The translations under genes and the position numbers were made by a program. Source: Glutamicibacter arilaitensis Re117 (GTDB lineage: Bacteria; Actinomycetota; Actinomycetes; Actinomycetales; Micrococcaceae). From it: a stretch of 64,000 nucleotides of DNA. Below the pieces are notes generated by a model, which was not told the origin of the DNA, searched no databases, and saw only the letters and a program-made list of their open reading frames with translations. Positions 1 to 64,000 of this stretch are shown here, one piece after another (the first letter of the stretch is position 1; each line of letters opens with the position of its first letter). The stretch covers positions 1 through 64,000 of the forward strand of contig NC_014550.1 of assembly GCF_000197735.1 (NCBI RefSeq), written 5' to 3'.

Positions 1-352
1 AAAAATATGAGCGCAAGGTCAAATTGGCGCACGAGTACTGGCCTAACCCTCGCTTCGAGAGCCTGCCTGTGAATAATCTACCCCAAAGTTGTGGATTACG
101 GCTGTGCATAACGAAAGAAATTTCACATGACGGAGGGAAAGTGCAGGTCATCTCACCGTGAAAAAGGCTTGATATCAAGGGAAAACCCGTTTTCCACAGT
201 ATTAACACCCTGTTTTTCCACCGGACTGTGCATAACTGTGTGGATGATGGATAGAATTGGCGCAGACGTTGTCCAAAAAACAACGTTTCGAGAGCCTGGA
301 AACGGGTTTCTTGTGACCAAGATTGCATTTAAACGGAAGTGGGGCGCCCTTA
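1..352. promoter_or_regulatory. dnaA upstream region with near-consensus DnaA boxes
   Basis: This gene-free stretch precedes dnaA. It contains several one-mismatch versions of the DnaA box (TTATCCACA / TGTGGATAA): TGTGGATTA at 90-98, TGTGCATAA at 103-111 and 227-235, TTTTCCACA at 190-198 and TGTGGATGA at 239-247. None is perfect, as is common for lower-affinity sites that autoregulate dnaA. An AT-rich TATTAACACC motif follows the 190-198 box and recurs in the two other DnaA-box regions of the window. rpmH would be expected on the minus strand to the left but lies outside. No -35/-10 pair is clear enough to call. Confidence 0.6.
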
Positions 353-1789
353 GTGAGCAGCGACGAAACCAATAGCATTGGTAGCTCTTGGCGCCAGGTC
401 ATCCGAAAGATCGAGGATGATGATCGGGTCAAGGCGCGTTACCGTGCCTTCGTATCGCTCGCCAAGCCGCAGGGTCTGATTGGTACGACGCTTCTGGTTG
501 CTGTTCCCAATGATCTCACGCGCGATATTTTGCAGACCCAGCTGCGCGAGCCGCTGGATGAAGCATTGCGCGAAGTCTTCCAGGACGATATCCGCTGCGC
601 GGTCAGTGTCGACCTCTCGTTGTCGGACGAGCTCGAAGAAGATGAGCAGGAAACCAAGCCGGCACCACCAGCTGCGCCTGCCGTCGTTGAAGCTCCGGGC
701 CCGCGCCCGCAGCCTGCACCACAGCCAACACCGCCGTCGAACTCCCAGGAATTCGGCCGGCTGAACCCGAAGTACATTTTCGATACTTTCGTGATCGGCT
801 CATCTAACCGCTTTGCCCATGCCGCAGCAGTTGCTGTCGCCGAAGCTCCAGCCAAGGCTTACAACCCGTTGTTCATCTACGGTGACTCGGGCCTCGGCAA
901 GACTCACTTGCTGCATGCCATCGGCCACTACGCACGCCACCTCTACAAGGGCATCCGTGTTCGCTACGTAAACTCCGAAGAATTCACCAACGACTTCATC
1001 AACTCAATCCGTGACGATGAGGGTGCAAGCTTCAAGCAGACCTACCGCAATGTCGACATCCTGCTGATTGACGATATTCAGTTCTTGGCTAATAAGGACG
1101 CTACGCAGGAAGAGTTCTTCCATACTTTCAATGCGTTGCACAACCACAACAAGCAGGTTGTCATCACCTCGGATCTGCCGCCAAAGCAGTTGCAGGGCTT
1201 TGAAGACCGCATGCGTTCACGGTTCGAATGGGGTCTGCTAACTGATATTCAGCCGCCTGAGCTCGAGACCCGTATCGCAATTCTGCGTAAAAAGGCCGAT
1301 GCTGAAAATCTTTCGGCTCCAGGCGATGTCATGGAATACATCGCTTCACGCATTTCAACGAATATCCGTGAACTCGAAGGTGCGCTCATCCGCGTCACCG
1401 CTTTCGCCTCGTTGAACAACCAGCCGGTGGACCTTGCCTTGGCTGAAACTGTGCTCAAGGACTTGATCAGTGAAGATGGCGCCCAGGAAATCACGCCGTC
1501 GACCATCATCAAGCAGACTGCAGAGTACTTCGGGCTGTCTATCGATGAGCTGAACAGCAAATCTCGTACTCGTACTTTGGTCACGGCGCGACAGATCGCC
1601 ATGTACTTGCTACGTGAGCTTACCGACATGTCGTTGCCAAAAATTGGTGCCGAACTCGGCGGCCGCGACCACACCACCGTAATTCACGCAGATCGTAAGA
1701 TCCGTGAGCTCATGGCTGAGCGTCGCGCGATCTTTAATCAGGTCACAGAGCTAACCAACCGGATTAAGCAGAGCCAGCGAGAGCATTAA
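353..1789 (+). CDS. dnaA: Chromosomal replication initiator protein DnaA
   Basis: AAA+ initiator that binds 9-bp DnaA boxes and opens oriC. The 478-residue product has an N-terminal DnaB-interaction domain, a proline-rich domain II linker (about residues 100-130), Walker A GDSGLGKT (177-184), Walker B LLIDDIQF (237-244), and the domain IV DNA-binding signature [15 protein letters not shown] (436-450). I place the start at GTG 353, preceded by GGAAG at 335-339 and giving the product MSSDETNS; an in-frame TTG at 323 would add ten residues without family support. First of a plus-strand series dnaA-dnaN-recF-DUF721-gyrB-gyrA. Near-consensus boxes upstream suggest autoregulation. Confidence 0.98.
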
Positions 1790-2255
1790 AGCCAAGAAAT
1801 CACAGGTGTGGATAAGGCTGTGGATGATCTGGTGACGACCTGCGGATAAGTATGGGGTCCCATGTGGACGTTAAAAACCATGAAACTCAGTGTCAACAGG
1901 TTGATGGAACTGAGTGTCATGTTCAACCACAGATTGTTCACATGCACAATCGTGGTCGGGTCAGGGGATATGAGGCTTATCCACAGTATCCACAAGGGTT
2001 ATTAACACTTCTCCTTTAAACACTTATTCATCCAAATAACGAGTCCACTCCCTCCCCAAGCCAAAAACCTGTGCAGAACAAAATTTATGTTGCTTCGTCC
2101 ACACTTCATTCGCTGAGCTGACGTTGCGCTATCAGGGCGTGGCAAGATTAGATGGATAAAACGTGCAACTACCTGCTCTATGCTTAAGAACTTGGCGAGG
2201 GAAAAACCTTCTTGGCCTGACTTAAGACTTATGGGTTCCGAAAGGCGGATTTTTC
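1790..2255. other. oriC: dnaA-dnaN intergenic region, canonical oriC location
   Basis: A 466-bp gene-free region at the usual actinobacterial origin position. Perfect DnaA boxes are TGTGGATAA at 1807-1815 and TTATCCACA at 1977-1985. Near-consensus boxes are TGTGGATGA 1819-1827, TGCGGATAA 1841-1849 and GTATCCACA 1986-1994. An AT-rich tract at about 1999-2041, beginning GGTTATTAACACTT, is a candidate unwinding element. Two perfect boxes is few for an actinobacterial oriC; a richer cluster lies at 16.6-17.06 kb. Position and content support an origin role here, but the sequence alone does not show which region fires. Confidence 0.75.
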
Positions 2256-3383
2256 GTGAAGTTCAGCGTTGAAAAGGATGTATTGGCAGACGCCGTATCC
2301 TGGACTGCTCGGTCCCTGGCGCAGCGCCCACCATCACCTGTTTTGGCTGGCATTCTCATCACCTCCCACGAAGGCCTAGTTCGCCTCGAGGGCTTTGACT
2401 ATGAGATTTCCTCGCATATCGAGATCCCTGCAGATATTTCAGAGCAGGGCTCAATCTTGGTTTCTGGCAAGCTCTTGGCTGAAATTACCCGGTCACTGCC
2501 TAACTCGACAGTCACCATCGAAACTGACGGTACGAAGATCTCGCTGAACTGCGGTCGTTCACGTTTCCACTTGGCCACCATGCCAGTAGATGAATATCCA
2601 ACCCTGCCTGAACTTCCAGCTATCGCCGGCACCATCGATGGCCAGGCATTCTCCGAAGCTGTTTCCCAGGTTATTGTCGCCGCTTCGAAGGACGACACCT
2701 TGCCAGTGCTCACTGGCATCAAGGTTGAAATCGAAAATGATCTGATCACCTTCCTTGCCACGGACCGCTACCGTCTGGCACTGCGTGAATTGAACTGGTC
2801 GCCAAACAAGTCAGAGATCTCGACTTCATTCCTGATCAAGGCAAAGACCCTGAGCGAAGTTGCCAAGACTCTCTCAAACTCCGGTGAACTGAAGCTCGCC
2901 TTGGGCGAAAACGGCGAAATGGTGGGCTTCGAAAGCTCCAACCGCCGCACCACCTCCTTGCTGATCAATGGCGAATACCCAAAGATCCGTTCGCTATTCC
3001 CAAGCGACACTCCAATCCATGCCACCGTTCGCACCAGCGAGCTGATGGAAGCTGTGCGCCGTGTATCGGTTGTTGCCGAGCGCAATACGCCTGTCCGCAT
3101 GGCCTTCACCGATGGCCAGCTGACCTTGGACGCTGGCACCGGCGAAGACGCACAGGCAGAAGAAGCCATTGTTGCTGCCCTTCGCGGCGAAGACATCGTG
3201 GTTGCCTTCAACCCAACGTTCTTGTCCGAAGGCCTGAACTCCTTCAACACTGATTTCGTTCGCTTCTCCTTCACCAGCGCGCCAAAGCCAGCCATGCTGA
3301 CCGGCCAGAAGAAATTGGATGAAGACGATCAGGACCAGTATCGCTACCTGGTGATGCCGGTTCGATTGCCAAACTCGAACTAA
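2256..3383 (+). CDS. dnaN: DNA polymerase III beta sliding clamp
   Basis: Ring-shaped processivity clamp that tethers the replicative polymerase and other DNA enzymes. The 375-residue product has the expected length and the three repeated clamp folds, starting MKFSVEKDVLADAVSW and ending in the conserved YLVMPVRL motif before the C terminus. The start is GTG 2256, with purine-rich AAAGGCGGA at 2241-2249 upstream. It lies between oriC and recF, the conserved order. A strong hairpin follows the stop, so transcription may be attenuated before recF. Confidence 0.97.
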   Translation: MKFSVEKDVLADAVSWTARSLAQRPPSPVLAGILITSHEGLVRLEGFDYEISSHIEIPADISEQGSILVSGKLLAEITRSLPNSTVTIETDGTKISLNCGRSRFHLATMPVDEYPTLPELPAIAGTIDGQAFSEAVSQVIVAASKDDTLPVLTGIKVEIENDLITFLATDRYRLALRELNWSPNKSEISTSFLIKAKTLSEVAKTLSNSGELKLALGENGEMVGFESSNRRTTSLLINGEYPKIRSLFPSDTPIHATVRTSELMEAVRRVSVVAERNTPVRMAFTDGQLTLDAGTGEDAQAEEAIVAALRGEDIVVAFNPTFLSEGLNSFNTDFVRFSFTSAPKPAMLTGQKKLDEDDQDQYRYLVMPVRLPNSN

Positions 3384-3392
3384 TCAAATTTC

Positions 3393-3420
3393 GTGGTGGA
3401 TGGCGTGAGCCATCCACCAC
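3393..3420 (+). terminator. Hairpin between dnaN and recF
   Basis: A perfect 12-bp inverted repeat, GTGGTGGATGGC (3393-3404) and GCCATCCACCAC (3409-3420), encloses a GTGA loop just after the dnaN stop. The following CTCGTTT is a poor U-tract, so it may act as a partial terminator or mRNA stabiliser. recF starts 21 nt later. Confidence 0.6.
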
Positions 3421-3441
3421 CTCGTTTCCGTCAGGATTCCG

Positions 3442-4605
3442 GTGTATATCTCGCAGCTTTCACTCACGGGCTTCCGCTCGTATGCGCAGGCCGACGTGCA
3501 CCTAGCCCCTGGAATTAACGTCTTAATCGGCCCTAACGGCGTCGGCAAGACAAATATTGTTGAATCCATTGGTTATCTGGCCAATCTGTCATCGCATCGC
3601 GTAAGCAATGACGCTCCACTGCTGAATTTCGAATCGGATCGCGCACTGATCCGCGGCACTGTCCATCGTGGTCCGCAGACTACGACGCTCGAGGTCGAAA
3701 TCACCAGCGGCAAGATCAACCGGGCCCGCATCAACAGGGCCAACCCGGTACGCGCTCGCGAAATTCTGGGAATGGTTCGCACCGTGCTTTTCGCCCCCGA
3801 AGACTTGGCTCTGATCAAGGGCGATCCATCCAACCGGCGAAAGTTCTTGGATGAATTACTGGTTGCTTTGCGCCCGATTGAATCCGGCACAAAAAATGAC
3901 TACGACCGCATCGTCAAGCAGCGCAATGCCCTGCTCAAGTCCATTCGCGGCAAATCCAAGCTGAGCACTTCGCAGGAGAACACCCTCAAGGCTTGGGATC
4001 TGCAGCTGACAATGACCGGTGCCCGGCTGATTCGCGGGCGACTTGATGTTTTGGCATTGATCCGGCCGTATATGCAGGCCGCCTACGCTGATTTAGCTGA
4101 TGGCGCCAAGGACGCACGCGCCGTGTACCGTTCATCGCTCGAGGGCGAACTAGATGAAAACAGCCTGCCGGCCGAAGACCTGGAATCCTTGGAACAAGAA
4201 GAAATCCAAGAACTCCTGCTCACAGCCATTGAAGCTAATCGCAGCCGCGAAGTTGATCGAGGGATTTCCCTTTTTGGTCCGCACCGCGATGATCTGACCC
4301 TGATCCTGGGCCCCGCTCCAGCCAAGGGCTATGCTTCGCATGGCGAAACCTGGTCCTTCGCACTGGCCCTACGTCTGGCTGCCTACCGTGTTTTCGGTGA
4401 TGATGATCCGCGCCCAGGTTCAGGTCCGATCCTGATCCTGGATGATGTGTTTGCTGAATTGGATACCACACGTCGCGATCGGTTGGCCCATATCGTTGCC
4501 GGTGCCGAACAGGTTCTGGTCACTGCCGCTGTTGTTGAAGATGTTCCCGAAGCGCTGAAGGGACATTTCTTCCAGGTCTCCCCTGGCCAGGTTGTCGATG
4601 CATGA
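3442..4605 (+). CDS. recF: DNA replication and repair protein RecF
   Basis: SMC-like ATPase that loads RecA at ssDNA gaps during recombinational repair. The 387-residue product has Walker A GPNGVGKT at residues 30-37 and the C-terminal Walker B/D-loop region LILDDVFAELD, as in the RecF family. The GTG start at 3442 (VYISQLSLTGFRSY) agrees with the family N terminus. The stop overlaps the next gene by 8 nt, indicating translational coupling with the DUF721 protein. Confidence 0.97.
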   Translation: MYISQLSLTGFRSYAQADVHLAPGINVLIGPNGVGKTNIVESIGYLANLSSHRVSNDAPLLNFESDRALIRGTVHRGPQTTTLEVEITSGKINRARINRANPVRAREILGMVRTVLFAPEDLALIKGDPSNRRKFLDELLVALRPIESGTKNDYDRIVKQRNALLKSIRGKSKLSTSQENTLKAWDLQLTMTGARLIRGRLDVLALIRPYMQAAYADLADGAKDARAVYRSSLEGELDENSLPAEDLESLEQEEIQELLLTAIEANRSREVDRGISLFGPHRDDLTLILGPAPAKGYASHGETWSFALALRLAAYRVFGDDDPRPGSGPILILDDVFAELDTTRRDRLAHIVAGAEQVLVTAAVVEDVPEALKGHFFQVSPGQVVDA

Positions 4606-5155
4606 GCCATCAGAACGCGATGAACACCGCTTCGATCCGGAGATCGATGCGGCAAAAGCGCTGCTCAACCGCATGCGAAAGCTGGCTGAAGAACGCGGCG
4701 AGACACGGGTAGACGCTGCCCGCATGGAAAAAGTGCGCAAGCGAAAGGCCTCCCGCCGTGGATTCGCGGCTGAAAAGCCAGAATCGGCCGAAGGCGCTAT
4801 TCGCGATCCGCGTGCCATCGGTGACGTGGTCTCCCGCCTGTCCAAGGCCCGTGGCTGGAACACCCAAGTTGCCGTCGGTTCCGTGCTTGGACGCTGGGCG
4901 GAGATCATTGGGGCCGACAATGCAAAGCACTGCCAACCGGAATCCTTTGAGGATACGGTTGTGGTGATGCGCTGCGATACAACTGCTCGAGCTGCGCAGA
5001 TGCGCCTAATGAGCCACGATATTCTCAAGAAGTTCGATGCCGAATTGGGCCCCGGAATCGTCACCGTGCTCAAGGTTCTGGGACCAAATGCTCCCTCTTG
5101 GCGACATGGCATGCGCTCGGTTGCCGGAAGAGGGCCGCGCGACACCTACGGGTAA
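4598..5155 (+). CDS. DUF721 (DciA-like) domain protein
   Basis: A 185-residue protein in the DUF721 position between recF and gyrB. DUF721/DciA proteins replace DnaC as loaders or helpers of the DnaB helicase in many bacteria; that role is inferred from the family. The N-terminal third is charged and probably disordered. The C-terminal half holds the DUF721 core: the segment WAEIIGADNAKHCQPESF, then VVVMRCDTTARAAQMRL. Start ATG 4598 overlaps the recF stop by 8 nt; TTG 4592 would be two residues longer. Confidence 0.88.
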   Translation: MHEPSERDEHRFDPEIDAAKALLNRMRKLAEERGETRVDAARMEKVRKRKASRRGFAAEKPESAEGAIRDPRAIGDVVSRLSKARGWNTQVAVGSVLGRWAEIIGADNAKHCQPESFEDTVVVMRCDTTARAAQMRLMSHDILKKFDAELGPGIVTVLKVLGPNAPSWRHGMRSVAGRGPRDTYG

Positions 5156-5437
5156 AAATTGCTGGCACGGCATATGGCGCACTCACGGACCCGGAGGGTG
5201 GATCCCCCCACACTTGAACGCCACAGCCGCCTCAGAACATCAATTGCTTGCTATTGGTGGGCGATTTAGGCCTCAAAGTCATCGTTTATTTTGCTCTACG
5301 CGGTAGAATTAGAGGTAGTGAAATGACTTTGTCGCGGGCAAACCCGCTGCATCGTCCCTCCAGACCATGATTGCTTGACGCGCTGAATCCGACGCAGAGG
5401 GCAATCGCGCGCCAAATTCGAGGAGTTCGTAGCACCC
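5156..5437. promoter_or_regulatory. gyrB upstream region
   Basis: 282 bp without a gene. TAGAAT at 5304-5309 is a candidate -10, but no convincing -35 sits 17 bp upstream. It would give a 5' leader of over 100 nt, which contains the small inverted repeat GCGGGCAAACCCGC at about 5335-5349. AGGAG at 5421-5425 is the gyrB ribosome binding site. A supercoiling-sensitive gyrase promoter is expected here; the assignment is tentative. Confidence 0.35.
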
Positions 5438-7501
5438 GTGTCTACCGAAAATGCTTCACCGCAGGAACCGGCTGAAAGCCAAGCCGCAGCGGAATCGATG
5501 ACTTCTAAAGTCGAACACACTTACGGCGCCCAGGATATTACCGTCCTCGAAGGGCTTGAAGCGGTACGCAAGCGTCCGGGCATGTACATCGGTTCCACCG
5601 GCCCCCGCGGCCTGCACCACTTGGTCTACGAAGTTGTCGACAACTCCGTCGATGAGGCGCTGGCTGGGTACTGCGACACCATCAATGTCACCCTGCAGGC
5701 CGACGGCGGCGTGCGTTGCGAGGACAATGGCCGCGGCATCCCAGTGGATGTCCACCCAACCGAGGGCAAGCCAACCGTAGAGGTTGTCATGACCATCCTG
5801 CACGCCGGCGGCAAGTTCGGCGGAGGCGGCTACGCGGTCTCCGGCGGCCTGCACGGCGTGGGCATCTCCGTAGTGAACGCACTGTCCGAGAAGGTCAACA
5901 CCATCGTGCGCCGCCAGGGCCACGCTTGGCGCATTGGCTTCGGCAACGGTGGGCACACGACCCAGCAGCTGACCAAGGGCGAAGAAACCGATCGCACCGG
6001 CACCAGCCAGACGTTCTACCCGGATCCGGAGATCTTCGAGACCGTCGAGTTCGACTTCGAGACACTGCGCGCCCGCTTCCAGCAGATGGCCTTCCTGAAC
6101 AAGGGCCTGCGCATCACCCTCACCGATGAGCGTCCCCAGGACAATGCAGAGCCTGAGGCCGAGGTCGAAGAGGAAATTGAGAACCAGGTAGTCAAGCCAC
6201 GCACCGTGGACTACCTGTACAAGGACGGCCTGCTGGACTACGTCAAGCACCTGAACGCCGCCAAGAAAATCGAACTGGTCCACGATGAGGTCATCGCCTT
6301 TGAATCCGAAGATTCGAAGCGCGGCATCAGCCTGGAAATCGCAATGCAGTGGACCAACGCGTACGCCGAGTCCGTGCACACCTACGCGAACACCATCAAC
6401 ACCCATGAGGGCGGTACCCACGAAGAGGGCTTCCGCGCGGCACTGACCGGCCTGCTCAACCGCTATGCACGCGATAACAAGATCCTGCGCGAAAAGGATG
6501 ACAACCTCACCGGTGAAGACGCCCGTGAAGGCTTGACCGCGGTCATCTCGGTCAAGCTCTCCGAGCCGCAGTTCGAAGGCCAGACCAAGACCAAGCTGGG
6601 CAACTCGATGGCCCGCGGCTTCGTGCAGGGCGTGGTCAACGAGGAGCTGGGCGACTGGTTCGAACGCAACCCGAATGTCGCCCGCGACATCATCCGCAAG
6701 GCACAGCTGGCCTCCCAGGCCCGCATGGCTGCCCGCAAGGCCCGCGACAACGCCCGCCGCAAGTCGCCGATGGAATCCTTCGGCATGCCGGGCAAGCTCT
6801 CGGACTGCTCTTCGAAGAACCCGGCCGAGTGCGAAGTATTCATTGTGGAGGGCGACTCCGCAGGCGGCTCGGCCAAGCGCGGACGCGACCCGCACACCCA
6901 GGCCATCTTGCCGCTGCGCGGCAAGATCCTGAACGTGGAGCGTGCCCGCCTGGACCGTGCGCTGGGCAATGCCGAAGTACAGGCGATGATCACTGCCTTC
7001 GGCACCGGCATCGGCGAAGAATTCGACATGGCCAAGCTGCGCTACCACAAGATCGTGCTGATGGCCGATGCTGACGTTGACGGCCAGCACATCACCACGC
7101 TGCTGCTGACCTTGATCTTCCGCTTCATGCGTCCACTGATCGAGCACGGCTACGTCTACCTGGCAGCCCCTCCGCTGTACCGCATCAAGTGGTCCAACGC
7201 AGCGCATGACTACGTGTTCTCCGATAAGGAACGCGATGATGCGCTGCTCGCCGGCCAGGCATCGAACAAGCGCCTGCCCAAGGACAACGGCATCCAGCGC
7301 TACAAGGGTCTGGGCGAGATGGACTACTCGGAACTGTGGGACACCACCATGGATCCCGAGCGCCGCACCCTGCGCCAGGTCACCATGGATGACGCCGCAG
7401 CTGCGGATGAGGTTTTCTCCGTGCTGATGGGCGAGGACGTCGAGTCCCGACGTAACTTCATCCAGCAGAACGCCAAGGACGTGCGCTTCCTGGATATCTA
7501 A
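5438..7501 (+). CDS. gyrB: DNA gyrase subunit B
   Basis: ATPase subunit of the type IIA topoisomerase that introduces negative supercoils; partner of GyrA encoded 58 bp downstream. The 687-residue product shows the GHKL ATPase N terminus ([16 protein letters not shown], with catalytic Glu at about residue 65 in YEVVDN), the transducer domain, and the TOPRIM domain with [24 protein letters not shown] and the metal-binding DADVDGQHI. The C-terminal tail is standard. GTG start at 5438 follows AGGAG by 12 nt. Confidence 0.98.
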
Positions 7502-7559
7502 CCGGTCCCAGCCACCACAGATATCCACCGAAGACTTTTTTGACTTGTAAGGGAAGAAA

Positions 7560-10183
<2,624 letters not shown>

Positions 10184-10187
<4 letters not shown>

Positions 10188-10807
10188 GCACGCCCTCGAC
10201 GCCACGCCCCAGCGGCAGTGCCCCGAAGAGCGCCGCGCCGCGACCTACCCAGGTAAAGCGTCCGGCTCCAACCGGCACCGGTGCCCGTCCGGCTAACGCC
10301 GGAGCACGACCAGCTGCAGGCCAGCAGCGCCCAGCCGGTGCTCGTCCAGCCGGACAGCGCCCAACTGGAGCGCCGCAGCGTCCAACCAGCCAGCAGCGTC
10401 CGGCTAACGGCCAGGACCGCCTGGTTCGTCCGGCGCCCAAGGCAAAGGTCCGCAAGGCCCGCCTGCTGGTCTCCAAGGTCGAGCCGTTCTCGGTACTCAA
10501 GCTCGCCTTCCTGCTCTCGGTAGCCTTCGGTGTGATCACCGTGGTCGCCGCCGTCGGCATCTGGGCAGTTCTGGACCTGACCGGAACTTTCGACTCGTTC
10601 AACCAGCTGATGCGTGATGCTATCGGCGCGGACGGCAACTTCGACCTGCGCGACTCCATGTCGCTTGGCCAGGTAGCTTCCTACGCAACGATCATCGCCG
10701 TAGTGAACGTCGTGGTGATTTCCGTGGTTTCCATGCTTGGCGCGGTGCTGTACAACATCGCAGCTTCGCTGGTTGGCGGCGCCGGTGTGACCCTCACCGA
10801 CGACTAA
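10184..10807 (+). CDS. DUF3566 transmembrane protein
   Basis: A 207-residue protein coupled to gyrA by a 4-nt ATGA overlap, the place where actinobacteria carry a DUF3566 protein. The first roughly 85 residues are a low-complexity Pro/Ala/Arg/Gln-rich cytoplasmic segment. The C-terminal half has two hydrophobic helices ([20 protein letters not shown] and a second around [19 protein letters not shown]), consistent with the DUF3566 domain. Function is unknown; it is probably an inner-membrane protein cotranscribed with gyrase. A large terminator follows. Confidence 0.9.
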
Positions 10808-10820
10808 AAACACCCCATGT

Positions 10821-10862
10821 CGAGCCCGGGATTCATGCTGTGATGCATGACACCCGGGCTCG
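10821..10862 (+). terminator. Rho-independent terminator after gyrA-DUF3566
   Basis: Stem CGAGCCCGGG (10821-10830) with CCCGGGCTCG (10853-10862), plus an inner stem TCATGC/GCATGA, followed by ATTTGTAT. It closes the gyrB-gyrA-DUF3566 transcription unit. Confidence 0.85.
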
Positions 10863-10929
10863 ATTTGTATCTTTAGAAAAACACCGGTAAAGTTTTATTT
10901 CGTTCCGAAGGGAATAAAAACAAAAGCAA

Positions 10930-11003
10930 GGGCGTATAGCTCAGGCGGTTAGAGCGCTTCGCTGATAACGAAGAGGTCCCAAGTTCAAGTCTTGGTACGC
11001 CCA
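10930..11003 (+). tRNA. tRNA-Ile (GAU)
   Basis: A 74-nt cloverleaf: acceptor GGGCGTA/TACGCCC with discriminator A at 11003, D-arm TAGCTCAG, anticodon stem-loop with GAT, and T-arm containing GTTCAAG. No CCA is encoded. It sits downstream of gyrA, the conserved actinobacterial position. Confidence 0.97.
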
Positions 11004-11033
11004 CAGAATCCTTGCTGGAGAGAAGGAGGAGAA

Positions 11034-11153
11034 ATGAAAAAGTTCCTAGTTCTCGCATCGATCGCGACTGCTGCAGTAGTCTTGGTCAAGAAGGCGAAGG
11101 CTTCGTCGGAAACAAAGGAAACCTGGCATCAGGTAGCCGATAAAGTTTCCTAA
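11034..11153 (+). CDS. DLW-39 family small protein
   Basis: A 39-residue protein between tRNA-Ile and tRNA-Ala. The sequence begins MKKFLVLASIATAAVVLVKK, a single hydrophobic helix, and ends with an amphipathic tail containing ETWHQVAD, which corresponds to the D-L-W-x-x-A(T)D motif of the family. The start ATG 11034 has a strong AAGGAGGA ribosome site at about 11023-11030. Length, location beside the gyrA tRNA cluster and motif agree with the DLW-39 family as I know it, although the first two motif residues differ (ET for DL). Function unknown; probably membrane-associated. Confidence 0.8.
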   Translation: MKKFLVLASIATAAVVLVKKAKASSETKETWHQVADKVS

Positions 11154-11160
11154 AGCTTTT

Positions 11161-11233
<73 letters not shown>

Positions 11234-11245
11234 CAAAAGAAATCG

Positions 11246-11278
11246 GCGGAAAGTGAGAACTTTCCGCTAATTCTTTTT
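11246..11278 (+). terminator. Terminator after tRNA-Ala copy 1
   Basis: Stem GCGGAAAGT/ACTTTCCGC (11246-11254 with 11259-11267), loop GAGA, then TTCTTTTT at 11271-11278. Confidence 0.85.
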
Positions 11279-11328
11279 GATTGGTTCGAAAGAACTGATC
11301 GCGGAGCGGAAGCTTCAAAACTAAATAC

Positions 11329-11401
<73 letters not shown>

Positions 11402-11410
11402 CATTTGCCA

Positions 11411-11442
11411 AAAGGCGGAAAGTGAAAACTTTCCGCCTTTTG
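11411..11442 (+). terminator. Terminator after tRNA-Ala copy 2
   Basis: Perfect 13-bp stem AAAGGCGGAAAGT/ACTTTCCGCCTTT (11411-11423 with 11428-11440), loop GAAA, T-rich end. On the minus strand it also ends in TTT, so it may serve the convergent glycosyltransferase gene. Confidence 0.85.
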
Positions 11443-11464
11443 CGCTACCCGGAACGGAATTTGC

Positions 11465-12607
11465 CTAGTTCCGGATCTTGGCGGTTCGCACCTGCTCATA
11501 GTGGCCGAGCAACTGCTCGCCAATACTGTGCCAAGAACGGTCCTGGACACTGCTCAACGCAGCACTGGCAAAGGCCAAGCGCTTCGCATCGTCATAGGCC
11601 AAGTCGCTCACCCGACTGCGCAGCTCCTCGAGGTTTCCCGGCTGATAAAGCCAGCCCGTGCGGGAAGAGTCCACAAGATCCAGCGGCCCACCCCGGCCAA
11701 CGGCTACTACCGGCACGCCACAGGCCATGGCCTCCTGAATGGTCTGGCAGAAGGTCTCCGAAGACCCGGGGTGAACGAAAATATCCATCGATGCCATCAC
11801 CTCGGCCAGCCGCTCACCGGAAAGGAATCCAGTGAAGTGGGCGTTGGGCAAGATTTCGCGTAATTCGTCCTCGAGCGGTCCGGAACCCACGATCACCAAG
11901 CGTGTATTCCCCAGATCAGCCAGGGCCTTCAGGTCAGCGACCTGCTTCTCTGCCGCTAGCCGGCCCACATAGCCAATGACCACTTCGTCATTCGGCGCGA
12001 CAGCCCGCCTGAATTGCTCACTGCGCAGCCTAGGGGTGAACTGAGCGGTGTCTACTCCCCTACCGCAGATGGCAAGCCGCTGAACGCCCAGAGATTGAAG
12101 CTGCCGGCAGGAAAACGTGCTCGGTACCAAGGTCCGGTCTGCGGCCGTGTGAATCGCTCTGACGTGCTCCCAGAGCCTTTGCGTAAGCCATGGCATCTTA
12201 TAGCGTGCGGCGTAGCTGGGAACTTCTGTCTGATACAGCGCCACCGTGGGCAGATCCAGCTCCTGCGCAGCACGAAGTGCCTGCCATCCGAGGATGAACG
12301 GACTGGCCAGATGAACCACGTCGACTTGTTCCCGAGCCAGCAGCTTGCGCAGACGCCAGACGCTGGCGGTAGCTACCCGGACTTCGGGATAGCTCGCCAA
12401 TGGAACGGAGGGCACCGTGATGATCTTGAAGCCTTGGTACACCTTGGGGACACCTTGTCCGGACAGCTCGCCGGCTAGCGAGCTGTTGGGGGTGATGACA
12501 ACGGCCTCGTGGCCGGCCTGCCTCAGGTGATCCAAAGTCTTGAGGATTGAGTTGGTTACCCCATTGAAATGGGGAAGGAACGATTCAGCGACGATTGCTA
12601 CCTTCAC
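11465..12607 (-). CDS. GT4-family glycosyltransferase (MgtA-like)
   Basis: A 380-residue GT-B glycosyltransferase. The N-terminal acceptor domain begins KVAIVAESFLPHFNGVTNS, with the GVxxS motif seen in actinobacterial mannosyltransferases. The C-terminal donor domain has GYVGRLAAEKQ and the family 4 EX7E region SSETFCQTIQEAMACG. The likely role is transfer of a hexose from a nucleotide donor (GDP-mannose in the MgtA group) to a membrane glycolipid; the substrate is inferred from the family. I choose GTG 12607, which matches the family N terminus; TTG 12640 is an alternative. Divergent from the BASS transporter. Confidence 0.85.
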   Translation of the reverse strand: MKVAIVAESFLPHFNGVTNSILKTLDHLRQAGHEAVVITPNSSLAGELSGQGVPKVYQGFKIITVPSVPLASYPEVRVATASVWRLRKLLAREQVDVVHLASPFILGWQALRAAQELDLPTVALYQTEVPSYAARYKMPWLTQRLWEHVRAIHTAADRTLVPSTFSCRQLQSLGVQRLAICGRGVDTAQFTPRLRSEQFRRAVAPNDEVVIGYVGRLAAEKQVADLKALADLGNTRLVIVGSGPLEDELREILPNAHFTGFLSGERLAEVMASMDIFVHPGSSETFCQTIQEAMACGVPVVAVGRGGPLDLVDSSRTGWLYQPGNLEELRSRVSDLAYDDAKRLAFASAALSSVQDRSWHSIGEQLLGHYEQVRTAKIRN

Positions 12608-12718
12608 ATCTTCAGGATGCACATCGTGGATGACGCGCAAGTAAATATGGCAGGATAACGGGCTTAACTTCAGCTATCTCGTTGTGAGACGCAACTATTT
12701 AGTGGCAAAATACGGTAA

Positions 12719-13690
12719 ATGCACAGTGAACAGCCCGGCCCGGATGCCGTAGCGAGCAAAGCCAAAAAATTGGACAAGGACTCACGTATCGCCGTGCTGC
12801 TTTTCCCCGTGCTGATTTTGCTCGGCGGCTTGTGCGGAATGCTTCTCCCCCAGGCTTTTGCGGGGCTCGCAGGGTGGATCAATCCCCTGCTCATGGTGAT
12901 CATGTTCTGCATGGGATTGACGTTGGCCCTGCCGGACTTTGCCTTGGTATTCAAGAATCCCTTGCCGGTGCTCGGCGGCGTAGCCGCACAGTTCATCGTG
13001 ATGCCACTGGTGGCCTGGCTGGTGGCTGCGCTGCTGCAGCTTGAACCGGCATTGGCCGCCGGACTGATCTTGGTTGGCTGCGCGCCGGGCGGTACAGCAT
13101 CCAATGTGGTTTCCTATCTGGCTCGAGGCAATGTTGCCCTCTCTGTGGCGATGACCTCGGTTTCTACTTTGCTCGCTCCATTGCTGACCCCGGTGCTGGC
13201 ACTGTGGCTGGCCGGCCAGTACATGCCTGTGGATGCCAGTTCCATGGCCATCAGTGTTGTTCAGATTGTCTTAATCCCTGTCGTGCTGGGCATCGTGCTG
13301 CGAATGCTGTTCAACCGCATCGTCACCAAGATCAATGCTGTGCTTCCATGGCTCTCGGTGCTGGCTATTACCTTCGTGGTGACAATCATCGTTGCTGGCA
13401 GTGCGCAGACTATCTTGACTGCGGGGCTGCTGGTTCTGGTGGCGGTGGTATTGCACAACTCGCTGGGCCTGGCACTGGGATATGGCATTGGTGTACTGCT
13501 GCGTGTCCCAACAGCCTCCCGACGAACAATAGCCATTGAAGTAGGTATGCAAAATTCCGGCCTGGCCGGCGGATTGGCGAAGCAATATTTCTCACCAGAA
13601 GCCGCTTTGCTCGGTGCTGTATTCTCTGTTTGGCATAACTTATCCGGTGCATTAGTTGCGGCATACTGGCGACGAAAAGACGCTGAATAG
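12719..13690 (+). CDS. BASS-family sodium-dependent transporter
   Basis: A 323-residue polytopic protein of the bile acid:sodium symporter superfamily with about nine or ten membrane helices. Family motifs include GCAPGGTASNVVSYLARGN and EVGMQNSGLA, both at conserved sodium/substrate-binding positions. The substrate of bacterial members is usually an organic acid and cannot be told here. There is no Shine-Dalgarno before ATG 12719, while TTGTGA (12682-12687) and CAAAAT (12706-12711) at 18-bp spacing place a transcription start near the ATG, so a leaderless mRNA is plausible. Confidence 0.9.
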   Translation: MHSEQPGPDAVASKAKKLDKDSRIAVLLFPVLILLGGLCGMLLPQAFAGLAGWINPLLMVIMFCMGLTLALPDFALVFKNPLPVLGGVAAQFIVMPLVAWLVAALLQLEPALAAGLILVGCAPGGTASNVVSYLARGNVALSVAMTSVSTLLAPLLTPVLALWLAGQYMPVDASSMAISVVQIVLIPVVLGIVLRMLFNRIVTKINAVLPWLSVLAITFVVTIIVAGSAQTILTAGLLVLVAVVLHNSLGLALGYGIGVLLRVPTASRRTIAIEVGMQNSGLAGGLAKQYFSPEAALLGAVFSVWHNLSGALVAAYWRRKDAE

Positions 13691-13821
13691 CCCGGAAATA
13701 CTGGGATTCACTTTCTATATTCCAAAAGAAGAATATTTTGATTCCTTGAAGAAATCAGGGTGGGCGCGGGCTTCTGCCGTAGCAAGGCTAGAACCACGCG
13801 GAGAAACTGTAATCTTAGCTG

Positions 13822-14691
13822 GTGACCATCTTGCTCGCCTTGGTCGGAATCATCGGGATTTCGGCATCGGGCCCCATCATTGCAGCCTTCCCGGGCGTAC
13901 CAGTGCTTTCCATGGCCTTTTGGCGCAACGGAGCTGCGGCTGCTGTCCTCAGCGCACCGGCACTGCGCAAGAACCCCAAGGCCTATCTGCACATGACCTC
14001 GCGAGAGTGGTTCTTCACCGGGATCGCTGGGGTAGCTCTTGCCTTGCACTTCGTATGCTTCATGTATTCGATGCGGCTAACCAGCGTGGCAGCTGGAACG
14101 GCACTGGTATGCATCCAAGGAGTCTGGATCGCGATGTTCCAGGTTCTGCGCGGAACTAAATATCGTACGCAGGTCTTCCTCGGCATGGGAGTCGCTTTAC
14201 TTGGGGCCATCGTCATTACCGGATTCGACATGGGTCTGGGACGCGATGCCATAGTGGGAGACCTGCTGGCACTAGCAGGCGGCATCCTCGCCGCGGTGTA
14301 CACGTTAGCTGGTTCCGTAGCTAGGCGGACTCTGGGAACCACTACATATGCCTCGAGCTGCTATGCAATTACCGCGGCAGTGCTGTTGGTACTTTGCTTC
14401 CTTACCGGAACGCCGATTTGGGGCTTCGACGCTCGCGGGTGGATTGCGATCATCTTGCTGACCTTGTGCGCGCAGATCTTTGGCCACACAGCCATGAACC
14501 ATTTGCTATCCGTGCTCGGCCCACTGACGGTTTCTACGCTGATTCTGCTCGAGATTCCGGGTGCCGCCATCTTGGCCGCATTGTTCTTGGGACAGGTAGT
14601 TTCCATCGCTACCTATGCCGGGTTGGCTGTGATCCTCGTTGGGCTTGCCCTGGTGATACGAGGGCAAGCCCAACCAAAAACCGAGGTCTAG
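13822..14691 (+). CDS. EamA-type drug/metabolite transporter
   Basis: A 289-residue membrane protein with ten predicted helices in two EamA repeats, typical of the DMT superfamily (metabolite exporters or uptake systems; substrate unknown). The GTG start at 13822 follows directly after an in-frame TAG, so it cannot be longer. TAATCT at 13810-13815 sits six bases before the GTG and no ribosome site is visible, so a leaderless transcript is possible. It is 131 bp downstream of the BASS gene and may be independent. Confidence 0.88.
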   Translation: MTILLALVGIIGISASGPIIAAFPGVPVLSMAFWRNGAAAAVLSAPALRKNPKAYLHMTSREWFFTGIAGVALALHFVCFMYSMRLTSVAAGTALVCIQGVWIAMFQVLRGTKYRTQVFLGMGVALLGAIVITGFDMGLGRDAIVGDLLALAGGILAAVYTLAGSVARRTLGTTTYASSCYAITAAVLLVLCFLTGTPIWGFDARGWIAIILLTLCAQIFGHTAMNHLLSVLGPLTVSTLILLEIPGAAILAALFLGQVVSIATYAGLAVILVGLALVIRGQAQPKTEV

Positions 14692-14697
14692 ACAGAT

Positions 14698-14904
14698 TTA
14701 CTTGTCATCTTCGAGGATTTCACGGATTTCTTCCACGCTGGCTTCTCGCGTCTGAACAGGCTGATGCGGCTGTGCCGGTACTGGCTCGTTTTCCCATGGA
14801 TCCTCGATTGGTTTCGAGGCCTTCCACACGGCAACCAGTACTGCGACAAGTCCCGCAATCAGGCCAACGGCTAGTACTTTTCCTACTTTGCTCTTCTTGC
14901 TCAT
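14698..14904 (-). CDS. Small single-pass membrane protein
   Basis: A 68-residue protein starting MSKKSKVGKVLAVGLIAGL: a basic N terminus, one hydrophobic helix, then an acidic Pro-rich tail with DPWENEP and ending ILEDDK. ATG 14904 is preceded by CAGGAG with good spacing, which decides the start over the longer reading from 14931. I do not recognise a named family. The architecture (short cytoplasmic N terminus, helix, DPW-containing tail) resembles the DLW-39-type small proteins of actinobacteria, but this is only a resemblance. Converges with the DMT transporter, 6 bp apart. Confidence 0.75.
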   Translation of the reverse strand: MSKKSKVGKVLAVGLIAGLVAVLVAVWKASKPIEDPWENEPVPAQPHQPVQTREASVEEIREILEDDK

Positions 14905-15074
14905 GCGTTGCTCCTGATCAAAAAAATTCACGCTAACCGACAGTTCAAGACTAGGCAGTTCCGTCCCCAGTAGCCAGCATTAGCTGGGCTTCAGCCTGAT
15001 ATTGGCCTAAATTTTCACTCAACGCGTACGTCAGCATTTAGCGGGTCGAGCATAGATCATGGAAGAATGAAGGC

Positions 15075-15620
15075 ATGACCGCAAACGCAACTCATAAAGC
15101 CACGATTCACACTACTTTGGGCGACATCGTTGTCGATCTCTTCGGCAACCACGCACCAAAGACCGTTAAGAACTTCGTTGGCCTGTCGACCGGTGAGCAG
15201 GAGTGGGTACACCCAGAATCCGGTGACAAGAAGACCAACACCCCGCTGTACAGCGGAACCATCTTCCACCGCATCATTGCTGACTTCATGATTCAGGGTG
15301 GCGACCCACTGGGCCAGGGCTTCGGCGGCCCAGGCTACCAGTTCGATGATGAAATCCACCCAGAACTGAACTTCAACGAGCCTTACAAGCTGGCTATGGC
15401 CAACGCGGGTATCCGCATGGGCCGTGGAACCAACGGTTCGCAGTTTTTCATCACCACTGTTCCAACCGCCTGGCTTCAGGGCAAGCACACCATTTTCGGT
15501 GAAGTTGTTGAACCAGAATCACGCAAGATCGTTGATGCGCTGAACGCTGTTTCTACCGATGGCCGCGACAAACCACTGGAAGACGTCGTCATCAACTCGG
15601 TCGACATCGAGACCCTGTAA
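15075..15620 (+). CDS. ppiA: Cyclophilin-type peptidyl-prolyl cis-trans isomerase
   Basis: Catalyses proline isomerisation during protein folding in the cytoplasm. The 181-residue product is a single cyclophilin domain with the active-site segment TIFHRIIADFMIQGGDP, the NGSQFFITT motif and the substrate-pocket residues around WLQGKHTIFGEV. There is no signal peptide. Located near the origin next to the rhomboid gene, as in related actinobacteria. A terminator follows. Confidence 0.96.
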   Translation: MTANATHKATIHTTLGDIVVDLFGNHAPKTVKNFVGLSTGEQEWVHPESGDKKTNTPLYSGTIFHRIIADFMIQGGDPLGQGFGGPGYQFDDEIHPELNFNEPYKLAMANAGIRMGRGTNGSQFFITTVPTAWLQGKHTIFGEVVEPESRKIVDALNAVSTDGRDKPLEDVVINSVDIETL

Positions 15621-15637
15621 CCACACAGACGCACCAA

Positions 15638-15688
15638 CCCGAGGCTCCGGCGATTCCTTAACGGTTATTGTCGGGGCCTCGGGCTTTT
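15638..15688 (+). terminator. Terminator after ppiA
   Basis: Stem CCCGAGGC (15638-15645) with GCCTCGGG (15676-15683) and a long loop, followed by CTTTTAAT. Confidence 0.7.
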
Positions 15689-15721
15689 AATCCTTCTCTC
15701 TCACATGCAAGGCAGGTACCG

Positions 15722-16579
15722 ATGTCCTACGGACAGGTTTCCCCAGAAGGCCAAGCTGCGCCTACGTGCTTCAGGCACCCGCAGACGATCTCTTTTGTTT
15801 CGTGCAACCGCTGTGGACGTCCGGTCTGCCCGCAATGCCAGGTCTCGGCACCTGTTGGAGTGCAATGCGTGGAGTGCGTCGCCCAAGCGAACAAGCGTCT
15901 ACCGCAGCAGAAGACCCAGTTCGGCGGCCGGCTGCGCGCCGGGGCGCCAATCGTGACCTATACGTTCATCGGGCTCAATGTCCTGGTGTACGTGCTGCAG
16001 TGGGTCATTCCCGGACTCACCAACCAGCTTGTTCTGGCACCTGCACTGGCGGCCTATGAGCCATGGCGGCTGATCACCAGCGCCTTTGCCCACTCCACGA
16101 GTTCGCTGCTGCATCTGGCGATGAACATGTACGGCGTCTACATTTTCGGCACCATGCTCGAGCCGCGGATGGGGAGACTGCGTTTTACCTGGCTCTATCT
16201 GCTCAGCGCCTTCGGTGGTTCCTTGGGGATCCTTCTGCTTAGCGCACCACTGAGTGCAACGCTCGGTGCGTCGGGCGCACTGGCAGGCCTGTTCCTCGCG
16301 ACTTTCGTAGTGTTCCGCTCCAATAAGCAAGCGCTTCGCTCAATGGGAATCATCCTTGCACTGAACGTGGCTCTTGGCTTCTTCGTGCAGAGCATCTCCT
16401 GGCAAGGGCACTTGGGAGGCGCAATTCTGGGCATTCTTGCCGCTTGCTGCATCGTGCTTATTCCACGGAGTAATCCACAGCGTGCTCGCATTCAGATACT
16501 TTTGCTCACAGCCTTGTCGGTAGCGCTGCTGACGGGGATCTATGTTTCAACGGAAGCTGTGAAGTGGCCACTTGGATAG
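15722..16579 (+). CDS. Rhomboid-family intramembrane serine protease with N-terminal zinc finger
   Basis: A 285-residue protein. Residues about 12-50 form a B-box-like zinc ribbon (CxxH ... CNRCGRPVCPQCQ ... CVEC). The rest is a six-helix rhomboid core: HLAMNMYG supplies the conserved Asn, LGASGALAG the nucleophilic Ser, and WQGHLGGAILG the catalytic His. It should cleave membrane proteins within the bilayer; no substrate can be inferred. ATG 15722 (MSYGQVSPEGQ) fits the family; the longer reading from 15668 runs into the ppiA terminator. It is followed by the DnaA-box cluster. Confidence 0.93.
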   Translation: MSYGQVSPEGQAAPTCFRHPQTISFVSCNRCGRPVCPQCQVSAPVGVQCVECVAQANKRLPQQKTQFGGRLRAGAPIVTYTFIGLNVLVYVLQWVIPGLTNQLVLAPALAAYEPWRLITSAFAHSTSSLLHLAMNMYGVYIFGTMLEPRMGRLRFTWLYLLSAFGGSLGILLLSAPLSATLGASGALAGLFLATFVVFRSNKQALRSMGIILALNVALGFFVQSISWQGHLGGAILGILAACCIVLIPRSNPQRARIQILLLTALSVALLTGIYVSTEAVKWPLG

Positions 16580-16614
16580 TTCGAAAAGAACTGCGTTAGT
16601 TATCCACACCGATT

Positions 16615-16644
16615 ATCCACATTGTTAATAACTTACAAGCGTGT
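16615..16644 (+). repeat. 30-bp direct repeat, copy 1
   Basis: It runs from within a DnaA box through the 13-mer to ACAAGCGTGT. The second copy at 16881-16910 differs at two positions (16622 and 16641). Confidence 0.85.
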
Positions 16645-16880
16645 AAGTATCAGAGGGTAGGTGTTATTAACACCCCTACTCCCCCATGAATTCAGGGATA
16701 TTCATCTTCGGGTACACAATACTCACATCTTTACCCACATCTGTGGATAAGTTTTAAACAACCCCTGTAGATAGCGCATATACGAATCGACAGGTTGTTA
16801 ATAACTTGGGGTTCGAAAGTTTAAACGAACCACTGGGTTGGTATGGAATTCAGGGCGCTTAGGCCTTATCCACAACCGGA

Positions 16881-16910
16881 ATCCACAGTGTTAATAACTT
16901 ACAAGCATGT
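16881..16910 (+). repeat. 30-bp direct repeat, copy 2
   Basis: 28 of 30 bases are identical to 16615-16644. It begins ATCCACAGTG and ends ACAAGCATGT. Confidence 0.85.
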
Positions 16911-17060
16911 CATTTTGAATCGAGATATATAAGTTGACTAGTGTGAATATCTGAATCCTCGCTCGCTAGCCAAAGTTCTCCCCGGTTGTGGATAAACTTG
17001 TGAACAAGTGTTTATAAAACTTGTGCACACCGGCTGTGGATAAGCGCTTTATCCTGTGGA

Positions 17061-17678
17061 TTAGTCGGTGATGATGGGCAGGATGAGCGTGGTGGCAAAC
17101 AAGATCATGAGCAGCCCTACGAGTACATCAAGTACCTGCCACGCTTTGGGCTTGGCGAAGAATGGCGCAAGGAAACGTGCGGCATAGGCAAGCGCGAAAA
17201 ACCAAACGAAGCTGGCCACGATTGCACCGACTGCGAAATAAGCTGCGCCCTCTGCCTGGGAAGTCGCGATCGAGCCGAGAAGCAGCACCGTGTCGATATA
17301 AACATGCGGGTTGAGCCAAGTTAGGGCCAAAACTGTTCCGATAACGGAAATCTTGGCTGTGCGGCCCTGTATGGCTGAAACTTTGAGTGCTTCAGGTTTT
17401 ACTGCTCGGCGGAAAGCGAAAATCGCATAACTTAGCAGGAAGATGAAACCCCCAACGCGGGCAAACACCAGCAACAATGGGGCTCGTTCAACCAGTGCGC
17501 CCATGCCGCTGGCGCCGGCCGTAATCAGGATTGCATCCGAGAGTGAGCAAACCAATGCGGTGATAAGAACATGTTCTTTCCTGATGCCTTGGCGCAGGAC
17601 AAACGCATTTTGTGAACCAATGGCGACGATGAGGGACAAGCCAGTGGTGAAGCCGAAGACTAGGGATCCGAAGAACAT
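17061..17678 (-). CDS. lysE: LysE-family amino-acid exporter
   Basis: A 205-residue membrane protein of the LysE/ArgO family, which exports basic amino acids. It has about six hydrophobic helices and the family motifs GLSLIVAIGSQNAFVLRQG near the N terminus and ALTWLNPHVYIDTVLLLGS in the middle. The divergent LysG/ArgP-type regulator supports lysine/arginine export. ATG 17678 gives the family N terminus MFFGSLVFGFTTG; TTG 17684 is two residues longer. The stop codon lies in the last near-consensus DnaA box of the preceding cluster. Confidence 0.92.
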   Translation of the reverse strand: MFFGSLVFGFTTGLSLIVAIGSQNAFVLRQGIRKEHVLITALVCSLSDAILITAGASGMGALVERAPLLLVFARVGGFIFLLSYAIFAFRRAVKPEALKVSAIQGRTAKISVIGTVLALTWLNPHVYIDTVLLLGSIATSQAEGAAYFAVGAIVASFVWFFALAYAARFLAPFFAKPKAWQVLDVLVGLLMILFATTLILPIITD

Positions 17679-17748
17679 GTACAAACTGTAGGAGATTCGT
17701 AAATCGACGTCGAACTTAAGATCCTGAATCTAGATTAGAGTTCCTTAT

Positions 17749-18633
17749 GTGAATCTGGATGTGGAACACCTTGAAACCCTGTTGGCAGTCGTTGACGCCG
17801 GAAGCTTCGACGACGCATCCATTGATCTAGGAGTGACTGCCTCAGCGGTCAGTCAGCGGATCAAGGCTCTGGAGAACCGCCTTGGTGCCATCTTGCTGGT
17901 ACGCAGCCGTCCTGTCGTTCCCACCGATCAGGGAACCAGAGTACTGCGCTATGCGCGCCAGATGTCGTTGCTCAGCGCCGAGTTTTCTGCCGAGGTTGCT
18001 TCCGAACAACCCATTGCCGTTGCCGTCGGAGTTAACGCCGATTCGCTGTCTACCTGGTTTGCCCCGGTATTCGCCGAGCTTGCCAAGTACGAAGATTTGT
18101 CCTGCGAATTCGTGCGTACCGATGAAAACAGGGGACTGGAACTGCTGAGGACCGGTAGGGTCAGCGCCGTAGTTACCAACGCTGTGGACACCATCCAAGG
18201 CTGTACAAGCCATAAGCTGGGCACGATGCGCTATCGCGCAGCGGCGAAATCTGCCTTTGCGCAACGCTATGTGCCAACCGGGACCGCAGCAGAGCTCGTT
18301 CATGCTCCGATGGTGGTGTATGACCGTGAAGATCCTTTGCAATACGACATGCTCAAGCAAGTGGCCGGGGCCGAAGCACGACCGGCAGCGCAGGTTCATT
18401 ACGTTCCGGATTCGATGCAGTTTGTCGCTGCCATCGAAGCGGGAATGGGGTGGGGGATGGTTCCTGAACCACAGCTGCTCAAAGCTAGCGATCTACGCGT
18501 GCTCGATGAGCAATGGTTTATTGATGTGCCGCTGTATTTCCAGCGCTGGTCGGTGGACTCGAAGATCTTGGGCTGCATAGGTGACATTCTGGTCACAGCA
18601 GCCCGTGATCATGGTCTGCATTTGCTAGCCTGA
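17749..18633 (+). CDS. lysG: LysR-family regulator of the LysG/ArgP (IciA) group
   Basis: A 294-residue LTTR. The N-terminal winged HTH covers about residues 1-60 (LETLLAVVDAGSFDDASIDLGVTASAVSQRIKALE, given here as its position only, residues about 8-42), followed by the linker helix and an effector domain. In this group, export of lysine or arginine is induced when the amino acid binds the regulator. It is divergent from lysE across a 70-bp spacer that should hold the operator. GTG 17749 start. E. coli ArgP was first described as IciA, a binder of origin 13-mers, which is notable given the neighbouring DnaA-box cluster. Confidence 0.9.
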   Translation: MNLDVEHLETLLAVVDAGSFDDASIDLGVTASAVSQRIKALENRLGAILLVRSRPVVPTDQGTRVLRYARQMSLLSAEFSAEVASEQPIAVAVGVNADSLSTWFAPVFAELAKYEDLSCEFVRTDENRGLELLRTGRVSAVVTNAVDTIQGCTSHKLGTMRYRAAAKSAFAQRYVPTGTAAELVHAPMVVYDREDPLQYDMLKQVAGAEARPAAQVHYVPDSMQFVAAIEAGMGWGMVPEPQLLKASDLRVLDEQWFIDVPLYFQRWSVDSKILGCIGDILVTAARDHGLHLLA

Positions 18634-18661
18634 AGTGGTCACCAGCAATGAATGCTTGGAC

Positions 18662-18715
18662 CCGGACGAGGGAGCCGTACCCGGAGAGCGACAAGACGGC
18701 CAGAAAGAATCTGGC
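18662..18715 (+). promoter_or_regulatory. Guanidine-III riboswitch with start-codon-proximal hairpin
   Basis: The aptamer, 18662-18700, matches the guanidine-III (mini-ykkC-III) consensus as I recall it: CCGGACGAGG, then GCCGTACCCGG, then GACAAGACGGC. The pseudoknot pairs CCGG 18662-18665 with CCGG 18681-18684, and GCCGT 18674-18678 with ACGGC 18696-18700. A competing hairpin GCCAGA/TCTGGC (18699-18704 with 18710-18715) shares 18699-18700 with the aptamer and ends directly at the ATG at 18716. This suggests that guanidinium binding disrupts the hairpin and allows translation of the exporter gene. Confidence 0.92.
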
Positions 18716-19033
18716 ATGTATTGGATTGTTTTGATCGTTTCCGGACTATTTGAAGCGGTGTGGGCTATCGCGTTAGGAATGAGCGATGGCTTGTCCAAAC
18801 TGGTTCCGTCAATCGTCTTCTTCGTCGCCTTGGCTATTTCCATGGGCGGATTGGCCTACGCCATGAAAGAGATCCCCGTCGGCACGGCGTATGCCATCTG
18901 GGTTGGCGTTGGAGCCTCCCTAGCAGTCATTTATTCCATGGTCACTGGGCAAGAAGCGTTCAGCATCTTGAAAATGGTCTTTATTCTCGGACTGGTTGGT
19001 TGTGTCATCGGGCTGAAAGCCGTCAGCGACTAA
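18716..19033 (+). CDS. gdx: SMR-family guanidinium exporter (Gdx/SugE type)
   Basis: A 105-residue, four-helix small multidrug resistance protein. The Gdx features are present: GLFEAVWAIALG with the central Glu13, and VGTAYAIWVGVGASLA. Gdx proteins antiport guanidinium against protons as dual-topology dimers. The preceding guanidine-III riboswitch strongly supports this assignment over a general drug pump. ATG 18716 is chosen because it follows the riboswitch directly; the longer reading from 18635 would translate the aptamer. Confidence 0.95.
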   Translation: MYWIVLIVSGLFEAVWAIALGMSDGLSKLVPSIVFFVALAISMGGLAYAMKEIPVGTAYAIWVGVGASLAVIYSMVTGQEAFSILKMVFILGLVGCVIGLKAVSD

Positions 19034-19058
19034 AAGGAAAAGCTCGGGTTAAAAAATA

Positions 19059-19088
19059 TCGCCGGCCCCCAAGACAGGGAGCCGGCGA
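19059..19088. terminator. Bidirectional terminator between gdx and crgA
   Basis: TCGCCGGC/GCCGGCGA arms (19059-19066 with 19081-19088), extended by CCC/GGG. On the minus strand it is followed by ATATTTTTT, giving a good crgA terminator. Confidence 0.8.
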
Positions 19089-19093
19089 CGTGG

Positions 19094-19351
19094 CTATTTC
19101 CAGCCTGTTGTCATGAAGAATCCGACCATCGCGATGCCGAAACCGACCACGATGTTCCATCCGCCGATATTCGGAATTGGGTACAGAGTCTGGGAAACGT
19201 AATAAACGATGATCCATACCAGGCTGAGAAGCATCAAGCCGAACATCACTGGCTTGTACCAGCCTGGCATCGGCTTATCGATGGCATGGGCGCTCTGGCG
19301 CGACTCCTGCGGCTGTGAATTCTTCTTGCGTCGTGGCTTTGACTCCGGCAC
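19094..19351 (-). CDS. crgA: Cell division protein CrgA
   Basis: An 85-residue membrane protein of the actinobacterial CrgA family, which helps coordinate FtsZ-ring assembly and recruits septal synthesis proteins. A basic, hydrophilic N terminus is followed by two membrane helices (KPVMFGLMLLSLVWIIVYYV and WNIVVGFGIAMVGFFMTTG), with the conserved PNIGGWNIVVGF loop. GTG 19351 is preceded by GAGGGAG. Origin-proximal position between rhomboid/cyclophilin and sortase/pabA is typical. Confidence 0.95.
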   Translation of the reverse strand: MPESKPRRKKNSQPQESRQSAHAIDKPMPGWYKPVMFGLMLLSLVWIIVYYVSQTLYPIPNIGGWNIVVGFGIAMVGFFMTTGWK

Positions 19352-19573
19352 TCGAATGCTCCCTCGGCTTCATCTGCTTAATGTAGTAAATGTGGGCGAC
19401 CGTCAGGTCTTCCCGGTAGGCTTGGGTGCAAGAATGCTGAGAACTGCTTGATGCATTCCTACGTAGTTTCCATACTAGCCGTTACCCGCTGCAACAACGG
19501 GGTTTTGGACAGCTTCGGCCCACGTTAGTTGACCTATTTCGTGCATTTCGTTGCCTTAAGGAGCCAGACCGCC

Positions 19574-20350
19574 GTGAATCGATCTGCCACTGCGCCGGGC
19601 CGTCGCCTGCAGCGCCGACAAACCTCGGCAGGAAGCCGTGTTGTCGGCTTCTTCGGCGAACTGATGATTACTCTTGGCATCCTGCTGATGCTTTACGTGG
19701 TTTGGGAACTGTGGTGGACGAATATTGATTCTGCGCAGGCTCAGAAGGAAGTCACCGCAAACCTCGTGGAAGAACTTGGCGAGGTAGTGGTCCCCGAAAA
19801 GACAGAGCAAGAAGAAGTGGAAAAGGACTACGGTCCGGCTCTGGTAACGGAAGTATCGGCCGGCGAAACCTTCGGCATCATGTATTTCCCGCGGTTTGGT
19901 GCCAACGGTTCGCACCACCCGGTGACCTATGGCGTGGAAGACCGCGTGATCGATAACCTCGGCATTGGATACTATCCAACCACGCAACAACCGGGGGAGA
20001 TGGGCAACTTTGCCGTTGCCGCCCACCGCCAGACCCATGGCCAGGTCTTCTGGGATATCGACAAACTGCAAGAAGGCGACAAGATCTACCTGCAGACTTC
20101 AGAGGGGTATTACACCTACACCTGGTATGCCACCGAAATCGTGGCTCCATCCAACGGAGACGTCCTGTTGCCCACCCCACACCAGTGGGGCGTAGAACCG
20201 ACTAAATCCATCTTGACCATGACTACATGCCACCCCAAGTACTCAACGCAGCAGCGAATGATTGCGTATTCGGAACTGACCGATTGGCGCCCGCTTGATG
20301 CTGGCCCTCCAAAGGAAATCCGCGACATGGTCATTGAAGCAACGAGCTAG
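19574..20350 (+). CDS. Class E sortase
   Basis: A 258-residue cell-wall transpeptidase anchored by one N-terminal helix (GFFGELMITLGILLMLYVVW). The catalytic triad is visible: His in AVAAHRQTHG, Cys in LTMTTCHPKYS, and Arg in QQRMIAYSEL. Class E sortases of high-GC actinobacteria act as housekeeping sortases on LAxTG-type signals; that substrate is inferred. GTG 19574 has AAGGAG at 19558-19563 with 10-nt spacing, so it is preferred over TTG 19529 or GTG 19541. It precedes a small membrane protein and pabA. Confidence 0.93.
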   Translation: MNRSATAPGRRLQRRQTSAGSRVVGFFGELMITLGILLMLYVVWELWWTNIDSAQAQKEVTANLVEELGEVVVPEKTEQEEVEKDYGPALVTEVSAGETFGIMYFPRFGANGSHHPVTYGVEDRVIDNLGIGYYPTTQQPGEMGNFAVAAHRQTHGQVFWDIDKLQEGDKIYLQTSEGYYTYTWYATEIVAPSNGDVLLPTPHQWGVEPTKSILTMTTCHPKYSTQQRMIAYSELTDWRPLDAGPPKEIRDMVIEATS

Positions 20351-20358
20351 GAGAACAG

Positions 20359-20529
20359 ATGTACGCCTGGATTTTTAGAAATCTGCCTGGCCCTTTGTGG
20401 CTTCGAATTTTTGAAGCATTGATTCTCATTGCTGCGATCGTGCTATTACTGATGATGTACGTTTTCCCGTGGCTGAACCAGTACATCAGCCCATTCACCG
20501 ATTCAACGATTGGCCAAAGCACCCCGTGA
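20359..20529 (+). CDS. Small membrane protein between sortase and pabA
   Basis: A 56-residue protein starting MYAWIFRNLPGPLWLR, with one long hydrophobic helix (about residues 19-38) and a polar C-terminal tail. AGGAG at 20349-20353 overlaps the sortase stop codon and precedes ATG 20359 well. The stop TGA overlaps the pabA GTG by 3 nt, so the sortase, this protein and pabA are translationally coupled. I recognise no family; comparable small membrane ORFs sit in this slot in related genomes. Confidence 0.85.
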   Translation: MYAWIFRNLPGPLWLRIFEALILIAAIVLLLMMYVFPWLNQYISPFTDSTIGQSTP

Positions 20530-21170
20530 GCAGCACCAAGATCCTTGTGATCGATAACTACGACAGTTTCGTGTACACCCTGGTGGGTTACCTGCAGGAG
20601 ATGGGCGCGGAAACCACCGTTTACCGCAATGACGATTTGAGCGTCGAGGATGCGCGCGCCATGGCTGCTGAGTATGACGGCGTGCTGATCTCTCCAGGCC
20701 CAGGCGAGCCTGCAGGCGCGGGCGTTAGCATTGATCTGATCAAATGGTGCGGTGAGCAGCGTAAGCCAATGCTCGGTGTCTGTCTTGGCCATCAGGCCCT
20801 GGCTGAAGCCTATGGCGGGACGGTCACGCACGCTGAGGAATTAATGCACGGCAAGACTTCCTTGGTTAACCATGAAAATCATCCGGTCTTCAATCAGGTA
20901 GCCAACCCGTTCACGGCCACGCGTTACCATTCCTTGGCCGCGGTGCGCGAGAGCATTCCTGCTGAGCTTGAAATCATTGCAGAAACTGCCGGGGGAGTCA
21001 TCATGGGATTGGCTCACCGCGAAGCTCCACTATGGGGGCTGCAATACCATCCCGAGTCTGTCCTGACCGAGCAGGGTTACCAAATGCTCGGTAACTGGCT
21101 GGAATTCGTAGGACTTGAGGGGGCAGCCAAGAAGGCCGCCGCCCTGAGTCCGCTATTCAGCGGAGAATAA
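20526..21170 (+). CDS. pabA: Glutamine amidotransferase, aminodeoxychorismate/anthranilate synthase component II
   Basis: A 214-residue class I glutamine amidotransferase that supplies ammonia for 4-amino-4-deoxychorismate (folate) or anthranilate synthesis. N-terminal LVIDNYDSFVYTLVGYL, the oxyanion segment SPGPGEP, nucleophile Cys in GVCLGHQ, and His/Glu in QYHPESV are all intact. The GTG start overlaps the upstream TGA. Position next to the pknB operon is typical of actinobacterial origin regions. Which chorismate enzyme it partners cannot be told here. Confidence 0.93.
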   Translation: MSSTKILVIDNYDSFVYTLVGYLQEMGAETTVYRNDDLSVEDARAMAAEYDGVLISPGPGEPAGAGVSIDLIKWCGEQRKPMLGVCLGHQALAEAYGGTVTHAEELMHGKTSLVNHENHPVFNQVANPFTATRYHSLAAVRESIPAELEIIAETAGGVIMGLAHREAPLWGLQYHPESVLTEQGYQMLGNWLEFVGLEGAAKKAAALSPLFSGE

Positions 21171-21179
21171 ACTGTCCGC

Positions 21180-21190
21180 TAACGATCGTT
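21180..21190. repeat. Palindromic core TAACGATCGTT, copy A
   Basis: Nine bases after the pabA stop codon. It contains the palindrome AACGATCGTT shared with copies B and C. Confidence 0.75.
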
Positions 21191-21262
21191 TTCGATGCAC
21201 CACAAGGGGAACGGCTTGCGGGACAAGAAACCAGGCATTGGTGGTGCCGGGGAGCAAAAGGG

Positions 21263-21787
21263 CTATTTCAGTTCACGGCTGTGGCGTCGTTCTGACACGG
21301 GCGGATCGAAACGGGTGTCCTGCAGTGTCCCTCCATCATCTAGCCACCCACGCTTGGTGTAGAAATCGATGGCTCTTTTGTTGTTGGCTTCAACCCATAG
21401 AAAAGCTCTGTCGTACCCCAGGGCAACGAGCTTCTCCTCGGCGGCCGTGAACAACGCTGAACCTGCGCCCTTGTCCCACCACTGTGGATGCACATTAATT
21501 GCGTAGAGCTGCCCAAATGCAGTATCGGAATCTCCGGTGGCGGGCCCGAGTATGCAAAACCCAACGACCTGGCTTCCTGATTCCGCCACCAAGTGGGATG
21601 TTCCTGGTTTGGGGTTGGCTATGTTTCTAGCCCAGCCCTCTGCATAGCGTTCACTGTCCATGGCGTCGAGGTACTCCTCGGTCATCACGCCCCGGTAGGC
21701 GGCTCTCCATGCCGAGATTTGGATGTCAGCCAACGTGCTTGCGTCGCCTTCAGCGGGCTGTCGGACAATGATATTTGCACTGGTCAT
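21263..21787 (-). CDS. GNAT-family N-acetyltransferase
   Basis: A 174-residue acetyl-CoA-dependent acetyltransferase of unknown substrate. Visible are the N-terminal GNAT start IIVRQPAEGDASTLADIQISAW, the beta4 strand VVGFCILGPA, and the acetyl-CoA loop region VHPQWWDKGAGSALFTAAEEKL. The C-terminal ANNKRAIDFYTKRGW motif is typical. ATG start at 21787. It lies in the accessory insertion and has no operon partner. Confidence 0.9.
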   Translation of the reverse strand: MTSANIIVRQPAEGDASTLADIQISAWRAAYRGVMTEEYLDAMDSERYAEGWARNIANPKPGTSHLVAESGSQVVGFCILGPATGDSDTAFGQLYAINVHPQWWDKGAGSALFTAAEEKLVALGYDRAFLWVEANNKRAIDFYTKRGWLDDGGTLQDTRFDPPVSERRHSRELK

Positions 21788-22055
21788 GCGTTGAAATGTA
21801 CCAACCGAATGCTGAAGAGGAAGAACGTATGACGAGCAGCGGCGAACTGACCTGCGGTCTAAATTGACCTCGACTAGGGGGCGGTTTTCCTGTGTCGCTG
21901 GTAACCGATGGTTTTAAGGATCGGTTCGCTTGGATTTCAATTCCTCGCAAGAGGAACCGCAACCGGGACGCTGTTGACCGGCTTTGATAGTCGAAGGCAA
22001 CTAGGGCGACAGGGTTTCCCAATAGCGAACTGGTACATGCTTGTATATTGGTCCC
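21788..22055. other. Intergenic stretch in the accessory region
   Basis: 268 bp between the GNAT gene and the next small ORF. I see no convincing ORF, tRNA or repeat. It must hold the divergent promoters of both genes, but no clear -35/-10 pair stands out. Confidence 0.4.
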
Positions 22056-22346
22056 ATGCGCGCCATAGAAACAGTTCACGCTGAACCACGCGACTCGGAT
22101 GATTCGCCCTGCTATCGAGTCAATTTTTGGGAACAACCTCTTCCTGGGTACGGATGGAACTTAGATGCTTTTGTACTGGTTGAGGTGAAGGACGTATCAG
22201 AGGCACTCCGTTGGGTGGAGGAGCACGCGAATGGACGGCCCTTCGAACTGTTCGCAGAAATGGACTCCGAGCCCGAGAAACCGTTCGGCGCTCCGCGAAA
22301 AGCAACTCTTGTACGTTTGCTCGGAAACAACCCCAATGCCGGTTAA
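22056..22346 (+). CDS. Hypothetical protein
   Basis: A 96-residue acidic protein starting MRAIETVHAEPRD. It contains YRVNFWEQPLPGYGWNLDAF, then VEVKDVSEALRWVEEHANG and a FELFAEMDSE segment. The alternating hydrophobic pattern suggests a compact alpha/beta domain. No family recognised and no transmembrane segment. ATG 22056 is used; TTG 22041 is in frame but unsupported. Isolated gene in the accessory insertion. Confidence 0.65.
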   Translation: MRAIETVHAEPRDSDDSPCYRVNFWEQPLPGYGWNLDAFVLVEVKDVSEALRWVEEHANGRPFELFAEMDSEPEKPFGAPRKATLVRLLGNNPNAG

Positions 22347-22422
22347 ACCTGTGAAGGTATCAATATTTGACGTTTGGTATTAGCCCTAAATGATGTTTCG
22401 AGCGGTCCCAGTAGAGGAAGGG

Positions 22423-22902
22423 CTACCGGGCATCTTCATCATCGAAGAAACGCTGAGCGTCATCTAAGACCGGGTCTATCCATTCAAACCGTTCAAGCGC
22501 TCGGATTTGATCCCGGGAGAACCATGCAATGTCCGAGATCTCATCGGCCTCGACAGCAGACGCATCCCCTAGTAATTGACATAGGTAGACGGTCGTTACG
22601 TAGCTGACCAGATCTCCATTTGGATACTTGTTCAACAGGTTGGTGCCACCATAGCTGTCAAGAACGGAATGAATTTCAATGTCAGCACCGATTTCTTCTC
22701 TGACTTCGCGTTTCAAAGCGTCCCTTGGTCCCTCAAGAGGTTCCACGGCTCCACCGATCAACCCCCATCGGTTCCCTGCAACATGTAGTGCCAGAAGATA
22801 ATGAGCATTATCGTCTCTGATTACTGCGGTTACTCCCGGCAGGACCAACAGGCGAGGCCCAATTAGTTGCCTTAACCCGGCAACATAGTCTGATACTGGC
22901 AT
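22423..22902 (-). CDS. Nudix hydrolase
   Basis: A 159-residue hydrolase of nucleoside-diphosphate-linked substrates. A perfect Nudix box (G-x5-E-x7-REV-x-EE-x-GA) begins at GAVEPLEGPRD and ends at REEIGA, roughly residues 58-80. The N terminus VSDYVAGLRQLIGPRLLVLPGV and the later DEISDIAWFSRDQI segment are typical of generic MutT-like enzymes. The substrate is unknown. Accessory region, standing alone. Confidence 0.93.
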   Translation of the reverse strand: MPVSDYVAGLRQLIGPRLLVLPGVTAVIRDDNAHYLLALHVAGNRWGLIGGAVEPLEGPRDALKREVREEIGADIEIHSVLDSYGGTNLLNKYPNGDLVSYVTTVYLCQLLGDASAVEADEISDIAWFSRDQIRALERFEWIDPVLDDAQRFFDDEDAR

Positions 22903-23099
22903 GGCATAAGGCTACGACATGAAACCTGCGCCACACGGGAACCCTCAGCGGAACAACGGAGGTGTCCGGAAAGGGATCCTATGCTGTGATAGCTTCTGAC
23001 AAGCTGTACCGGTTGGGTGGCTCAATCCAAGATTGAACGGATGCCCTCGTAGTAAGGCTCAACAATCGCGGGTGGATCGCTGTTAAGGAAGACAGATGC

Positions 23100-23429
23100 G
23101 TGGTGAAATTGTTTGGTAAAGGGCGTCGCGGTGATGACATCATTTTTGAACTTGCCGCGATCGCCAGCTGTGCCGTCCACCCCAAGTTTTTGGATGACTC
23201 AGTAGTATCAACGGCCAGCGTTGACGATGATTACCTCGACTTCTCGGAGCATCTGAATTGTTTCGTTGACACGGTGGAGGAGAGATTTGCTGCGGACGGT
23301 CGACTGCAAGCATCATTCGTGTGGAGTGAGTGGACGCGGCACATGAGTGGGCTTCCACAGGAGTTCGTTCCTCTGAGGATTGCCCAAGTTCATTTCCAGC
23401 GTCTCATGGACCGATTGGCAAAATTCTGA
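23100..23429 (+). CDS. Hypothetical protein
   Basis: A 109-residue protein with a GTG start at 23100 and AAGGAAG at 23085-23091 as ribosome site. It is mostly alpha-helical in pattern, with LNCFVDTVEERFAADGR and FVPLRIAQVHFQRLMDRL near the C terminus; acidic overall, no membrane segment. I recognise no family. It stands alone in the accessory region upstream of a long hairpin. Confidence 0.6.
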   Translation: MVKLFGKGRRGDDIIFELAAIASCAVHPKFLDDSVVSTASVDDDYLDFSEHLNCFVDTVEERFAADGRLQASFVWSEWTRHMSGLPQEFVPLRIAQVHFQRLMDRLAKF

Positions 23430-23583
23430 GTGGAGTCGGCAGGCGCCGAGGGAAGACCTGCCAGGCACGATCGTCCCTTTGACGAACCGCATTCGAAGCG
23501 TCCCGTATGCCGGTCGACTACCGGAACGCACCGCGTTCTGACTTGGATGGTAGAAGTTTTGTGAATTCGCAGGAAAGTCGACC

Positions 23584-23636
23584 GTTCCGTTAGCCCCATC
23601 CGGTGAAGTGACCGGTGACGGGGCGTGAAACGGAAC
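23584..23636. repeat. Long stem-loop next to the element boundary
   Basis: Nested arms: GTTCCGTT (23584-23591) with AACGGAAC (23629-23636), GCCCC (23593-23597) with GGGGC (23620-23624), and CCGGT (23600-23604) with ACCGG (23611-23615). No U-tract follows on the plus strand. It may be a terminator for the 109-residue ORF or a structured end of the insertion. Confidence 0.5.
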
Positions 23637-23673
23637 TATCTTGCCCTGCCTTCGGGTGCCGAATGCTTGCACC

Positions 23674-23689
23674 GATAACGATCGTTAAC
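23674..23689. repeat. Palindromic core, copy B (left end of element)
   Basis: GATAACGATCGTTAAC, followed inside the element by CTAGAGTC, the inverted counterpart of GACTCTAG at the right end. Confidence 0.75.
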
Positions 23690-23798
23690 TAGAGTCCGGT
23701 CAGACGTGGACATGACGTCCAGCACGCGACTCAGCGGATCGGAAGTCTTCCTGGTGGACGTAGTTATCTTGAGCCGTCTATCAAGCGGCTCGGCCTCG

Positions 23799-24188
23799 TC
23801 ACCGTTCCGCCGTCGATGCCCGTAGTCGCCCTAGGGCGTGTTCCAGTTGCTTCCGGAGTTGCTGGTTCTCGGTGATGAGGTCCCGGGCGCGCGCGTTGGC
23901 AACTTCGAGGCGGCGTAGCAGGGATGCCTCTGTGGAACGTTGGGGCGCGGGCAGGGGTGAGCCATCCGAGCCGTGCTGTAGGTCGCGGAGCCGTCGAATC
24001 TCGATGCAGATATCGGGCTGGGTGTAGAGCCAGGACCGTGAGACCTTCGCCTTTTGCGCGACGATCTGAAAGGTAACCGCGCCGCCCTCGCGGTCGAGGT
24101 CGCGAAGAGCCTGGATGGCTTTGGCACGCGTGTTCTCGTGGCGTTGCTGGGCGGCGGCGATCAGGTGATGGCTGTTATCGGCATGCAT
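23799..24188 (-). CDS. tnpC: TnpC-like protein (DUF6262 type)
   Basis: A 129-residue helical protein. In Tn554-type elements TnpC assists the two tyrosine recombinases and influences insertion orientation. The N-terminal half looks like a small HTH (VTFQIVAQKAKVSRSWLYTQPDI around residues 37-59). The C-terminal half is a coiled coil ending LITENQQLRKQLEHALGRLR. ATG 24188 overlaps the end of the tnpB reading frame by 14 bp, as expected for a coupled operon. Assignment rests on position, size and this architecture. Confidence 0.8.
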   Translation of the reverse strand: MHADNSHHLIAAAQQRHENTRAKAIQALRDLDREGGAVTFQIVAQKAKVSRSWLYTQPDICIEIRRLRDLQHGSDGSPLPAPQRSTEASLLRRLEVANARARDLITENQQLRKQLEHALGRLRASTAER

Positions 24189-25663
24189 CAGGTGCTGCCT
24201 CGCCGTCTTGGTCGCGTTCCAATGTGGTGATGATCTGGTCGAGGTTCCCCAGGACCTGCTGGTTCATCTCGATCAGTCGTTGCTGGCCGCGGGCTTCGGC
24301 CGCGGTGATGATCTGCACGACCTGGTGACGATGTTGCCTGTGCTCGGGCAGGAACTCTGAGGTGGTGACGAACATCGGGCAGTTCAGGCACGCGTTCGCG
24401 TGCGGGCAGGACTTCTGGACTGGCAGTCCGCAGAAGCCGTTGGGTAGGGCCTGGGTCGCTCGCCCGACCCGTTGCTTGGCCTAGGCCGCCTCGGCCAATG
24501 GTCCGTCGGGGTCGAGGGTGACGGTTTCGCCCTTGATGTTGACCTTCCGCGCGGCTTCCCAGTGCCGGCGGATCGTGGTGTCGCTGAGCCGGGCGTAGTG
24601 GGCTGTCATGACGTGGGAGTCGTGGTCGAGAATTCGCCGGACTACTTCTTGGGGGACGTCTCGGTTGATTAGCCTGGTGCCCAGGGTGTGCCGGAAGCTG
24701 TGCGGGACGACGCGAACGGGTTGGCCGTGCTCGTCACGGACGGCGCAGCGCTTGAGCCAGCGGTGAAGGGCCTTGCGGTAGACGCCGTCGCTGACCGGCT
24801 CCTCGCCGTTGTCGTTGTGGGTGACGCGGGGGGAAGAGCACCGGCGTCCCGTCCGGCCAGTCCTCTTGGAGGCGGTGTCGCTGCGCGGTGATGGCGTCGG
24901 CGAGGTCGGCGTCGATGGGCACCAGGGCCTCGCGTTTCATTTTGTGGTTGAGGTAGCTAAGGTAGGGCGCGCCCTCGCCGTCGTAGGCGATGCAATCGGT
25001 CGGCAGGCGGACGGTGTCGGTGATGCGCAGCCCGCACCCCATCAAGATCTGCGTGATCAGCGTGTAGCTGGGGTTGTTCCACTTGGCGAGGTTGTTCGGG
25101 TTCTCCAGTTGGGTCATCACGGTTTCGCTCAGCGCGCGAGGTTGCCGGATGGCTTCCTTGGGGAAGTCCTCGCTGTAGAACATCACCGCTGAGGGCAGAG
25201 AGTCATCCCAGCCGTGTTGCCGGATGGTGGTGAAGAACAGATTCAGCTGCCCGATTAGCATGCGGTGTTTCACGGTGCCCGAGTATCGGGCGTGCAGGTG
25301 GGTGAGGTAGCGTTCCAGCGCCTCCCGGTCCAGCTGTCCCAGCCCCTGGATGGAGGGTGCCGCAGCGGTGAGGAACTGCCCGAAAGAGGTGACCGCCCGG
25401 GTGCCCGAGGAGACGCTGACCACTCCGAGTCCCGTGGCCAGGCGCCAGCGGGCCCATCGTTTGGCCAAGGCCTTGAGCCAGAGCTGTGGGATGTCCTCGA
25501 ACGAGATGCGGGCGAGCCGCTTGTCCTTGATGCCGAGCTCACGCAGCCGCCAAACATCCCGGCCGTACTCGGTGTCCCAACTACTCGACTGACGGTACGT
25601 TCGGCGTCGAACGCGCCCCGTCCTCGGTAGTTGTTCGGGTATCAGCGGGCTGGGTGTGCTCAC
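24175..25663 (-). pseudogene. tnpB: TnpB-like tyrosine recombinase, broken by frameshift and stop
   Basis: The full reading would be about 496 residues. The first 275 or so are intact: GTG 25663, then the SAM-like domain and the catalytic Arg segment MGCGLRITDTV. A six-G run at 24828-24833 has one base too many; shifting frame restores VTHNDNGEEP, then HSFRHTLGTRL with the catalytic HxxR, and AHYARLS with the nucleophilic Tyr. A TAG at 24481-24483 then interrupts, after which the Cys-rich C terminus (CGLPVQKSCPHANACLNCP) continues to 24175. CAG to TAG is the simplest change. GTGA overlap with tnpA. Confidence 0.88.
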
Positions 25664-26769
25664 AGTTGTACCTCTCTGCCGGTGAACCAGCCCGATTCCT
25701 CCAGCGCCCGGCGGGCGTCCTCGGCACTCAGATGCCCGTAGACGGCGGCAGTAGTGGTGATGTCGGCGTGGCCGAGCAGCTTGGAGACGATCTCGATGGG
25801 CACACCGTCACGCAGCATCCGGGTGGCCGCGGTGTGGCGGTACCAGTGCGGATCGAAGTTGATCCCTGTACGTCGGCGCAGCCGTTTGACCAGGTCGTAA
25901 ACGGCTGTGTAGGTCAGCGGGTGACCGTGGGGTCGACCCCACAGGTTCACAAAGACGTAGTCGGAGTCCAGATCGCCGTACTCCAGATACAGATAGTCGG
26001 AATAGAGCCGAACCAACTCTGCACTCACCGGCACCGTCCGCGGGTTGCGTGACTTGGAGCGTGCACCGTTGCCGTTGACCCGACGCTGAACCGTGATCTG
26101 GGACTCAGCCGCGGCGATGTCCTCATGTCGTAGACCCAGCGCCTCCCCGATCCGCATCCCGGTGTCAAACAGCATGGCGAACAGGAACCGGTCCCGCAGA
26201 TGGCCACAAGCATTGAGGATCGTCTGCACCTCGGCGGCGGTTAATACGCGCGGGAGTTTGCGCTGCGCGCTCAGCACGATGGCGCGCCGTGGCTGCGGTG
26301 TGCCCTTGCTGATGTGATGCAAGAACGGCTTCCAGCCCGAGCTTCGGCCTCCGGCCGGCTGCCACGTCTTCAGCAACTTCCCGAGGTCGATGCCGTGGCG
26401 CGCGGAGTGCTGATAGAACGCGTTGAGAGCGGAGAGCTTGCGATTGACGGTCGCTTCAGTGCAGTGGTGTTCCACCGTCGGCAGGATCGAAAGCGACCCG
26501 TCGCGCAGGGTCAGCGGACGGCGCAGCCAGGCGACGAACTCAGCGACGTTCTCCAACCGCACCTCACGCCAGTCCAGGGCCTGGCCACTGAGGAACTCAA
26601 ACCAGTCCTTCAAATCGTGGGCGTAGGCCTTGACCGTGTTGGGCGACCGCTCAATCTGGGTCAAGTACGCCAGGTACCGTTCTATCGGAGCCACCGGGGC
26701 CCCGTCATCGCCCAGCACCGTCCATGACTCCCCGCCATCGAACGGGGAAAGCACACGCTGGACAGACAT
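25660..26769 (-). CDS. tnpA: TnpA-like tyrosine recombinase/integrase
   Basis: A 369-residue phage-integrase-fold recombinase. The N-terminal core-binding domain contains IERYLAYLTQIERSPNTVKAY in the first 50 residues. The catalytic domain keeps Arg in FDTGMRIGEALGLRHED, His-x-x-Arg in HWYRHTAATRML, His in LLGHADITTT and the Tyr nucleophile in AAVYGHLS. ATG 26769 follows GGAGGACTG, a strong ribosome site, so the upstream extension to 27009 is rejected. The size fits Tn554 TnpA. Likely still functional. Confidence 0.92.
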   Translation of the reverse strand: MSVQRVLSPFDGGESWTVLGDDGAPVAPIERYLAYLTQIERSPNTVKAYAHDLKDWFEFLSGQALDWREVRLENVAEFVAWLRRPLTLRDGSLSILPTVEHHCTEATVNRKLSALNAFYQHSARHGIDLGKLLKTWQPAGGRSSGWKPFLHHISKGTPQPRRAIVLSAQRKLPRVLTAAEVQTILNACGHLRDRFLFAMLFDTGMRIGEALGLRHEDIAAAESQITVQRRVNGNGARSKSRNPRTVPVSAELVRLYSDYLYLEYGDLDSDYVFVNLWGRPHGHPLTYTAVYDLVKRLRRRTGINFDPHWYRHTAATRMLRDGVPIEIVSKLLGHADITTTAAVYGHLSAEDARRALEESGWFTGREVQL

Positions 26770-27063
26770 CAGTCCTCCGTGCGGCGCATCATGACAGCCT
26801 GCGTCCACGGCGACTTCGGGCACCTGGACACATTCTGCGGTTTGGTCGAGCCGCCCAATCTCGATCGACGGAGACGACGGCCCGTCCTCATCCTCTGAGT
26901 ACCAGGGGTCATCGGAGCCTTTCTGGGTGTTTGTGAGGGTGAGAGCGCTGGCGGTCCGTTCGAGACGGACGCGCGAGGGCTGAGCATGCGGATGCTGAAA
27001 GTTGTGCAACCTACTTCCGAAAGTGACAACGGCGACGCGGAAGCTTCTCGTCCGTCGCGTCCT

Positions 27064-27812
27064 CTACTTGAGGTTGGTCGCGATCCAGGCCTGCATCGCC
27101 TCTCGGATGACCTCAGCGTTCCGCTGTCCTCCGTAAGTTGCAGCGAAACGTGCATCTGCGACATAAAGCTCCGACAGCCCGGTGTAGGCATCGCGGTCGG
27201 GGACACGTCCTCCCCAGTATTCAGTCACCCAGCGGTGGTGCGCAGCTACCAGAGCTTGAAATTCCGCGCCAGTAGGGTTGCCTCCGGAAGTCGCAGCATC
27301 GCGGAGTGCGGCATTGATATCGAGGCTTCGCTCATCGTCGGTTCGACGTTGATCCGCGCTCATCTGGTCGCGGCGCTTGACGCTGTGCTCCCAAGCGCCG
27401 TCCCCCACCGTTCACGCACTTCACTCTCATGCTGGGCATGGTCGAATCCGGCGAAGATTTCCTGGATAGTCATAGTCTGGCCTTTCGTTACCGCCTCCAG
27501 CGTGTCCCGGACGGCATTAATCTGTTGATTGGTGCGGTCTCTTCGCTCTTCCAAAAGGGCGAGATGAGACCTGATTGCCTCGGCGAGTGTTGCATCGTCG
27601 TCGAGGGCAATTTGGATGGTCGCGAGCGGAAGCTCCAATGAGCGCAGCGACAGAATCCGGTAGAGCCGCGACAGCTCAGCGTCCCCATAGAATCGGTACC
27701 CGTTCTCAGCAACCCGCGAAGGTCGCAGCAGGCCGATCTGTTCGTAGTGTCGCAGGGTTCTACTTGTGACGCCTGTCGCTTGCGACACGTCTCTGATCGG
27801 CCACTCCGGCAT
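27064..27812 (-). pseudogene. TipA-type MerR regulator, frameshifted
   Basis: The N-terminal part (27812 to about 27407) is a MerR winged helix: DVSQATGVTSRTLRHYEQIGLLRPSR at residues 8-33, then the dimerisation coil. The frame breaks in the five-C run 27402-27406 (plus strand), after EVRERWG. Adding one base restores GDGAWEHSVKRRDQ and a TipAS ligand-binding domain down to ATNLK at 27064. TipAL proteins bind thiopeptide-type drugs covalently and activate transcription. The total of 749 bp is one short of a whole number of codons. It may be decay or a homopolymer sequencing error. Confidence 0.85.
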
Positions 27813-27826
27813 GGGTGTACTCCTGG

Positions 27827-28318
27827 TTAGTTTTCGCTCGGGTTAGGAACGACGGATTCGGGGGCCTCGAAGTCCCCTGTGATCTGATCGTTCACCCATG
27901 CCTGCGCCGCAGTCTGGTCGACCATTCGCGGCGCAGTCAGCGTCACGGTGTTGCCGTCCGGATCTGAGAAGGTGACATCGGTCGTGAACCAGGGCGTATC
28001 GATCGGACCGGTGACATTGCCGCCAGCGCCGCGGATAGAGTCCGCGACTTCGTCGAGGTCGATCTGACCTGCGGCAAAGGACGCCGATACGGTGCCGCGC
28101 GCCGCCGTGCCCTGAGTCATGAGGATGTCCTGATACTTCTCACGACGCAGGTGAACGAGGGAGGGCACCCCGCCGGGCCCGGGGATAGTCGCCAGCGTCA
28201 CGAAACCCGCGGACGCGTAGAAGGCTTCCCCAGCCGTGAGGTCGCTGACAACCAGGTTGATAAACATTGGCATTGGGTAGATCGACCGGTCGATGTCCGG
28301 TCCGTTTTTCTCAGTCAT
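27827..28318 (-). CDS. VOC-superfamily (glyoxalase/bleomycin-resistance fold) protein
   Basis: A 163-residue protein with two beta-alpha-beta-beta-beta repeats: MFINLVVSDLTAGEAFYASAGF at the start and VTFSDPDGNTVTL near residue 128. It lies 14 bp upstream of the TipA-type regulator, on the same strand. Members sequester drugs, isomerise or hydrolyse small molecules; no specific substrate can be named. ATG 28318 is used; the longer reading to 28495 has no family match. No Shine-Dalgarno is visible. Cargo of the element. Confidence 0.88.
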   Translation of the reverse strand: MTEKNGPDIDRSIYPMPMFINLVVSDLTAGEAFYASAGFVTLATIPGPGGVPSLVHLRREKYQDILMTQGTAARGTVSASFAAGQIDLDEVADSIRGAGGNVTGPIDTPWFTTDVTFSDPDGNTVTLTAPRMVDQTAAQAWVNDQITGDFEAPESVVPNPSEN

Positions 28319-28599
28319 AAATATTACAATGCCAGTTGACGTTACGGCAGAGTCAAGCCGATAAGCCTTAAGGTCAAAGTCGAGGCGGCTGGGGCGACCC
28401 AGCGGGCGCTCTTGCCGGATGCCGAGCTTTACCGGGCCACCAGCGCTGGATAGATCGAGTTGCGCAACACGCCTTGAGGACTTGGACGGAAGCACCGACG
28501 ACTTCGGGTGTCCACACAGGCGGTAGCGATCGTCGCCTCATGGACACAGTCCAAGACACGAAACCGCAGGTCAAGGCAAGTCATCGATCCCCGACTCTA
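28319..28599. promoter_or_regulatory. Promoter region of the VOC/TipA cargo and right end of element
   Basis: 281 bp without a supported gene. Reading leftward, TTGACT (28349-28354) is a candidate -35, and TTGAC...GTCAA forms an inverted repeat (arms at about 28350-28354 and 28335-28339) in the spacer before a TGTAATAT -10-like segment. A dyad between -35 and -10 fits a MerR-type regulator acting on its own operon. The rest, to 28599, is the inner right end of the element. Confidence 0.45.
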
Positions 28600-28615
28600 G
28601 ATAACGATCGTTATC
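28600..28615. repeat. Palindromic core, copy C (right end of element)
   Basis: GATAACGATCGTTATC is a perfect 16-bp palindrome. The pknB stop codon (plus-strand TTA at 28611-28613) lies inside it. Preceded by GACTCTAG, the inverse of the left end. Confidence 0.8.
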
Positions 28616-30524
28616 CGTTTTCCCGAGGGGGACCTGGGCGATCCGGTGGACCATTTCCGCTGGACGGTGGCGAATCTTCGCCGCTAGGTGAAGATTCGTC
28701 GGTCGAATCATCGGATTCTTCCGAGTCCGGGGATTCGCTCTCGGGCGGCGATGATTCTTCGGTTGGCTCTGGCTCTGGCTCTGGAGCCTTAGCCACCGAA
28801 ATCTTCACTAAGCTGCCCTGGGGGACATCGTCCCTGGCTGCAGGTGACTGCTTGAACAAAGTGCCTTCCGCATAGTCAGCGGTTACGACCTCATCGAACT
28901 GAGCTTCCAGCCCGATGTCTTCAGCGCCAAGCTTTTCTTCAGCTTCCTTGCGGCTCATCTCGGTCACGACCGGAACGGTCACCATGCCTGTAGAAAGTAT
29001 TAGATCAACTTCGCTGCCGGCCTTTACCTTGGAACCCAGCTCAGGGGTGGTGCCAATGACCCAGTCGGTTGGAATAGTTGCCGAGTTCTTGCGGCTGACT
29101 TCACCAACCTCCAAGCCTGCCTCACGCAGAGCATCGCGAGCAGCGGTCTCCGACTGGTTCGCCAGATCCTTAGGGATCGTGCGCTGCTCGGAACCGTCAG
29201 AGATGAACAAGGTCACCGTGGAGTCCTTGGAAGCCATGGCGCCTTCTTCAGGCTCGGTGCGGGTTGCCTTGTCCTGCTCTACATCATCGCTGAATTCATG
29301 TTCCACACGCACCTGGAAAGTGGCGTCGCGCAACGCGGCCCGTGCATCATCTTCAGTCATTTCCAAGACCTTGGGTACGGCAACCGGTGCCCGCTTCTCG
29401 GCCTCGGTTTGAATCGAGCGAATCACCAAGAAACTTGCGATACCAACAGCGAGCAAGGCAATGATGGTCAGCAAGATGATCAAGCCGCGATTGGACTTGT
29501 TGCGCCGCTCGGATCCATGGGCTTCTTCTTCGGCGAAAACTGGATGCTGGCTGGTGTGCGGAGCTGACTGCGCAATGAAACTGGTCTCAGTCTCGCTGTG
29601 CGTGCCGTAGATCGGCAGAGTGTAGGTGGATGGCGCTGATTGCTCATCATGGAATTCAATGCCGTTCAGCGCATCTTCCAAGGCCGCGGCAAACGCTCCG
29701 GCGGTTTGGAATCGATCATCGCGTTCCTTGGACAGAACCTTGGAAACGATTGGGTCGAAGATCGGATCAACGCCGTCCTTGACGTCGCTGAGGGTCGACG
29801 GGATTTCGCCAACATGCTGATATGCGACCGAAACCGGTGAATCACCGGTGAACGGAGGCTCCTGGGTCATCAGCTCATAGAACAAGCAGCCAACGGAGTA
29901 GATATCCGAACGGAAATCGACCTGTTCACCACGTGCCTGCTCAGGAGAGAAATACTGGGCAGTGCCAACCACGGCAGCGGTCTGCGTCATGGTTGCCGAA
30001 GTATCCACTGCTCGCGCAATGCCGAAGTCCATCAACTTCACGTGACCGGCATCGGTCACCATCACATTGGCAGGCTTGATGTCACGGTGGACAACATTTT
30101 TATGATGCGAATGGTCCAAGGCATCGCACACGCCGCGGGTTACGTGAACTGCGAAAGCGGCATCAATGTCCCCCGAAGCAATAACCTGCTTCAGGGTATG
30201 GCCGGTGACGTATTCCATGACCATGAAAGGCAAGCGATCACGGTGGAAATCGGTGGCCGGAAGCTCGCCGGTGTCGTACACCGAAACGATGTTCGGGTGG
30301 CTCAGGCCGGCAACAGCCCTGGCTTCACGGCGGAATCTATTGACCACCATCGGGTTGCTGGCAGTGTCCGGGCGCAGCACCTTCACGGCGACCTTGCGCG
30401 AGAGGACCTCGTCGGTGGCCAAATATACATCTGCCATGCCGCCGCGGCCAATCAGCGATTCGATCTCATAGCGGTCATTGATCAACCGTGGCAAGCCGGG
30501 AGGCAAAGCTTCATTGTCGCTCAT
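28611..30524 (-). CDS. pknB: PASTA-domain serine/threonine protein kinase
   Basis: A 637-residue receptor kinase that senses peptidoglycan fragments and controls cell-wall synthesis. The cytoplasmic kinase has GRGGMADVY, Lys48, HRDIKPAN (Asp148) and DFG (Asp166). One membrane helix spans about 348-368. Three PASTA repeats follow (about 380-445, 446-513, 514-581), then a Pro/Ser/Glu-rich tail to 637. It is last in the operon and overlaps pknA by 4 nt. The stop codon lies in the palindromic core of the inserted element, so the extreme C terminus or 3' UTR could differ from relatives without the insertion. Confidence 0.96.
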
Positions 30525-32326
30525 GGGGCTTCGCTTTGCTCCGGCTTTGCAGCTTCTGGGGATTCAGTTGCCGTCTCCGAAGGGGATTCGGATTCTTCGA
30601 CTTCTTCTGGTCCGGCGGAAATATCCAAAGTCACCGTGGTGCCAGGCTCTACTTCGCTTTCGGCAGCAATATCCTGTTCAAGCACGGTGCCGGCTACCGA
30701 AGGATCATTGCGTTCCTCGCCCTTGGCTACAGCCAAACCGGCATCCTGGATGCGCTTTTGCGCAGCTTCAAAGCTCATGCCGGTCACTGAAGGGACGGCA
30801 ACGGTTTCAGGAGCCATGGCGTACGTGATTGAAATGGTTTCGCCCTCTTCAACACTGCCAGTTGGGTTCAGCGAGATCACTTCGCGTGGCTCGTACTCGC
30901 TGGTTTCCTGCGGAGTCGAGTCAACGACCAGGCCCTTGCCCTCGAGTTCAGCTGTCACGGTGTCGATATCCTGGCCAACCAGCGAAGCCGAAACCTCTAC
31001 GTAGGTCACGGTTTCACTGGGCGTCGGGGAAGAAGACTCGGAAGTTTCTGAGGCCTCGGTGGTTTCTTCCGAAGGTTCAGTCGTTTCCTCGGTAGGCGAG
31101 GGCGATTCAGAGAGTTCGGAGCTCTGGGTAACCGAAGCAGTAGGTTCGTTGTCCTTGTCGCTGCTCATGGCAGGGATCAGCCAAGCCAGCAACGCAATCA
31201 CTGCGGCCAAAGCGATGATGACAATCAGCGGGATCAGCCAAGGGCTGCGCTTGGAGGCAGGTTCCATGGCTGGATCCTGGGCATCCGCGTCTTCGTCATC
31301 GAAGCCCTCAGCGGCACTTGACCCGGAGAATCCACTGGCAGCGCGAGCAGGTTCCACCACGGTCGGCATGGCGTTGGTCATCGTTGGCGCGGAATCAGCA
31401 CGCGGCACCACCTGGGTGGAGTCGTTATCCATGTTGACCACTTGGGTAGCGTCATCGGAGATTCCGGTGGCCAGCATGCCAGGCACAGCTAAGGTCGCGG
31501 TGTTGGTATCACCGGAGCGCAGCGCATCGGCAGCCTTGGCCAGTGCGGTTGCGTCCTTCGGACGGTCTGCTGGGTTCTTGGCCAGCATCGACATGATCAG
31601 CTGGCGTACCGGAGCCGGAATGGTATCTGGCAGTGCCGGGGGAGCATCGTTGACCTGTGCCAGGGCAATGGCGATTTGGGACTCGCCGGTGAACGGGCGA
31701 CGTCCTGCCAAGCACTCATAGCCGATGACACCCAGGGCATAGATATCCGAGCTGCCGGTGGCCACCTGTCCGGTGGCCTGCTCTGGTGCCAGGTACTGGG
31801 CGGTGCCCATCACCTGTCCGGTGGCGGTCAGCGGAACCTGGTCGGCCAGTCGAGCGATGCCGAAGTCGGTAATCTTCACGACGCCCGAAGGCATCACCAG
31901 GATGTTGCCCGGCTTCACATCGCGGTGCACCAGGCCGTGCTCGTGGGCTGCCGCCAGCGCGCGGGCGGTCTGCGCGATCAGCGAGAGCGTGCGGTCCACC
32001 TCGAGCTTGCGCTCGCGTTCGATGATGGTGGACAACGGTGGGCCGGGAACGAGCTCCATCACCAGATAGGCGGAGCCCTGTTCCTCGCCGTAGTCGAAGA
32101 CACCAGCGATGCCGGGGTGGTTCAGCAGCGCGGTGTGGCGTGCCTCCACGCGGAAACGCGTCAGGAAGCTCTCGTTGTCGGTGTATTCCTCTTTGAGGAT
32201 CTTGATCGCGACCAGACGTCCAAGGACCTGGTCTCGTGCTTTCCAAACTTCGCCCATGCCGCCGATCGCAATGCGATCGGTCAGCTTGTAACGACCGCCC
32301 AAGGTGGTGCCGGTTACTGGCCTCAC
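30521..32326 (-). CDS. pknA: Serine/threonine protein kinase with two PASTA domains (PknA position)
   Basis: A 601-residue receptor kinase. Kinase core: [10 protein letters not shown], Lys42, HRDVKPGN (Asp136) and DFG (Asp154). After a juxtamembrane linker there is one helix at about 362-386, an extracellular Ser/Thr/Glu-rich stretch (400-438), two PASTA repeats (about 440-508 and 509-573) and an acidic tail. Mycobacterial PknA lacks PASTA domains, so this arrangement differs. GTG start overlaps the pbpA stop; the stop overlaps the pknB ATG. It acts with PknB and PstP on division and wall proteins. Confidence 0.95.
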
Positions 32327-33786
32327 TTGTTGAACACCGCCTCTAACATCGTCTTCATCAGTGCACCAACCGTGTTGTGGCCGGTGTCATAATCTACGTC
32401 TTGGATATTGACCGTGATGGCAACCTGCGGGTCATCGGCCGGCGCGAAACCGGTCATCCAGGAGTTCACCATGCGGGGTCCACCCGGTTCTGATGGCCGC
32501 TCCGAGGTGCCGGTCTTGGCGCGGAAATCCACGCCGGGAACGCGGGCGTTCATGGCGGTACCGTGCAGGACCGGGCCTTCCATCAGCTCGGTGAGCTGTT
32601 CGGCAACTTCCGGGGTGGTGGCCGTGGAGAACTTCTCCGGCTTCGGATCCTCAATCACCCGCAGATCCGGCGCAATGACCTTGTCGATCAGGTTCGGCTT
32701 CATGATCACGCCGTCGTTGGCGATGGCCATGGCAACCATGTTCATCTGCAGCGGGGTAGCCTTGTTTTCCCATTCACCGATGGCCATCTGCGCCATCTGT
32801 GCTTCAGATGCCTCGGCCGACGGGAACTCGCTCGGCACGACATTCTGCGGGATGCTCAGCTGCTGGCCGTAGCCGAAGCGCTCGGCCACCTCGGTGAAGG
32901 CATCCTTGCCGACTGTCTGGCTGATCTCGATGAATGGGGTGTTGCAGCTCTGGGCAAAGATGAACTCGAGCTTCGCGCGGGTGTCGCGTGCACAGATGCC
33001 CTCGCTGAAGTTGTTCAGCGGTGTATTCGTATGCGGATAATTCTTCGAGACCGGGTTGTCGATGGGGGTCTCCATATCGAACTTGCCGGATTCCAACGCC
33101 GCGACGGTGCTGATGATCTTGAACGATGAGCCGGGAGTCACCGGGTTGGTGATGGCCGGATTTAGGTAGGGGCTCAGGCCATCGATGTTGCTGATTTCCT
33201 TCAGGTTCTCAGCAGCCTTGGCGGTGGAGTGCACTGCCAACAGGTTCGTGTTATAGCTAGGCTTGGAAGCCATCGCCAGGATGTCGCCGGTCTTCGGATT
33301 AGTCACGATAATCGTGGCCTTCAAATCATCCCTGATCGCATCGAAAGCGGTCTTCTGCAGCTGGCCATCGATGGTCAGTTCAACGGACGCACCTTCGGAA
33401 CGGGTTCCGGTGAACATCGCCGATAAGCGGTCGAAGAGCAGATCCGAACTAGTGCCGGTCAACCAGTCGTTCAACTTCGACTCGAGCTGGGTGGTGCCAT
33501 TCGCGAGGGAATAGTAGCCAGTCAGATGAGCGTAGGTGTTGGGGTCGTTGTAGACACGCTGGAACTCGAACTGGCCATCATCGGTTGGAACCGATTCGGC
33601 AATGGGCTTGCCATCAACCAGGATCGCTCCGCGCGGCAAGTCGAATTCACGGAAGAGCTGGCGCTTGTTCAGCGCGTTTTCCGAAAGCGACTCGGCATCG
33701 AAGAACTGAATGTAGCTCAGTCCACCAAGACAGATGATGAACAAGGTGGTTAGCGCAACCCAAACGCGTTTGATTGCATGATTCAC
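32323..33786 (-). CDS. pbpA: Class B penicillin-binding protein PbpA
   Basis: A 487-residue transpeptidase that crosslinks septal or elongation peptidoglycan together with the RodA/FtsW-type protein encoded next to it. One N-terminal helix (residues 8-28) is followed by the PBP dimer domain and the transpeptidase domain. Active-site motifs: SSFK at 220-223 with Ser220, SCN in FAQSCNTPF, and KTG in FRAKTGTSE. Overlaps its neighbours by 4 nt on both sides. Confidence 0.96.
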
Positions 33787-35180
33787 TTCTTGGTCACCAC
33801 CTTGGTGCTATTGGTAAAAGTCGTTTGAGCGGATGCAAATTCATCGGTTGGTCCTACTACGCCAGTCTTTGGGCGGCGCGAGTTATGGGAAATCAGAAGT
33901 AACAACGAGATGATGATCCAGTTTGCCAGCAGTGAGGAACCGCCAGCGGCCATGAATGGCGTGGCCAAACCAGTGAGCGGGATCAGCCGGGCGACGCCGC
34001 CGATGATCACGATGCACTGCAGACCCAGGGTGAATGACAGGCCGGCAGCCAAGAGCTTGCCGAAGGTATCAGCCGAACCCAATGCGGCACGCAGTCCGCG
34101 GGAGATCAGCAGCATGTAGAGCAGGACGATGGCAGTCAGGCCGATCAGGCCGATCTCTTCACCGAAGGAAGCGATGATCATATCGGAGTTGGCCAGCGGC
34201 ACGCGGTACGGCGAACCAGCGCCCAGGCCAGTACCGAACAAGCCGCCGTCAGCCATGCCGAACAAGCCTTCAACGATCTGCATGCTGCCACCCGTGGCCT
34301 GATAGATCTCCGGATCAAAGGCATTGAGCCACACGTCGAAGCGGCGGGTTACGTGGCCCATCGTCAGTCCGGCGACAATGCCGCCGACGACAACCATCAA
34401 TGCGCCAATGAGCACCCAGGAAATACGGGCGGTAGCCACATAGATCATCACGATGAATAAGCCGAAGAACAGGATCGCGGATCCAAGGTCACGCTGGATT
34501 ACCAGCACGCCAATGGACAGCAGCCATGCAATAACCATGGGAGCCATATCGCGCAGGCGTGGCAGTTGCAGCGGTCCGAACTTGCGTCCCGCCATCAAGA
34601 TCAAGTCGCGGTTCGATGAGAGATACCCAGCGAAGAAGATCGACAAGGTGATCTTCGCGAGTTCACCTGGCTGCATCGAGAAGATGCCAATGCGAATCCA
34701 GATGCGGGCGCCGTTGATGGTGACACCGAGGTTTGGAATCATCGGAAGCAAAAGCAGGAACACTGATGCAAGCAGGGCAATATATGTGAAGCGCCGCAAG
34801 ATGCGGTGATCCTTGATTGCCCACAAGACTACGCACGCAATGACGATGGCAATGGCAGTCCAAAGCAACTGTCGAGCCGACTGTGAAGTGCCTTTTGCCA
34901 AGTCAATTCGGTGAATCATGGCTAGCCCAAGTGAGTTCAAAGCCACCGTGATTGGAAGTATTGCCGGATCGGCATATTTGGCGAAGATGCGCAGCAGCAC
35001 GTGGACCGTCAGCGCCAAAGCCGACAGAATGCTGATCTGCACGTAGAAGTCGGTGTTGTCCACGCCGTCGGTCGAGCTGCCTACGAGGTAGAACGCTGCT
35101 CCGCCGACGCACAGGGCCAGAAGCACGAGCAATAGCTCGAGATTGCGCCGTGGCACCGGTGCAGTTTGCACTTCGGTCAT
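33783..35180 (-). CDS. rodA: SEDS-family peptidoglycan polymerase (RodA/FtsW)
   Basis: A 465-residue polytopic protein with about ten to twelve helices. SEDS proteins polymerise lipid II into glycan strands. Characteristic motifs are GARIWIRIGIFSMQPGELAKI and the loop LIPLTGLATPFMAAGGSSLLANW near the C terminus. It pairs with PbpA, encoded immediately downstream with an ATGA overlap. I use rodA because of its place in the pknB operon; ftsW-type naming is also found for this position. Confidence 0.94.
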   Translation of the reverse strand: MTEVQTAPVPRRNLELLLVLLALCVGGAAFYLVGSSTDGVDNTDFYVQISILSALALTVHVLLRIFAKYADPAILPITVALNSLGLAMIHRIDLAKGTSQSARQLLWTAIAIVIACVVLWAIKDHRILRRFTYIALLASVFLLLLPMIPNLGVTINGARIWIRIGIFSMQPGELAKITLSIFFAGYLSSNRDLILMAGRKFGPLQLPRLRDMAPMVIAWLLSIGVLVIQRDLGSAILFFGLFIVMIYVATARISWVLIGALMVVVGGIVAGLTMGHVTRRFDVWLNAFDPEIYQATGGSMQIVEGLFGMADGGLFGTGLGAGSPYRVPLANSDMIIASFGEEIGLIGLTAIVLLYMLLISRGLRAALGSADTFGKLLAAGLSFTLGLQCIVIIGGVARLIPLTGLATPFMAAGGSSLLANWIIISLLLLISHNSRRPKTGVVGPTDEFASAQTTFTNSTKVVTKK

Positions 35181-36571
35181 TGCATGATCTCCTGGCAGTA
35201 GGCGGGCAGGTTGGTTGAGGCATCGGAATCAGTAGCTCCGGGAACAGTGACCGGGCAGTTCTGCTTCGCGGTGACCAAAAGTTCCTGGATGATCATCTGG
35301 GCATGCTGTTGGTTCTCTGCCGAGATGGTCGATTCGACGCGGTGGCGTGAATACTCCGGCAAGGCCTCCAATGGAACCTTGCTGACCGTGGCGACTTCAG
35401 AGAGCGAAATGGGTCCAAGCTCCTGGGGGACGCCCTTGTAGATTGCGACCTTGCCGTCTACCGTTCCAACGAAATACTGGGTCTGGGTCCACATATAGCC
35501 CCAGACGCCCAAGGCGATGACCAAGAATGCCGTGAAAGTCAACAGGATCGGCATTAGCCAACGACGTTGCTGGGTTGGCGTATCCAAAGGATCCAGGACT
35601 TCACCAGCGGCAGGGGAGCGGTGGGTCAGCAAGGCTGCGGCACGGCGTTCCCCGGTGTGCTGGGTAACCACAGGAATCTGGCCGGTCTGCGTTGCCAGTT
35701 GGGCGGCGCCCACCAGCAGGTGCGGACGCTGGGAAATCTCGTGGCGAAGCAGCGAGGCGCTGGCTTCAACGTCGCCTTCGGCGGCAATGGTCAGCTGGCC
35801 GGTATCCGGCGCGGGTTCCTGCTCGGCAGGTTCTTCACCTTCGATGACCGAATCTTGGACCACTTCGAACATCACCACGGTAACGTTATCCGGCGCACCA
35901 TTTTTCAAGGTGATGGCAACCAAATCATTGACCGCTTCGTCCATGTCCGGAGTGCTGCGGATGATCTGTTCGATCACGGGAACGGGTACCGCGTCGGTCA
36001 GCCCGTCGGAGCACAGCATCCAACGTTCCCCAGGTTCTGCCTGGAACTGGTCGACATCCAGCTCCGGTGAAGCATCTGAGTCGCCCAGCACGCGCAGCAG
36101 CACGTTCTTGTGGGGGTGGACTTCGGCTTCTGCGGGCTTGATGCGGCCTTCATCGACCAAACGCTGAACGAAGGTGTGGTCTTTGCTGATTTGTTCAAAG
36201 ACACCGTGCTTCAGCCGGTAGGCCCGGGAGTCGCCAATGTGTGCCATGTGAAGGGTATCGCCCGAGAGCAGCAGAGAAGTGACAGTGGTTCCCATGCCGG
36301 AAAGCTTGGGATTGGCGCCAACGAGTTCATTGAGCACCAGATTGGCTGCCTGGATCTCATCTGGAAGGGCGTTTTGCGGATCTGCTGTTCCATCGTGGTC
36401 AAGGTGCACCAGATCAAGCACGGTAGAGGCCGACGCGACGTCACCGCCGACGTGTCCGCCCATGCCATCGGCGAGTACTGCAAGGTACGCGCCAGCATAA
36501 GCGGAATCGTCATTCTTCTTGCGAACCCGGCCCACATCGGATTTCGCAGCGAATTTTAGTTTCAGGGCCAT
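35177..36571 (-). CDS. pstP: PP2C-type serine/threonine phosphatase
   Basis: A 464-residue phosphatase that reverses PknA/PknB phosphorylation. The N-terminal PP2C domain (about 1-235) has the metal-binding DGMGGH motif, SGMGTT, HIGDSRAYR and the CSDGLTD and PDNVTVV segments. A linker, one membrane helix (around WLMPILLTFTAFLVIALGVW) and an extracellular domain of about 110 residues follow, ending in a Cys-containing C terminus. Same architecture as PstP of mycobacteria. ATGA overlap with rodA; 3 bp after fhaB. Confidence 0.95.
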   Translation of the reverse strand: MALKLKFAAKSDVGRVRKKNDDSAYAGAYLAVLADGMGGHVGGDVASASTVLDLVHLDHDGTADPQNALPDEIQAANLVLNELVGANPKLSGMGTTVTSLLLSGDTLHMAHIGDSRAYRLKHGVFEQISKDHTFVQRLVDEGRIKPAEAEVHPHKNVLLRVLGDSDASPELDVDQFQAEPGERWMLCSDGLTDAVPVPVIEQIIRSTPDMDEAVNDLVAITLKNGAPDNVTVVMFEVVQDSVIEGEEPAEQEPAPDTGQLTIAAEGDVEASASLLRHEISQRPHLLVGAAQLATQTGQIPVVTQHTGERRAAALLTHRSPAAGEVLDPLDTPTQQRRWLMPILLTFTAFLVIALGVWGYMWTQTQYFVGTVDGKVAIYKGVPQELGPISLSEVATVSKVPLEALPEYSRHRVESTISAENQQHAQMIIQELLVTAKQNCPVTVPGATDSDASTNLPAYCQEIMQ

Positions 36572-36574
36572 AGG

Positions 36575-37054
36575 CTAGGACTTCAATTCCATGACAGTCT
36601 TTCCGATGCGGATTCGCTGGCCGGGTTCCACGGCCTGGGCACGTGAGAGCTGGCTGTCGCCCACAAAAGTTCCGTTGGTCGAACCGAGGTCTTCAATGAA
36701 CCAGCGCGAGCCCTGCGGGAACAGTCGGGCATGGCGCCCGGAAGCATAGTCATCATCAAGAACGACGGTGGCATCCTGGGCGCGGCCGAACAAGATCGGC
36801 TGGCCGCGGAGCGGAATGCTGCTGCCAGTCAACGGGCCTTCCACAACTTCTAAAGTGGTGGCGGCCTTGCGGGCAGGCACTTCTGGTTCAGCTAGCTCTG
36901 GGTTCTTCTTCAGTTCCCGGGCACTGGGCTTGCCGGTGCGGGCACGTGAGCCGATGGCCAAATCGCGACGCATTGATCCGACGACGCTCAAGACCAGCAA
37001 CCAGATGAGGACCAAAAAGCCCAATCGGAACAAGCTTAGAACCAGATCGTTCAT
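36575..37054 (-). CDS. fhaB: FHA-domain protein FhaB (FipA)
   Basis: A 159-residue protein with one N-terminal membrane helix (LVLSLFRLGFLVLIWLLVLS) and a C-terminal forkhead-associated domain that binds phosphothreonine. FHA signatures are FGRAQDATVVLDD, GRHARLF, LGSTNGTFV and RIGKTVMEL. In relatives it is a PknA/PknB substrate that links signalling to FtsZ and wall synthesis. ATGA overlap with fhaA. Confidence 0.94.
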   Translation of the reverse strand: MNDLVLSLFRLGFLVLIWLLVLSVVGSMRRDLAIGSRARTGKPSARELKKNPELAEPEVPARKAATTLEVVEGPLTGSSIPLRGQPILFGRAQDATVVLDDDYASGRHARLFPQGSRWFIEDLGSTNGTFVGDSQLSRAQAVEPGQRIRIGKTVMELKS

Positions 37055-37866
37055 GCGCGGCCTCCGTTGTTTGCGGTAATCAGTCGAAAGACGATTTTTG
37101 TCTGTCCGATGGTAATGATCGAACCGTCAAATATACGGGTTTCTTCCGAAATCTTCTTGCCATCTACGTAAGTACCGTTGGTGGATCCCAAATCGGTGAC
37201 GACAAAGCTGGTTTTGCCACGGGTCTCTACCCGAACATGCTGGCGGGAAACACCCGAATCATCCACTGGAATATCAGTGCTTGCCGAACGGCCCAACACG
37301 ATGGAATGGTGATTCAACGCGAAACGCTGTCCGGCGACCTCCAAGATCGCCTGCTTCTGCATTGGCTTATTGGGGATTTCAGCAATCGGACGCACCGTTG
37401 GACGTGGCTGTGCGGTTGTCTTCGGAGCAGCAACAGGTGCTGCTGGTGTGGTTGCCGGCCTCTTCGCCGGTGCTGAGGCCACTGGCCGCGCGCTGGATTC
37501 CTTGACCGAGCTGGCAATTTCCATTTCGCCAGGCTTGAAATCACCCTTGGAAACGAAATGGATCATGACATCGCCACGAACTGAGTAGTCCTGGGCGACC
37601 GCATGCTCGGCGGTGACCTTTGCCATCTCATTGACCACGCCGCGGCCCCATCCCTGGGCGGTGTTGTAGTCCTTGGAGCTTAATGAGACGACGAAGTCAT
37701 TGGCTGCGAGGCTGCGGCCTTCGCTGATCGGCATGATGCCGCGGTCCATCTCATTGCGTATGGCGGTAGTCAGTTCGACTGGCTTGAGATCTGCGGTGCT
37801 GGTGCCACGAAAGAAGCTAGTGACGACCTTCTCTAAGCCGCGTTCGACATTGTCGAGAAAGCCCAT
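37051..37866 (-). CDS. fhaA: FHA-domain protein FhaA (DUF3662 plus FHA)
   Basis: A 271-residue cytoplasmic protein. The N-terminal DUF3662 domain (about 1-125) starts MGFLDNVERGLEKVV. A Pro/Ala-rich linker follows, then a C-terminal FHA domain with VLGRSASTDI, SRQHVRVE and DLGSTNGTYVDG. FhaA binds phosphorylated wall-synthesis regulators such as the MviN pseudokinase. ATG 37866 has AAGGAG nine bases upstream, which overrules the longer reading to 37941. First gene of the seven-gene signalling/wall operon. Confidence 0.95.
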   Translation of the reverse strand: MGFLDNVERGLEKVVTSFFRGTSTADLKPVELTTAIRNEMDRGIMPISEGRSLAANDFVVSLSSKDYNTAQGWGRGVVNEMAKVTAEHAVAQDYSVRGDVMIHFVSKGDFKPGEMEIASSVKESSARPVASAPAKRPATTPAAPVAAPKTTAQPRPTVRPIAEIPNKPMQKQAILEVAGQRFALNHHSIVLGRSASTDIPVDDSGVSRQHVRVETRGKTSFVVTDLGSTNGTYVDGKKISEETRIFDGSIITIGQTKIVFRLITANNGGRA

Positions 37867-38147
37867 TATCCGTGCTCCTTTCCTTAGGGTCCATGGCTGG
37901 TTGGCGGGAGGCTGCATCCACCCTGACCAAGCTGCGAACACAGAACTTCATAATCGATCTTACTGTTTTCAGCTGTGCAAATGCCGAAAAGCTTCGAGGA
38001 ACTCAAGTGCATCAATATCAACGATAAATGCCGAAAAAGGTTCCTTGTGTGTCGCTAACCACAATCAGGGGTTTCGATTAGGCGAACGGAAAATGTATGT
38101 GTAGGCTATTTCTTGTTGCAAAGAACGAATGCAGCAAAAAAGAATAT

Positions 38148-38231
<84 letters not shown>

Positions 38232-38238
38232 CAAATGG

Positions 38239-38276
38239 AAAATAGCCTCTGATCTTCGGATCACGGGTTATTTTTT
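38239..38276 (+). terminator. Terminator after tRNA-Leu
   Basis: Inner stem TGATC-TTCG-GATCA (38250-38263), outer AAAATA/TATTTT arms, then a run of Ts at 38271-38276. Confidence 0.85.
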
Positions 38277-38315
38277 CGTTAAAAGTGAAACTGAATCGTT
38301 ACCTTCCAAGGTGTG

Positions 38316-38771
38316 TCAGAGTGCCGAACTTCCGCTGACAGTGACGCCGCGGCGCTTGAGCAGCGCAGCAAGCACTCCATCGCCTTCGACGAGCTTTCCG
38401 TAATGCGTGCCATCGTAGATGCGTCCGCAGCCGCATGAAGGACTGCGATCTTGCAAAATCGCTTCGGTGATCCCCTCGCGCTGAATGACAGCCACGACTT
38501 TCTGAGCACCGTCAATAAACTGATTGCTGACATCTTCACCGTTGATATCAATAACTGCACCTAGGCCGTCCAGTACCGCTTGGCCGTCGCCCCCGACGAT
38601 TTCTGCCGGTGGCCGGGGCGTTGGCAGATTTCCAAGCTCTTCGGCGCAAAGCGCGATGGCTTCGTTGTGTTCCACGGATTCGAGAATTTCCGGGTCGGTT
38701 TTAGCCTTGCCGTCATATCGGCAAGGAATGCCAGCCAGGCAGGAGCTAACGAGTATCCGGCGGTGAATCAC
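38316..38771 (-). CDS. DUF523 domain protein
   Basis: A 151-residue protein of the DUF523 family. Conserved parts are the N-terminal LVSSCLAGIPCRYDGKAK with two cysteines, the middle LCAEELGNLPTPRPPAE, and the C-terminal AILQDRSPSCGCGRIYDG cluster, suggesting a metal or [Fe-S] site. Function unknown. GTG start at 38771. Stands alone between tRNA-Leu and the YdeI-like gene. Confidence 0.92.
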   Translation of the reverse strand: MIHRRILVSSCLAGIPCRYDGKAKTDPEILESVEHNEAIALCAEELGNLPTPRPPAEIVGGDGQAVLDGLGAVIDINGEDVSNQFIDGAQKVVAVIQREGITEAILQDRSPSCGCGRIYDGTHYGKLVEGDGVLAALLKRRGVTVSGSSAL

Positions 38772-38849
38772 AACAGCAGAATAGCTAGAGGTACGGGCAA
38801 GGCTTCTGTGCCATAGACTGCCCTTTAAGCAGTGGAGAGGGGAATTCTG

Positions 38850-39386
38850 ATGGCGGTATCGAATGAAGAAATTGAATTGCGTGGCACAGTTGACCTGGTC
38901 AATGAGCGGAAGATCCTGAGGCTGGAGCAGGAATCCAGTGATAAATTGCCAAGCCGCGGCCAGGTTGCGGTGGAGCTGCTTTCAGCTCATGAAGGCCACA
39001 CGATTGTGGTTGATCCCGACGGACGTCGAGGCCATTGGCTGGCCCTTGATAACCTGGGGATGCCCCAGCTGCCAGCTGAGGCAGGCGAACAGGTGCTGCT
39101 GACCGCACGGGTGGCCGGCACCTGGCCGGAAACGAAGATTCCGCAGGATTTGGCCGGTGCCTTGGATGAAGCTGACGATCTAGAACAGATGTGGGCCGGT
39201 CTGACTCCGATGGCACGGTGGGAATGGGTGCGCTGGGTTGGTGCCACCAAGAACCCGTCTACCCGCGAACGCCGGGTGGAGGTCAGTATTTCCAAGCTGC
39301 GCGACGGCAAGCGCCGCCCGTGCTGTTTCGATTTGTCATCCTGTACCGATCCAGAGGTGGACAAGGGCGGAAAACTAATCCAATAG
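38850..39386 (+). CDS. DUF1905/YdeI-OmpD-associated domain protein
   Basis: A 178-residue protein. The N-terminal half (to about 100) is a DUF1905-like beta barrel. The C-terminal half has the YdeI/OmpD-associated helical motif: IPQDLAGALDEADDLEQMWAGL, WEWVRWVGATKNPSTRERRVE, then SKLRDGKRRPCCFD. These proteins are common in actinobacteria, and a role in envelope stress or bacteriocin tolerance has been proposed. ATG 38850 follows GAGAGGGG; the reading from 38832 is less likely. Its 3' end overlaps a convergent small ORF by 12 bp. Confidence 0.85.
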   Translation: MAVSNEEIELRGTVDLVNERKILRLEQESSDKLPSRGQVAVELLSAHEGHTIVVDPDGRRGHWLALDNLGMPQLPAEAGEQVLLTARVAGTWPETKIPQDLAGALDEADDLEQMWAGLTPMARWEWVRWVGATKNPSTRERRVEVSISKLRDGKRRPCCFDLSSCTDPEVDKGGKLIQ

Positions 39387-39542
39387 CGGCAATCTGTGTA
39401 CGGCTGACTCTATTTCGGAACCCGAAGGAGCTTCCGGCCCGGTGATCAGGCTCAGCGCTCCGCTGGAGATCACGACTAAGCCCAGAGCAACGAGCAAAGC
39501 GATGACGGCGGTGACCTTGGCGGGCCATTTACGCATGTTCAC
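39375..39542 (-). CDS. Small membrane protein downstream of the LacI regulator
   Basis: A 55-residue ORF starting at GTG 39542, three bases after the lacI-type stop, with AAAGGA upstream. After a few polar residues (MRKWPAKVT from the internal ATG 39536) there is one hydrophobic helix (AVIALLVALGLVVISSG), then a short Ser/Glu tail. No family recognised. Codon use looks like its neighbours. It would be the second gene of the regulator's transcript. Confidence 0.6.
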   Translation of the reverse strand: MNMRKWPAKVTAVIALLVALGLVVISSGALSLITGPEAPSGSEIESAVHRLPLLD

Positions 39543-39545
39543 TAG

Positions 39546-40595
39546 TTAGTTTCCTTTGTTGTTCAGCGTCGATCCACGAACAATCAACGAACTTGGCAGC
39601 ATGCTCTGCAGTGGATCAGGAGTCTTGCCGTCCAGCAGCGCACGCAATTTCAAGGCGGCCTGGCGTCCGCCTTCTTGGGCGTTGAGCTGGACCGAGGTGA
39701 TAGAAGGGTTGGACGTCGCTGAATAGGGCAGGTCGTCGAATCCGGCTACCGCAAGCTGCTGTGGAATGCTGATCCCCAAGTGGCGGGACGCGTGCAGCAC
39801 GCCAAAGGCATGGTTGTCGGTGGCGCAGCCCAAGGCGGTAACGCCGGAATCACGCCACTGGGTCCAGCGCTGGGTAAAGGCGGCTGAAGCCGCGGTGACA
39901 TCAATCATCGAGCTGGCAACAGAAGATGGCAGCACCTTGATCCCGTAGTCGGCTGCGGCAGCCAGGAAAGCTTCACGGCGCACTGCCAAGGTTTCGGTGC
40001 CAGTGCTGGCATCAAGATATGCGGCCTTAGTGTGTCCCTGTGCGGCAAAATGCGCAACGACCTCTCGAGCGCCCTGGGCAACATCCATATTCACCGCTGG
40101 AATCCGAGGATCGATGCCCGGAGCATCCAGGGCTACCAGCGGAAGGTTGCTAGAAATTTCTTCAAGGAAGTCCTGACTCGGGGCGTGGACCAGCAGGCCT
40201 GCCGGGCGAAGGCCCATGATCTTCCTGGTTTCAATGGCGCTGGGGGAGACGCCTGCGTCGGTGACCGAAAGCAGCAGCTGGTAGTCGCTGGCCAGAACCG
40301 AGCGCACCCCGGCGATGACCTTGGCGAAGAACGGGTTGGAGATATCGGGGGCCACCAAAACCACCAGCGAGCTGACACCTTTGGCCAGCGAGCTGCCGAT
40401 GCTGTCAACGAAGTAGCCCAATTCGCGGATGGCTTCACGTACGCGCTGTTCATTGACGGCAGATACGCGGCCCGCTGACTTTCCGTTGGCCACAAGTGAA
40501 ACAGTTGCGGTGGAAACGCCGGCATGTTCAGCGACCATCGCTGCGGTGACGCGACGTGGAGCGCGCGAGTTGCCGGAGTTCTCACCATTGTTCAT
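39546..40595 (-). CDS. LacI-family transcriptional regulator
   Basis: A 349-residue repressor. HTH at about residues 15-40 (VTAAMVAEHAGVSTATVSLVANGK) and hinge helix, then a periplasmic-binding-like effector domain with LVVLVAPDISNPFFAKVIAG and VAGFDDLPYSATSNPSITSV. It is divergent from the nucleoside hydrolase gene across 150 bp, so it probably controls nucleoside catabolism and may sense a nucleoside or ribose; the ligand is inferred from context. Confidence 0.93.
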   Translation of the reverse strand: MNNGENSGNSRAPRRVTAAMVAEHAGVSTATVSLVANGKSAGRVSAVNEQRVREAIRELGYFVDSIGSSLAKGVSSLVVLVAPDISNPFFAKVIAGVRSVLASDYQLLLSVTDAGVSPSAIETRKIMGLRPAGLLVHAPSQDFLEEISSNLPLVALDAPGIDPRIPAVNMDVAQGAREVVAHFAAQGHTKAAYLDASTGTETLAVRREAFLAAAADYGIKVLPSSVASSMIDVTAASAAFTQRWTQWRDSGVTALGCATDNHAFGVLHASRHLGISIPQQLAVAGFDDLPYSATSNPSITSVQLNAQEGGRQAALKLRALLDGKTPDPLQSMLPSSLIVRGSTLNNKGN

Positions 40596-40637
40596 GGCTC
40601 TATCGTAGTCGGAAACGTGATGCGCGACAGCTTTCCG

Positions 40638-40688
40638 TTAAGCGCTTGACGGTGGCGTGCAGACGCGAAAGAATTATCAAGGGATAAT
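40638..40688. promoter_or_regulatory. Putative LacI operator and promoter of the nucleoside hydrolase gene
   Basis: TTAAGCGCTTGA (40638-40649) contains the palindrome AAGCGCTT with the central CG typical of LacI-family operators, and overlaps TTGACG (40646-40651), a candidate -35. A second inverted repeat ATTATC-AAGG-GATAAT occupies 40673-40688, where a -10 would be. Both lie in the divergent spacer. Confidence 0.55.
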
Positions 40689-40745
40689 AATCCACCCTCC
40701 ACGACTAAGCTGCCGGCGCTCAGCTGGCAGAGCGAAAGAAGATCC

Positions 40746-41717
40746 ATGACCCAGGACAATACTGCCCCGCGCAAGATCATTTTGGACTGCGACCCGGGTC
40801 ATGACGATGCGGTGGCAATGATTCTGGCGCACGGAAATCCGAAAATCGAGCTCTTGGCCGTGACCACCGTTGCCGGTAATCAGACCCTGGACAAGGTCAC
40901 CACCAACGCACTGGTTGTGGGCACCATTGCCGGCATCACCGGCATTCCCTTCGCCGCAGGCTGCGCCCGACCGCTGGTGCGCGAGGTGGAAACCGCCGGA
41001 GACGTCCACGGGGATTCCGGAATGGACGGCCCGGCGCAGCCCGAATCAACGATCGAACTCGATGAGCGCCACGCGGTGGATGTCATCATCGATCTGGTGA
41101 TGAGCCACGAGCCAGGTGAAATCACCTTGGTGCCCACCGGCGCCTTGACCAATATCGCGTTGGCGGTACGCAAGGAACCACGCATCGTCGAGCGCGTTCG
41201 CGAAGTGGTGCTGATGGGCGGCGGCTACCACACCGGCAACTGGTCGGCAGTGGCTGAATTCAATATCAAGATCGACCCGGAAGCGGCTCACATCGTCTTC
41301 AACGAAGCCTGGCCGGTGGTCATGGTCGGACTGGATTTGACCCACCAGGCCTTGGCAACCGCCGATGTCGTGCAGCGCATTGAGCAGATCGGCACCGGGC
41401 CTTCGCAGTTCGTACGCGAACTGATGGACTTCTTCGCCCAGGCCTACCGTGATCACCAGGGCTTCGACGCTCCGCCGGTCCACGACCCGTGCGCCGTAGC
41501 GTACGTGATCGACCCGGACATCGTGCGAACCGTCAAGGCACCGGTCAGTGTCGAATTACGCGGCGAGCTCACCTTGGGAATGACCGTCACCGACTTCCGC
41601 GCACCAGCATCCGCCGACTGCAATACCTCGGTGGCCGTGGACCTGGACCACGAGGGGTTCTGGAACCTGGTTGTAGATGCCCTGGAGCGTATCGGCGAGG
41701 TCACAGCCGGGAAATAG
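40746..41717 (+). CDS. Inosine/uridine-preferring nucleoside hydrolase
   Basis: A 323-residue enzyme that splits nucleosides into base and ribose. The N-terminal calcium-binding signature DCDPGHDDAVAMILA is intact, with VTTVAGNQTLDKVTTNAL, MGGGYHTGNWSAVAEFN and the C-terminal PVHDPCAVAYVI motif carrying the second metal ligand Asp. It is divergent from the LacI-type regulator, which probably represses it. Start ATG 40746 after GAAAGAAG. Confidence 0.95.
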   Translation: MTQDNTAPRKIILDCDPGHDDAVAMILAHGNPKIELLAVTTVAGNQTLDKVTTNALVVGTIAGITGIPFAAGCARPLVREVETAGDVHGDSGMDGPAQPESTIELDERHAVDVIIDLVMSHEPGEITLVPTGALTNIALAVRKEPRIVERVREVVLMGGGYHTGNWSAVAEFNIKIDPEAAHIVFNEAWPVVMVGLDLTHQALATADVVQRIEQIGTGPSQFVRELMDFFAQAYRDHQGFDAPPVHDPCAVAYVIDPDIVRTVKAPVSVELRGELTLGMTVTDFRAPASADCNTSVAVDLDHEGFWNLVVDALERIGEVTAGK

Positions 41718-41804
41718 AACAACTTGGGCGCAATGTGGGGCAGGTCAATGCCAATCTCACCCAGACCTGCATAAACTGGAAGCACACGCACAGCAGGAGG
41801 CACC

Positions 41805-42503
41805 ATGACGGACAAGACCCCGCATCAGAACGTGACTTTCCCTTCTTCAGGCCCGCAGGCGCACGGTTATCTAGCCGTTCCCGAATCCGGCAAGGGTCCG
41901 GGGGTCATCGTGATCCAGGAATGGTGGGGACTGGCCGACCATATCCGCGACGTAGCAGACCGGCTGGCGGCCCTGGGCTTCGTAGCGCTGGCCCCGGACC
42001 TCTACGGCGGATCGATCACTCATGACGGCGAGGAAGCTGTGCAGATGATGTCCCAGCTGCCTGAAGCCAAGGGTGCGCAGCTGCTGAGCGGCGCGGTGGA
42101 TTACCTGCTGGCCAGCGATCACGTGACCAGCGAAAAACTGGGTACCATTGGCTTCTGCATGGGCGGCGGCTTCGTGCTGCAGCTCGCTGCGCAGCAAGGC
42201 GAAAAAATCGCTGCCGCGGTGCCGTTCTACGGTGTCGGCCAGGGCGTGCCCAACGATTTTTCCGGTGTCCGCGCGGCCATCCAAGGCCACTACGCGAACT
42301 TCGACCAGATGTACCCGCCGCAGCAGGCCAAGGCGCAAGAAGAGCAGATTCGCCAGGAATCAGGGGCGGAAGTCCAGTACTTCTACTACGACGCCGACCA
42401 CGCATTCCACAACGACGAGAATCCTGCCGGCAATTACGATTCCGAGCAGGCTGCCGTCGCTTGGCAACGCGCCGTGGACTTTTTACAAGCTAAAGTGGCC
42501 TGA
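41805..42503 (+). CDS. Dienelactone hydrolase family protein
   Basis: A 232-residue alpha/beta hydrolase. The triad is Cys in IGFCMGGGF, Asp in the YDADHAFHND segment (with His just after), and Glu in VIQEWWGL near residue 38. Family members hydrolyse dienelactones from chlorocatechol breakdown, though many act on unknown esters. There are no catechol genes nearby, so the substrate is open. AGGAGG precedes ATG 41805. No signal peptide. Confidence 0.92.
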   Translation: MTDKTPHQNVTFPSSGPQAHGYLAVPESGKGPGVIVIQEWWGLADHIRDVADRLAALGFVALAPDLYGGSITHDGEEAVQMMSQLPEAKGAQLLSGAVDYLLASDHVTSEKLGTIGFCMGGGFVLQLAAQQGEKIAAAVPFYGVGQGVPNDFSGVRAAIQGHYANFDQMYPPQQAKAQEEQIRQESGAEVQYFYYDADHAFHNDENPAGNYDSEQAAVAWQRAVDFLQAKVA

Positions 42504-42558
42504 AGGCCATAAAGTGTTACCCATCACTTAATGCATGACTCATATAAAGGAGAGCAAT

Positions 42559-42990
42559 ATGTCTGAAACCATCATCGTAGGCGTCGACGGTTCCGAAACC
42601 GCACAGCGCGCTGCCCGCCGGGCTGCAGAACTCGCCGTCAAGCTCGACGCTGACCTGGTGGTCATCACCGCTCACGCATCGGATAACACCGAGGTCGTCT
42701 CCATCGGTTCCGATACCTGGATCCTGGACGATGCAGAGCAGGCCCGCAAGCTGGCCCAGCGCGTTGCCAACGACGTGAAGAACGCTGTTCCAGGCGTGAA
42801 GATCACCGCTGCTGCCGGCCGCGGCAAGCCAGGCGACGTGCTGATCTCCGATGCAGAAGACCGCAAGGCTTCGATGATCGTTGTCGGTAACGTAGGCATG
42901 AAGGGCCTGGGCCGCGTGCTCGGTTCCGTAGCTTCCTCGATTGCCCACTCGGCACCGTGCGACGTTCTGGTCGTCAAGACCGACAAGTAA
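42559..42990 (+). CDS. Universal stress protein UspA family
   Basis: A 143-residue single-domain Usp. It starts IIVGVDGSETAQRAARRA, and its ATP-binding loop matches G-2x-G-9x-G-S in VVGNVGMKGLGRVLGSVASS, ending DVLVVKTDK. Such proteins help survive starvation and other stress. AAAGGAGAG precedes ATG 42559, which rules out the longer reading from 42535. A strong terminator follows. Confidence 0.94.
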   Translation: MSETIIVGVDGSETAQRAARRAAELAVKLDADLVVITAHASDNTEVVSIGSDTWILDDAEQARKLAQRVANDVKNAVPGVKITAAAGRGKPGDVLISDAEDRKASMIVVGNVGMKGLGRVLGSVASSIAHSAPCDVLVVKTDK

Positions 42991-43010
42991 GTCTCCCAGA
43001 CTTCCCAAGT

Positions 43011-43052
43011 GCAGGCGGGCACCGATTTCTCGGTGCCCGCCTGCACTATTTA
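43011..43052 (+). terminator. Terminator after uspA
   Basis: Perfect 15-bp stem: GCAGGCGGGCACCGA (43011-43025) with TCGGTGCCCGCCTGC (43030-43044), loop TTTC, then ACTATTTA. Confidence 0.9.
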
Positions 43053-43077
43053 ATCCGGCACAGCGTAGGCTTAACCC

Positions 43078-43794
43078 GTGCAAAAACTTTCAATCGCCTA
43101 CCAAACCGGCGTCACCCCAGGCAAATGGATAGACCGCTTCGTTGAACGGTATCCCGCCGTAGATTTGAAAGTCTGGCGAGAAGACGAGGGGCAGATCCTG
43201 GACCTGCTGGCCACCGGGGAAGCCGATGCAGTTTTCGTGCGCTACCGCGGGGAATCACCCAAGGACGCAACAAGGCACGTCATCCCGCTTTATGAAGAGC
43301 TGGAAGTAGTTTGTGCAGGCAAAGACCACGACGTGGAGTACTTCGAAGAATCGGTTCCCCTGGAAACCGTCGAGTCCTTCCCGCAACTTGATTTGGCCGA
43401 CTACCCGCTATCGACCGGTGGCATTCCGGTAGCCATGGAAGTTGTCGCTTCCGGAGCCCAGGTGCTGCGCACCCAGCAGTCCATTGCCCGGCTCTTTGCG
43501 CGCAAGGACGTGGTGGTCCGCTTCATTGAAGACGGTTCGCCAACGCAGGTTGGCATCGCGTGGCCCTCGGTGGCCGAAGATACGACCCTGCTTGAAGAGT
43601 TCATCGGAATTGTCCGCGGACGTACCGCCAGTTCTTCGCGACAGACTTCGGTGCGCAACCAGGAGCAGAAGGCCAAGCGCATCAATGAGCAGAAGAAGGC
43701 CAAGGCCAAAGCTCAGGCTAAGGCAAAACAGCAGGACAAAAGCTCATCGAAGAGGCCGCAGGGTGCCAAAGCGAAGCCACGCAAACACCGCTGA
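43078..43794 (+). CDS. LysR-type substrate-binding domain protein lacking HTH, with basic tail
   Basis: A 238-residue protein. Residues about 1-180 resemble the effector-binding domain of LysR regulators: SIAYQTGVTPGKWIDRFVERYP, LLATGEADAVFVRY, HVIPLYEELEVVCAGKDH. There is no N-terminal winged helix. From residue 190 on, the protein is a Lys/Ala/Gln-rich tail (AKAKAQAKAKQQDKSSSKR) that could bind nucleic acid. GTG 43078 start. Whether it regulates transcription without HTH is unknown; I name it by fold only. Confidence 0.8.
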   Translation: MQKLSIAYQTGVTPGKWIDRFVERYPAVDLKVWREDEGQILDLLATGEADAVFVRYRGESPKDATRHVIPLYEELEVVCAGKDHDVEYFEESVPLETVESFPQLDLADYPLSTGGIPVAMEVVASGAQVLRTQQSIARLFARKDVVVRFIEDGSPTQVGIAWPSVAEDTTLLEEFIGIVRGRTASSSRQTSVRNQEQKAKRINEQKKAKAKAQAKAKQQDKSSSKRPQGAKAKPRKHR

Positions 43795-43836
43795 GAATCC
43801 AATAGGTGACGCGCGTTACGTGAGAGAGTTAGGGGT

Positions 43837-44625
43837 ATGAAACAATTCGATACCCTCAGCCTGAGCACCCAGGGCTCGGCCCTCATCGTCACTGTCAACC
43901 AGCCAAAGTCGCTGAATGCACTGGCCAAGGAGGTCGTCAACGACCTCGAGGCTTTCCTGGACTGGTTCCAGGGCACCGGTTTTGCATACCGCGGCGTGAT
44001 CCTCACCGGCGCGGGGGAGAAATCCTTCGTCGCCGGCGCCAACATCGTGCAGCTGCGCGAAATGGACCCGGAAGCGGCGCTGGCCTACGGCCGCCAGATG
44101 CACGCGGTCACCGAACGCTTGGAGAAGCTGCAGGTCCCAGTGATCGCCGCGGTCAATGGCTTCGCCTTGGGCGGCGGTTGCGAACTGGCCCTGGCTTGTG
44201 ACTTCATCTATGCGTCTGAGTCGGCCAGCTTTGGCCAGCCAGAAGTCAACCTCGGGCTGGTTCCAGGCTTCGGCGGGATGGTCCGCCTGCCACGCCGCGT
44301 AGGTAATGCGATGGCCAGGGAACTGATCTTCACCGGACGACGGATCAAGGCCGCCGAAGCACTGCGCATTGGCCTGGCCAACCGCGTGGTTCCTGCCGGG
44401 GAACTGATTGACCAGGCGGTAGCGGCCATCGAGGAAGTCGCCAAGGTCGCGCCGACCGCCGTGGCCAATGCCAAGAACGCGCTGATGGACATGGATGGAC
44501 TCAATACCCACGACGCCTTGCTGGTTGAGGCAGACTCCTTCCAGCAGGCCTTCAAGACCGCTGATTCGGTGGAGGGCCGTGCCGCGTTCGTGGAAAAGCG
44601 CGCTCCGCAATTCCCGGGCAACTAG
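43837..44625 (+). CDS. Enoyl-CoA hydratase/isomerase family protein
   Basis: A 262-residue crotonase-fold enzyme. The oxyanion-hole segment KSFVAGANIVQLREMDP, the ALGGGCELALACD loop and FGQPEVNLGLVPGFGG with the catalytic Glu are all present, consistent with hydration of trans-2-enoyl-CoA in fatty-acid breakdown. AGGGG precedes ATG 43837. The alpha/beta hydrolase gene follows after 14 bp and is probably cotranscribed. Confidence 0.93.
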   Translation: MKQFDTLSLSTQGSALIVTVNQPKSLNALAKEVVNDLEAFLDWFQGTGFAYRGVILTGAGEKSFVAGANIVQLREMDPEAALAYGRQMHAVTERLEKLQVPVIAAVNGFALGGGCELALACDFIYASESASFGQPEVNLGLVPGFGGMVRLPRRVGNAMARELIFTGRRIKAAEALRIGLANRVVPAGELIDQAVAAIEEVAKVAPTAVANAKNALMDMDGLNTHDALLVEADSFQQAFKTADSVEGRAAFVEKRAPQFPGN

Positions 44626-44639
44626 CCGAAACATCAGCA

Positions 44640-45305
44640 ATGCACTACGGAGCGCGCCAAGACCAATACCTGCAGTTCTACGAACCGCAGCACATCACCG
44701 CTGCAGGCGCTGTGATGATCATCCACGGCGGATACTGGCGCGAAAAGTACACCGCTGAACTTGGCGTGCCGCTGGCAGAAGATCTCGCTGCCCGCGGGAT
44801 CCCTGCCTACAACCTCGAATACCGGCGCGGGCCGGGCAGCGCAGCGCAAATGCTGGCCGATGCCCGGCTCGCGCTGGGCCTGATTAAGGAAGAAGGCCCG
44901 ATCACGCTGATCGGGCATTCGGCCGGAGCCCAATTGGCCTGCGTGCTGGCCGCTCACGATGAACGCGTCTCGCAGGTGATCAGCCAGGCCGGGGTGCTGG
45001 ACCTTGAAAGCGCCCAGCACCTGAAGCTCAGCGATGGTGCGGTGGACCAGATGCTCGCAGGCGCGTCATTGAGCGCCTACAGCCCGGTGGAATTATGGCC
45101 TATGCGCGCCCGTGTCGTAATCTTTCATGGACGGGATGATGCCGATGTTCCGTTGAGAATTGCCCGCAGCGCAGCGCAAAAAGCCGCCGCACTGGGACAG
45201 GAACACAGCTTCGCACTGTTCGCCGGCGATCACTACACGTGGATCGATCCGCGCAGCAGCCAATGGGCCGCCTGCGTACGCGCGCTGTCCCCACTGCACT
45301 ACTGA
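44640..45305 (+). CDS. Alpha/beta hydrolase (BD-FAE / formamidase-like)
   Basis: A 221-residue serine hydrolase. HGGYWREKY matches the oxyanion HGGYW motif of kynurenine formamidase-like enzymes, and GHSAGAQLA carries the nucleophilic Ser. The later FHGRDDADVP Asp and GDHYTWID His complete the triad. No other kynurenine genes are nearby, so the substrate is unknown. Cluster runs echA, this gene, pfkB-type kinase, HAD, GDPD. Confidence 0.88.
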   Translation: MHYGARQDQYLQFYEPQHITAAGAVMIIHGGYWREKYTAELGVPLAEDLAARGIPAYNLEYRRGPGSAAQMLADARLALGLIKEEGPITLIGHSAGAQLACVLAAHDERVSQVISQAGVLDLESAQHLKLSDGAVDQMLAGASLSAYSPVELWPMRARVVIFHGRDDADVPLRIARSAAQKAAALGQEHSFALFAGDHYTWIDPRSSQWAACVRALSPLHY

Positions 45306-45314
45306 AGGAGCAGC

Positions 45315-46214
45315 ATGAACCCGACCGTGATCGGCGAGGCCCTCGTTGACGTCTTGGCCTCCGGCATTGCCCCAGCCCAGGAGTTCGTTGGCGGCAGTCC
45401 GTTGAACGTCGCGGTTGCGCTCTCCCGCCTGGGCTACCCGGGTACCCTGATTTCTCGTTGGGGCGCCGACGACAAGGGCCGGAAAATCGAGGAATACCTC
45501 AAGGACAATAACGTCGCCTACCTCGGCGGCGCCGATGACGAGGCCACCGTGATCGCCCATGGCATCCTGGATCCGGCTGGCGGTGCGGCCTTCGCTTTCA
45601 ACGCCTACTGGCAGATGCCGACCATTGGCCCGGAACTGGCCCAGGACGCCGAGCTGGTGCACACCGGCTCCATTGCCACCTTGTTCAGCCCCGAGGAACT
45701 GCTGCCGCTGCTCTCGGCCGCACGCACCCACGCCACCATCAGCTATGACCCGAATCTGCGCCCATCGCTGGTCACCAATCACGCCCAGACCGTAGCCGAG
45801 GTTGAACGATTCGTCGGCCAGGCCGACGTGGTGCGGGTTTCCGGTATCGACCTGAAGTGGCTGTACCCGATGCGCTCGGTGCGCGATTCAGCCCGCGCCT
45901 GGCTGGATATGGGGCCGGCGATTGTCGTGTCCACCGCCGGATCCCAAGGATCGTGGGGCGTGGTGCGGGCCGGGGATGCCGAATTCACTTCGCCGTCCGT
46001 TGAGGTGACCGACACCGTGGGGGCCGGGGATACCTTCACCGCCGCGCTGCTGTGCTGGCTGGCCGAGCACCAGATGATTGGCGCGGGAAACCGCGAGAAG
46101 CTGAACCAGCTGAAAATCTCAGAGCTTTCGCAGGCCTTGGAATTCGCGGCGATGGCCGCCGCGGTGACCGTGCAGCGTGCCGGGGCGAACCCGCCGCACC
46201 GTGAGGAGCTGTAG
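45315..46214 (+). CDS. PfkB-family carbohydrate kinase (fructokinase-like)
   Basis: A 299-residue ribokinase-fold sugar kinase. N-terminal GGSPLNVAVALSRLGYPG is the first PfkB signature and DTVGAGDTFTAALLCWL the second, with the catalytic Asp in GAGD. It resembles fructokinases (ATP-dependent phosphorylation of fructose), but the sugar cannot be fixed from sequence. AAGGAG precedes ATG 45315. The HAD phosphatase gene begins directly after its stop. Confidence 0.92.
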   Translation: MNPTVIGEALVDVLASGIAPAQEFVGGSPLNVAVALSRLGYPGTLISRWGADDKGRKIEEYLKDNNVAYLGGADDEATVIAHGILDPAGGAAFAFNAYWQMPTIGPELAQDAELVHTGSIATLFSPEELLPLLSAARTHATISYDPNLRPSLVTNHAQTVAEVERFVGQADVVRVSGIDLKWLYPMRSVRDSARAWLDMGPAIVVSTAGSQGSWGVVRAGDAEFTSPSVEVTDTVGAGDTFTAALLCWLAEHQMIGAGNREKLNQLKISELSQALEFAAMAAAVTVQRAGANPPHREEL

Positions 46215-47009
46215 ATGATCAAGCTGATCGCCTCTGATCTGGATGGCACCATCGTTTCGCAGAATGGAACCATTTCCGAGCGCACCAAGCGCGCCTTCAT
46301 CGAAGCGCGCGACTCGGGCATCCAGATTGTCTTTGTTACCGGACGCCCCTTCCGCTGGCTCACCCCGGTCATCGAGTCCTTCGGCGGGCTGGGCAAGGTC
46401 ATCTGCTCCAACGGCGCGGTGCTCTACGACTTGGAACAAGATGAAGTGATCTGGTCGCGCACGCTCAGCGCAGCCACCGCCCGGCGGGCCACCGAAATCA
46501 TCTTGGAGCTGGAACCGCAGGCCTCCTTTGCCGCCGAAACCACCAAGGGATTGCACTTGGGTGATGGTTTTGCCGACCGCCATCACAAGTCGGGGGTGCA
46601 GGCAGTATTGGATCTGGCTAGTGATTCCATTGATTCCGAGGGGATCGTGAAGTTCCTTGCCCGTTCCAATACCATGCCCATCGACCAGTTCTATGCCTCG
46701 GTGCAGCCGCAGCTGGCAGACCTCGTAGAAGTCACGCACTCGGCCTTTGACGTATCGTTGCTGGAAATGTCGCGGGTGGATATCCATAAGGCCACGACGC
46801 TGCATGAATACTGCCAGCGCTTGGGCATCACCGCCGATGAAGTGATGGCTTTTGGTGATATGCCAAATGACATCGAGATGCTTGAATACGCAGGCCACGG
46901 CTACGCGATGGCCTCCGGGCATCCGGCCGCACTGGCCTCCGCCCGCTTCCGCGCACCAGCCTTGGCTGAGGACGGGGTAGCCCAGATCATCGAGAAGCTG
47001 CTGAAATGA
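46215..47009 (+). CDS. Cof-type HAD-superfamily phosphatase
   Basis: A 264-residue C2B-cap HAD hydrolase that dephosphorylates small metabolites. Motif I DLDGTIV near the N terminus (Asp10/Asp12), motif II in FVTGRP, and motif IV GDMPNDIEML near residue 215. It starts at the base after the pfkB-type stop, with GAGGAG upstream, and overlaps the GDPD gene by 4 nt. Sugar phosphates are the likely substrates given the neighbour. Confidence 0.93.
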   Translation: MIKLIASDLDGTIVSQNGTISERTKRAFIEARDSGIQIVFVTGRPFRWLTPVIESFGGLGKVICSNGAVLYDLEQDEVIWSRTLSAATARRATEIILELEPQASFAAETTKGLHLGDGFADRHHKSGVQAVLDLASDSIDSEGIVKFLARSNTMPIDQFYASVQPQLADLVEVTHSAFDVSLLEMSRVDIHKATTLHEYCQRLGITADEVMAFGDMPNDIEMLEYAGHGYAMASGHPAALASARFRAPALAEDGVAQIIEKLLK

Positions 47010-47737
47010 CCTACGCCTTCTCGCACCGCGGGGTACGCACCTGGAATGAAGAAAACACGCTGATTGCTTTCCAGCGCGCCGTAGATCTGGGAATCACCCA
47101 TCTGGAATCGGATGTGCACGCTTCGGCCGACGGCACCGTCTACCTCTTCCACGATGAAACCCTGGACCGGGTCACCGACGCCAGCGGGAACTTCAACGAC
47201 TGCACCGATGAGCAGCTGGCTCAGATCCGCGCCGGTGGGCAGCCGCTGTGCACCCTCGATGCCCTGCTCGATGCGTTCCCGCAGGCCACACTGAACCTGG
47301 ATGTAAAAGACGAGCAGGTCATCGGACCGCTGGCCGCGCTGATTGAACGCAGAAAAGCCCACGGGGCCATTGCCCTGGCAGCCTTCTCCACGGCACGCAG
47401 CGCCGCGGTCAGCCACCTGCTCTCGGCACCGATACGGCGCTCGCCGGGACAGCGTGAACTGGTGCTCATCTGGCTGTGCGCCCACCTCTTGGGCTGGGTG
47501 CCCAAGCGGATGCTGGCTAGCTACTGGGCCGTGCAGGTGCCGTTGAAGCAGGGCCCGCTTCCGGTGGCGACCCGCCGCTTCATCAAAGCGGTCCATCGCG
47601 CAGGAGCGCAGGTGCATGTGTGGGTCATCGATGACGAACCGACCATGCGGCTGTTAATGGACCGCAAGGCCGACGCCATCATGAGTGATGACGCGGCCTT
47701 GCTGGTGCAGGTTCTCGGTTCTCCCGCAGCTGGCTAG
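47006..47737 (+). CDS. Glycerophosphodiester phosphodiesterase
   Basis: A 243-residue GDPD-domain hydrolase that releases glycerol-3-phosphate from deacylated phospholipids. The active-site start FSHRGVRTWNEENTLIAF, the HLESDVHASADGTVYLFHDETLDR segment and the C-terminal HVWVIDDEPTMRLLM are all typical. No signal peptide, so cytoplasmic. ATGA overlap with the HAD gene. Its TAG shares the CTAG at 47734-47737 with the convergent gene. Confidence 0.93.
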   Translation: MTYAFSHRGVRTWNEENTLIAFQRAVDLGITHLESDVHASADGTVYLFHDETLDRVTDASGNFNDCTDEQLAQIRAGGQPLCTLDALLDAFPQATLNLDVKDEQVIGPLAALIERRKAHGAIALAAFSTARSAAVSHLLSAPIRRSPGQRELVLIWLCAHLLGWVPKRMLASYWAVQVPLKQGPLPVATRRFIKAVHRAGAQVHVWVIDDEPTMRLLMDRKADAIMSDDAALLVQVLGSPAAG

Positions 47738-48711
47738 GAAAGATCCAGGGTGTCCAGCACGGTCGGGGCATTTTCCTGCAGTCGCTCATCGCTGACATCC
47801 AGCAGCAGGCGCAGCCAGGTCTCGTGCTGCGACAGCGGTGCTACCAAGCAGGCTGGATTGATCAGGTCGTAGAGTTCATCTGGTGAACCGTAGGCAGCGA
47901 ACTGGTCCAGGTACGCGAAGAGCACCTTCATCACGCGCTCATCGCTGGTCTGGCAACCCCACGCCTCGCACATGGCGGCCAATGGGGTATTGAGCGAGGA
48001 GAACGGATGCGCCCAGTGCGCCGACGCCAAATTCAGGATGCGGCCGTGATCGTCTGGCTCAGCTGGCACCACTACCTGGGAAAGGTCGAAGTTTCCATGC
48101 TCCAGGCTCAGCGGAACCGGCCCTGAATGCAACGTGGCCGCGGCCTTCTTGAGCGTATCGATGTGCGAAGCCATTTTGTCCGCACTGGAGCCATCCACAT
48201 GCAGGGGGTGGGCAGAATCCAGCGACACATGCATGGTCAGGGCTTGTTCGTACTGCTCAGGCAGGAACTGTGGATCCACCACGGTTACCCCTGAATCGAA
48301 GAATTCTTCTTCACGGCCCATCAGTGCGACCTGGAAGGAACCGAGCGAGGCCATGGCCAGCTCCCAGTTCTCCACCGTGTCACCCAGATCGGCCAGGGTG
48401 TGGCCGTAGTCCGGGCTGAGCATGTAGCCAGCCATGCGGTCGATTGCCACCGGCATGACGACCCGATCAGGCAGCAGCGTTCCGGCAGTCACGGTAGTCG
48501 CCGCTTCGGAGGTCAGTCCAGGAGCGTTGGCGCTGAAGATCAGATCAGCGGCATCGGTCTGGACTACAGCTTGGATCTGGTGCAAATTGGCAGGCCAGAA
48601 ATCAGGTCCTGCGGTGCGTTGGATGCCGTAGGCCTCGCACGCAGCATCGATCCACTCGGCGGTTGCTTCACGCCAGTCATCGGAATTCCATACATCTATC
48701 CACTGAGCCAC
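47734..48711 (-). CDS. Phosphotransferase-like (APH fold) protein, divergent
   Basis: A 325-residue protein. The segment PLSLEHGNFDLSQVVV resembles the catalytic loop (H-G-D-x-x-x-x-N) of aminoglycoside phosphotransferase-fold enzymes, with Asn in place of Asp two after the His, and DDHGRILNLASAHW lies where the metal-binding loop would be. The N terminus is Trp/Asp-rich (WIDVWNSDDWREATAEWID). Family assignment is tentative and activity uncertain. GTG start at 48711, divergent from the HAD-GH65 gene; converges with GDPD. Confidence 0.65.
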   Translation of the reverse strand: MAQWIDVWNSDDWREATAEWIDAACEAYGIQRTAGPDFWPANLHQIQAVVQTDAADLIFSANAPGLTSEAATTVTAGTLLPDRVVMPVAIDRMAGYMLSPDYGHTLADLGDTVENWELAMASLGSFQVALMGREEEFFDSGVTVVDPQFLPEQYEQALTMHVSLDSAHPLHVDGSSADKMASHIDTLKKAAATLHSGPVPLSLEHGNFDLSQVVVPAEPDDHGRILNLASAHWAHPFSSLNTPLAAMCEAWGCQTSDERVMKVLFAYLDQFAAYGSPDELYDLINPACLVAPLSQHETWLRLLLDVSDERLQENAPTVLDTLDLS

Positions 48712-48803
48712 ATTCTTATCGTAGTATGTCGAAGCAAGCGCATTCAGTTGCTACGGTAAGGAATACGTCCCGCAGTACGCACCCAAGTCGAAGGATTTCG
48801 ATT

Positions 48804-51800
48804 GTGAACGCATTTCGTCCCGAGTACCGACACCGTGATTACAAAGCTGTCCTCTTTGATCTGGATGGCGTGATCACCCCTACTGCGTTATTGCATCGCA
48901 AGGCATGGGAAGAACTCTTCACCGCTTATTTCAGCGAACATCCGGGCGTGTCTGCCTACACGTCTGAGGATTACTACAACTTGCTCGACGGCCGGCCGCG
49001 CTATGAAGCGGTGGCCGCAATTCTTGCATCCCGCGGCATCTCATTACCGCGCGGAAGCGAAAGCGATCCTGCCGGGACCAACAGCATTTGCGCCCTGGGC
49101 AATATGAAAAACGATAAATTCACCCAGGTCCTGCACCGCGACGGAATTGATCCCTACGCGGGCTCGCTGGCGTACCTGCAGCAGGTCCTGGGTGCCGGGC
49201 TGAATGTGGCTGTGGTTTCTTCTTCCCGCAATGCCCGTACGGTGCTGAAGGCCGCCGGGCTTGAAGAGCATTTCCCGCTGGTAATCGGTGGGCAGGAGGC
49301 TGCCGCCCGCGGTCTAGCAGGAAAACCGGCTCCGGATACCTTCTTGGCTGCCGCGGCGGATCTGGGCTGGCGCCCCGAGGAGTGCGTGGTCATCGAAGAT
49401 GCCACCAGCGGGGTGGCCGCGGCGCGTGCGGGCGGCTTCGGCGTCGTCGGCGTGGCACGTGAAGACAACGCGGCGGCACTGCTGGAAGCCGGCGCTGATT
49501 TCGTGGTCGAGGACCTCTCGGAGCTGGTTTCCGAGCAGGCGGTGAAAGCTTGGGAGGAGGACCCCTGGTCCATCGCCCGCACCGGGCACCGCGAGAGCAG
49601 CGGCGCTGAAGATACGGTCTTCTCCTTGGGAAACGGCTTCCTCGGTTCACGTGCGGCACAGCTGGGCCTGGGGGATCAAAGCGGCGGTACCTTCATCAAC
49701 GGGCTGCACGAGGTCTGGCAGATCCGCCACGCGGAAAGCGCCTTCGGCTTGGCTGAAACCGGCCAGACGATGATCAGCGCCCCGGACTTCCGGACCTTGC
49801 GGGTATTCATCAATGATGAGGCGCTGGAAGTCGGACGCACCGAAATGCTGCGCGATGACCTGCGCCTGGACTTCCTCGATGGCACCTTGAACGCGCATAC
49901 GCTGTGGCGGACCGCTGAGGGACACCGGATCGAGGTCAAGTCCCGCTCCATGATTTCCTTTACCGACCGGCATTTGGCGGTGCAGGATATCCATGTGCGG
50001 CTGCTGGATGCTCCGGCGCAGGTGCTGATCCAGTCTTCGGTGATTGGCTACCGCTCAACACGCACGGTAGCTTCCCCAGAAGAGACCGATGCCGGGGGAC
50101 CGGTTGATCCGCGCAAGAGCGAAGAAGCCAGTGCCAATCCGCTGAATCCTGCCGGAACCTTTGCCGAGGACGCCCGGCTGGGCATCTCCTATGAAGTGTC
50201 CGGTTCTGGCATGAGCGTGGCGGCGATGGTGGAACACCAGGTGGCCATCACCGGTGGGGCGCAAGCTGACTTGTCGATTTCCCGCAAGGCAGCCGATGAA
50301 CGTGCAGATGAGGTGATCAGCACCCGGCTGGGAGCTGGCCAGGGCGTCCGCGTTTCCAAGTTCGTGGTGTACCACTCCTCCCGCCGCCACCCAGCCCAAG
50401 AGATGCTCTTGCGCTCGGAACGTGTCTTGAAGCATCTGGTGCCACTGGGTATCGACGAGCACTTCCGCACCCAGCGCCGCTTCCTTGCCGATTACTGGGA
50501 GCGCAGCGATGTTCAGGTGGACTGCGATGACCCGGCGCTGCAGCGCAAGATCCGTTGGAACCTGTTCCAGCTCGCCCAGGCAGCTGGTCGGGCCGATGGC
50601 CTGGGGATCAGCGCCAAGGGCGTAAGTGGCAATGGATATTCCGGGCATTATTTCTGGGATACCGAGATCTACGTGATGCCGTTCTTGACCTATACCAATC
50701 AGCAATGGGCCCGCAACACCCTGCGGGCCCGCGTTTCGATGCTCCCTGCATCCACCCGCCGGGCGCGCACCATGAACGAAGCAGGGCTGCTTTTCCCTTG
50801 GCGGACCATCAACGGTGAAGAAGCCAGTGCCTACTATCCGGCAGGTACAGCCCAGTACCATATCAACGCCGACGTGGTGTATTCGCTGAACCGCTATCTG
50901 AGCGTGATGGAGGATGACGAGTTCCTGCTCGCTGGTGGCGCGGAAATTCTGGTGGGTACCGCACGCATGTGGGCATCCTTGGGATTCTGGCGTGGAGAGC
51001 CCGGTGATGAACGGTTCCATATCCACGGTGTCACCGGACCCGATGAGTACACCGCGGTAGTCAATGACAATCTCTATACCAACGTGATGGCCCGGTTTAA
51101 CCTGCGCCGAAGTGCTCAGCTGCTGACCGAGATGGCGCAGGAGCGTCCGCGTGACTACGCGCTGCTGGCTGACAAGTATGCGCTGGAAGAAGAGGAAATC
51201 CTGCTGTGGCTTAAGGCCGCGCACTGCATGCATATTCCGTATTCGGAATCAGTGGGAATCCATCCGCAAGATGAGCATTTCTTGAATCGCGAGGTCTGGG
51301 ATCTGGAGAATACCGCCGCGGATAAGCGGCCGCTGCTGCTTCACTACCACCCGCTGGTGATCTACCGTTTCCAGGTGATCAAGCAGGCTGACGCGGTGCT
51401 GGCCTTGTGGTTGCGCTCCAGCGACTTCACTGCCGAGCAGAAACTCGCTGACTTCAACTACTACGATCCGCTGACTACGGGAGATTCGACTTTGTCGGCC
51501 ACGGTGCAGTCCATCTTGGCAGCCGAGGTCGGGTACCGGGATCTTGCTTTGGAGTATTTCGAGCATGCGCTGAACGTGGATCTGGACAACCTGCATGGAA
51601 ACACCGCAGACGGCGTCCATGTGGCTTCCACCGGAGGCGTGTGGTCGGCGCTGATCTATGGCTTTGCCGGGTTGCGCGATGACGATGACCGGCTGTGCTT
51701 CGATCCGCGCCTGCCAGAAAAGTGGCGGTCGCTGAGCTTCAGCCTGGGCTGGCGGGGGATGCGGATCGCGGTCGAACTCAGGGCCCGCTCCATCGAGTTC

Positions 51801-51986
51801 ACCTTGCAGGGCGACTTCTCGCGACCGATCTGGGTACGCGGTGAGCAAATCGACCTGCAACCCGGGCAGGCTCTGGTGGTACCGCTGCCTGACCAGGGAC
51901 CGGCACTGGAAGGCCGGCCAAGTTTGGATCATGTGCTGTCCTTGCAAAGAGTTGCCGGCGTCGAAGTGCCCAAGAAGGCCTGGTAG
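48804..51986 (+). CDS. Bifunctional HAD phosphatase-GH65 glycoside phosphorylase/hydrolase fusion
   Basis: A 1060-residue fusion. Residues about 1-235 form a beta-phosphoglucomutase-like HAD domain: VLFDLDGVITPTA, VVSSSRNARTVL, KPAPDTFLAA, VIEDATSGVAAARAGG. The rest is a GH65 protein: N-terminal sandwich, then the (alpha/alpha)6 barrel with HYFWDTEIYVMPF and the general-acid Glu in GVTGPDEYTAVVNDN. Together they suggest phosphorolysis of maltose, trehalose or a related disaccharide and isomerisation of the beta-glucose-1-phosphate. GTG 48804 after AAGGA; the longer reading to 48663 overlaps the divergent gene. Confidence 0.92.
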   Translation: MNAFRPEYRHRDYKAVLFDLDGVITPTALLHRKAWEELFTAYFSEHPGVSAYTSEDYYNLLDGRPRYEAVAAILASRGISLPRGSESDPAGTNSICALGNMKNDKFTQVLHRDGIDPYAGSLAYLQQVLGAGLNVAVVSSSRNARTVLKAAGLEEHFPLVIGGQEAAARGLAGKPAPDTFLAAAADLGWRPEECVVIEDATSGVAAARAGGFGVVGVAREDNAAALLEAGADFVVEDLSELVSEQAVKAWEEDPWSIARTGHRESSGAEDTVFSLGNGFLGSRAAQLGLGDQSGGTFINGLHEVWQIRHAESAFGLAETGQTMISAPDFRTLRVFINDEALEVGRTEMLRDDLRLDFLDGTLNAHTLWRTAEGHRIEVKSRSMISFTDRHLAVQDIHVRLLDAPAQVLIQSSVIGYRSTRTVASPEETDAGGPVDPRKSEEASANPLNPAGTFAEDARLGISYEVSGSGMSVAAMVEHQVAITGGAQADLSISRKAADERADEVISTRLGAGQGVRVSKFVVYHSSRRHPAQEMLLRSERVLKHLVPLGIDEHFRTQRRFLADYWERSDVQVDCDDPALQRKIRWNLFQLAQAAGRADGLGISAKGVSGNGYSGHYFWDTEIYVMPFLTYTNQQWARNTLRARVSMLPASTRRARTMNEAGLLFPWRTINGEEASAYYPAGTAQYHINADVVYSLNRYLSVMEDDEFLLAGGAEILVGTARMWASLGFWRGEPGDERFHIHGVTGPDEYTAVVNDNLYTNVMARFNLRRSAQLLTEMAQERPRDYALLADKYALEEEEILLWLKAAHCMHIPYSESVGIHPQDEHFLNREVWDLENTAADKRPLLLHYHPLVIYRFQVIKQADAVLALWLRSSDFTAEQKLADFNYYDPLTTGDSTLSATVQSILAAEVGYRDLALEYFEHALNVDLDNLHGNTADGVHVASTGGVWSALIYGFAGLRDDDDRLCFDPRLPEKWRSLSFSLGWRGMRIAVELRARSIEFTLQGDFSRPIWVRGEQIDLQPGQALVVPLPDQGPALEGRPSLDHVLSLQRVAGVEVPKKAW

Positions 51987-52000
51987 ACCCAGCCTGTACG

Positions 52001-52048
52001 GCAAGAGGGAGGCCAAGAACCGATCCGGTTCTTGGCCTCCCTCTTTGC
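52001..52048. terminator. Bidirectional terminator between the GH65 fusion and the sugar porter
   Basis: A near-perfect stem of about 22 bp (52001-52022 with 52026-52048) and a 3-nt loop: GCAAGAGGGAGGCC arm with GGCCTCCCTCTTTGC arm, with Ts in the 3' arm. Confidence 0.85.
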
Positions 52049-52079
52049 GTGCAGTGCCCGCTAGGGGCCGCGTTGCCCC

Positions 52080-53486
52080 TTAAAGCGTCATTTCCTCGAG
52101 CTTGCGCCCCTTGGTTTCCTTGACTAGGAAGATCACGAAGACCAAGGAGAGCAGGGCGAAGAAGGCATAGATGCCGTAGGCCAAGGCCAAGCCTGCTTCT
52201 GCCAGGGCCGGGAAGGAAGTGGAGACGATGAAGTTCGCAATCCACTGCGCAGCGGCGGCTACGCCCAGCGCCAATGCGCGGATGGAGTTCGGGAACATTT
52301 CGCCCAGGAGCACCCAGACAGCTGGCCCCCAGGTCGCGCCGAAGCCGACGACGAACAGGTTGGCTGCGACCAGTGCGACGATGCCCCAGCTGCCCGGAAG
52401 CTCGACGGCACCGTTGGTGGTGACCGACTGGGCAAAGGCGACGGCCATCATGCCCAGTGACACGGTCATGATTGCCGAGCCGATGGTCAGCAGCAGCTTG
52501 CGGCCGATCACGTCGATCAGCAGCACGGCCACGATCGTGGCCACCACATTGGTGATCGAGGTGATCAGCGAAATGGTGAAGGAGTCGGACTCGGCGAAGC
52601 CCACGGACTTCCACAGCGTGGTGGAGTAGTAGAAAATCACGTTGATGCCGACGAACTGCTGGAATACCGATAGCAGGATGCCGGTCCAGACCAGCGGGTG
52701 GAACCCGAAGCGGCCGAGCAGGTCCTTCAATACCTGGCGGCGTTCAATGTGCACAGTAGCTCGGATTTCTTCGATTTTGGCTTCGGTTTCGGTGCCGGCC
52801 TGCATGCCTATATCGCGGGTGAGCACGGTGGCGGCTTCCACGTAGCGGCCACGCTCAACGAGATAGCGCGGGGATTCAGGCAGGCGCAGGACCAGCAGGC
52901 CATAGACTACGGCCGGAACGATCAGCGAGAGGTACATCCAGCGCCAGGCGGCCAGGCCGAACAGGCCGATGGCATCCGCGGAGCCCATGACGAAGACGAG
53001 CAGGGCGCTGACGAGGAAGGCCACGAAGATGCCCAGCACGATGGCCATCTGCTGCATGGTGCCCAAGCGCCCGCGATGGGCTGCTGGGGAAACTTCGGCG
53101 ATGTAGGCCGGGGCGATTACCGAGGCGAAGCCCACGCCGATGCCGCCGACAATGCGCCAGAGGATCAAGTCCGCAACGCCGAAGCACAGCCCGCAGCCCA
53201 GGGCCGAGATGAGCAGCAGCATCGATGCAATGAGCATGGTGCGCACGCGGCCCACGCGTTCGGAGACGACGCCGGCCACCCAAGCGCCCACGGCTGCGCC
53301 CAGCAGGGCGCAAGATACGGTGAAACCGATGGTCACTGCGTTGAGCCCGAATTCGTGCTCGACAGCGTCCACGGTGCCGTTAACGATTGATGAGTCATAC
53401 CCGAAAACAAACCCACCCAATGCCGCGCCGAGGGCGATGAAGATGAGCCGTGCGGATAGTTTTCCGTCTGATGTAGTCGCAGTCAC
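52080..53486 (-). CDS. Sugar porter family MFS transporter
   Basis: A 468-residue, 12-helix proton-sugar symporter. Sugar-porter signatures: GFVFGYDSSIVNG near the N terminus, SERVGRVRT in loop 2-3, RIVGGIGVGFASVIAPAYIAEVSP, PESPRYLVERGR in the central loop, and the final FLVKETKGRKLEEM (PETKG-like). GTG start at 53486. It could supply hexoses to the nearby kinase and GH65 enzymes; the sugar is not known. Confidence 0.94.
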   Translation of the reverse strand: MTATTSDGKLSARLIFIALGAALGGFVFGYDSSIVNGTVDAVEHEFGLNAVTIGFTVSCALLGAAVGAWVAGVVSERVGRVRTMLIASMLLLISALGCGLCFGVADLILWRIVGGIGVGFASVIAPAYIAEVSPAAHRGRLGTMQQMAIVLGIFVAFLVSALLVFVMGSADAIGLFGLAAWRWMYLSLIVPAVVYGLLVLRLPESPRYLVERGRYVEAATVLTRDIGMQAGTETEAKIEEIRATVHIERRQVLKDLLGRFGFHPLVWTGILLSVFQQFVGINVIFYYSTTLWKSVGFAESDSFTISLITSITNVVATIVAVLLIDVIGRKLLLTIGSAIMTVSLGMMAVAFAQSVTTNGAVELPGSWGIVALVAANLFVVGFGATWGPAVWVLLGEMFPNSIRALALGVAAAAQWIANFIVSTSFPALAEAGLALAYGIYAFFALLSLVFVIFLVKETKGRKLEEMTL

Positions 53487-53648
53487 AAATAGTCATGCTA
53501 TCGGATTCGACCCCACCAACAATGGCCAATTTTGGCTTTTGAATGGGAGATGAATCACATTTTGGAAGGAGTCCTTACTTTATCTTGCCGTGAGCCGCTT
53601 CCGGCTCCGGATCTCTTCCCACACCAGTGGGGGAATTCAAGCAAAACG

Positions 53649-53695
53649 GCCGGCCGCCGCCACGATTTTTCGTGACGGCGGCCGGCTGGATGCAT
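53649..53695 (-). terminator. Terminator after the nucleobase permease
   Basis: A 17-bp GC-rich stem with one mismatch (53649-53665 with 53670-53686); on the minus strand it is followed by GTTTTG. Confidence 0.8.
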
Positions 53696-53699
53696 TTGA

Positions 53700-54983
53700 T
53701 TACTGCTTCGCAGGTTTCTGCGAGTCGGCCAAATCATTTCCGCGCGCCTTGGCGACAAGGCTCATGACGTGGAAGACCACCAAGGTCGCGATCGAGCCCA
53801 GTGCGATGCCGCCGAGCTGGAATTGGCCGAAAGCGATCTCCTTGGTTACCGCGATCGCGATGATCAGGCCGGTGCCTGCGGTCATGAGGTTGATCGGGTT
53901 GCCGAAGTCCACCTTCGCCTCGATCCACAGGCGGGCACCGACGATGCCGATCATGCCGTAGAGCACGATGCCCAAGCCGCCGATGACGCCCACCGGGATG
54001 GTGCCGATCAGCGCGCCGAACTTCGGCAGGAAGGCCAGGGCCATCGCCACAATCGCCGCAACCCAGTAGGCCGCAGTGGAGTAGACGCGCGAGGCGGCCA
54101 TCACCCCGATGTTCTCGGCATAGGTGGTGGTGGCCGAACCGCCGCCGAATCCGGCGAGTACGCTGGCAGCGCCATCGGCCATCAGCGCACGGCCGTTGAA
54201 CTTCGACAGGTCGCGATTGGTCATCACGCCCACGGTGCGCACATGGCCGATGTTCTCGGCGATCAGCACGAACACCGCAGGCAGGAACATCAGCGCAGTG
54301 TCGAAGTGGAAGGTCGGGGTGTGGAATTCTGGCAGTCCGATCCACTCCGCGGCAGCAACCGCCTTGAAGCTCACCTGCCCCTGGGCCAGCGCAACAAGGT
54401 AGCCGCAAAGAAGTCCCATGAGGATCGACAACCGGCCCAGCAGGCCCTTGAACGCAACGGTCGCGACCACGGTAAAGATCACCGTGAGGAAAGTGGTCAG
54501 TGGGAACTCGGTCATGGGAACCAGCGTTGCGCTGGCCAAATTCAGGCCGATGAGCGCCACGATGGTGCCCATGACCACCGGCGGCATCAGGGCGTGGATC
54601 CAGCCGGTGCCGGTCTTCTGCACGATCAGCCCGACAACGAACAGCAAGGCCCCGGTCATCACGATGCCGCCCAGCGCGCCGGACATGCTGTGCGACTGGG
54701 TGGTCGAGAGGACCGGGGCAATCATCGCAAAGGACGAGCCGAGGTAGCTGGGCACCTTGTTCCTGGTCATCAGCAAGAAGATGACGGTGGCCAGGCCGGT
54801 GAACAGCAAGGTCGTGGTGACCGGGAAGCCGGTGATGGTTGGCACCAGGATGCTGGCGCCGAACATCGCCAGGATGTGCTGGGCTCCGATGGAAACGGTC
54901 TGCGGCCAATGCAGCCGCTCATCCGGGGCAACTACCTCACCTGGGGTGATGGTCCTGCCGTTGCCGTGAATGCTCCAACTCAT
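53700..54983 (-). CDS. uraA: NCS2-family uracil/xanthine permease
   Basis: A 427-residue nucleobase:proton symporter with about 14 helices. The NCS2 features are visible: QHILAMFGASILVPTITGFP near the N terminus, FVLIAENIGHVRTVG with the substrate-site Glu, and GGGSATTTYAENIGVMAAS. These fit the uracil (UraA) branch, though xanthine specificity is not excluded. GAGGAA precedes ATG 54983. It may salvage bases released by the nucleoside hydrolase elsewhere in the window. Confidence 0.92.
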   Translation of the reverse strand: MSWSIHGNGRTITPGEVVAPDERLHWPQTVSIGAQHILAMFGASILVPTITGFPVTTTLLFTGLATVIFLLMTRNKVPSYLGSSFAMIAPVLSTTQSHSMSGALGGIVMTGALLFVVGLIVQKTGTGWIHALMPPVVMGTIVALIGLNLASATLVPMTEFPLTTFLTVIFTVVATVAFKGLLGRLSILMGLLCGYLVALAQGQVSFKAVAAAEWIGLPEFHTPTFHFDTALMFLPAVFVLIAENIGHVRTVGVMTNRDLSKFNGRALMADGAASVLAGFGGGSATTTYAENIGVMAASRVYSTAAYWVAAIVAMALAFLPKFGALIGTIPVGVIGGLGIVLYGMIGIVGARLWIEAKVDFGNPINLMTAGTGLIIAIAVTKEIAFGQFQLGGIALGSIATLVVFHVMSLVAKARGNDLADSQKPAKQ

Positions 54984-55010
54984 GATTCCTCTTCCCGGGC
55001 CCTGCGGGTT

Positions 55011-56435
55011 TTAGGCCGTAGAGAAGTCTACTCGGTTCTCGTGCGCCTGCGCGAAGAAAGAGCGCTCATGTTCCGCGGAGCGGATGAAAGCGGCCTCCAT
55101 GCGGGCCCGCAGCTGCGGATCTGCCTGCTCGAACGCCTGGCGGACCATTTCGATGGCCTGCTCGGTGGCGGAATCGAATTCCTCGGATGCATAGGTTTCC
55201 AGCCATTGCCGATAAGGATGCTCGGCATGGTTGGCTGCCGCCAACCGCTTGCCGATGTCCTGGTACAGCCAGTAGCAAGGCAGGATCGCGGCAATCAGCT
55301 CCCCGTAGCTCTCCTGGCTGGCAGCCAGGTGGTTGGTGTAGTTCAGCGTGATGGCGCTGGGCGTATCAGCGAACTCGTCCAGGTAGCTGCCGTGCAGCTG
55401 CAGCTCGCCATCGAGGATGCCGTTGGCGCCACGCGACCAGAAACGCTGGGCACCGAGATCCGGCGCCATCGAGCTGGCCAGCGAAAGCACCTTGGCATAG
55501 CGCAGCAGATACAGCGCATCCTGGGCGATGTAGTAGTGGAAGTCTTCCCGGTCCAAGGTGCCCTCGGATAGCCGGGTGATGAAATCCAGCTGGTCGATTT
55601 CCTCGCGGATGGGCTGGATCTTCTGCCACCAGTCGCCCATTGGATCTGCGGTGCCGAAGAAGTCGATGAAGTGGTTGACCGGGCCGTGGCCGCTGCCCAC
55701 CTGCAATTGGTCGGCCGCTGCGATGGCCTTGGAGAGATAGGACTTGGACTGCTCCAACGCGGCGATCCAATCTCCAGTGGCAGCGAAGCGGGTAGCCAGA
55801 GTGCTGGAAAGGGTGCAGCCGGTGCCGTGGGTGTTCCTGGTGGCATGGCGCGCTCCGTGCAGCTCCAGCTGCACCCCGCCCGCCGACACCAGGGCATCGG
55901 GGCAATCCGCCCCGGCCAGGTGCCCGCCCTTGGCCAGCACCAGCGTGTCGTGCTTGGCAGCCAGCCGCTGGGCCTGGCGCAGGGCTTCGTCCCAGGAAGG
56001 GGCCACAGGCTCGCGCAGCAAGCTGGCCAGCTCCAGCAGGTTCGGGGTAATCACCGTGGCGCGATCCAGCAGTGAATCAAGGGCCGATTCGTCGTCGAGC
56101 AGGCGATCCCCGCTGGTCGCCACCATGACCGGGTCCAGCACGACGGGGGCGTCAACAGTTTCCAGCCAGCTGGTGACTGCGCGGATCACCTCGGCGTTGG
56201 CCAGCATCCCGATCTTGATCGCATCGATGCGGATATCTGTACTCACGGCTTCGAGCTGCGTGAGGACGAAATCGCCGCTGATCGCCTGAACTCCGGATAC
56301 CCCATGGGTGTTTTGCGCAGTCAAAGCGGTGATCACGCACATTCCGTAGCCGCCGTTGGCGGCAATGGCCTTCAGATCCGCTTGGATTCCGGCGCCGCCG
56401 GAAGGATCGGAGCCTGCGATGGATAGGATGTTCAT
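55011..56435 (-). CDS. thiD: ThiD-TenA fusion: HMP/HMP-P kinase and thiaminase II
   Basis: A 474-residue bifunctional thiamine enzyme. Residues about 1-260 are ThiD, which phosphorylates HMP and HMP-P: LSIAGSDPSGGAGIQADLK, VLDPVMVATSG, TRNTHGTGCTLSS. Residues about 270-474 are TenA (aminopyrimidine salvage): DFHYYIAQDALYLLRYAK and the nucleophilic Cys in AAILPCYWLYQDIG. Fusion of both salvage steps is known in other bacteria. ATGA overlap with thiE; GGAGG site before ATG 56435. Third gene of the TPP-riboswitch operon. Confidence 0.95.
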   Translation of the reverse strand: MNILSIAGSDPSGGAGIQADLKAIAANGGYGMCVITALTAQNTHGVSGVQAISGDFVLTQLEAVSTDIRIDAIKIGMLANAEVIRAVTSWLETVDAPVVLDPVMVATSGDRLLDDESALDSLLDRATVITPNLLELASLLREPVAPSWDEALRQAQRLAAKHDTLVLAKGGHLAGADCPDALVSAGGVQLELHGARHATRNTHGTGCTLSSTLATRFAATGDWIAALEQSKSYLSKAIAAADQLQVGSGHGPVNHFIDFFGTADPMGDWWQKIQPIREEIDQLDFITRLSEGTLDREDFHYYIAQDALYLLRYAKVLSLASSMAPDLGAQRFWSRGANGILDGELQLHGSYLDEFADTPSAITLNYTNHLAASQESYGELIAAILPCYWLYQDIGKRLAAANHAEHPYRQWLETYASEEFDSATEQAIEMVRQAFEQADPQLRARMEAAFIRSAEHERSFFAQAHENRVDFSTA

Positions 56436-57073
56436 TTCGAGGCCTCCCAGGCTGCGACCAGCTGCGCGCTGGCAAGTTGCGGATCTTCGGCGTTGCAGAT
56501 GGCGCGGACCACGGCCAGGCCTGCGCCGCCGCCGGCGCGGATCGCGGCGGCATCGTCTTGGGTAATTGCGCCGATCGCTACGCAGGGCAGCTTGGCCAAG
56601 GCAGCGGCTCGCGCAAAGCCGTCCAGCCCCAGGGGAGCAGGATGGTCTTTTTTCGTCGGAGTGGCGCGGATGGCTCCTACACCGAGGTAGTCGATCACCG
56701 AGGCGACCTTGTTCGCCTGGGCCAATTGCTCATCGCTGGAAGCACTCAAGCCGATGATGCCCTCGCCGATGATCTGGCGAGCCAGCTGTACCGGCACATC
56801 TTTTTGCCCGATATGGATGCCGTTCACTGCTGCGCCAGCAGCCCGTGCCGCGAGGTAGACGTCAATGCGGTCATTGATCAGCAACTGGGCTTTGCCCTCG
56901 GTGAGCTTGGCAGCCGCGCAGGCCAGCTCGAAGAATTCCCGGGCGCTTTCATCCTTGGCGCGCAGCTGGATCCACCCGATCCCTCCGGCGACGGCGCCCT
57001 CGATAACTTCCAGGGTGCTGCGTGGGGTGCAGCTGGCAGTGTTGGCTACTAGATAAGCGCCGTAATTATGCAT
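56432..57073 (-). CDS. thiE: Thiamine-phosphate synthase
   Basis: A 213-residue TIM-barrel enzyme that joins HMP-PP and the thiazole phosphate. [14 protein letters not shown] carries the QLR-K motif, [17 protein letters not shown] and [13 protein letters not shown] the metal site, and [18 protein letters not shown] the phosphate loop. Overlaps thiM by 8 nt and thiD by 4 nt, so translation is coupled. Confidence 0.95.
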
Positions 57074-57860
57074 GGTTCAATTCCTCGTACTTCAAAGTCT
57101 TCAGTTCCCCGGGATCGGCAGCCGACAGCGCATCAAGGAAGGCAACTGCGAAGCTGCCCGGACCGGAGCTGCCAGCCAGGGCCTTTTCCGCGGCCAGGCC
57201 ATAGAAACCGTGGGCTGCGATGGTGGCCTCGAACGGGTCATCGTGGACCGCAACCATCCCGGCGCAGACCGCGCCCAAGGCGCAGCCGCCACCTGTCATC
57301 CGGGTCAAGCCAATTCCGTTGGTATGCACCAAGACGGTACGCGTGGCGTCGATGATGGCGTCAGCCTGGCCGGAAATGGCCACTACGCAGTCGTGTTCCG
57401 TGGCCAGTTCGCGTCCCGCCGCCAAGGCGGCAGAAACCTCATCCAAGGCATCGACACCGCGCGAAGCAGATTGCCGGCCGGCCAGGGCCAGGATTTCCGA
57501 GGCGTTGCCGCGAATCAGGGTCGGGCGTTGCCGGACAATGCGCCGGGCAAACTCCGTGCGCACCGGAAGCGCTCCCACTGCCACTGGATCCAGGACCCAG
57601 GGGGTGCCTGCAGCGCTCGCCGACTGCACAGCTTCTTCCATGGCGGTCAGCTGTTCAGTGCTTGGAGTTCCCAAATTCACCAATACGGCTGAAGCTGCCT
57701 GCGCGAATGGGCCGGCCTCTCCGGGCAGATCCGTCATGGCCGGGGAAGCCCCGGATGCCAGCAAGACATTGGCGGTGAAATTGGATACGACGGTATTGGT
57801 CAGGCAAAAAACCAAAGGTGATTGTTGCCGGTATTTTTGGGCAACTGCATGCAAAGCCAT
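57066..57860 (-). CDS. thiM: Hydroxyethylthiazole kinase
   Basis: A 264-residue ribokinase-like enzyme that phosphorylates the thiazole alcohol for thiamine salvage. N-terminal [47 protein letters not shown] and the active-site [16 protein letters not shown] segment (Cys present) are all typical. First gene of the thiM-thiE-thiD/tenA operon; its ATG directly follows the TPP riboswitch. Confidence 0.95.
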
Positions 57861-57940
57861 GCGACATCCCTCCGCTAGCGTGAACTAGATCAGGTTCTAC
57901 GGGTCTTATCTCAGTCGGTTGATCCGACACCCCGTGTCAC
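57861..57940 (-). promoter_or_regulatory. TPP (thi-box) riboswitch
   Basis: Read on the minus strand it has the thi-box core: ACGGGGTGTC, CTGAGATAAGACCC, GAACCTGATCTAGTTC, GCTAGCGGAGGGA. P1 pairs GTGACA (57935-57940) with TGTCGC (57861-57866), and P1 ends at the base before the thiM ATG. The ribosome site GGAGGG (57868-57873) lies inside the aptamer. TPP binding should therefore block ribosome access directly, with no separate expression platform. Confidence 0.97.
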
Positions 57941-57978
57941 TGCCATAGAGCGTACGCACAACCGGTTCCGAGGACAAG

Positions 57979-58347
57979 TTACTTACGCTCGCGCCGCGCC
58001 ACCAAGGCCTTGAGCGTGGCCGCATCCACCTTCTGCGCGGCCGCCAGCGCCCAGAGGCGATCCACGGCGGCCAGCAGATCTTCCCTGGTGTCCACCGTCT
58101 GCGGCCGCTCGTTGACCACTGTGCCGGCCCGGCGCCGGGAGGTGATCAGCTCTTCGGCTTCCAGCTCCTTGTAGGCGCGCGCCACTGTACCGGCAGCGAC
58201 GCCGAGGTCCGTGGCCAGCGCACGCACAGTAGGCAGCTTGCTCCCCGAGGGCAAATCTCCCAAGGAGATCAGTGAAGCAATCTGCGAGCGGATCTGCTCA
58301 TAGGGCGGGGTAGCTGCTTGGAGGTCAACACTGATCTGCGTGCTCAT
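57979..58347 (-). CDS. GntR-family regulator of the YtrA type
   Basis: A 122-residue regulator with a winged HTH (PPYEQIRSQIASLISLGDL, LPTVRALATDLGVAAGTVARAYKELE) and a short C-terminal dimerisation helix, as in the YtrA subfamily, which usually controls an adjacent transporter. It overlaps the membrane-protein gene upstream by 4 nt, so both are one operon. A 22-bp inverted repeat at the operon's first start codon is a candidate operator. Confidence 0.92.
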   Translation of the reverse strand: MSTQISVDLQAATPPYEQIRSQIASLISLGDLPSGSKLPTVRALATDLGVAAGTVARAYKELEAEELITSRRRAGTVVNERPQTVDTREDLLAAVDRLWALAAAQKVDAATLKALVARRERK

Positions 58348-59903
58348 GAAGTAGCTGCCGGCTGATGTTCCCGCACGAAGGCGCTACCGGGGCGCTCTAG
58401 GAAAATGACTGCTGGGACAACGAAGATGAGCAATGCAAAGAGTCCCAGCCCGGCCGGGAATCCGTAGCCAATGAGCAGCATGGCTACCACTGCACTGGTG
58501 TTAACACGCATTGAACGCAGTTCCAGGACCTTGCGGTACCAGATTTCTTCGGCCGACGAGACAGCCCAGGGAATAATTGCCCGGCGGGAGAACCAGACGA
58601 ATCCAAGATGGGTTGCCAGCAACAGCAGGATCAAGCCTGCAACCATTGTCTTGCCTGGAGGCACGAAGCCCCACAAATAGTCCAGCGGCGGATCGAGCAG
58701 AAAATAGGTGCTGGTGGCAAACAGCAAGCCAGCGGCGATGTAGGACCACAAGGGCAGGGGCGCGTGGTACTTGGGTGCTGCAGACGCCTGCCGGGCCACG
58801 GTGCTGACGTAGCTGAGATAAAGCGCATTGAGAACGGCATAGCTCAAAGCCGCACCGGCAAAGATCATTAAGATCCACGTAGTTCGCTCATTGGTAGGCA
58901 TCTGGAGCTCGTCATCCAGTGGCAAGAATGACCAGCCGATTGCAACGCTGAGCAAGGTGAGTGCTGCAGTTACGTATTGCAAGGTGAATAGTTGATCACG
59001 CAAACGCGAGAAGGCGGTCCGTTCCCTGGTGGTGGATTGAGCTGAGAATGTAGAGCGCGGTCCCCAGAAGAGCAACGTGAGGGCGACCGCAAGGGCGCCA
59101 TAGCTAACGAACTCGTACTGTCCATCCGGCGAATTAGCCTGCGAGTAATTGACCACCGACACGGTGAAGGCCAGCAAGACGATGCCGATATTGCGCATCA
59201 AGCGGTTGAGCCAGACCGTGCGCAACGCTTGGTTGTCTTCGGCCGAGATGCCGGCCAAGGCAGGTCTTTTCAGGATAACTACGGTAATCACAGCCGCGGC
59301 CACGATGATCCCTGCCAGGGCCACGATGAATACCGGGAGCATCTGTGTGCCCGGCAACCGCCCATCATACGGACCCTCCGACGTGTATGAATAGATGCCG
59401 TCAAAATCAAAGGTCGTGAATTCCGAGGCCGGAACGCCAACGAGCCCTTCGACTTTGGACGCCGGCCACAGGGAGCCGACCGCGATCAGCAGCAAAAGCC
59501 CAACGAAAGCCCCTAGGGCCTTGGGAAATGGAGTTGTCAGGCTGCGGGCCTCTAATGAAGCGGTGCGCACTGGCTGGAGTTCCTTGGGCCAAGTGAACAA
59601 GCCGATGAGGTAAACCAGAAGAACCCAGATCCCCGGAGTGAGTGCTTCAGCGAGAGCCGAACCTGAATTGGGCTCGGTCATTGAAACGCGCCAGGTCTCG
59701 GACAAATCCCATGAGGTTGAAGCAAAGAATGCGATCAATGCGCACCAGAACGAGTGGGATCGGGCCCGGTCGATAGCTGGTGTTCCACGCCTGTGCGCCA
59801 CCGAACGCAACCAAACGCAGATGATTGCGGCAACGAAAGCGATGGATATGGCGCTCGCCGAGAACTGGTTCATGGAAATCAATGTATCAACTATTTGATA
59901 CAT
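58344..59903 (-). CDS. Polytopic membrane protein of unknown function
   Basis: A 519-residue integral membrane protein with about twelve hydrophobic segments and an extracellular-looking stretch around residues 160-185 (SEFTTFDFDGIYSYTSEGPYD). I recognise no named family; a DUF1648-like relation is only a guess. GGAGG lies 7 nt before ATG 59903. It is cotranscribed with a YtrA-type GntR regulator, which in other bacteria often controls a membrane transporter or stress response system. A perfect inverted repeat overlaps its start codon. Confidence 0.8.
   Translation of the reverse strand: MYQIVDTLISMNQFSASAISIAFVAAIICVWLRSVAHRRGTPAIDRARSHSFWCALIAFFASTSWDLSETWRVSMTEPNSGSALAEALTPGIWVLLVYLIGLFTWPKELQPVRTASLEARSLTTPFPKALGAFVGLLLLIAVGSLWPASKVEGLVGVPASEFTTFDFDGIYSYTSEGPYDGRLPGTQMLPVFIVALAGIIVAAAVITVVILKRPALAGISAEDNQALRTVWLNRLMRNIGIVLLAFTVSVVNYSQANSPDGQYEFVSYGALAVALTLLFWGPRSTFSAQSTTRERTAFSRLRDQLFTLQYVTAALTLLSVAIGWSFLPLDDELQMPTNERTTWILMIFAGAALSYAVLNALYLSYVSTVARQASAAPKYHAPLPLWSYIAAGLLFATSTYFLLDPPLDYLWGFVPPGKTMVAGLILLLLATHLGFVWFSRRAIIPWAVSSAEEIWYRKVLELRSMRVNTSAVVAMLLIGYGFPAGLGLFALLIFVVPAVIFLERPGSAFVREHQPAATS
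59882..59903. promoter_or_regulatory. 22-bp perfect inverted repeat overlapping a start codon
   Basis: ATGTATCAA (59882-59890), spacer CTAT, TTGATACAT (59895-59903). On the minus strand it covers the first codons of the membrane-protein gene (M Y Q I V D T). A candidate site for the operon's own GntR regulator. Confidence 0.65.
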
Positions 59904-59962
59904 ATTGAATCCTCCGGCGAATTAAACGATGAAAAATAGTCCCAGTGACGTACGCTCAAATC

Positions 59963-61396
59963 ATGGGTCTGTTTACTTCCACTCCGTTGCCCGAACCGGT
60001 CGGTGATTCCGCACCTCCGGTGGACGAGCATCCATCGCGCATAGCAACAGTTCTGAGCCATTTGCGGCGTTCTGCGGACACGCGGATCACGCATCCGCGA
60101 CGCTTCCGCCGGCAGCAGCTCAAGGCACTGGAGAAGATGCTGGAAGAGCATCTGGAAGACTTCGTCCAGGCCTTGGCCGAGGACTTGGGCAAGAGTGCCA
60201 CCGAAGCCAAATTCTCCGAAATCGACGTGGTGCGCGCGGAAATAGATTTCGCCCAGCGCCACCTCGTTGAATGGATGGATTCCACCAGTGTCAAGGTTCC
60301 GCTGGCCTTGCAGCCAGCCATGGCCAAGGTCGAGCCGCGCCCGCTGGGGGTCATGCTGATTATCGGCGCCTGGAACTATCCGGTTCAGCTGGTGCTCGCA
60401 CCGCTGGTCGCGGCCATTGCTGCCGGCAACGCTGCGGTCATCAAGCCATCCGAGCTGGCTCCTGCGACCTCAGGCGCCTTGGCCAAGTTCCTCCCGGTCT
60501 ACCTCGACGAACGGGTTTACGCGGTAGTTGAAGGCGGCGTGGATACCTCCACCGAGTTGCTGGCCGCCCGCTGGGACCACATTTTCTACACCGGCGGCGA
60601 ACGCGTGGCCAAGATCGTGGCTGCCGCGGCCGCGAAGCATCTGACGCCTACCACCTTGGAATTGGGCGGAAAATCGCCGGCCGTGGTGGAAAACGATTCG
60701 TTGGCTTCCGCGAAGCGCTTGGCTTACGCCAAGTTCATGAATGCCGGCCAGACCTGCGTGGCGCCGGATTACGTATTGAGCGTGGGCGACTCGTCTGAGC
60801 TCATCAGGCGCCTGGGCCAGGCCATCACCAGCTTCTACGGCAAGGAACCGCTCACCCATCCGGACTTTGGCCGCATCGTCAGCCGCAAGCACTTTGAGCG
60901 GCTGCTGTCGATGTTCGAGCAAGGCGAGGTGGTTTTCGGCGGCGAGTACGACGAGGATACCCTGCGCATAGCGCCGAGCATCATGCGCAATGTGGACCTC
61001 GAGGGAAGTTTGATGACCGAAGAGATTTTCGGTCCGATCCTGCCGGTGATCGAGGTGGAAACCTTCGAGGAAGCACTCGAATTCATTGCCCGGCGGCCGT
61101 CGCCGCTGGCCGCTTACCTGATGAGCGAAAGCCCGCGCCTGCAGTCGATTTTCTCTGACCGGGTGCGAGCCGGCTCCATTGTGCATAATGCTCCGTTGGC
61201 CCAGATGATCGTTCCAACCCTGCCTTTCGGCGGCGTGGGACCGAGTGGAATGGGGGCCTACCACGGCAAGCATGGTTTCGACAGGCTTTCGCAGATGCGC
61301 TCTGAACTCAACAAAACGACCGTCGTTGATACCTTGAGCGCAATATATCCTCCGTATTCATGGGCTAAGCGAAAGATCATTGATCGCTTACTGTAG
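59963..61396 (+). CDS. Aldehyde dehydrogenase (class 3 type)
   Basis: A 477-residue NAD(P)-dependent aldehyde dehydrogenase without a signal peptide. LIIGAWNYPVQLVLAPLVAAI, HIFYTGGERVAKIVAAAA, LELGGKSPAVV with the general-base Glu, and NAGQTCVAPDY with the nucleophilic Cys place it with the ALDH3-type enzymes, which oxidise medium- or long-chain aldehydes. Start ATG 59963 is chosen; GTG 59945 is in frame six codons upstream, and neither has a clear ribosome site. The divergent gene is the membrane protein. Confidence 0.93.
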   Translation: MGLFTSTPLPEPVGDSAPPVDEHPSRIATVLSHLRRSADTRITHPRRFRRQQLKALEKMLEEHLEDFVQALAEDLGKSATEAKFSEIDVVRAEIDFAQRHLVEWMDSTSVKVPLALQPAMAKVEPRPLGVMLIIGAWNYPVQLVLAPLVAAIAAGNAAVIKPSELAPATSGALAKFLPVYLDERVYAVVEGGVDTSTELLAARWDHIFYTGGERVAKIVAAAAAKHLTPTTLELGGKSPAVVENDSLASAKRLAYAKFMNAGQTCVAPDYVLSVGDSSELIRRLGQAITSFYGKEPLTHPDFGRIVSRKHFERLLSMFEQGEVVFGGEYDEDTLRIAPSIMRNVDLEGSLMTEEIFGPILPVIEVETFEEALEFIARRPSPLAAYLMSESPRLQSIFSDRVRAGSIVHNAPLAQMIVPTLPFGGVGPSGMGAYHGKHGFDRLSQMRSELNKTTVVDTLSAIYPPYSWAKRKIIDRLL

Positions 61397-61475
61397 CGCG
61401 GTTCATAGCGTTTTAGCTTGTCAGGGTGCTTGGATGGATAGGTTGGAAATTTTCAAGCATCAGGAGATGTAACGC

Positions 61476-62924
61476 ATGACTGAGCCCGCACCGTCTCAGG
61501 ACGGTCTGAAGCGTGGCCTCAAAGCACGCCATATGCAGATGATTGCCATTGGCGGCTCGATTGGTACCGGACTATTTGTCGCGTCCGGCGGCACCATTGC
61601 CCAAGCAGGACCCGGTGGGTCACTGGTGGCCTACGCACTGATCGGCATGATGGTGTTGCTCCTGATGCAGTCACTGGGTGAAATGAGCGCCCGGCTCCCG
61701 GTAGCCGGCTCGTTCCAGACCTACGCGTCGGTCTTCGTGAACCGCCACTTCGGCTTCGCGATCGGCTGGAACTACTGGTTCAACTGGGCCATCACCGTGG
61801 CCGCTGAACTGGTGGCTGCTGGCATCATCATGTCCTACTGGTTCCCCGATACACCGGGATGGATCTGGGCAGGGCTCTTCCTGATCCTGCTCACCGGATT
61901 GAACGCGCTGTCGGCCAAGGCCTTCGGCGAGGGCGAATACTGGCTGGCCGCGATCAAGGTCATCACCGTCGTGGTCTTCTTGATCTGCGGCGTCGCGATG
62001 ATCTTCGGCATCTTGGGGGATTCAACCCCGGGATTCAGCAACTGGACCGATGGTGAAGCTCCCTTTGTGGGCGGCTGGCTGTCCATTGTCTCGGTCTTCA
62101 TGATCGCTGGCTTCTCATTCCAGGGTACCGAGCTGATCGGCGTTGCCGCCGGTGAAGCCGAGAACCCGAAGCGCGATATCCCCAGGGCCATCAAGGCGAT
62201 CTTCTGGCGCATCATGCTCTTCTACATCGGCGCGATCTTCGTCATCGGCATGCTGATCCCGTACCTGGATCCTTCGCTGCTGTCTTCCGAAGCCTCGGAT
62301 ATCACCACCTCGCCATTCACCCTGGTCTTCGAGCGTGCAGGCGTGGCCTTCGCTGCTGCGCTGATGAACGCCGTGATCCTCTCGGCCATCCTCTCGGCGG
62401 GCAACTCCGGACTATATGCCTCATCACGCATGCTTTATTCGATGGCGCTCGACGGCAAGGCACCAAAGATCTTTGCCCGCTTGAACAAGCGCGGCGTACC
62501 GATGCCGGCAATGCTCTTGACCGCCTCGGTAGGCCTCTTTGGTTTCCTGACCGCCATTGTCGGACAGGGTTCGGCCTACACGTGGCTGCTGAACGTATCC
62601 GGCCTTTCCGGCTTTATCGCCTGGATAGGTATCGCGGTGTGCCACTACAAGTTCCGCAAGGCGTATATCGCCAGCGGCCAAGACCTGGCGAACCTTCCGT
62701 ACAAGGCGCCGCTGTTCCCATTGGGCCCGGTCCTAGCCTTCGTCATCCTGATCGTGGTGATCATCGGCCAGAACTACCAGGCGATCGTGGATGGAAACTT
62801 GCTGCAGATGGCTTCGAGCTACATCGGCCTGCCGATCTTCCTGCTGCTCTGGCTGGGCCACTGGCTGGCTACCCGCAAGCAGCCAGCCGTGGCCATCGAT
62901 CCATGGACCGCGAAGCTGAACTAG
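61476..62924 (+). CDS. APC-family amino acid permease
   Basis: A 482-residue, 12-helix amino-acid/proton symporter of the AAT family. The N-terminal [63 protein letters not shown] and [15 protein letters not shown] motifs match GabP/AroP/ProY-like permeases. Substrate not resolvable; GABA or a neutral amino acid is likely. Its TAG overlaps the convergent phosphoglucomutase stop in the shared CTAG at 62921-62924. Confidence 0.93.
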
Positions 62925-64000
62925 CCAGCTAGCGCAGCATCAACAATCACCCGAGCTTCAGCCAGCACCTGCTGCAGATGCTCGGGTGATTTTGTTGATT
63001 CTGCATAGATCTTGTAGATGTCTTCTGTGCCCGATGGGCGCGCGGCAAACCATGCGTGCTCACTGGAGACCTTCAGTCCGCCAATGGCGAAGCCAGCAGC
63101 TTCCGTCACCTTGGCGGTAATCGTGTCGCCGGCCAGCTCGGTGGCGGCCACCATCGAGGCATCCAGCTTGGAGAGCAACGCCTTCTGCTCGCGATCAGCC
63201 GGCGCATCGAAGCGGTCATAGAAGCTTGCGCCATGGCGCTGGACCAGCTGCGCATGCAGCTGGCTTGGGCTCTTGCCGGTGACCGCACGGATCTCGGACG
63301 CCAGCAGAGCCAGCATCAACCCATCCTTATCGGTGCTGAACGCCTTGCCGGAGAAGTCCAGGAAGCTCGCCCCAGCGGACTCCTCACCGCAGAAAGCGAC
63401 CATTCCTGAAGACAGCGGTTCAACGAAGTACTTGAACCCGACAGGCACCTCGCGCAGCGTCCGGCCGTGGGAGGCCACCACCTTGTCGATAAGCACCGAC
63501 GAGACCAGGGTTTTGCCGAGCTGCGCATCTGCTGGCCAGTGCTCGCGATGGGTCAGCAGGTAGTCGATGGCCACGGCCAGGAAGTGGTTCGGATTCATCA
63601 GCCCTGCATCCGGGGTGACGATGCCGTGGCGGTCTGCATCCGCATCGTTGCCGGTGGCGATGTCGTACTTCTCGCGGTTGGCCACCAAGGAGGCCATGGC
63701 GTGGGCCGAGGAGCAGTCCATGCGGATCTTGCCATCTTTATCAAGGGTCATGAAGCCGAAGCGCGGGTCAACGGATTCGTTGACCACTTCCAGATTCAAG
63801 CCATAGCGGCGGCCGATTTCGCCCCAGTAATGCACCGAAGCTCCGCCCAGCGGGTCCGCTCCGATGGAAATGCCCGAGGCTGCGATGGCCTTGAAGTCGA
63901 TGACTGCAGCCAAGTCGGTGATGTACAGCTCGCGGAAGTCGAACGGACGGGCGCTTGGCTCGCCTCGCTTGATCTGGCCGTTGGCCAATAGCTCATTGGC
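62921..64000 (-). CDS. pgm: Phosphoglucomutase, C-terminal part (cut by window end)
   Basis: 359 residues are visible; the reading frame is open to the right edge, so the N terminus with the catalytic serine lies outside. Present are [20 protein letters not shown], the magnesium loop [24 protein letters not shown] and the phosphate-binding [15 protein letters not shown] near the C terminus, all typical of alpha-glucose-specific Pgm, which interconverts glucose-1-phosphate and glucose-6-phosphate. It would feed the GH65/HAD products into glycolysis or wall-sugar synthesis. Confidence 0.95.

Follow-up and report, generated by a model that had tools for sequence, protein, structure and literature searches.

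What is a dense, gene-free cluster of DnaA boxes doing 14.3 kb from the dnaA-dnaN region of the same chromosome? The window, by which we mean the whole stretch of 64,000 nt that was analysed, begins at base 1 of a 3,859,257-bp contig, just upstream of dnaA, and its features are collected in Table 1. In the reading that we prefer, to which we give a probability of roughly 0.55, the cluster serves as a conserved site of DnaA regulation outside the origin and would act by titration of DnaA or by control of its nucleotide state. This reading draws on the architecture of the cluster, its conservation, its attachment to crgA/rhomboid and an intact origin signature elsewhere, each of which can be read from the DNA itself.

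The first-pass annotation of this DNA had described six exact boxes in the spacer between the rhomboid-family and lysE genes, and all six were recovered as TTATCCACA or TGTGGATAA (16600+, 16613+, 16742-, 16866+, 16987- and 17035-). The spacer is also free of genes, as had been stated: rhomboid (+) ends at 16579 and lysE (-) at 17061, with no gene in the 480 bp between them. The open reading frames 15668..16579 and 17061..17684 are presumably a rhomboid and a LysE-family exporter, respectively, the names being taken from that annotation. The cell-division gene crgA, which the element accompanies throughout the class, is about 2 kb from it in the window, and three genes stand in between: lysE, one for a regulator and one of smr type.

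It was found that the window holds 8 exact DnaA boxes compared to 0.19 expected, with at least 8 in 0 of 100 shuffles, and 23 one-mismatch boxes compared to 6.75 expected. The whole genome holds 31 exact boxes, six of them in the rhomboid-lysE spacer and two at dnaA-dnaN; by this whole-genome count, the spacer is the densest exact-box cluster of the genome and there is no second cluster of such kind, the next closest groups being one pair and three boxes within 4 kb. The earlier count of two exact boxes at dnaA-dnaN was right (1807- and 1977+), but the dnaA locus is richer once one mismatch is allowed, as six near-boxes lie upstream of dnaA at 68-247 and three additional ones lie in dnaA-dnaN, which then has five in total including the two exact boxes. 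The AT-rich 13-mer TTGTTAATAACTT is present exactly at 16622 and 16795 and with one change at 16888, again as reported. The sequence GTTAATAAC occurs 5 times in the window compared to 0.08 expected, and one of these occurrences is inside the dnaA-dnaN origin (1998-2006, minus strand).

Elsewhere in the genome, we observed a close-set inverted pair of exact boxes at G000:C3:3804019-3804041, about 55 kb to the left of dnaA, and three exact boxes no more than 4 kb apart at 2.22 Mb (G000:C3 2224404-2228145).

The repeats noticed previously are the two copies, 266 bp apart, of a composite element of about 52 bp (16600-16651 and 16866-16916); the repeat of 28/30 identity is real and belongs to a 45-bp unit at 84%. 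The order within the composite is box A, 4 bp, box B, 1 bp, the degenerate inverted box TGTTAATAA, C, and the palindrome TTACA-N4-TGTAA, with the tandem boxes A and B 13 bp apart. Three single inverted boxes are placed between and after the composites. The genus comparison covered 18 genomes (the genome of the window and 17 others), with identity measured against the window, and identity was 84% across the composites, 100% at box 3 (16742-) and 57% in the remaining spacer. Box 3 was identical in 18 of these genomes, boxes 5 and 2 in 17 each, box 1 in 14, box 6 in 13 and box 4 in 9, and the box distances 13/129/124-125/121/48 are common to the window, G002, G004, G016 and L068. The absence of conservation in relatives had been named in advance among the results that would speak against the cluster, and the outcome was the opposite: the spacer gave BLASTN matches in 17 of the 17 other genus genomes, and the element reaches far beyond the genus. 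BLASTN with the spacer as such matched 0 of 20 genomes outside the genus.

Table 1. Positions in the window of the DnaA-box cluster, its parts and its neighbours, with the basis of each entry.
Feature	Position	Strand	Basis
dnaA-dnaN intergenic region, canonical oriC	1790..2255	+	two adjacent boxes, AGG and GTTATTAACACTT at 1977-2010
Rhomboid-family gene, 5' neighbour of the element	15668..16579	+	ORF; relative in 119/119 sampled family genomes
Composite copy 1	16600..16651	+	model R1 match 49.5 bits, E 1.7e-14 (training-set member); 31/52 positions invariant in 18 genus genomes
Parts of copy 1	box A 16600-16608, box B 16613-16621, degenerate inverted box 16623-16631, palindrome TTACAAGCGTGTAA 16633-16646	+	sequence
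Hairpin-capable GGTGTTATTAACACC	16661..16675	.	not genus-conserved: mean identity 0.67, 0 invariant positions
Exact DnaA box on its own, between copies 1 and 2	16742..16750	-	identical in 18/18 genus genomes
AT-rich 13-mer TTGTTAATAACTT on its own, not directly preceded by boxes	16795..16807	+	mean identity 0.75, 0 invariant positions in 18 genus genomes
Composite copy 2	16866..16916	+	model R1 match 43.6 bits (training-set member); 26/51 positions invariant in 18 genus genomes
Parts of copy 2	box A 16866-16874, imperfect box B 16879-16887, degenerate inverted box 16889-16897, imperfect palindrome 16899-16912	+	sequence
Exact DnaA box on its own, 3' of copy 2	16987..16995	-	identical in 17/18 genus genomes
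Exact DnaA box on its own, close to the end of lysE	17035..17043	-	identical in 13/18 genus genomes
LysE-family exporter gene, convergent 3' neighbour	17061..17684	-	ORF; adjoins the element in genus loci
crgA	19094..19351	-	ORF; Pfam CrgA match at 19097-19348

The distribution of the element was evaluated in the named loci around gyrA, which are the best 80 of 593. Among these best 80 of 593 loci, DnaA boxes lie 3' of rhomboid and ahead of crgA on the opposite strand in many Micrococcaceae and Microbacteriaceae. We defined a three-box core by a tandem spacing of 12-13 bp, an inverted spacing of 10-12 bp and no more than 4 mismatches overall, and evaluated it in the 59 named loci (within the best 80 of 593) that hold rhomboid plus at least 600 bp beyond. 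In 46 of the 59, the core is present on the 3' side of rhomboid at a distance of no more than 2.6 kb; it is absent there in the other 13, and these we count against the regulatory reading. A resampled control, with one copy per locus of the 80 named loci, gave no three-box core. The 124 core matches in the best 80 of 593 loci, with geometries counted separately, lie 3' of rhomboid (90), upstream of dnaA (23), in dnaA-dnaN (7) and elsewhere (4).

For the search of more distant genomes, a simple composite pattern was found to be too strict (17 of 119 genomes of the order, with 0 for the reversed-pattern control) and missed the window's own copy, and a sequence model was used instead. The model was built from 65 composites, with G000 and G179 in the training set, and was searched in 148 class genomes, of which 147 have CrgA. 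At E ≤ 0.01 it matched 117 of the 148; no match was found at this threshold in 31, which again counts against the regulatory reading. Among the matches listed, 81 (in 66 genomes) reach at least 25 bits, and of these strong matches 64 (51 genomes) are no more than 400 bp 3' of crgA and 70 (55 genomes) no more than 3 kb 3' of it. The corresponding 400-bp values among the matches listed were 35 of 69 for weaker matches and 99 of 150 for all; as a yardstick for chance, about one in ten thousand random matches would land in a 400-bp target if the genome has 4 million bases.

The 11 of the 81 strong matches listed that are not within 3 kb 3' of crgA are also counted against the regulatory reading. 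Eight of them are in family f38, and in the four f38 loci inspected (L255, L257, L268 and L269) the element adjoins rhomboid and ppiA and therefore stayed with rhomboid there. In G218 and G356 the strong match and crgA are on different contigs, and for the strong match of G297 CrgA rows are absent among the matches listed. In the phylum sample, the model matched 12 of 119 genomes at E ≤ 1e-5. Five of these matches, in five genomes, are outside the class, and each is beside a CrgA-like open reading frame, recognised by tblastn in L288 and L292 and by eye in L289, L290 and L294. The composite is weak or partial in genomes of Streptomyces size (f34), a further point against the regulatory reading. 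In nine f35 loci (L262-L267, L270, L272 and L273; position about 1500-1550), boxes flank the palindrome on both sides in an almost symmetric way, which suggests that the palindrome may be the centre of an assembly.

Three family genomes in which rhomboid is displaced from dnaA, by 107 kb (G018), 61 kb (G126) and 329 kb (G116), bear on whether the element belongs to dnaA or to its neighbours. Boxes or the composite are still found 3' of rhomboid in all three, and crgA was not seen in the examined stretch of G126. These comparisons of sequence indicate that the element is attached to crgA/rhomboid and not to dnaA. In 28 class genomes, dnaA and crgA are separated by 9 kb at the least (G314) and 176 kb at the most (G358), and by about 23 kb in G255; the distance to oriC is not fixed, and this is counted against the regulatory reading.

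The composite is also present at dnaA in some lineages, inside dnaA-dnaN (L110:4593-4652, L121:4702-4761, L133:3896-3955 and L142:4488-4545) or upstream of dnaA (G025, C1:2151237; G229, C1:337238), and therefore either the origin or crgA can host the module. In G025 and G229 it is present at dnaA and at rhomboid alike, and L121 and L133 have no box, with up to one mismatch allowed, behind rhomboid. Placement of the composite or core at dnaA leaves room for an origin-related role. The occurrence of the module at either place fits a DnaA-assembly unit that acts on one DnaA pool, and it is also the expected look of a module shed by the origin.

Two further observations were made in the genomes with a displaced rhomboid. 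A composite-like match lies at L206:17842-17899 (G116, 57.8 kb), about 40 kb from dnaA. The stretch of G018 that separates dnaA from the displaced rhomboid (C1 20000-80000) has little net strand asymmetry, as if it had been recently inserted.

In E. coli, datA is a group of DnaA boxes in non-coding DNA away from oriC; it includes an IHF-type bending site, stimulates the hydrolysis of ATP and restrains initiation. The element is likewise a non-coding DnaA-box cluster outside oriC, but the layout of the boxes differs. The E. coli positions whose letters were read, which we take to be the ADP-releasing sites DARS1 and DARS2, have three boxes, of which two are in tandem with a spacing of 12 bp and the third is inverted so as to face them, and the element similarly has two boxes in one direction and one opposed. 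However, the inverted box starts 14 bp on in DARS1 and DARS2 and mostly 10-12 bp on in the element, the two spacings in the window being 13 and 10. The DARS geometry of 12/14 was found in 0 of the 80 named loci (best 80 of 593) and in 0 of 48 class and phylum loci, a 12/15 geometry was found in 12 of the 80 named loci (best 80 of 593), and the commonest geometry was 12/10 in the named loci and 13/10 in the class and phylum loci. The excerpted text of PMC5742627 describes the orientation and equal spacing of DARS boxes and the action of datA with IHF. Because the second spacing differs, we do not class the element as DARS.

The S. coelicolor clusters, reportedly named H69, H24 and D78 by Smulczyk-Krawczyszyn and colleagues (Smulczyk-Krawczyszyn et al. 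2006), consist like the element of non-coding DnaA boxes within tens of kb of oriC, and deletion of such Streptomyces clusters near oriC is said to raise initiation and extra copies to lower it. That study is not known to describe a palindrome or a phylum-wide link to crgA. A non-coding cluster within about 100 kb of oriC, the arrangement in Streptomyces, is found at 14.3 kb in the window and at about 23 kb in G255. The latter genome is a 9.17-Mb single contig with a central dnaA, which we infer to be Streptomyces-like, and one of its three extra clusters in 200 kb adjoins crgA. Two more box clusters of G255, besides oriC and the crgA site, are less than 100 kb from dnaA (C1:4406103-4406406 and 4466969). 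In the literature matches listed, a set whose scope did not extend to Smulczyk-Krawczyszyn et al. 2006, the excerpted texts describe no crgA-linked or rhomboid-linked element; the excerpts of PMC6265350 and PMC3937824 mention crgA, the DnaA box and Streptomyces, but on other matters.

The regulatory reading can be put as a mechanism. DnaA would bind the two tandem boxes and face the third, inverted, low-affinity box, and the adjoining palindrome would be a further weak pair of DnaA sites or the site of a dimeric partner protein. Being close to oriC, the site would be doubled soon after initiation and so would be able to withdraw DnaA or to alter its nucleotide state. Either withdrawal (titration) or a nucleotide-state change of the datA or DARS kind would help to set the time of the next initiation. 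That DnaA occupies the site in vivo, which way initiation is shifted and what the palindrome does are predictions of this mechanism. A more specific form of the regulatory reading is proposed tentatively, as a possibility: the element may be an ancient, dedicated DnaA-control site of the Actinomycetota, with a core of two tandem boxes and one inverted box and a palindrome read by a putative partner protein, inherited with crgA and not with the origin, and having the role of datA or DARS.

Somewhat doubtful is pure titration, in which the cluster would act as a sponge of high affinity close to oriC and would leave the DnaA-bound nucleotide as it is. The six exact boxes, which form the densest such cluster of the genome close to oriC, accord with a sponge, and precedents are given by the DnaA-box clusters near oriC in B. 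subtilis and S. coelicolor (PMC4585315, excerpt) and by the enrichment of DnaA boxes near oriC in E. coli (PMC12371093, excerpt). Nevertheless, the fixed spacing, the inverted third box and the palindrome are conserved, yet a sponge needs none of them, and a single composite is found in many loci.

The conserved palindrome raises another explanation, namely that the site serves some other dimeric protein, concerned with chromosome organisation, segregation or membrane anchoring, which recognises TTACANNNNTGTAA and has DnaA as a partner. Conservation of the palindrome alongside the boxes is consistent with this, as are the boxes on both sides of it in the nine f35 loci. However, its half-sites resemble weak or degenerate DnaA boxes, so that DnaA alone could bind there, and we regard the explanation as quite doubtful. 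MtrA was considered as the binder of the palindrome and rejected, as the motif in the excerpted text of PMC6265350 is not a palindrome of such kind.

The first-pass annotation had proposed that the cluster was an origin module, a former origin, or a titration or reactivation locus. Of these, titration or reactivation is favoured and the origin readings are not, as the canonical signature is intact at dnaA-dnaN and absent at the cluster. The dnaA-dnaN spacer of the window carries TTATCCACA-GTATCCACA-AGG-GTTATTAACACTT, and a signature of two adjacent boxes, three bases and GTTA is present in 71 of 101 dnaA-dnaN regions; it was not found at 16600-17043. The window's signature resembles the boxes, GC cluster and DnaA-trio of Firmicute origins, as described in the excerpt of PMC7561715. 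Compared to an oriC of the B. subtilis type, with its two-box basal unwinding unit and DnaA-trio, the crgA element is similar in its tandem boxes and AT-rich DNA and differs in having a wider box spacing and neither GC cluster nor trio.

Averaged over 76 of the 116 candidate elements, the composite has an AT content of 0.55-0.56, which is followed immediately by 0.39 and, at 90-150 bp, by 0.45-0.48, and the drop to 0.39 argues against an origin; in 71 origin units, the values are 0.60-0.64 and then 0.44. On the other side, the rhomboid-lysE spacer of the window is more AT-rich than dnaA-dnaN (mean 0.58 vs 0.54; best 50 bp 0.74 vs 0.68), and this speaks for a second origin, as does the presence of the composite at dnaA in some lineages.

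Cumulative GC skew had been suggested as a check, and its minimum was found at 16,765, inside the cluster and not at 1790-2255. The minimum is within the cluster also in G002, G009 and G014, which taken at face value favours a second origin, whereas it is 1 kb off in G004 and at 10,788 in G016, outside the cluster in both; the skews of G004, G009, G014 and G016 are for the first 40 kb of the contig only, without the left flank. Third-position skew of the coding strand is about -0.11 to -0.145 on either strand, and for the dnaA-gyrA genes skew is about -0.1 to -0.27 in most relatives (exceptions include L136 at -0.02, G042 at +0.24 and G112 at +0.30). Because dnaA-gyrA are on one strand and the genes beyond are mostly opposite, a minimum is produced at the cluster without an origin. 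The raw minimum at 16,765 is therefore mainly an effect of codon usage and gene direction, and raw cumulative skew was dropped as evidence for an origin at the cluster once gene direction had been separated. After strand correction, the window retains a weak residue favouring the cluster (0-16.8 kb, -0.050 ± 0.029; 16.8-40 kb, +0.025 ± 0.016).

The genomes with a displaced rhomboid are informative here. In G018, the corrected skew switches from -0.244 ± 0.024 to +0.078 ± 0.040 at dnaA, and at rhomboid, 107 kb off, it is unchanged (+0.124, then +0.123). In G116, skew is negative in 15 of the 16 blocks between rhomboid and the end of the contig; the block holding dnaA has +0.051 ± 0.063, and values further on are close to zero. 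G116 is thus better evidence against an origin at rhomboid than for one at dnaA. G126 was set aside as it gave no usable skew, and it is, with the dnaA block of G116, a weak point of this evidence. In G018 and G116, whose two loci are separated by 107 and 329 kb, respectively, an origin at dnaA accounts for the asymmetry better than one at rhomboid does. A second origin at the cluster is unlikely, and we consider it distinctly improbable that the cluster is such an origin or a former one.

Genus g26 (G042 and G112) was considered as a strong-skew test and rejected because its skew is confined to dnaN-gyrA, with no general replichore signal; the third positions of gyrA and gyrB have +0.29 to +0.37. 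In G042 (L168) and G112 (L184), recF, gyrB and gyrA have third-position GC skews of +0.29 to +0.41, where most relatives have negative values; the positive skew ends right after gyrA, and the dnaN-gyrA stretch of this genus is perhaps a transferred or converted segment. In the window itself, two adjoining minus-strand open reading frames at 24734-27009 look by eye like tyrosine recombinases, with a GC-skew bump of 0.12-0.14 at 23-26 kb, and this stretch is possibly a small integrated element.

Transcriptional control, or a terminator region, for rhomboid and crgA/lysE is suggested by the position of the element between gene ends and is very improbable, because the neighbouring genes are convergent, which leaves no ordinary promoter, and the one promoter-like and one terminator-like site found are at about the level of shuffles, the terminator-like one being inside the rhomboid gene. 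An Rfam search gave no family above the cut-off and a sub-threshold match only.

To our knowledge, the limit of initiation to once per cycle in actinobacteria is poorly understood. A compact, conserved and deletable non-coding site in a fixed neighbourhood would open the control of initiation to direct tests in numerous harmless species, and the palindrome may serve as bait for a possible partner protein of DnaA. The locus is also a warning that in such bacteria a raw GC-skew minimum together with a box cluster can misplace the origin. Rather than a second origin, the element is probably a switch or a sponge that helps to time the copying of the chromosome.
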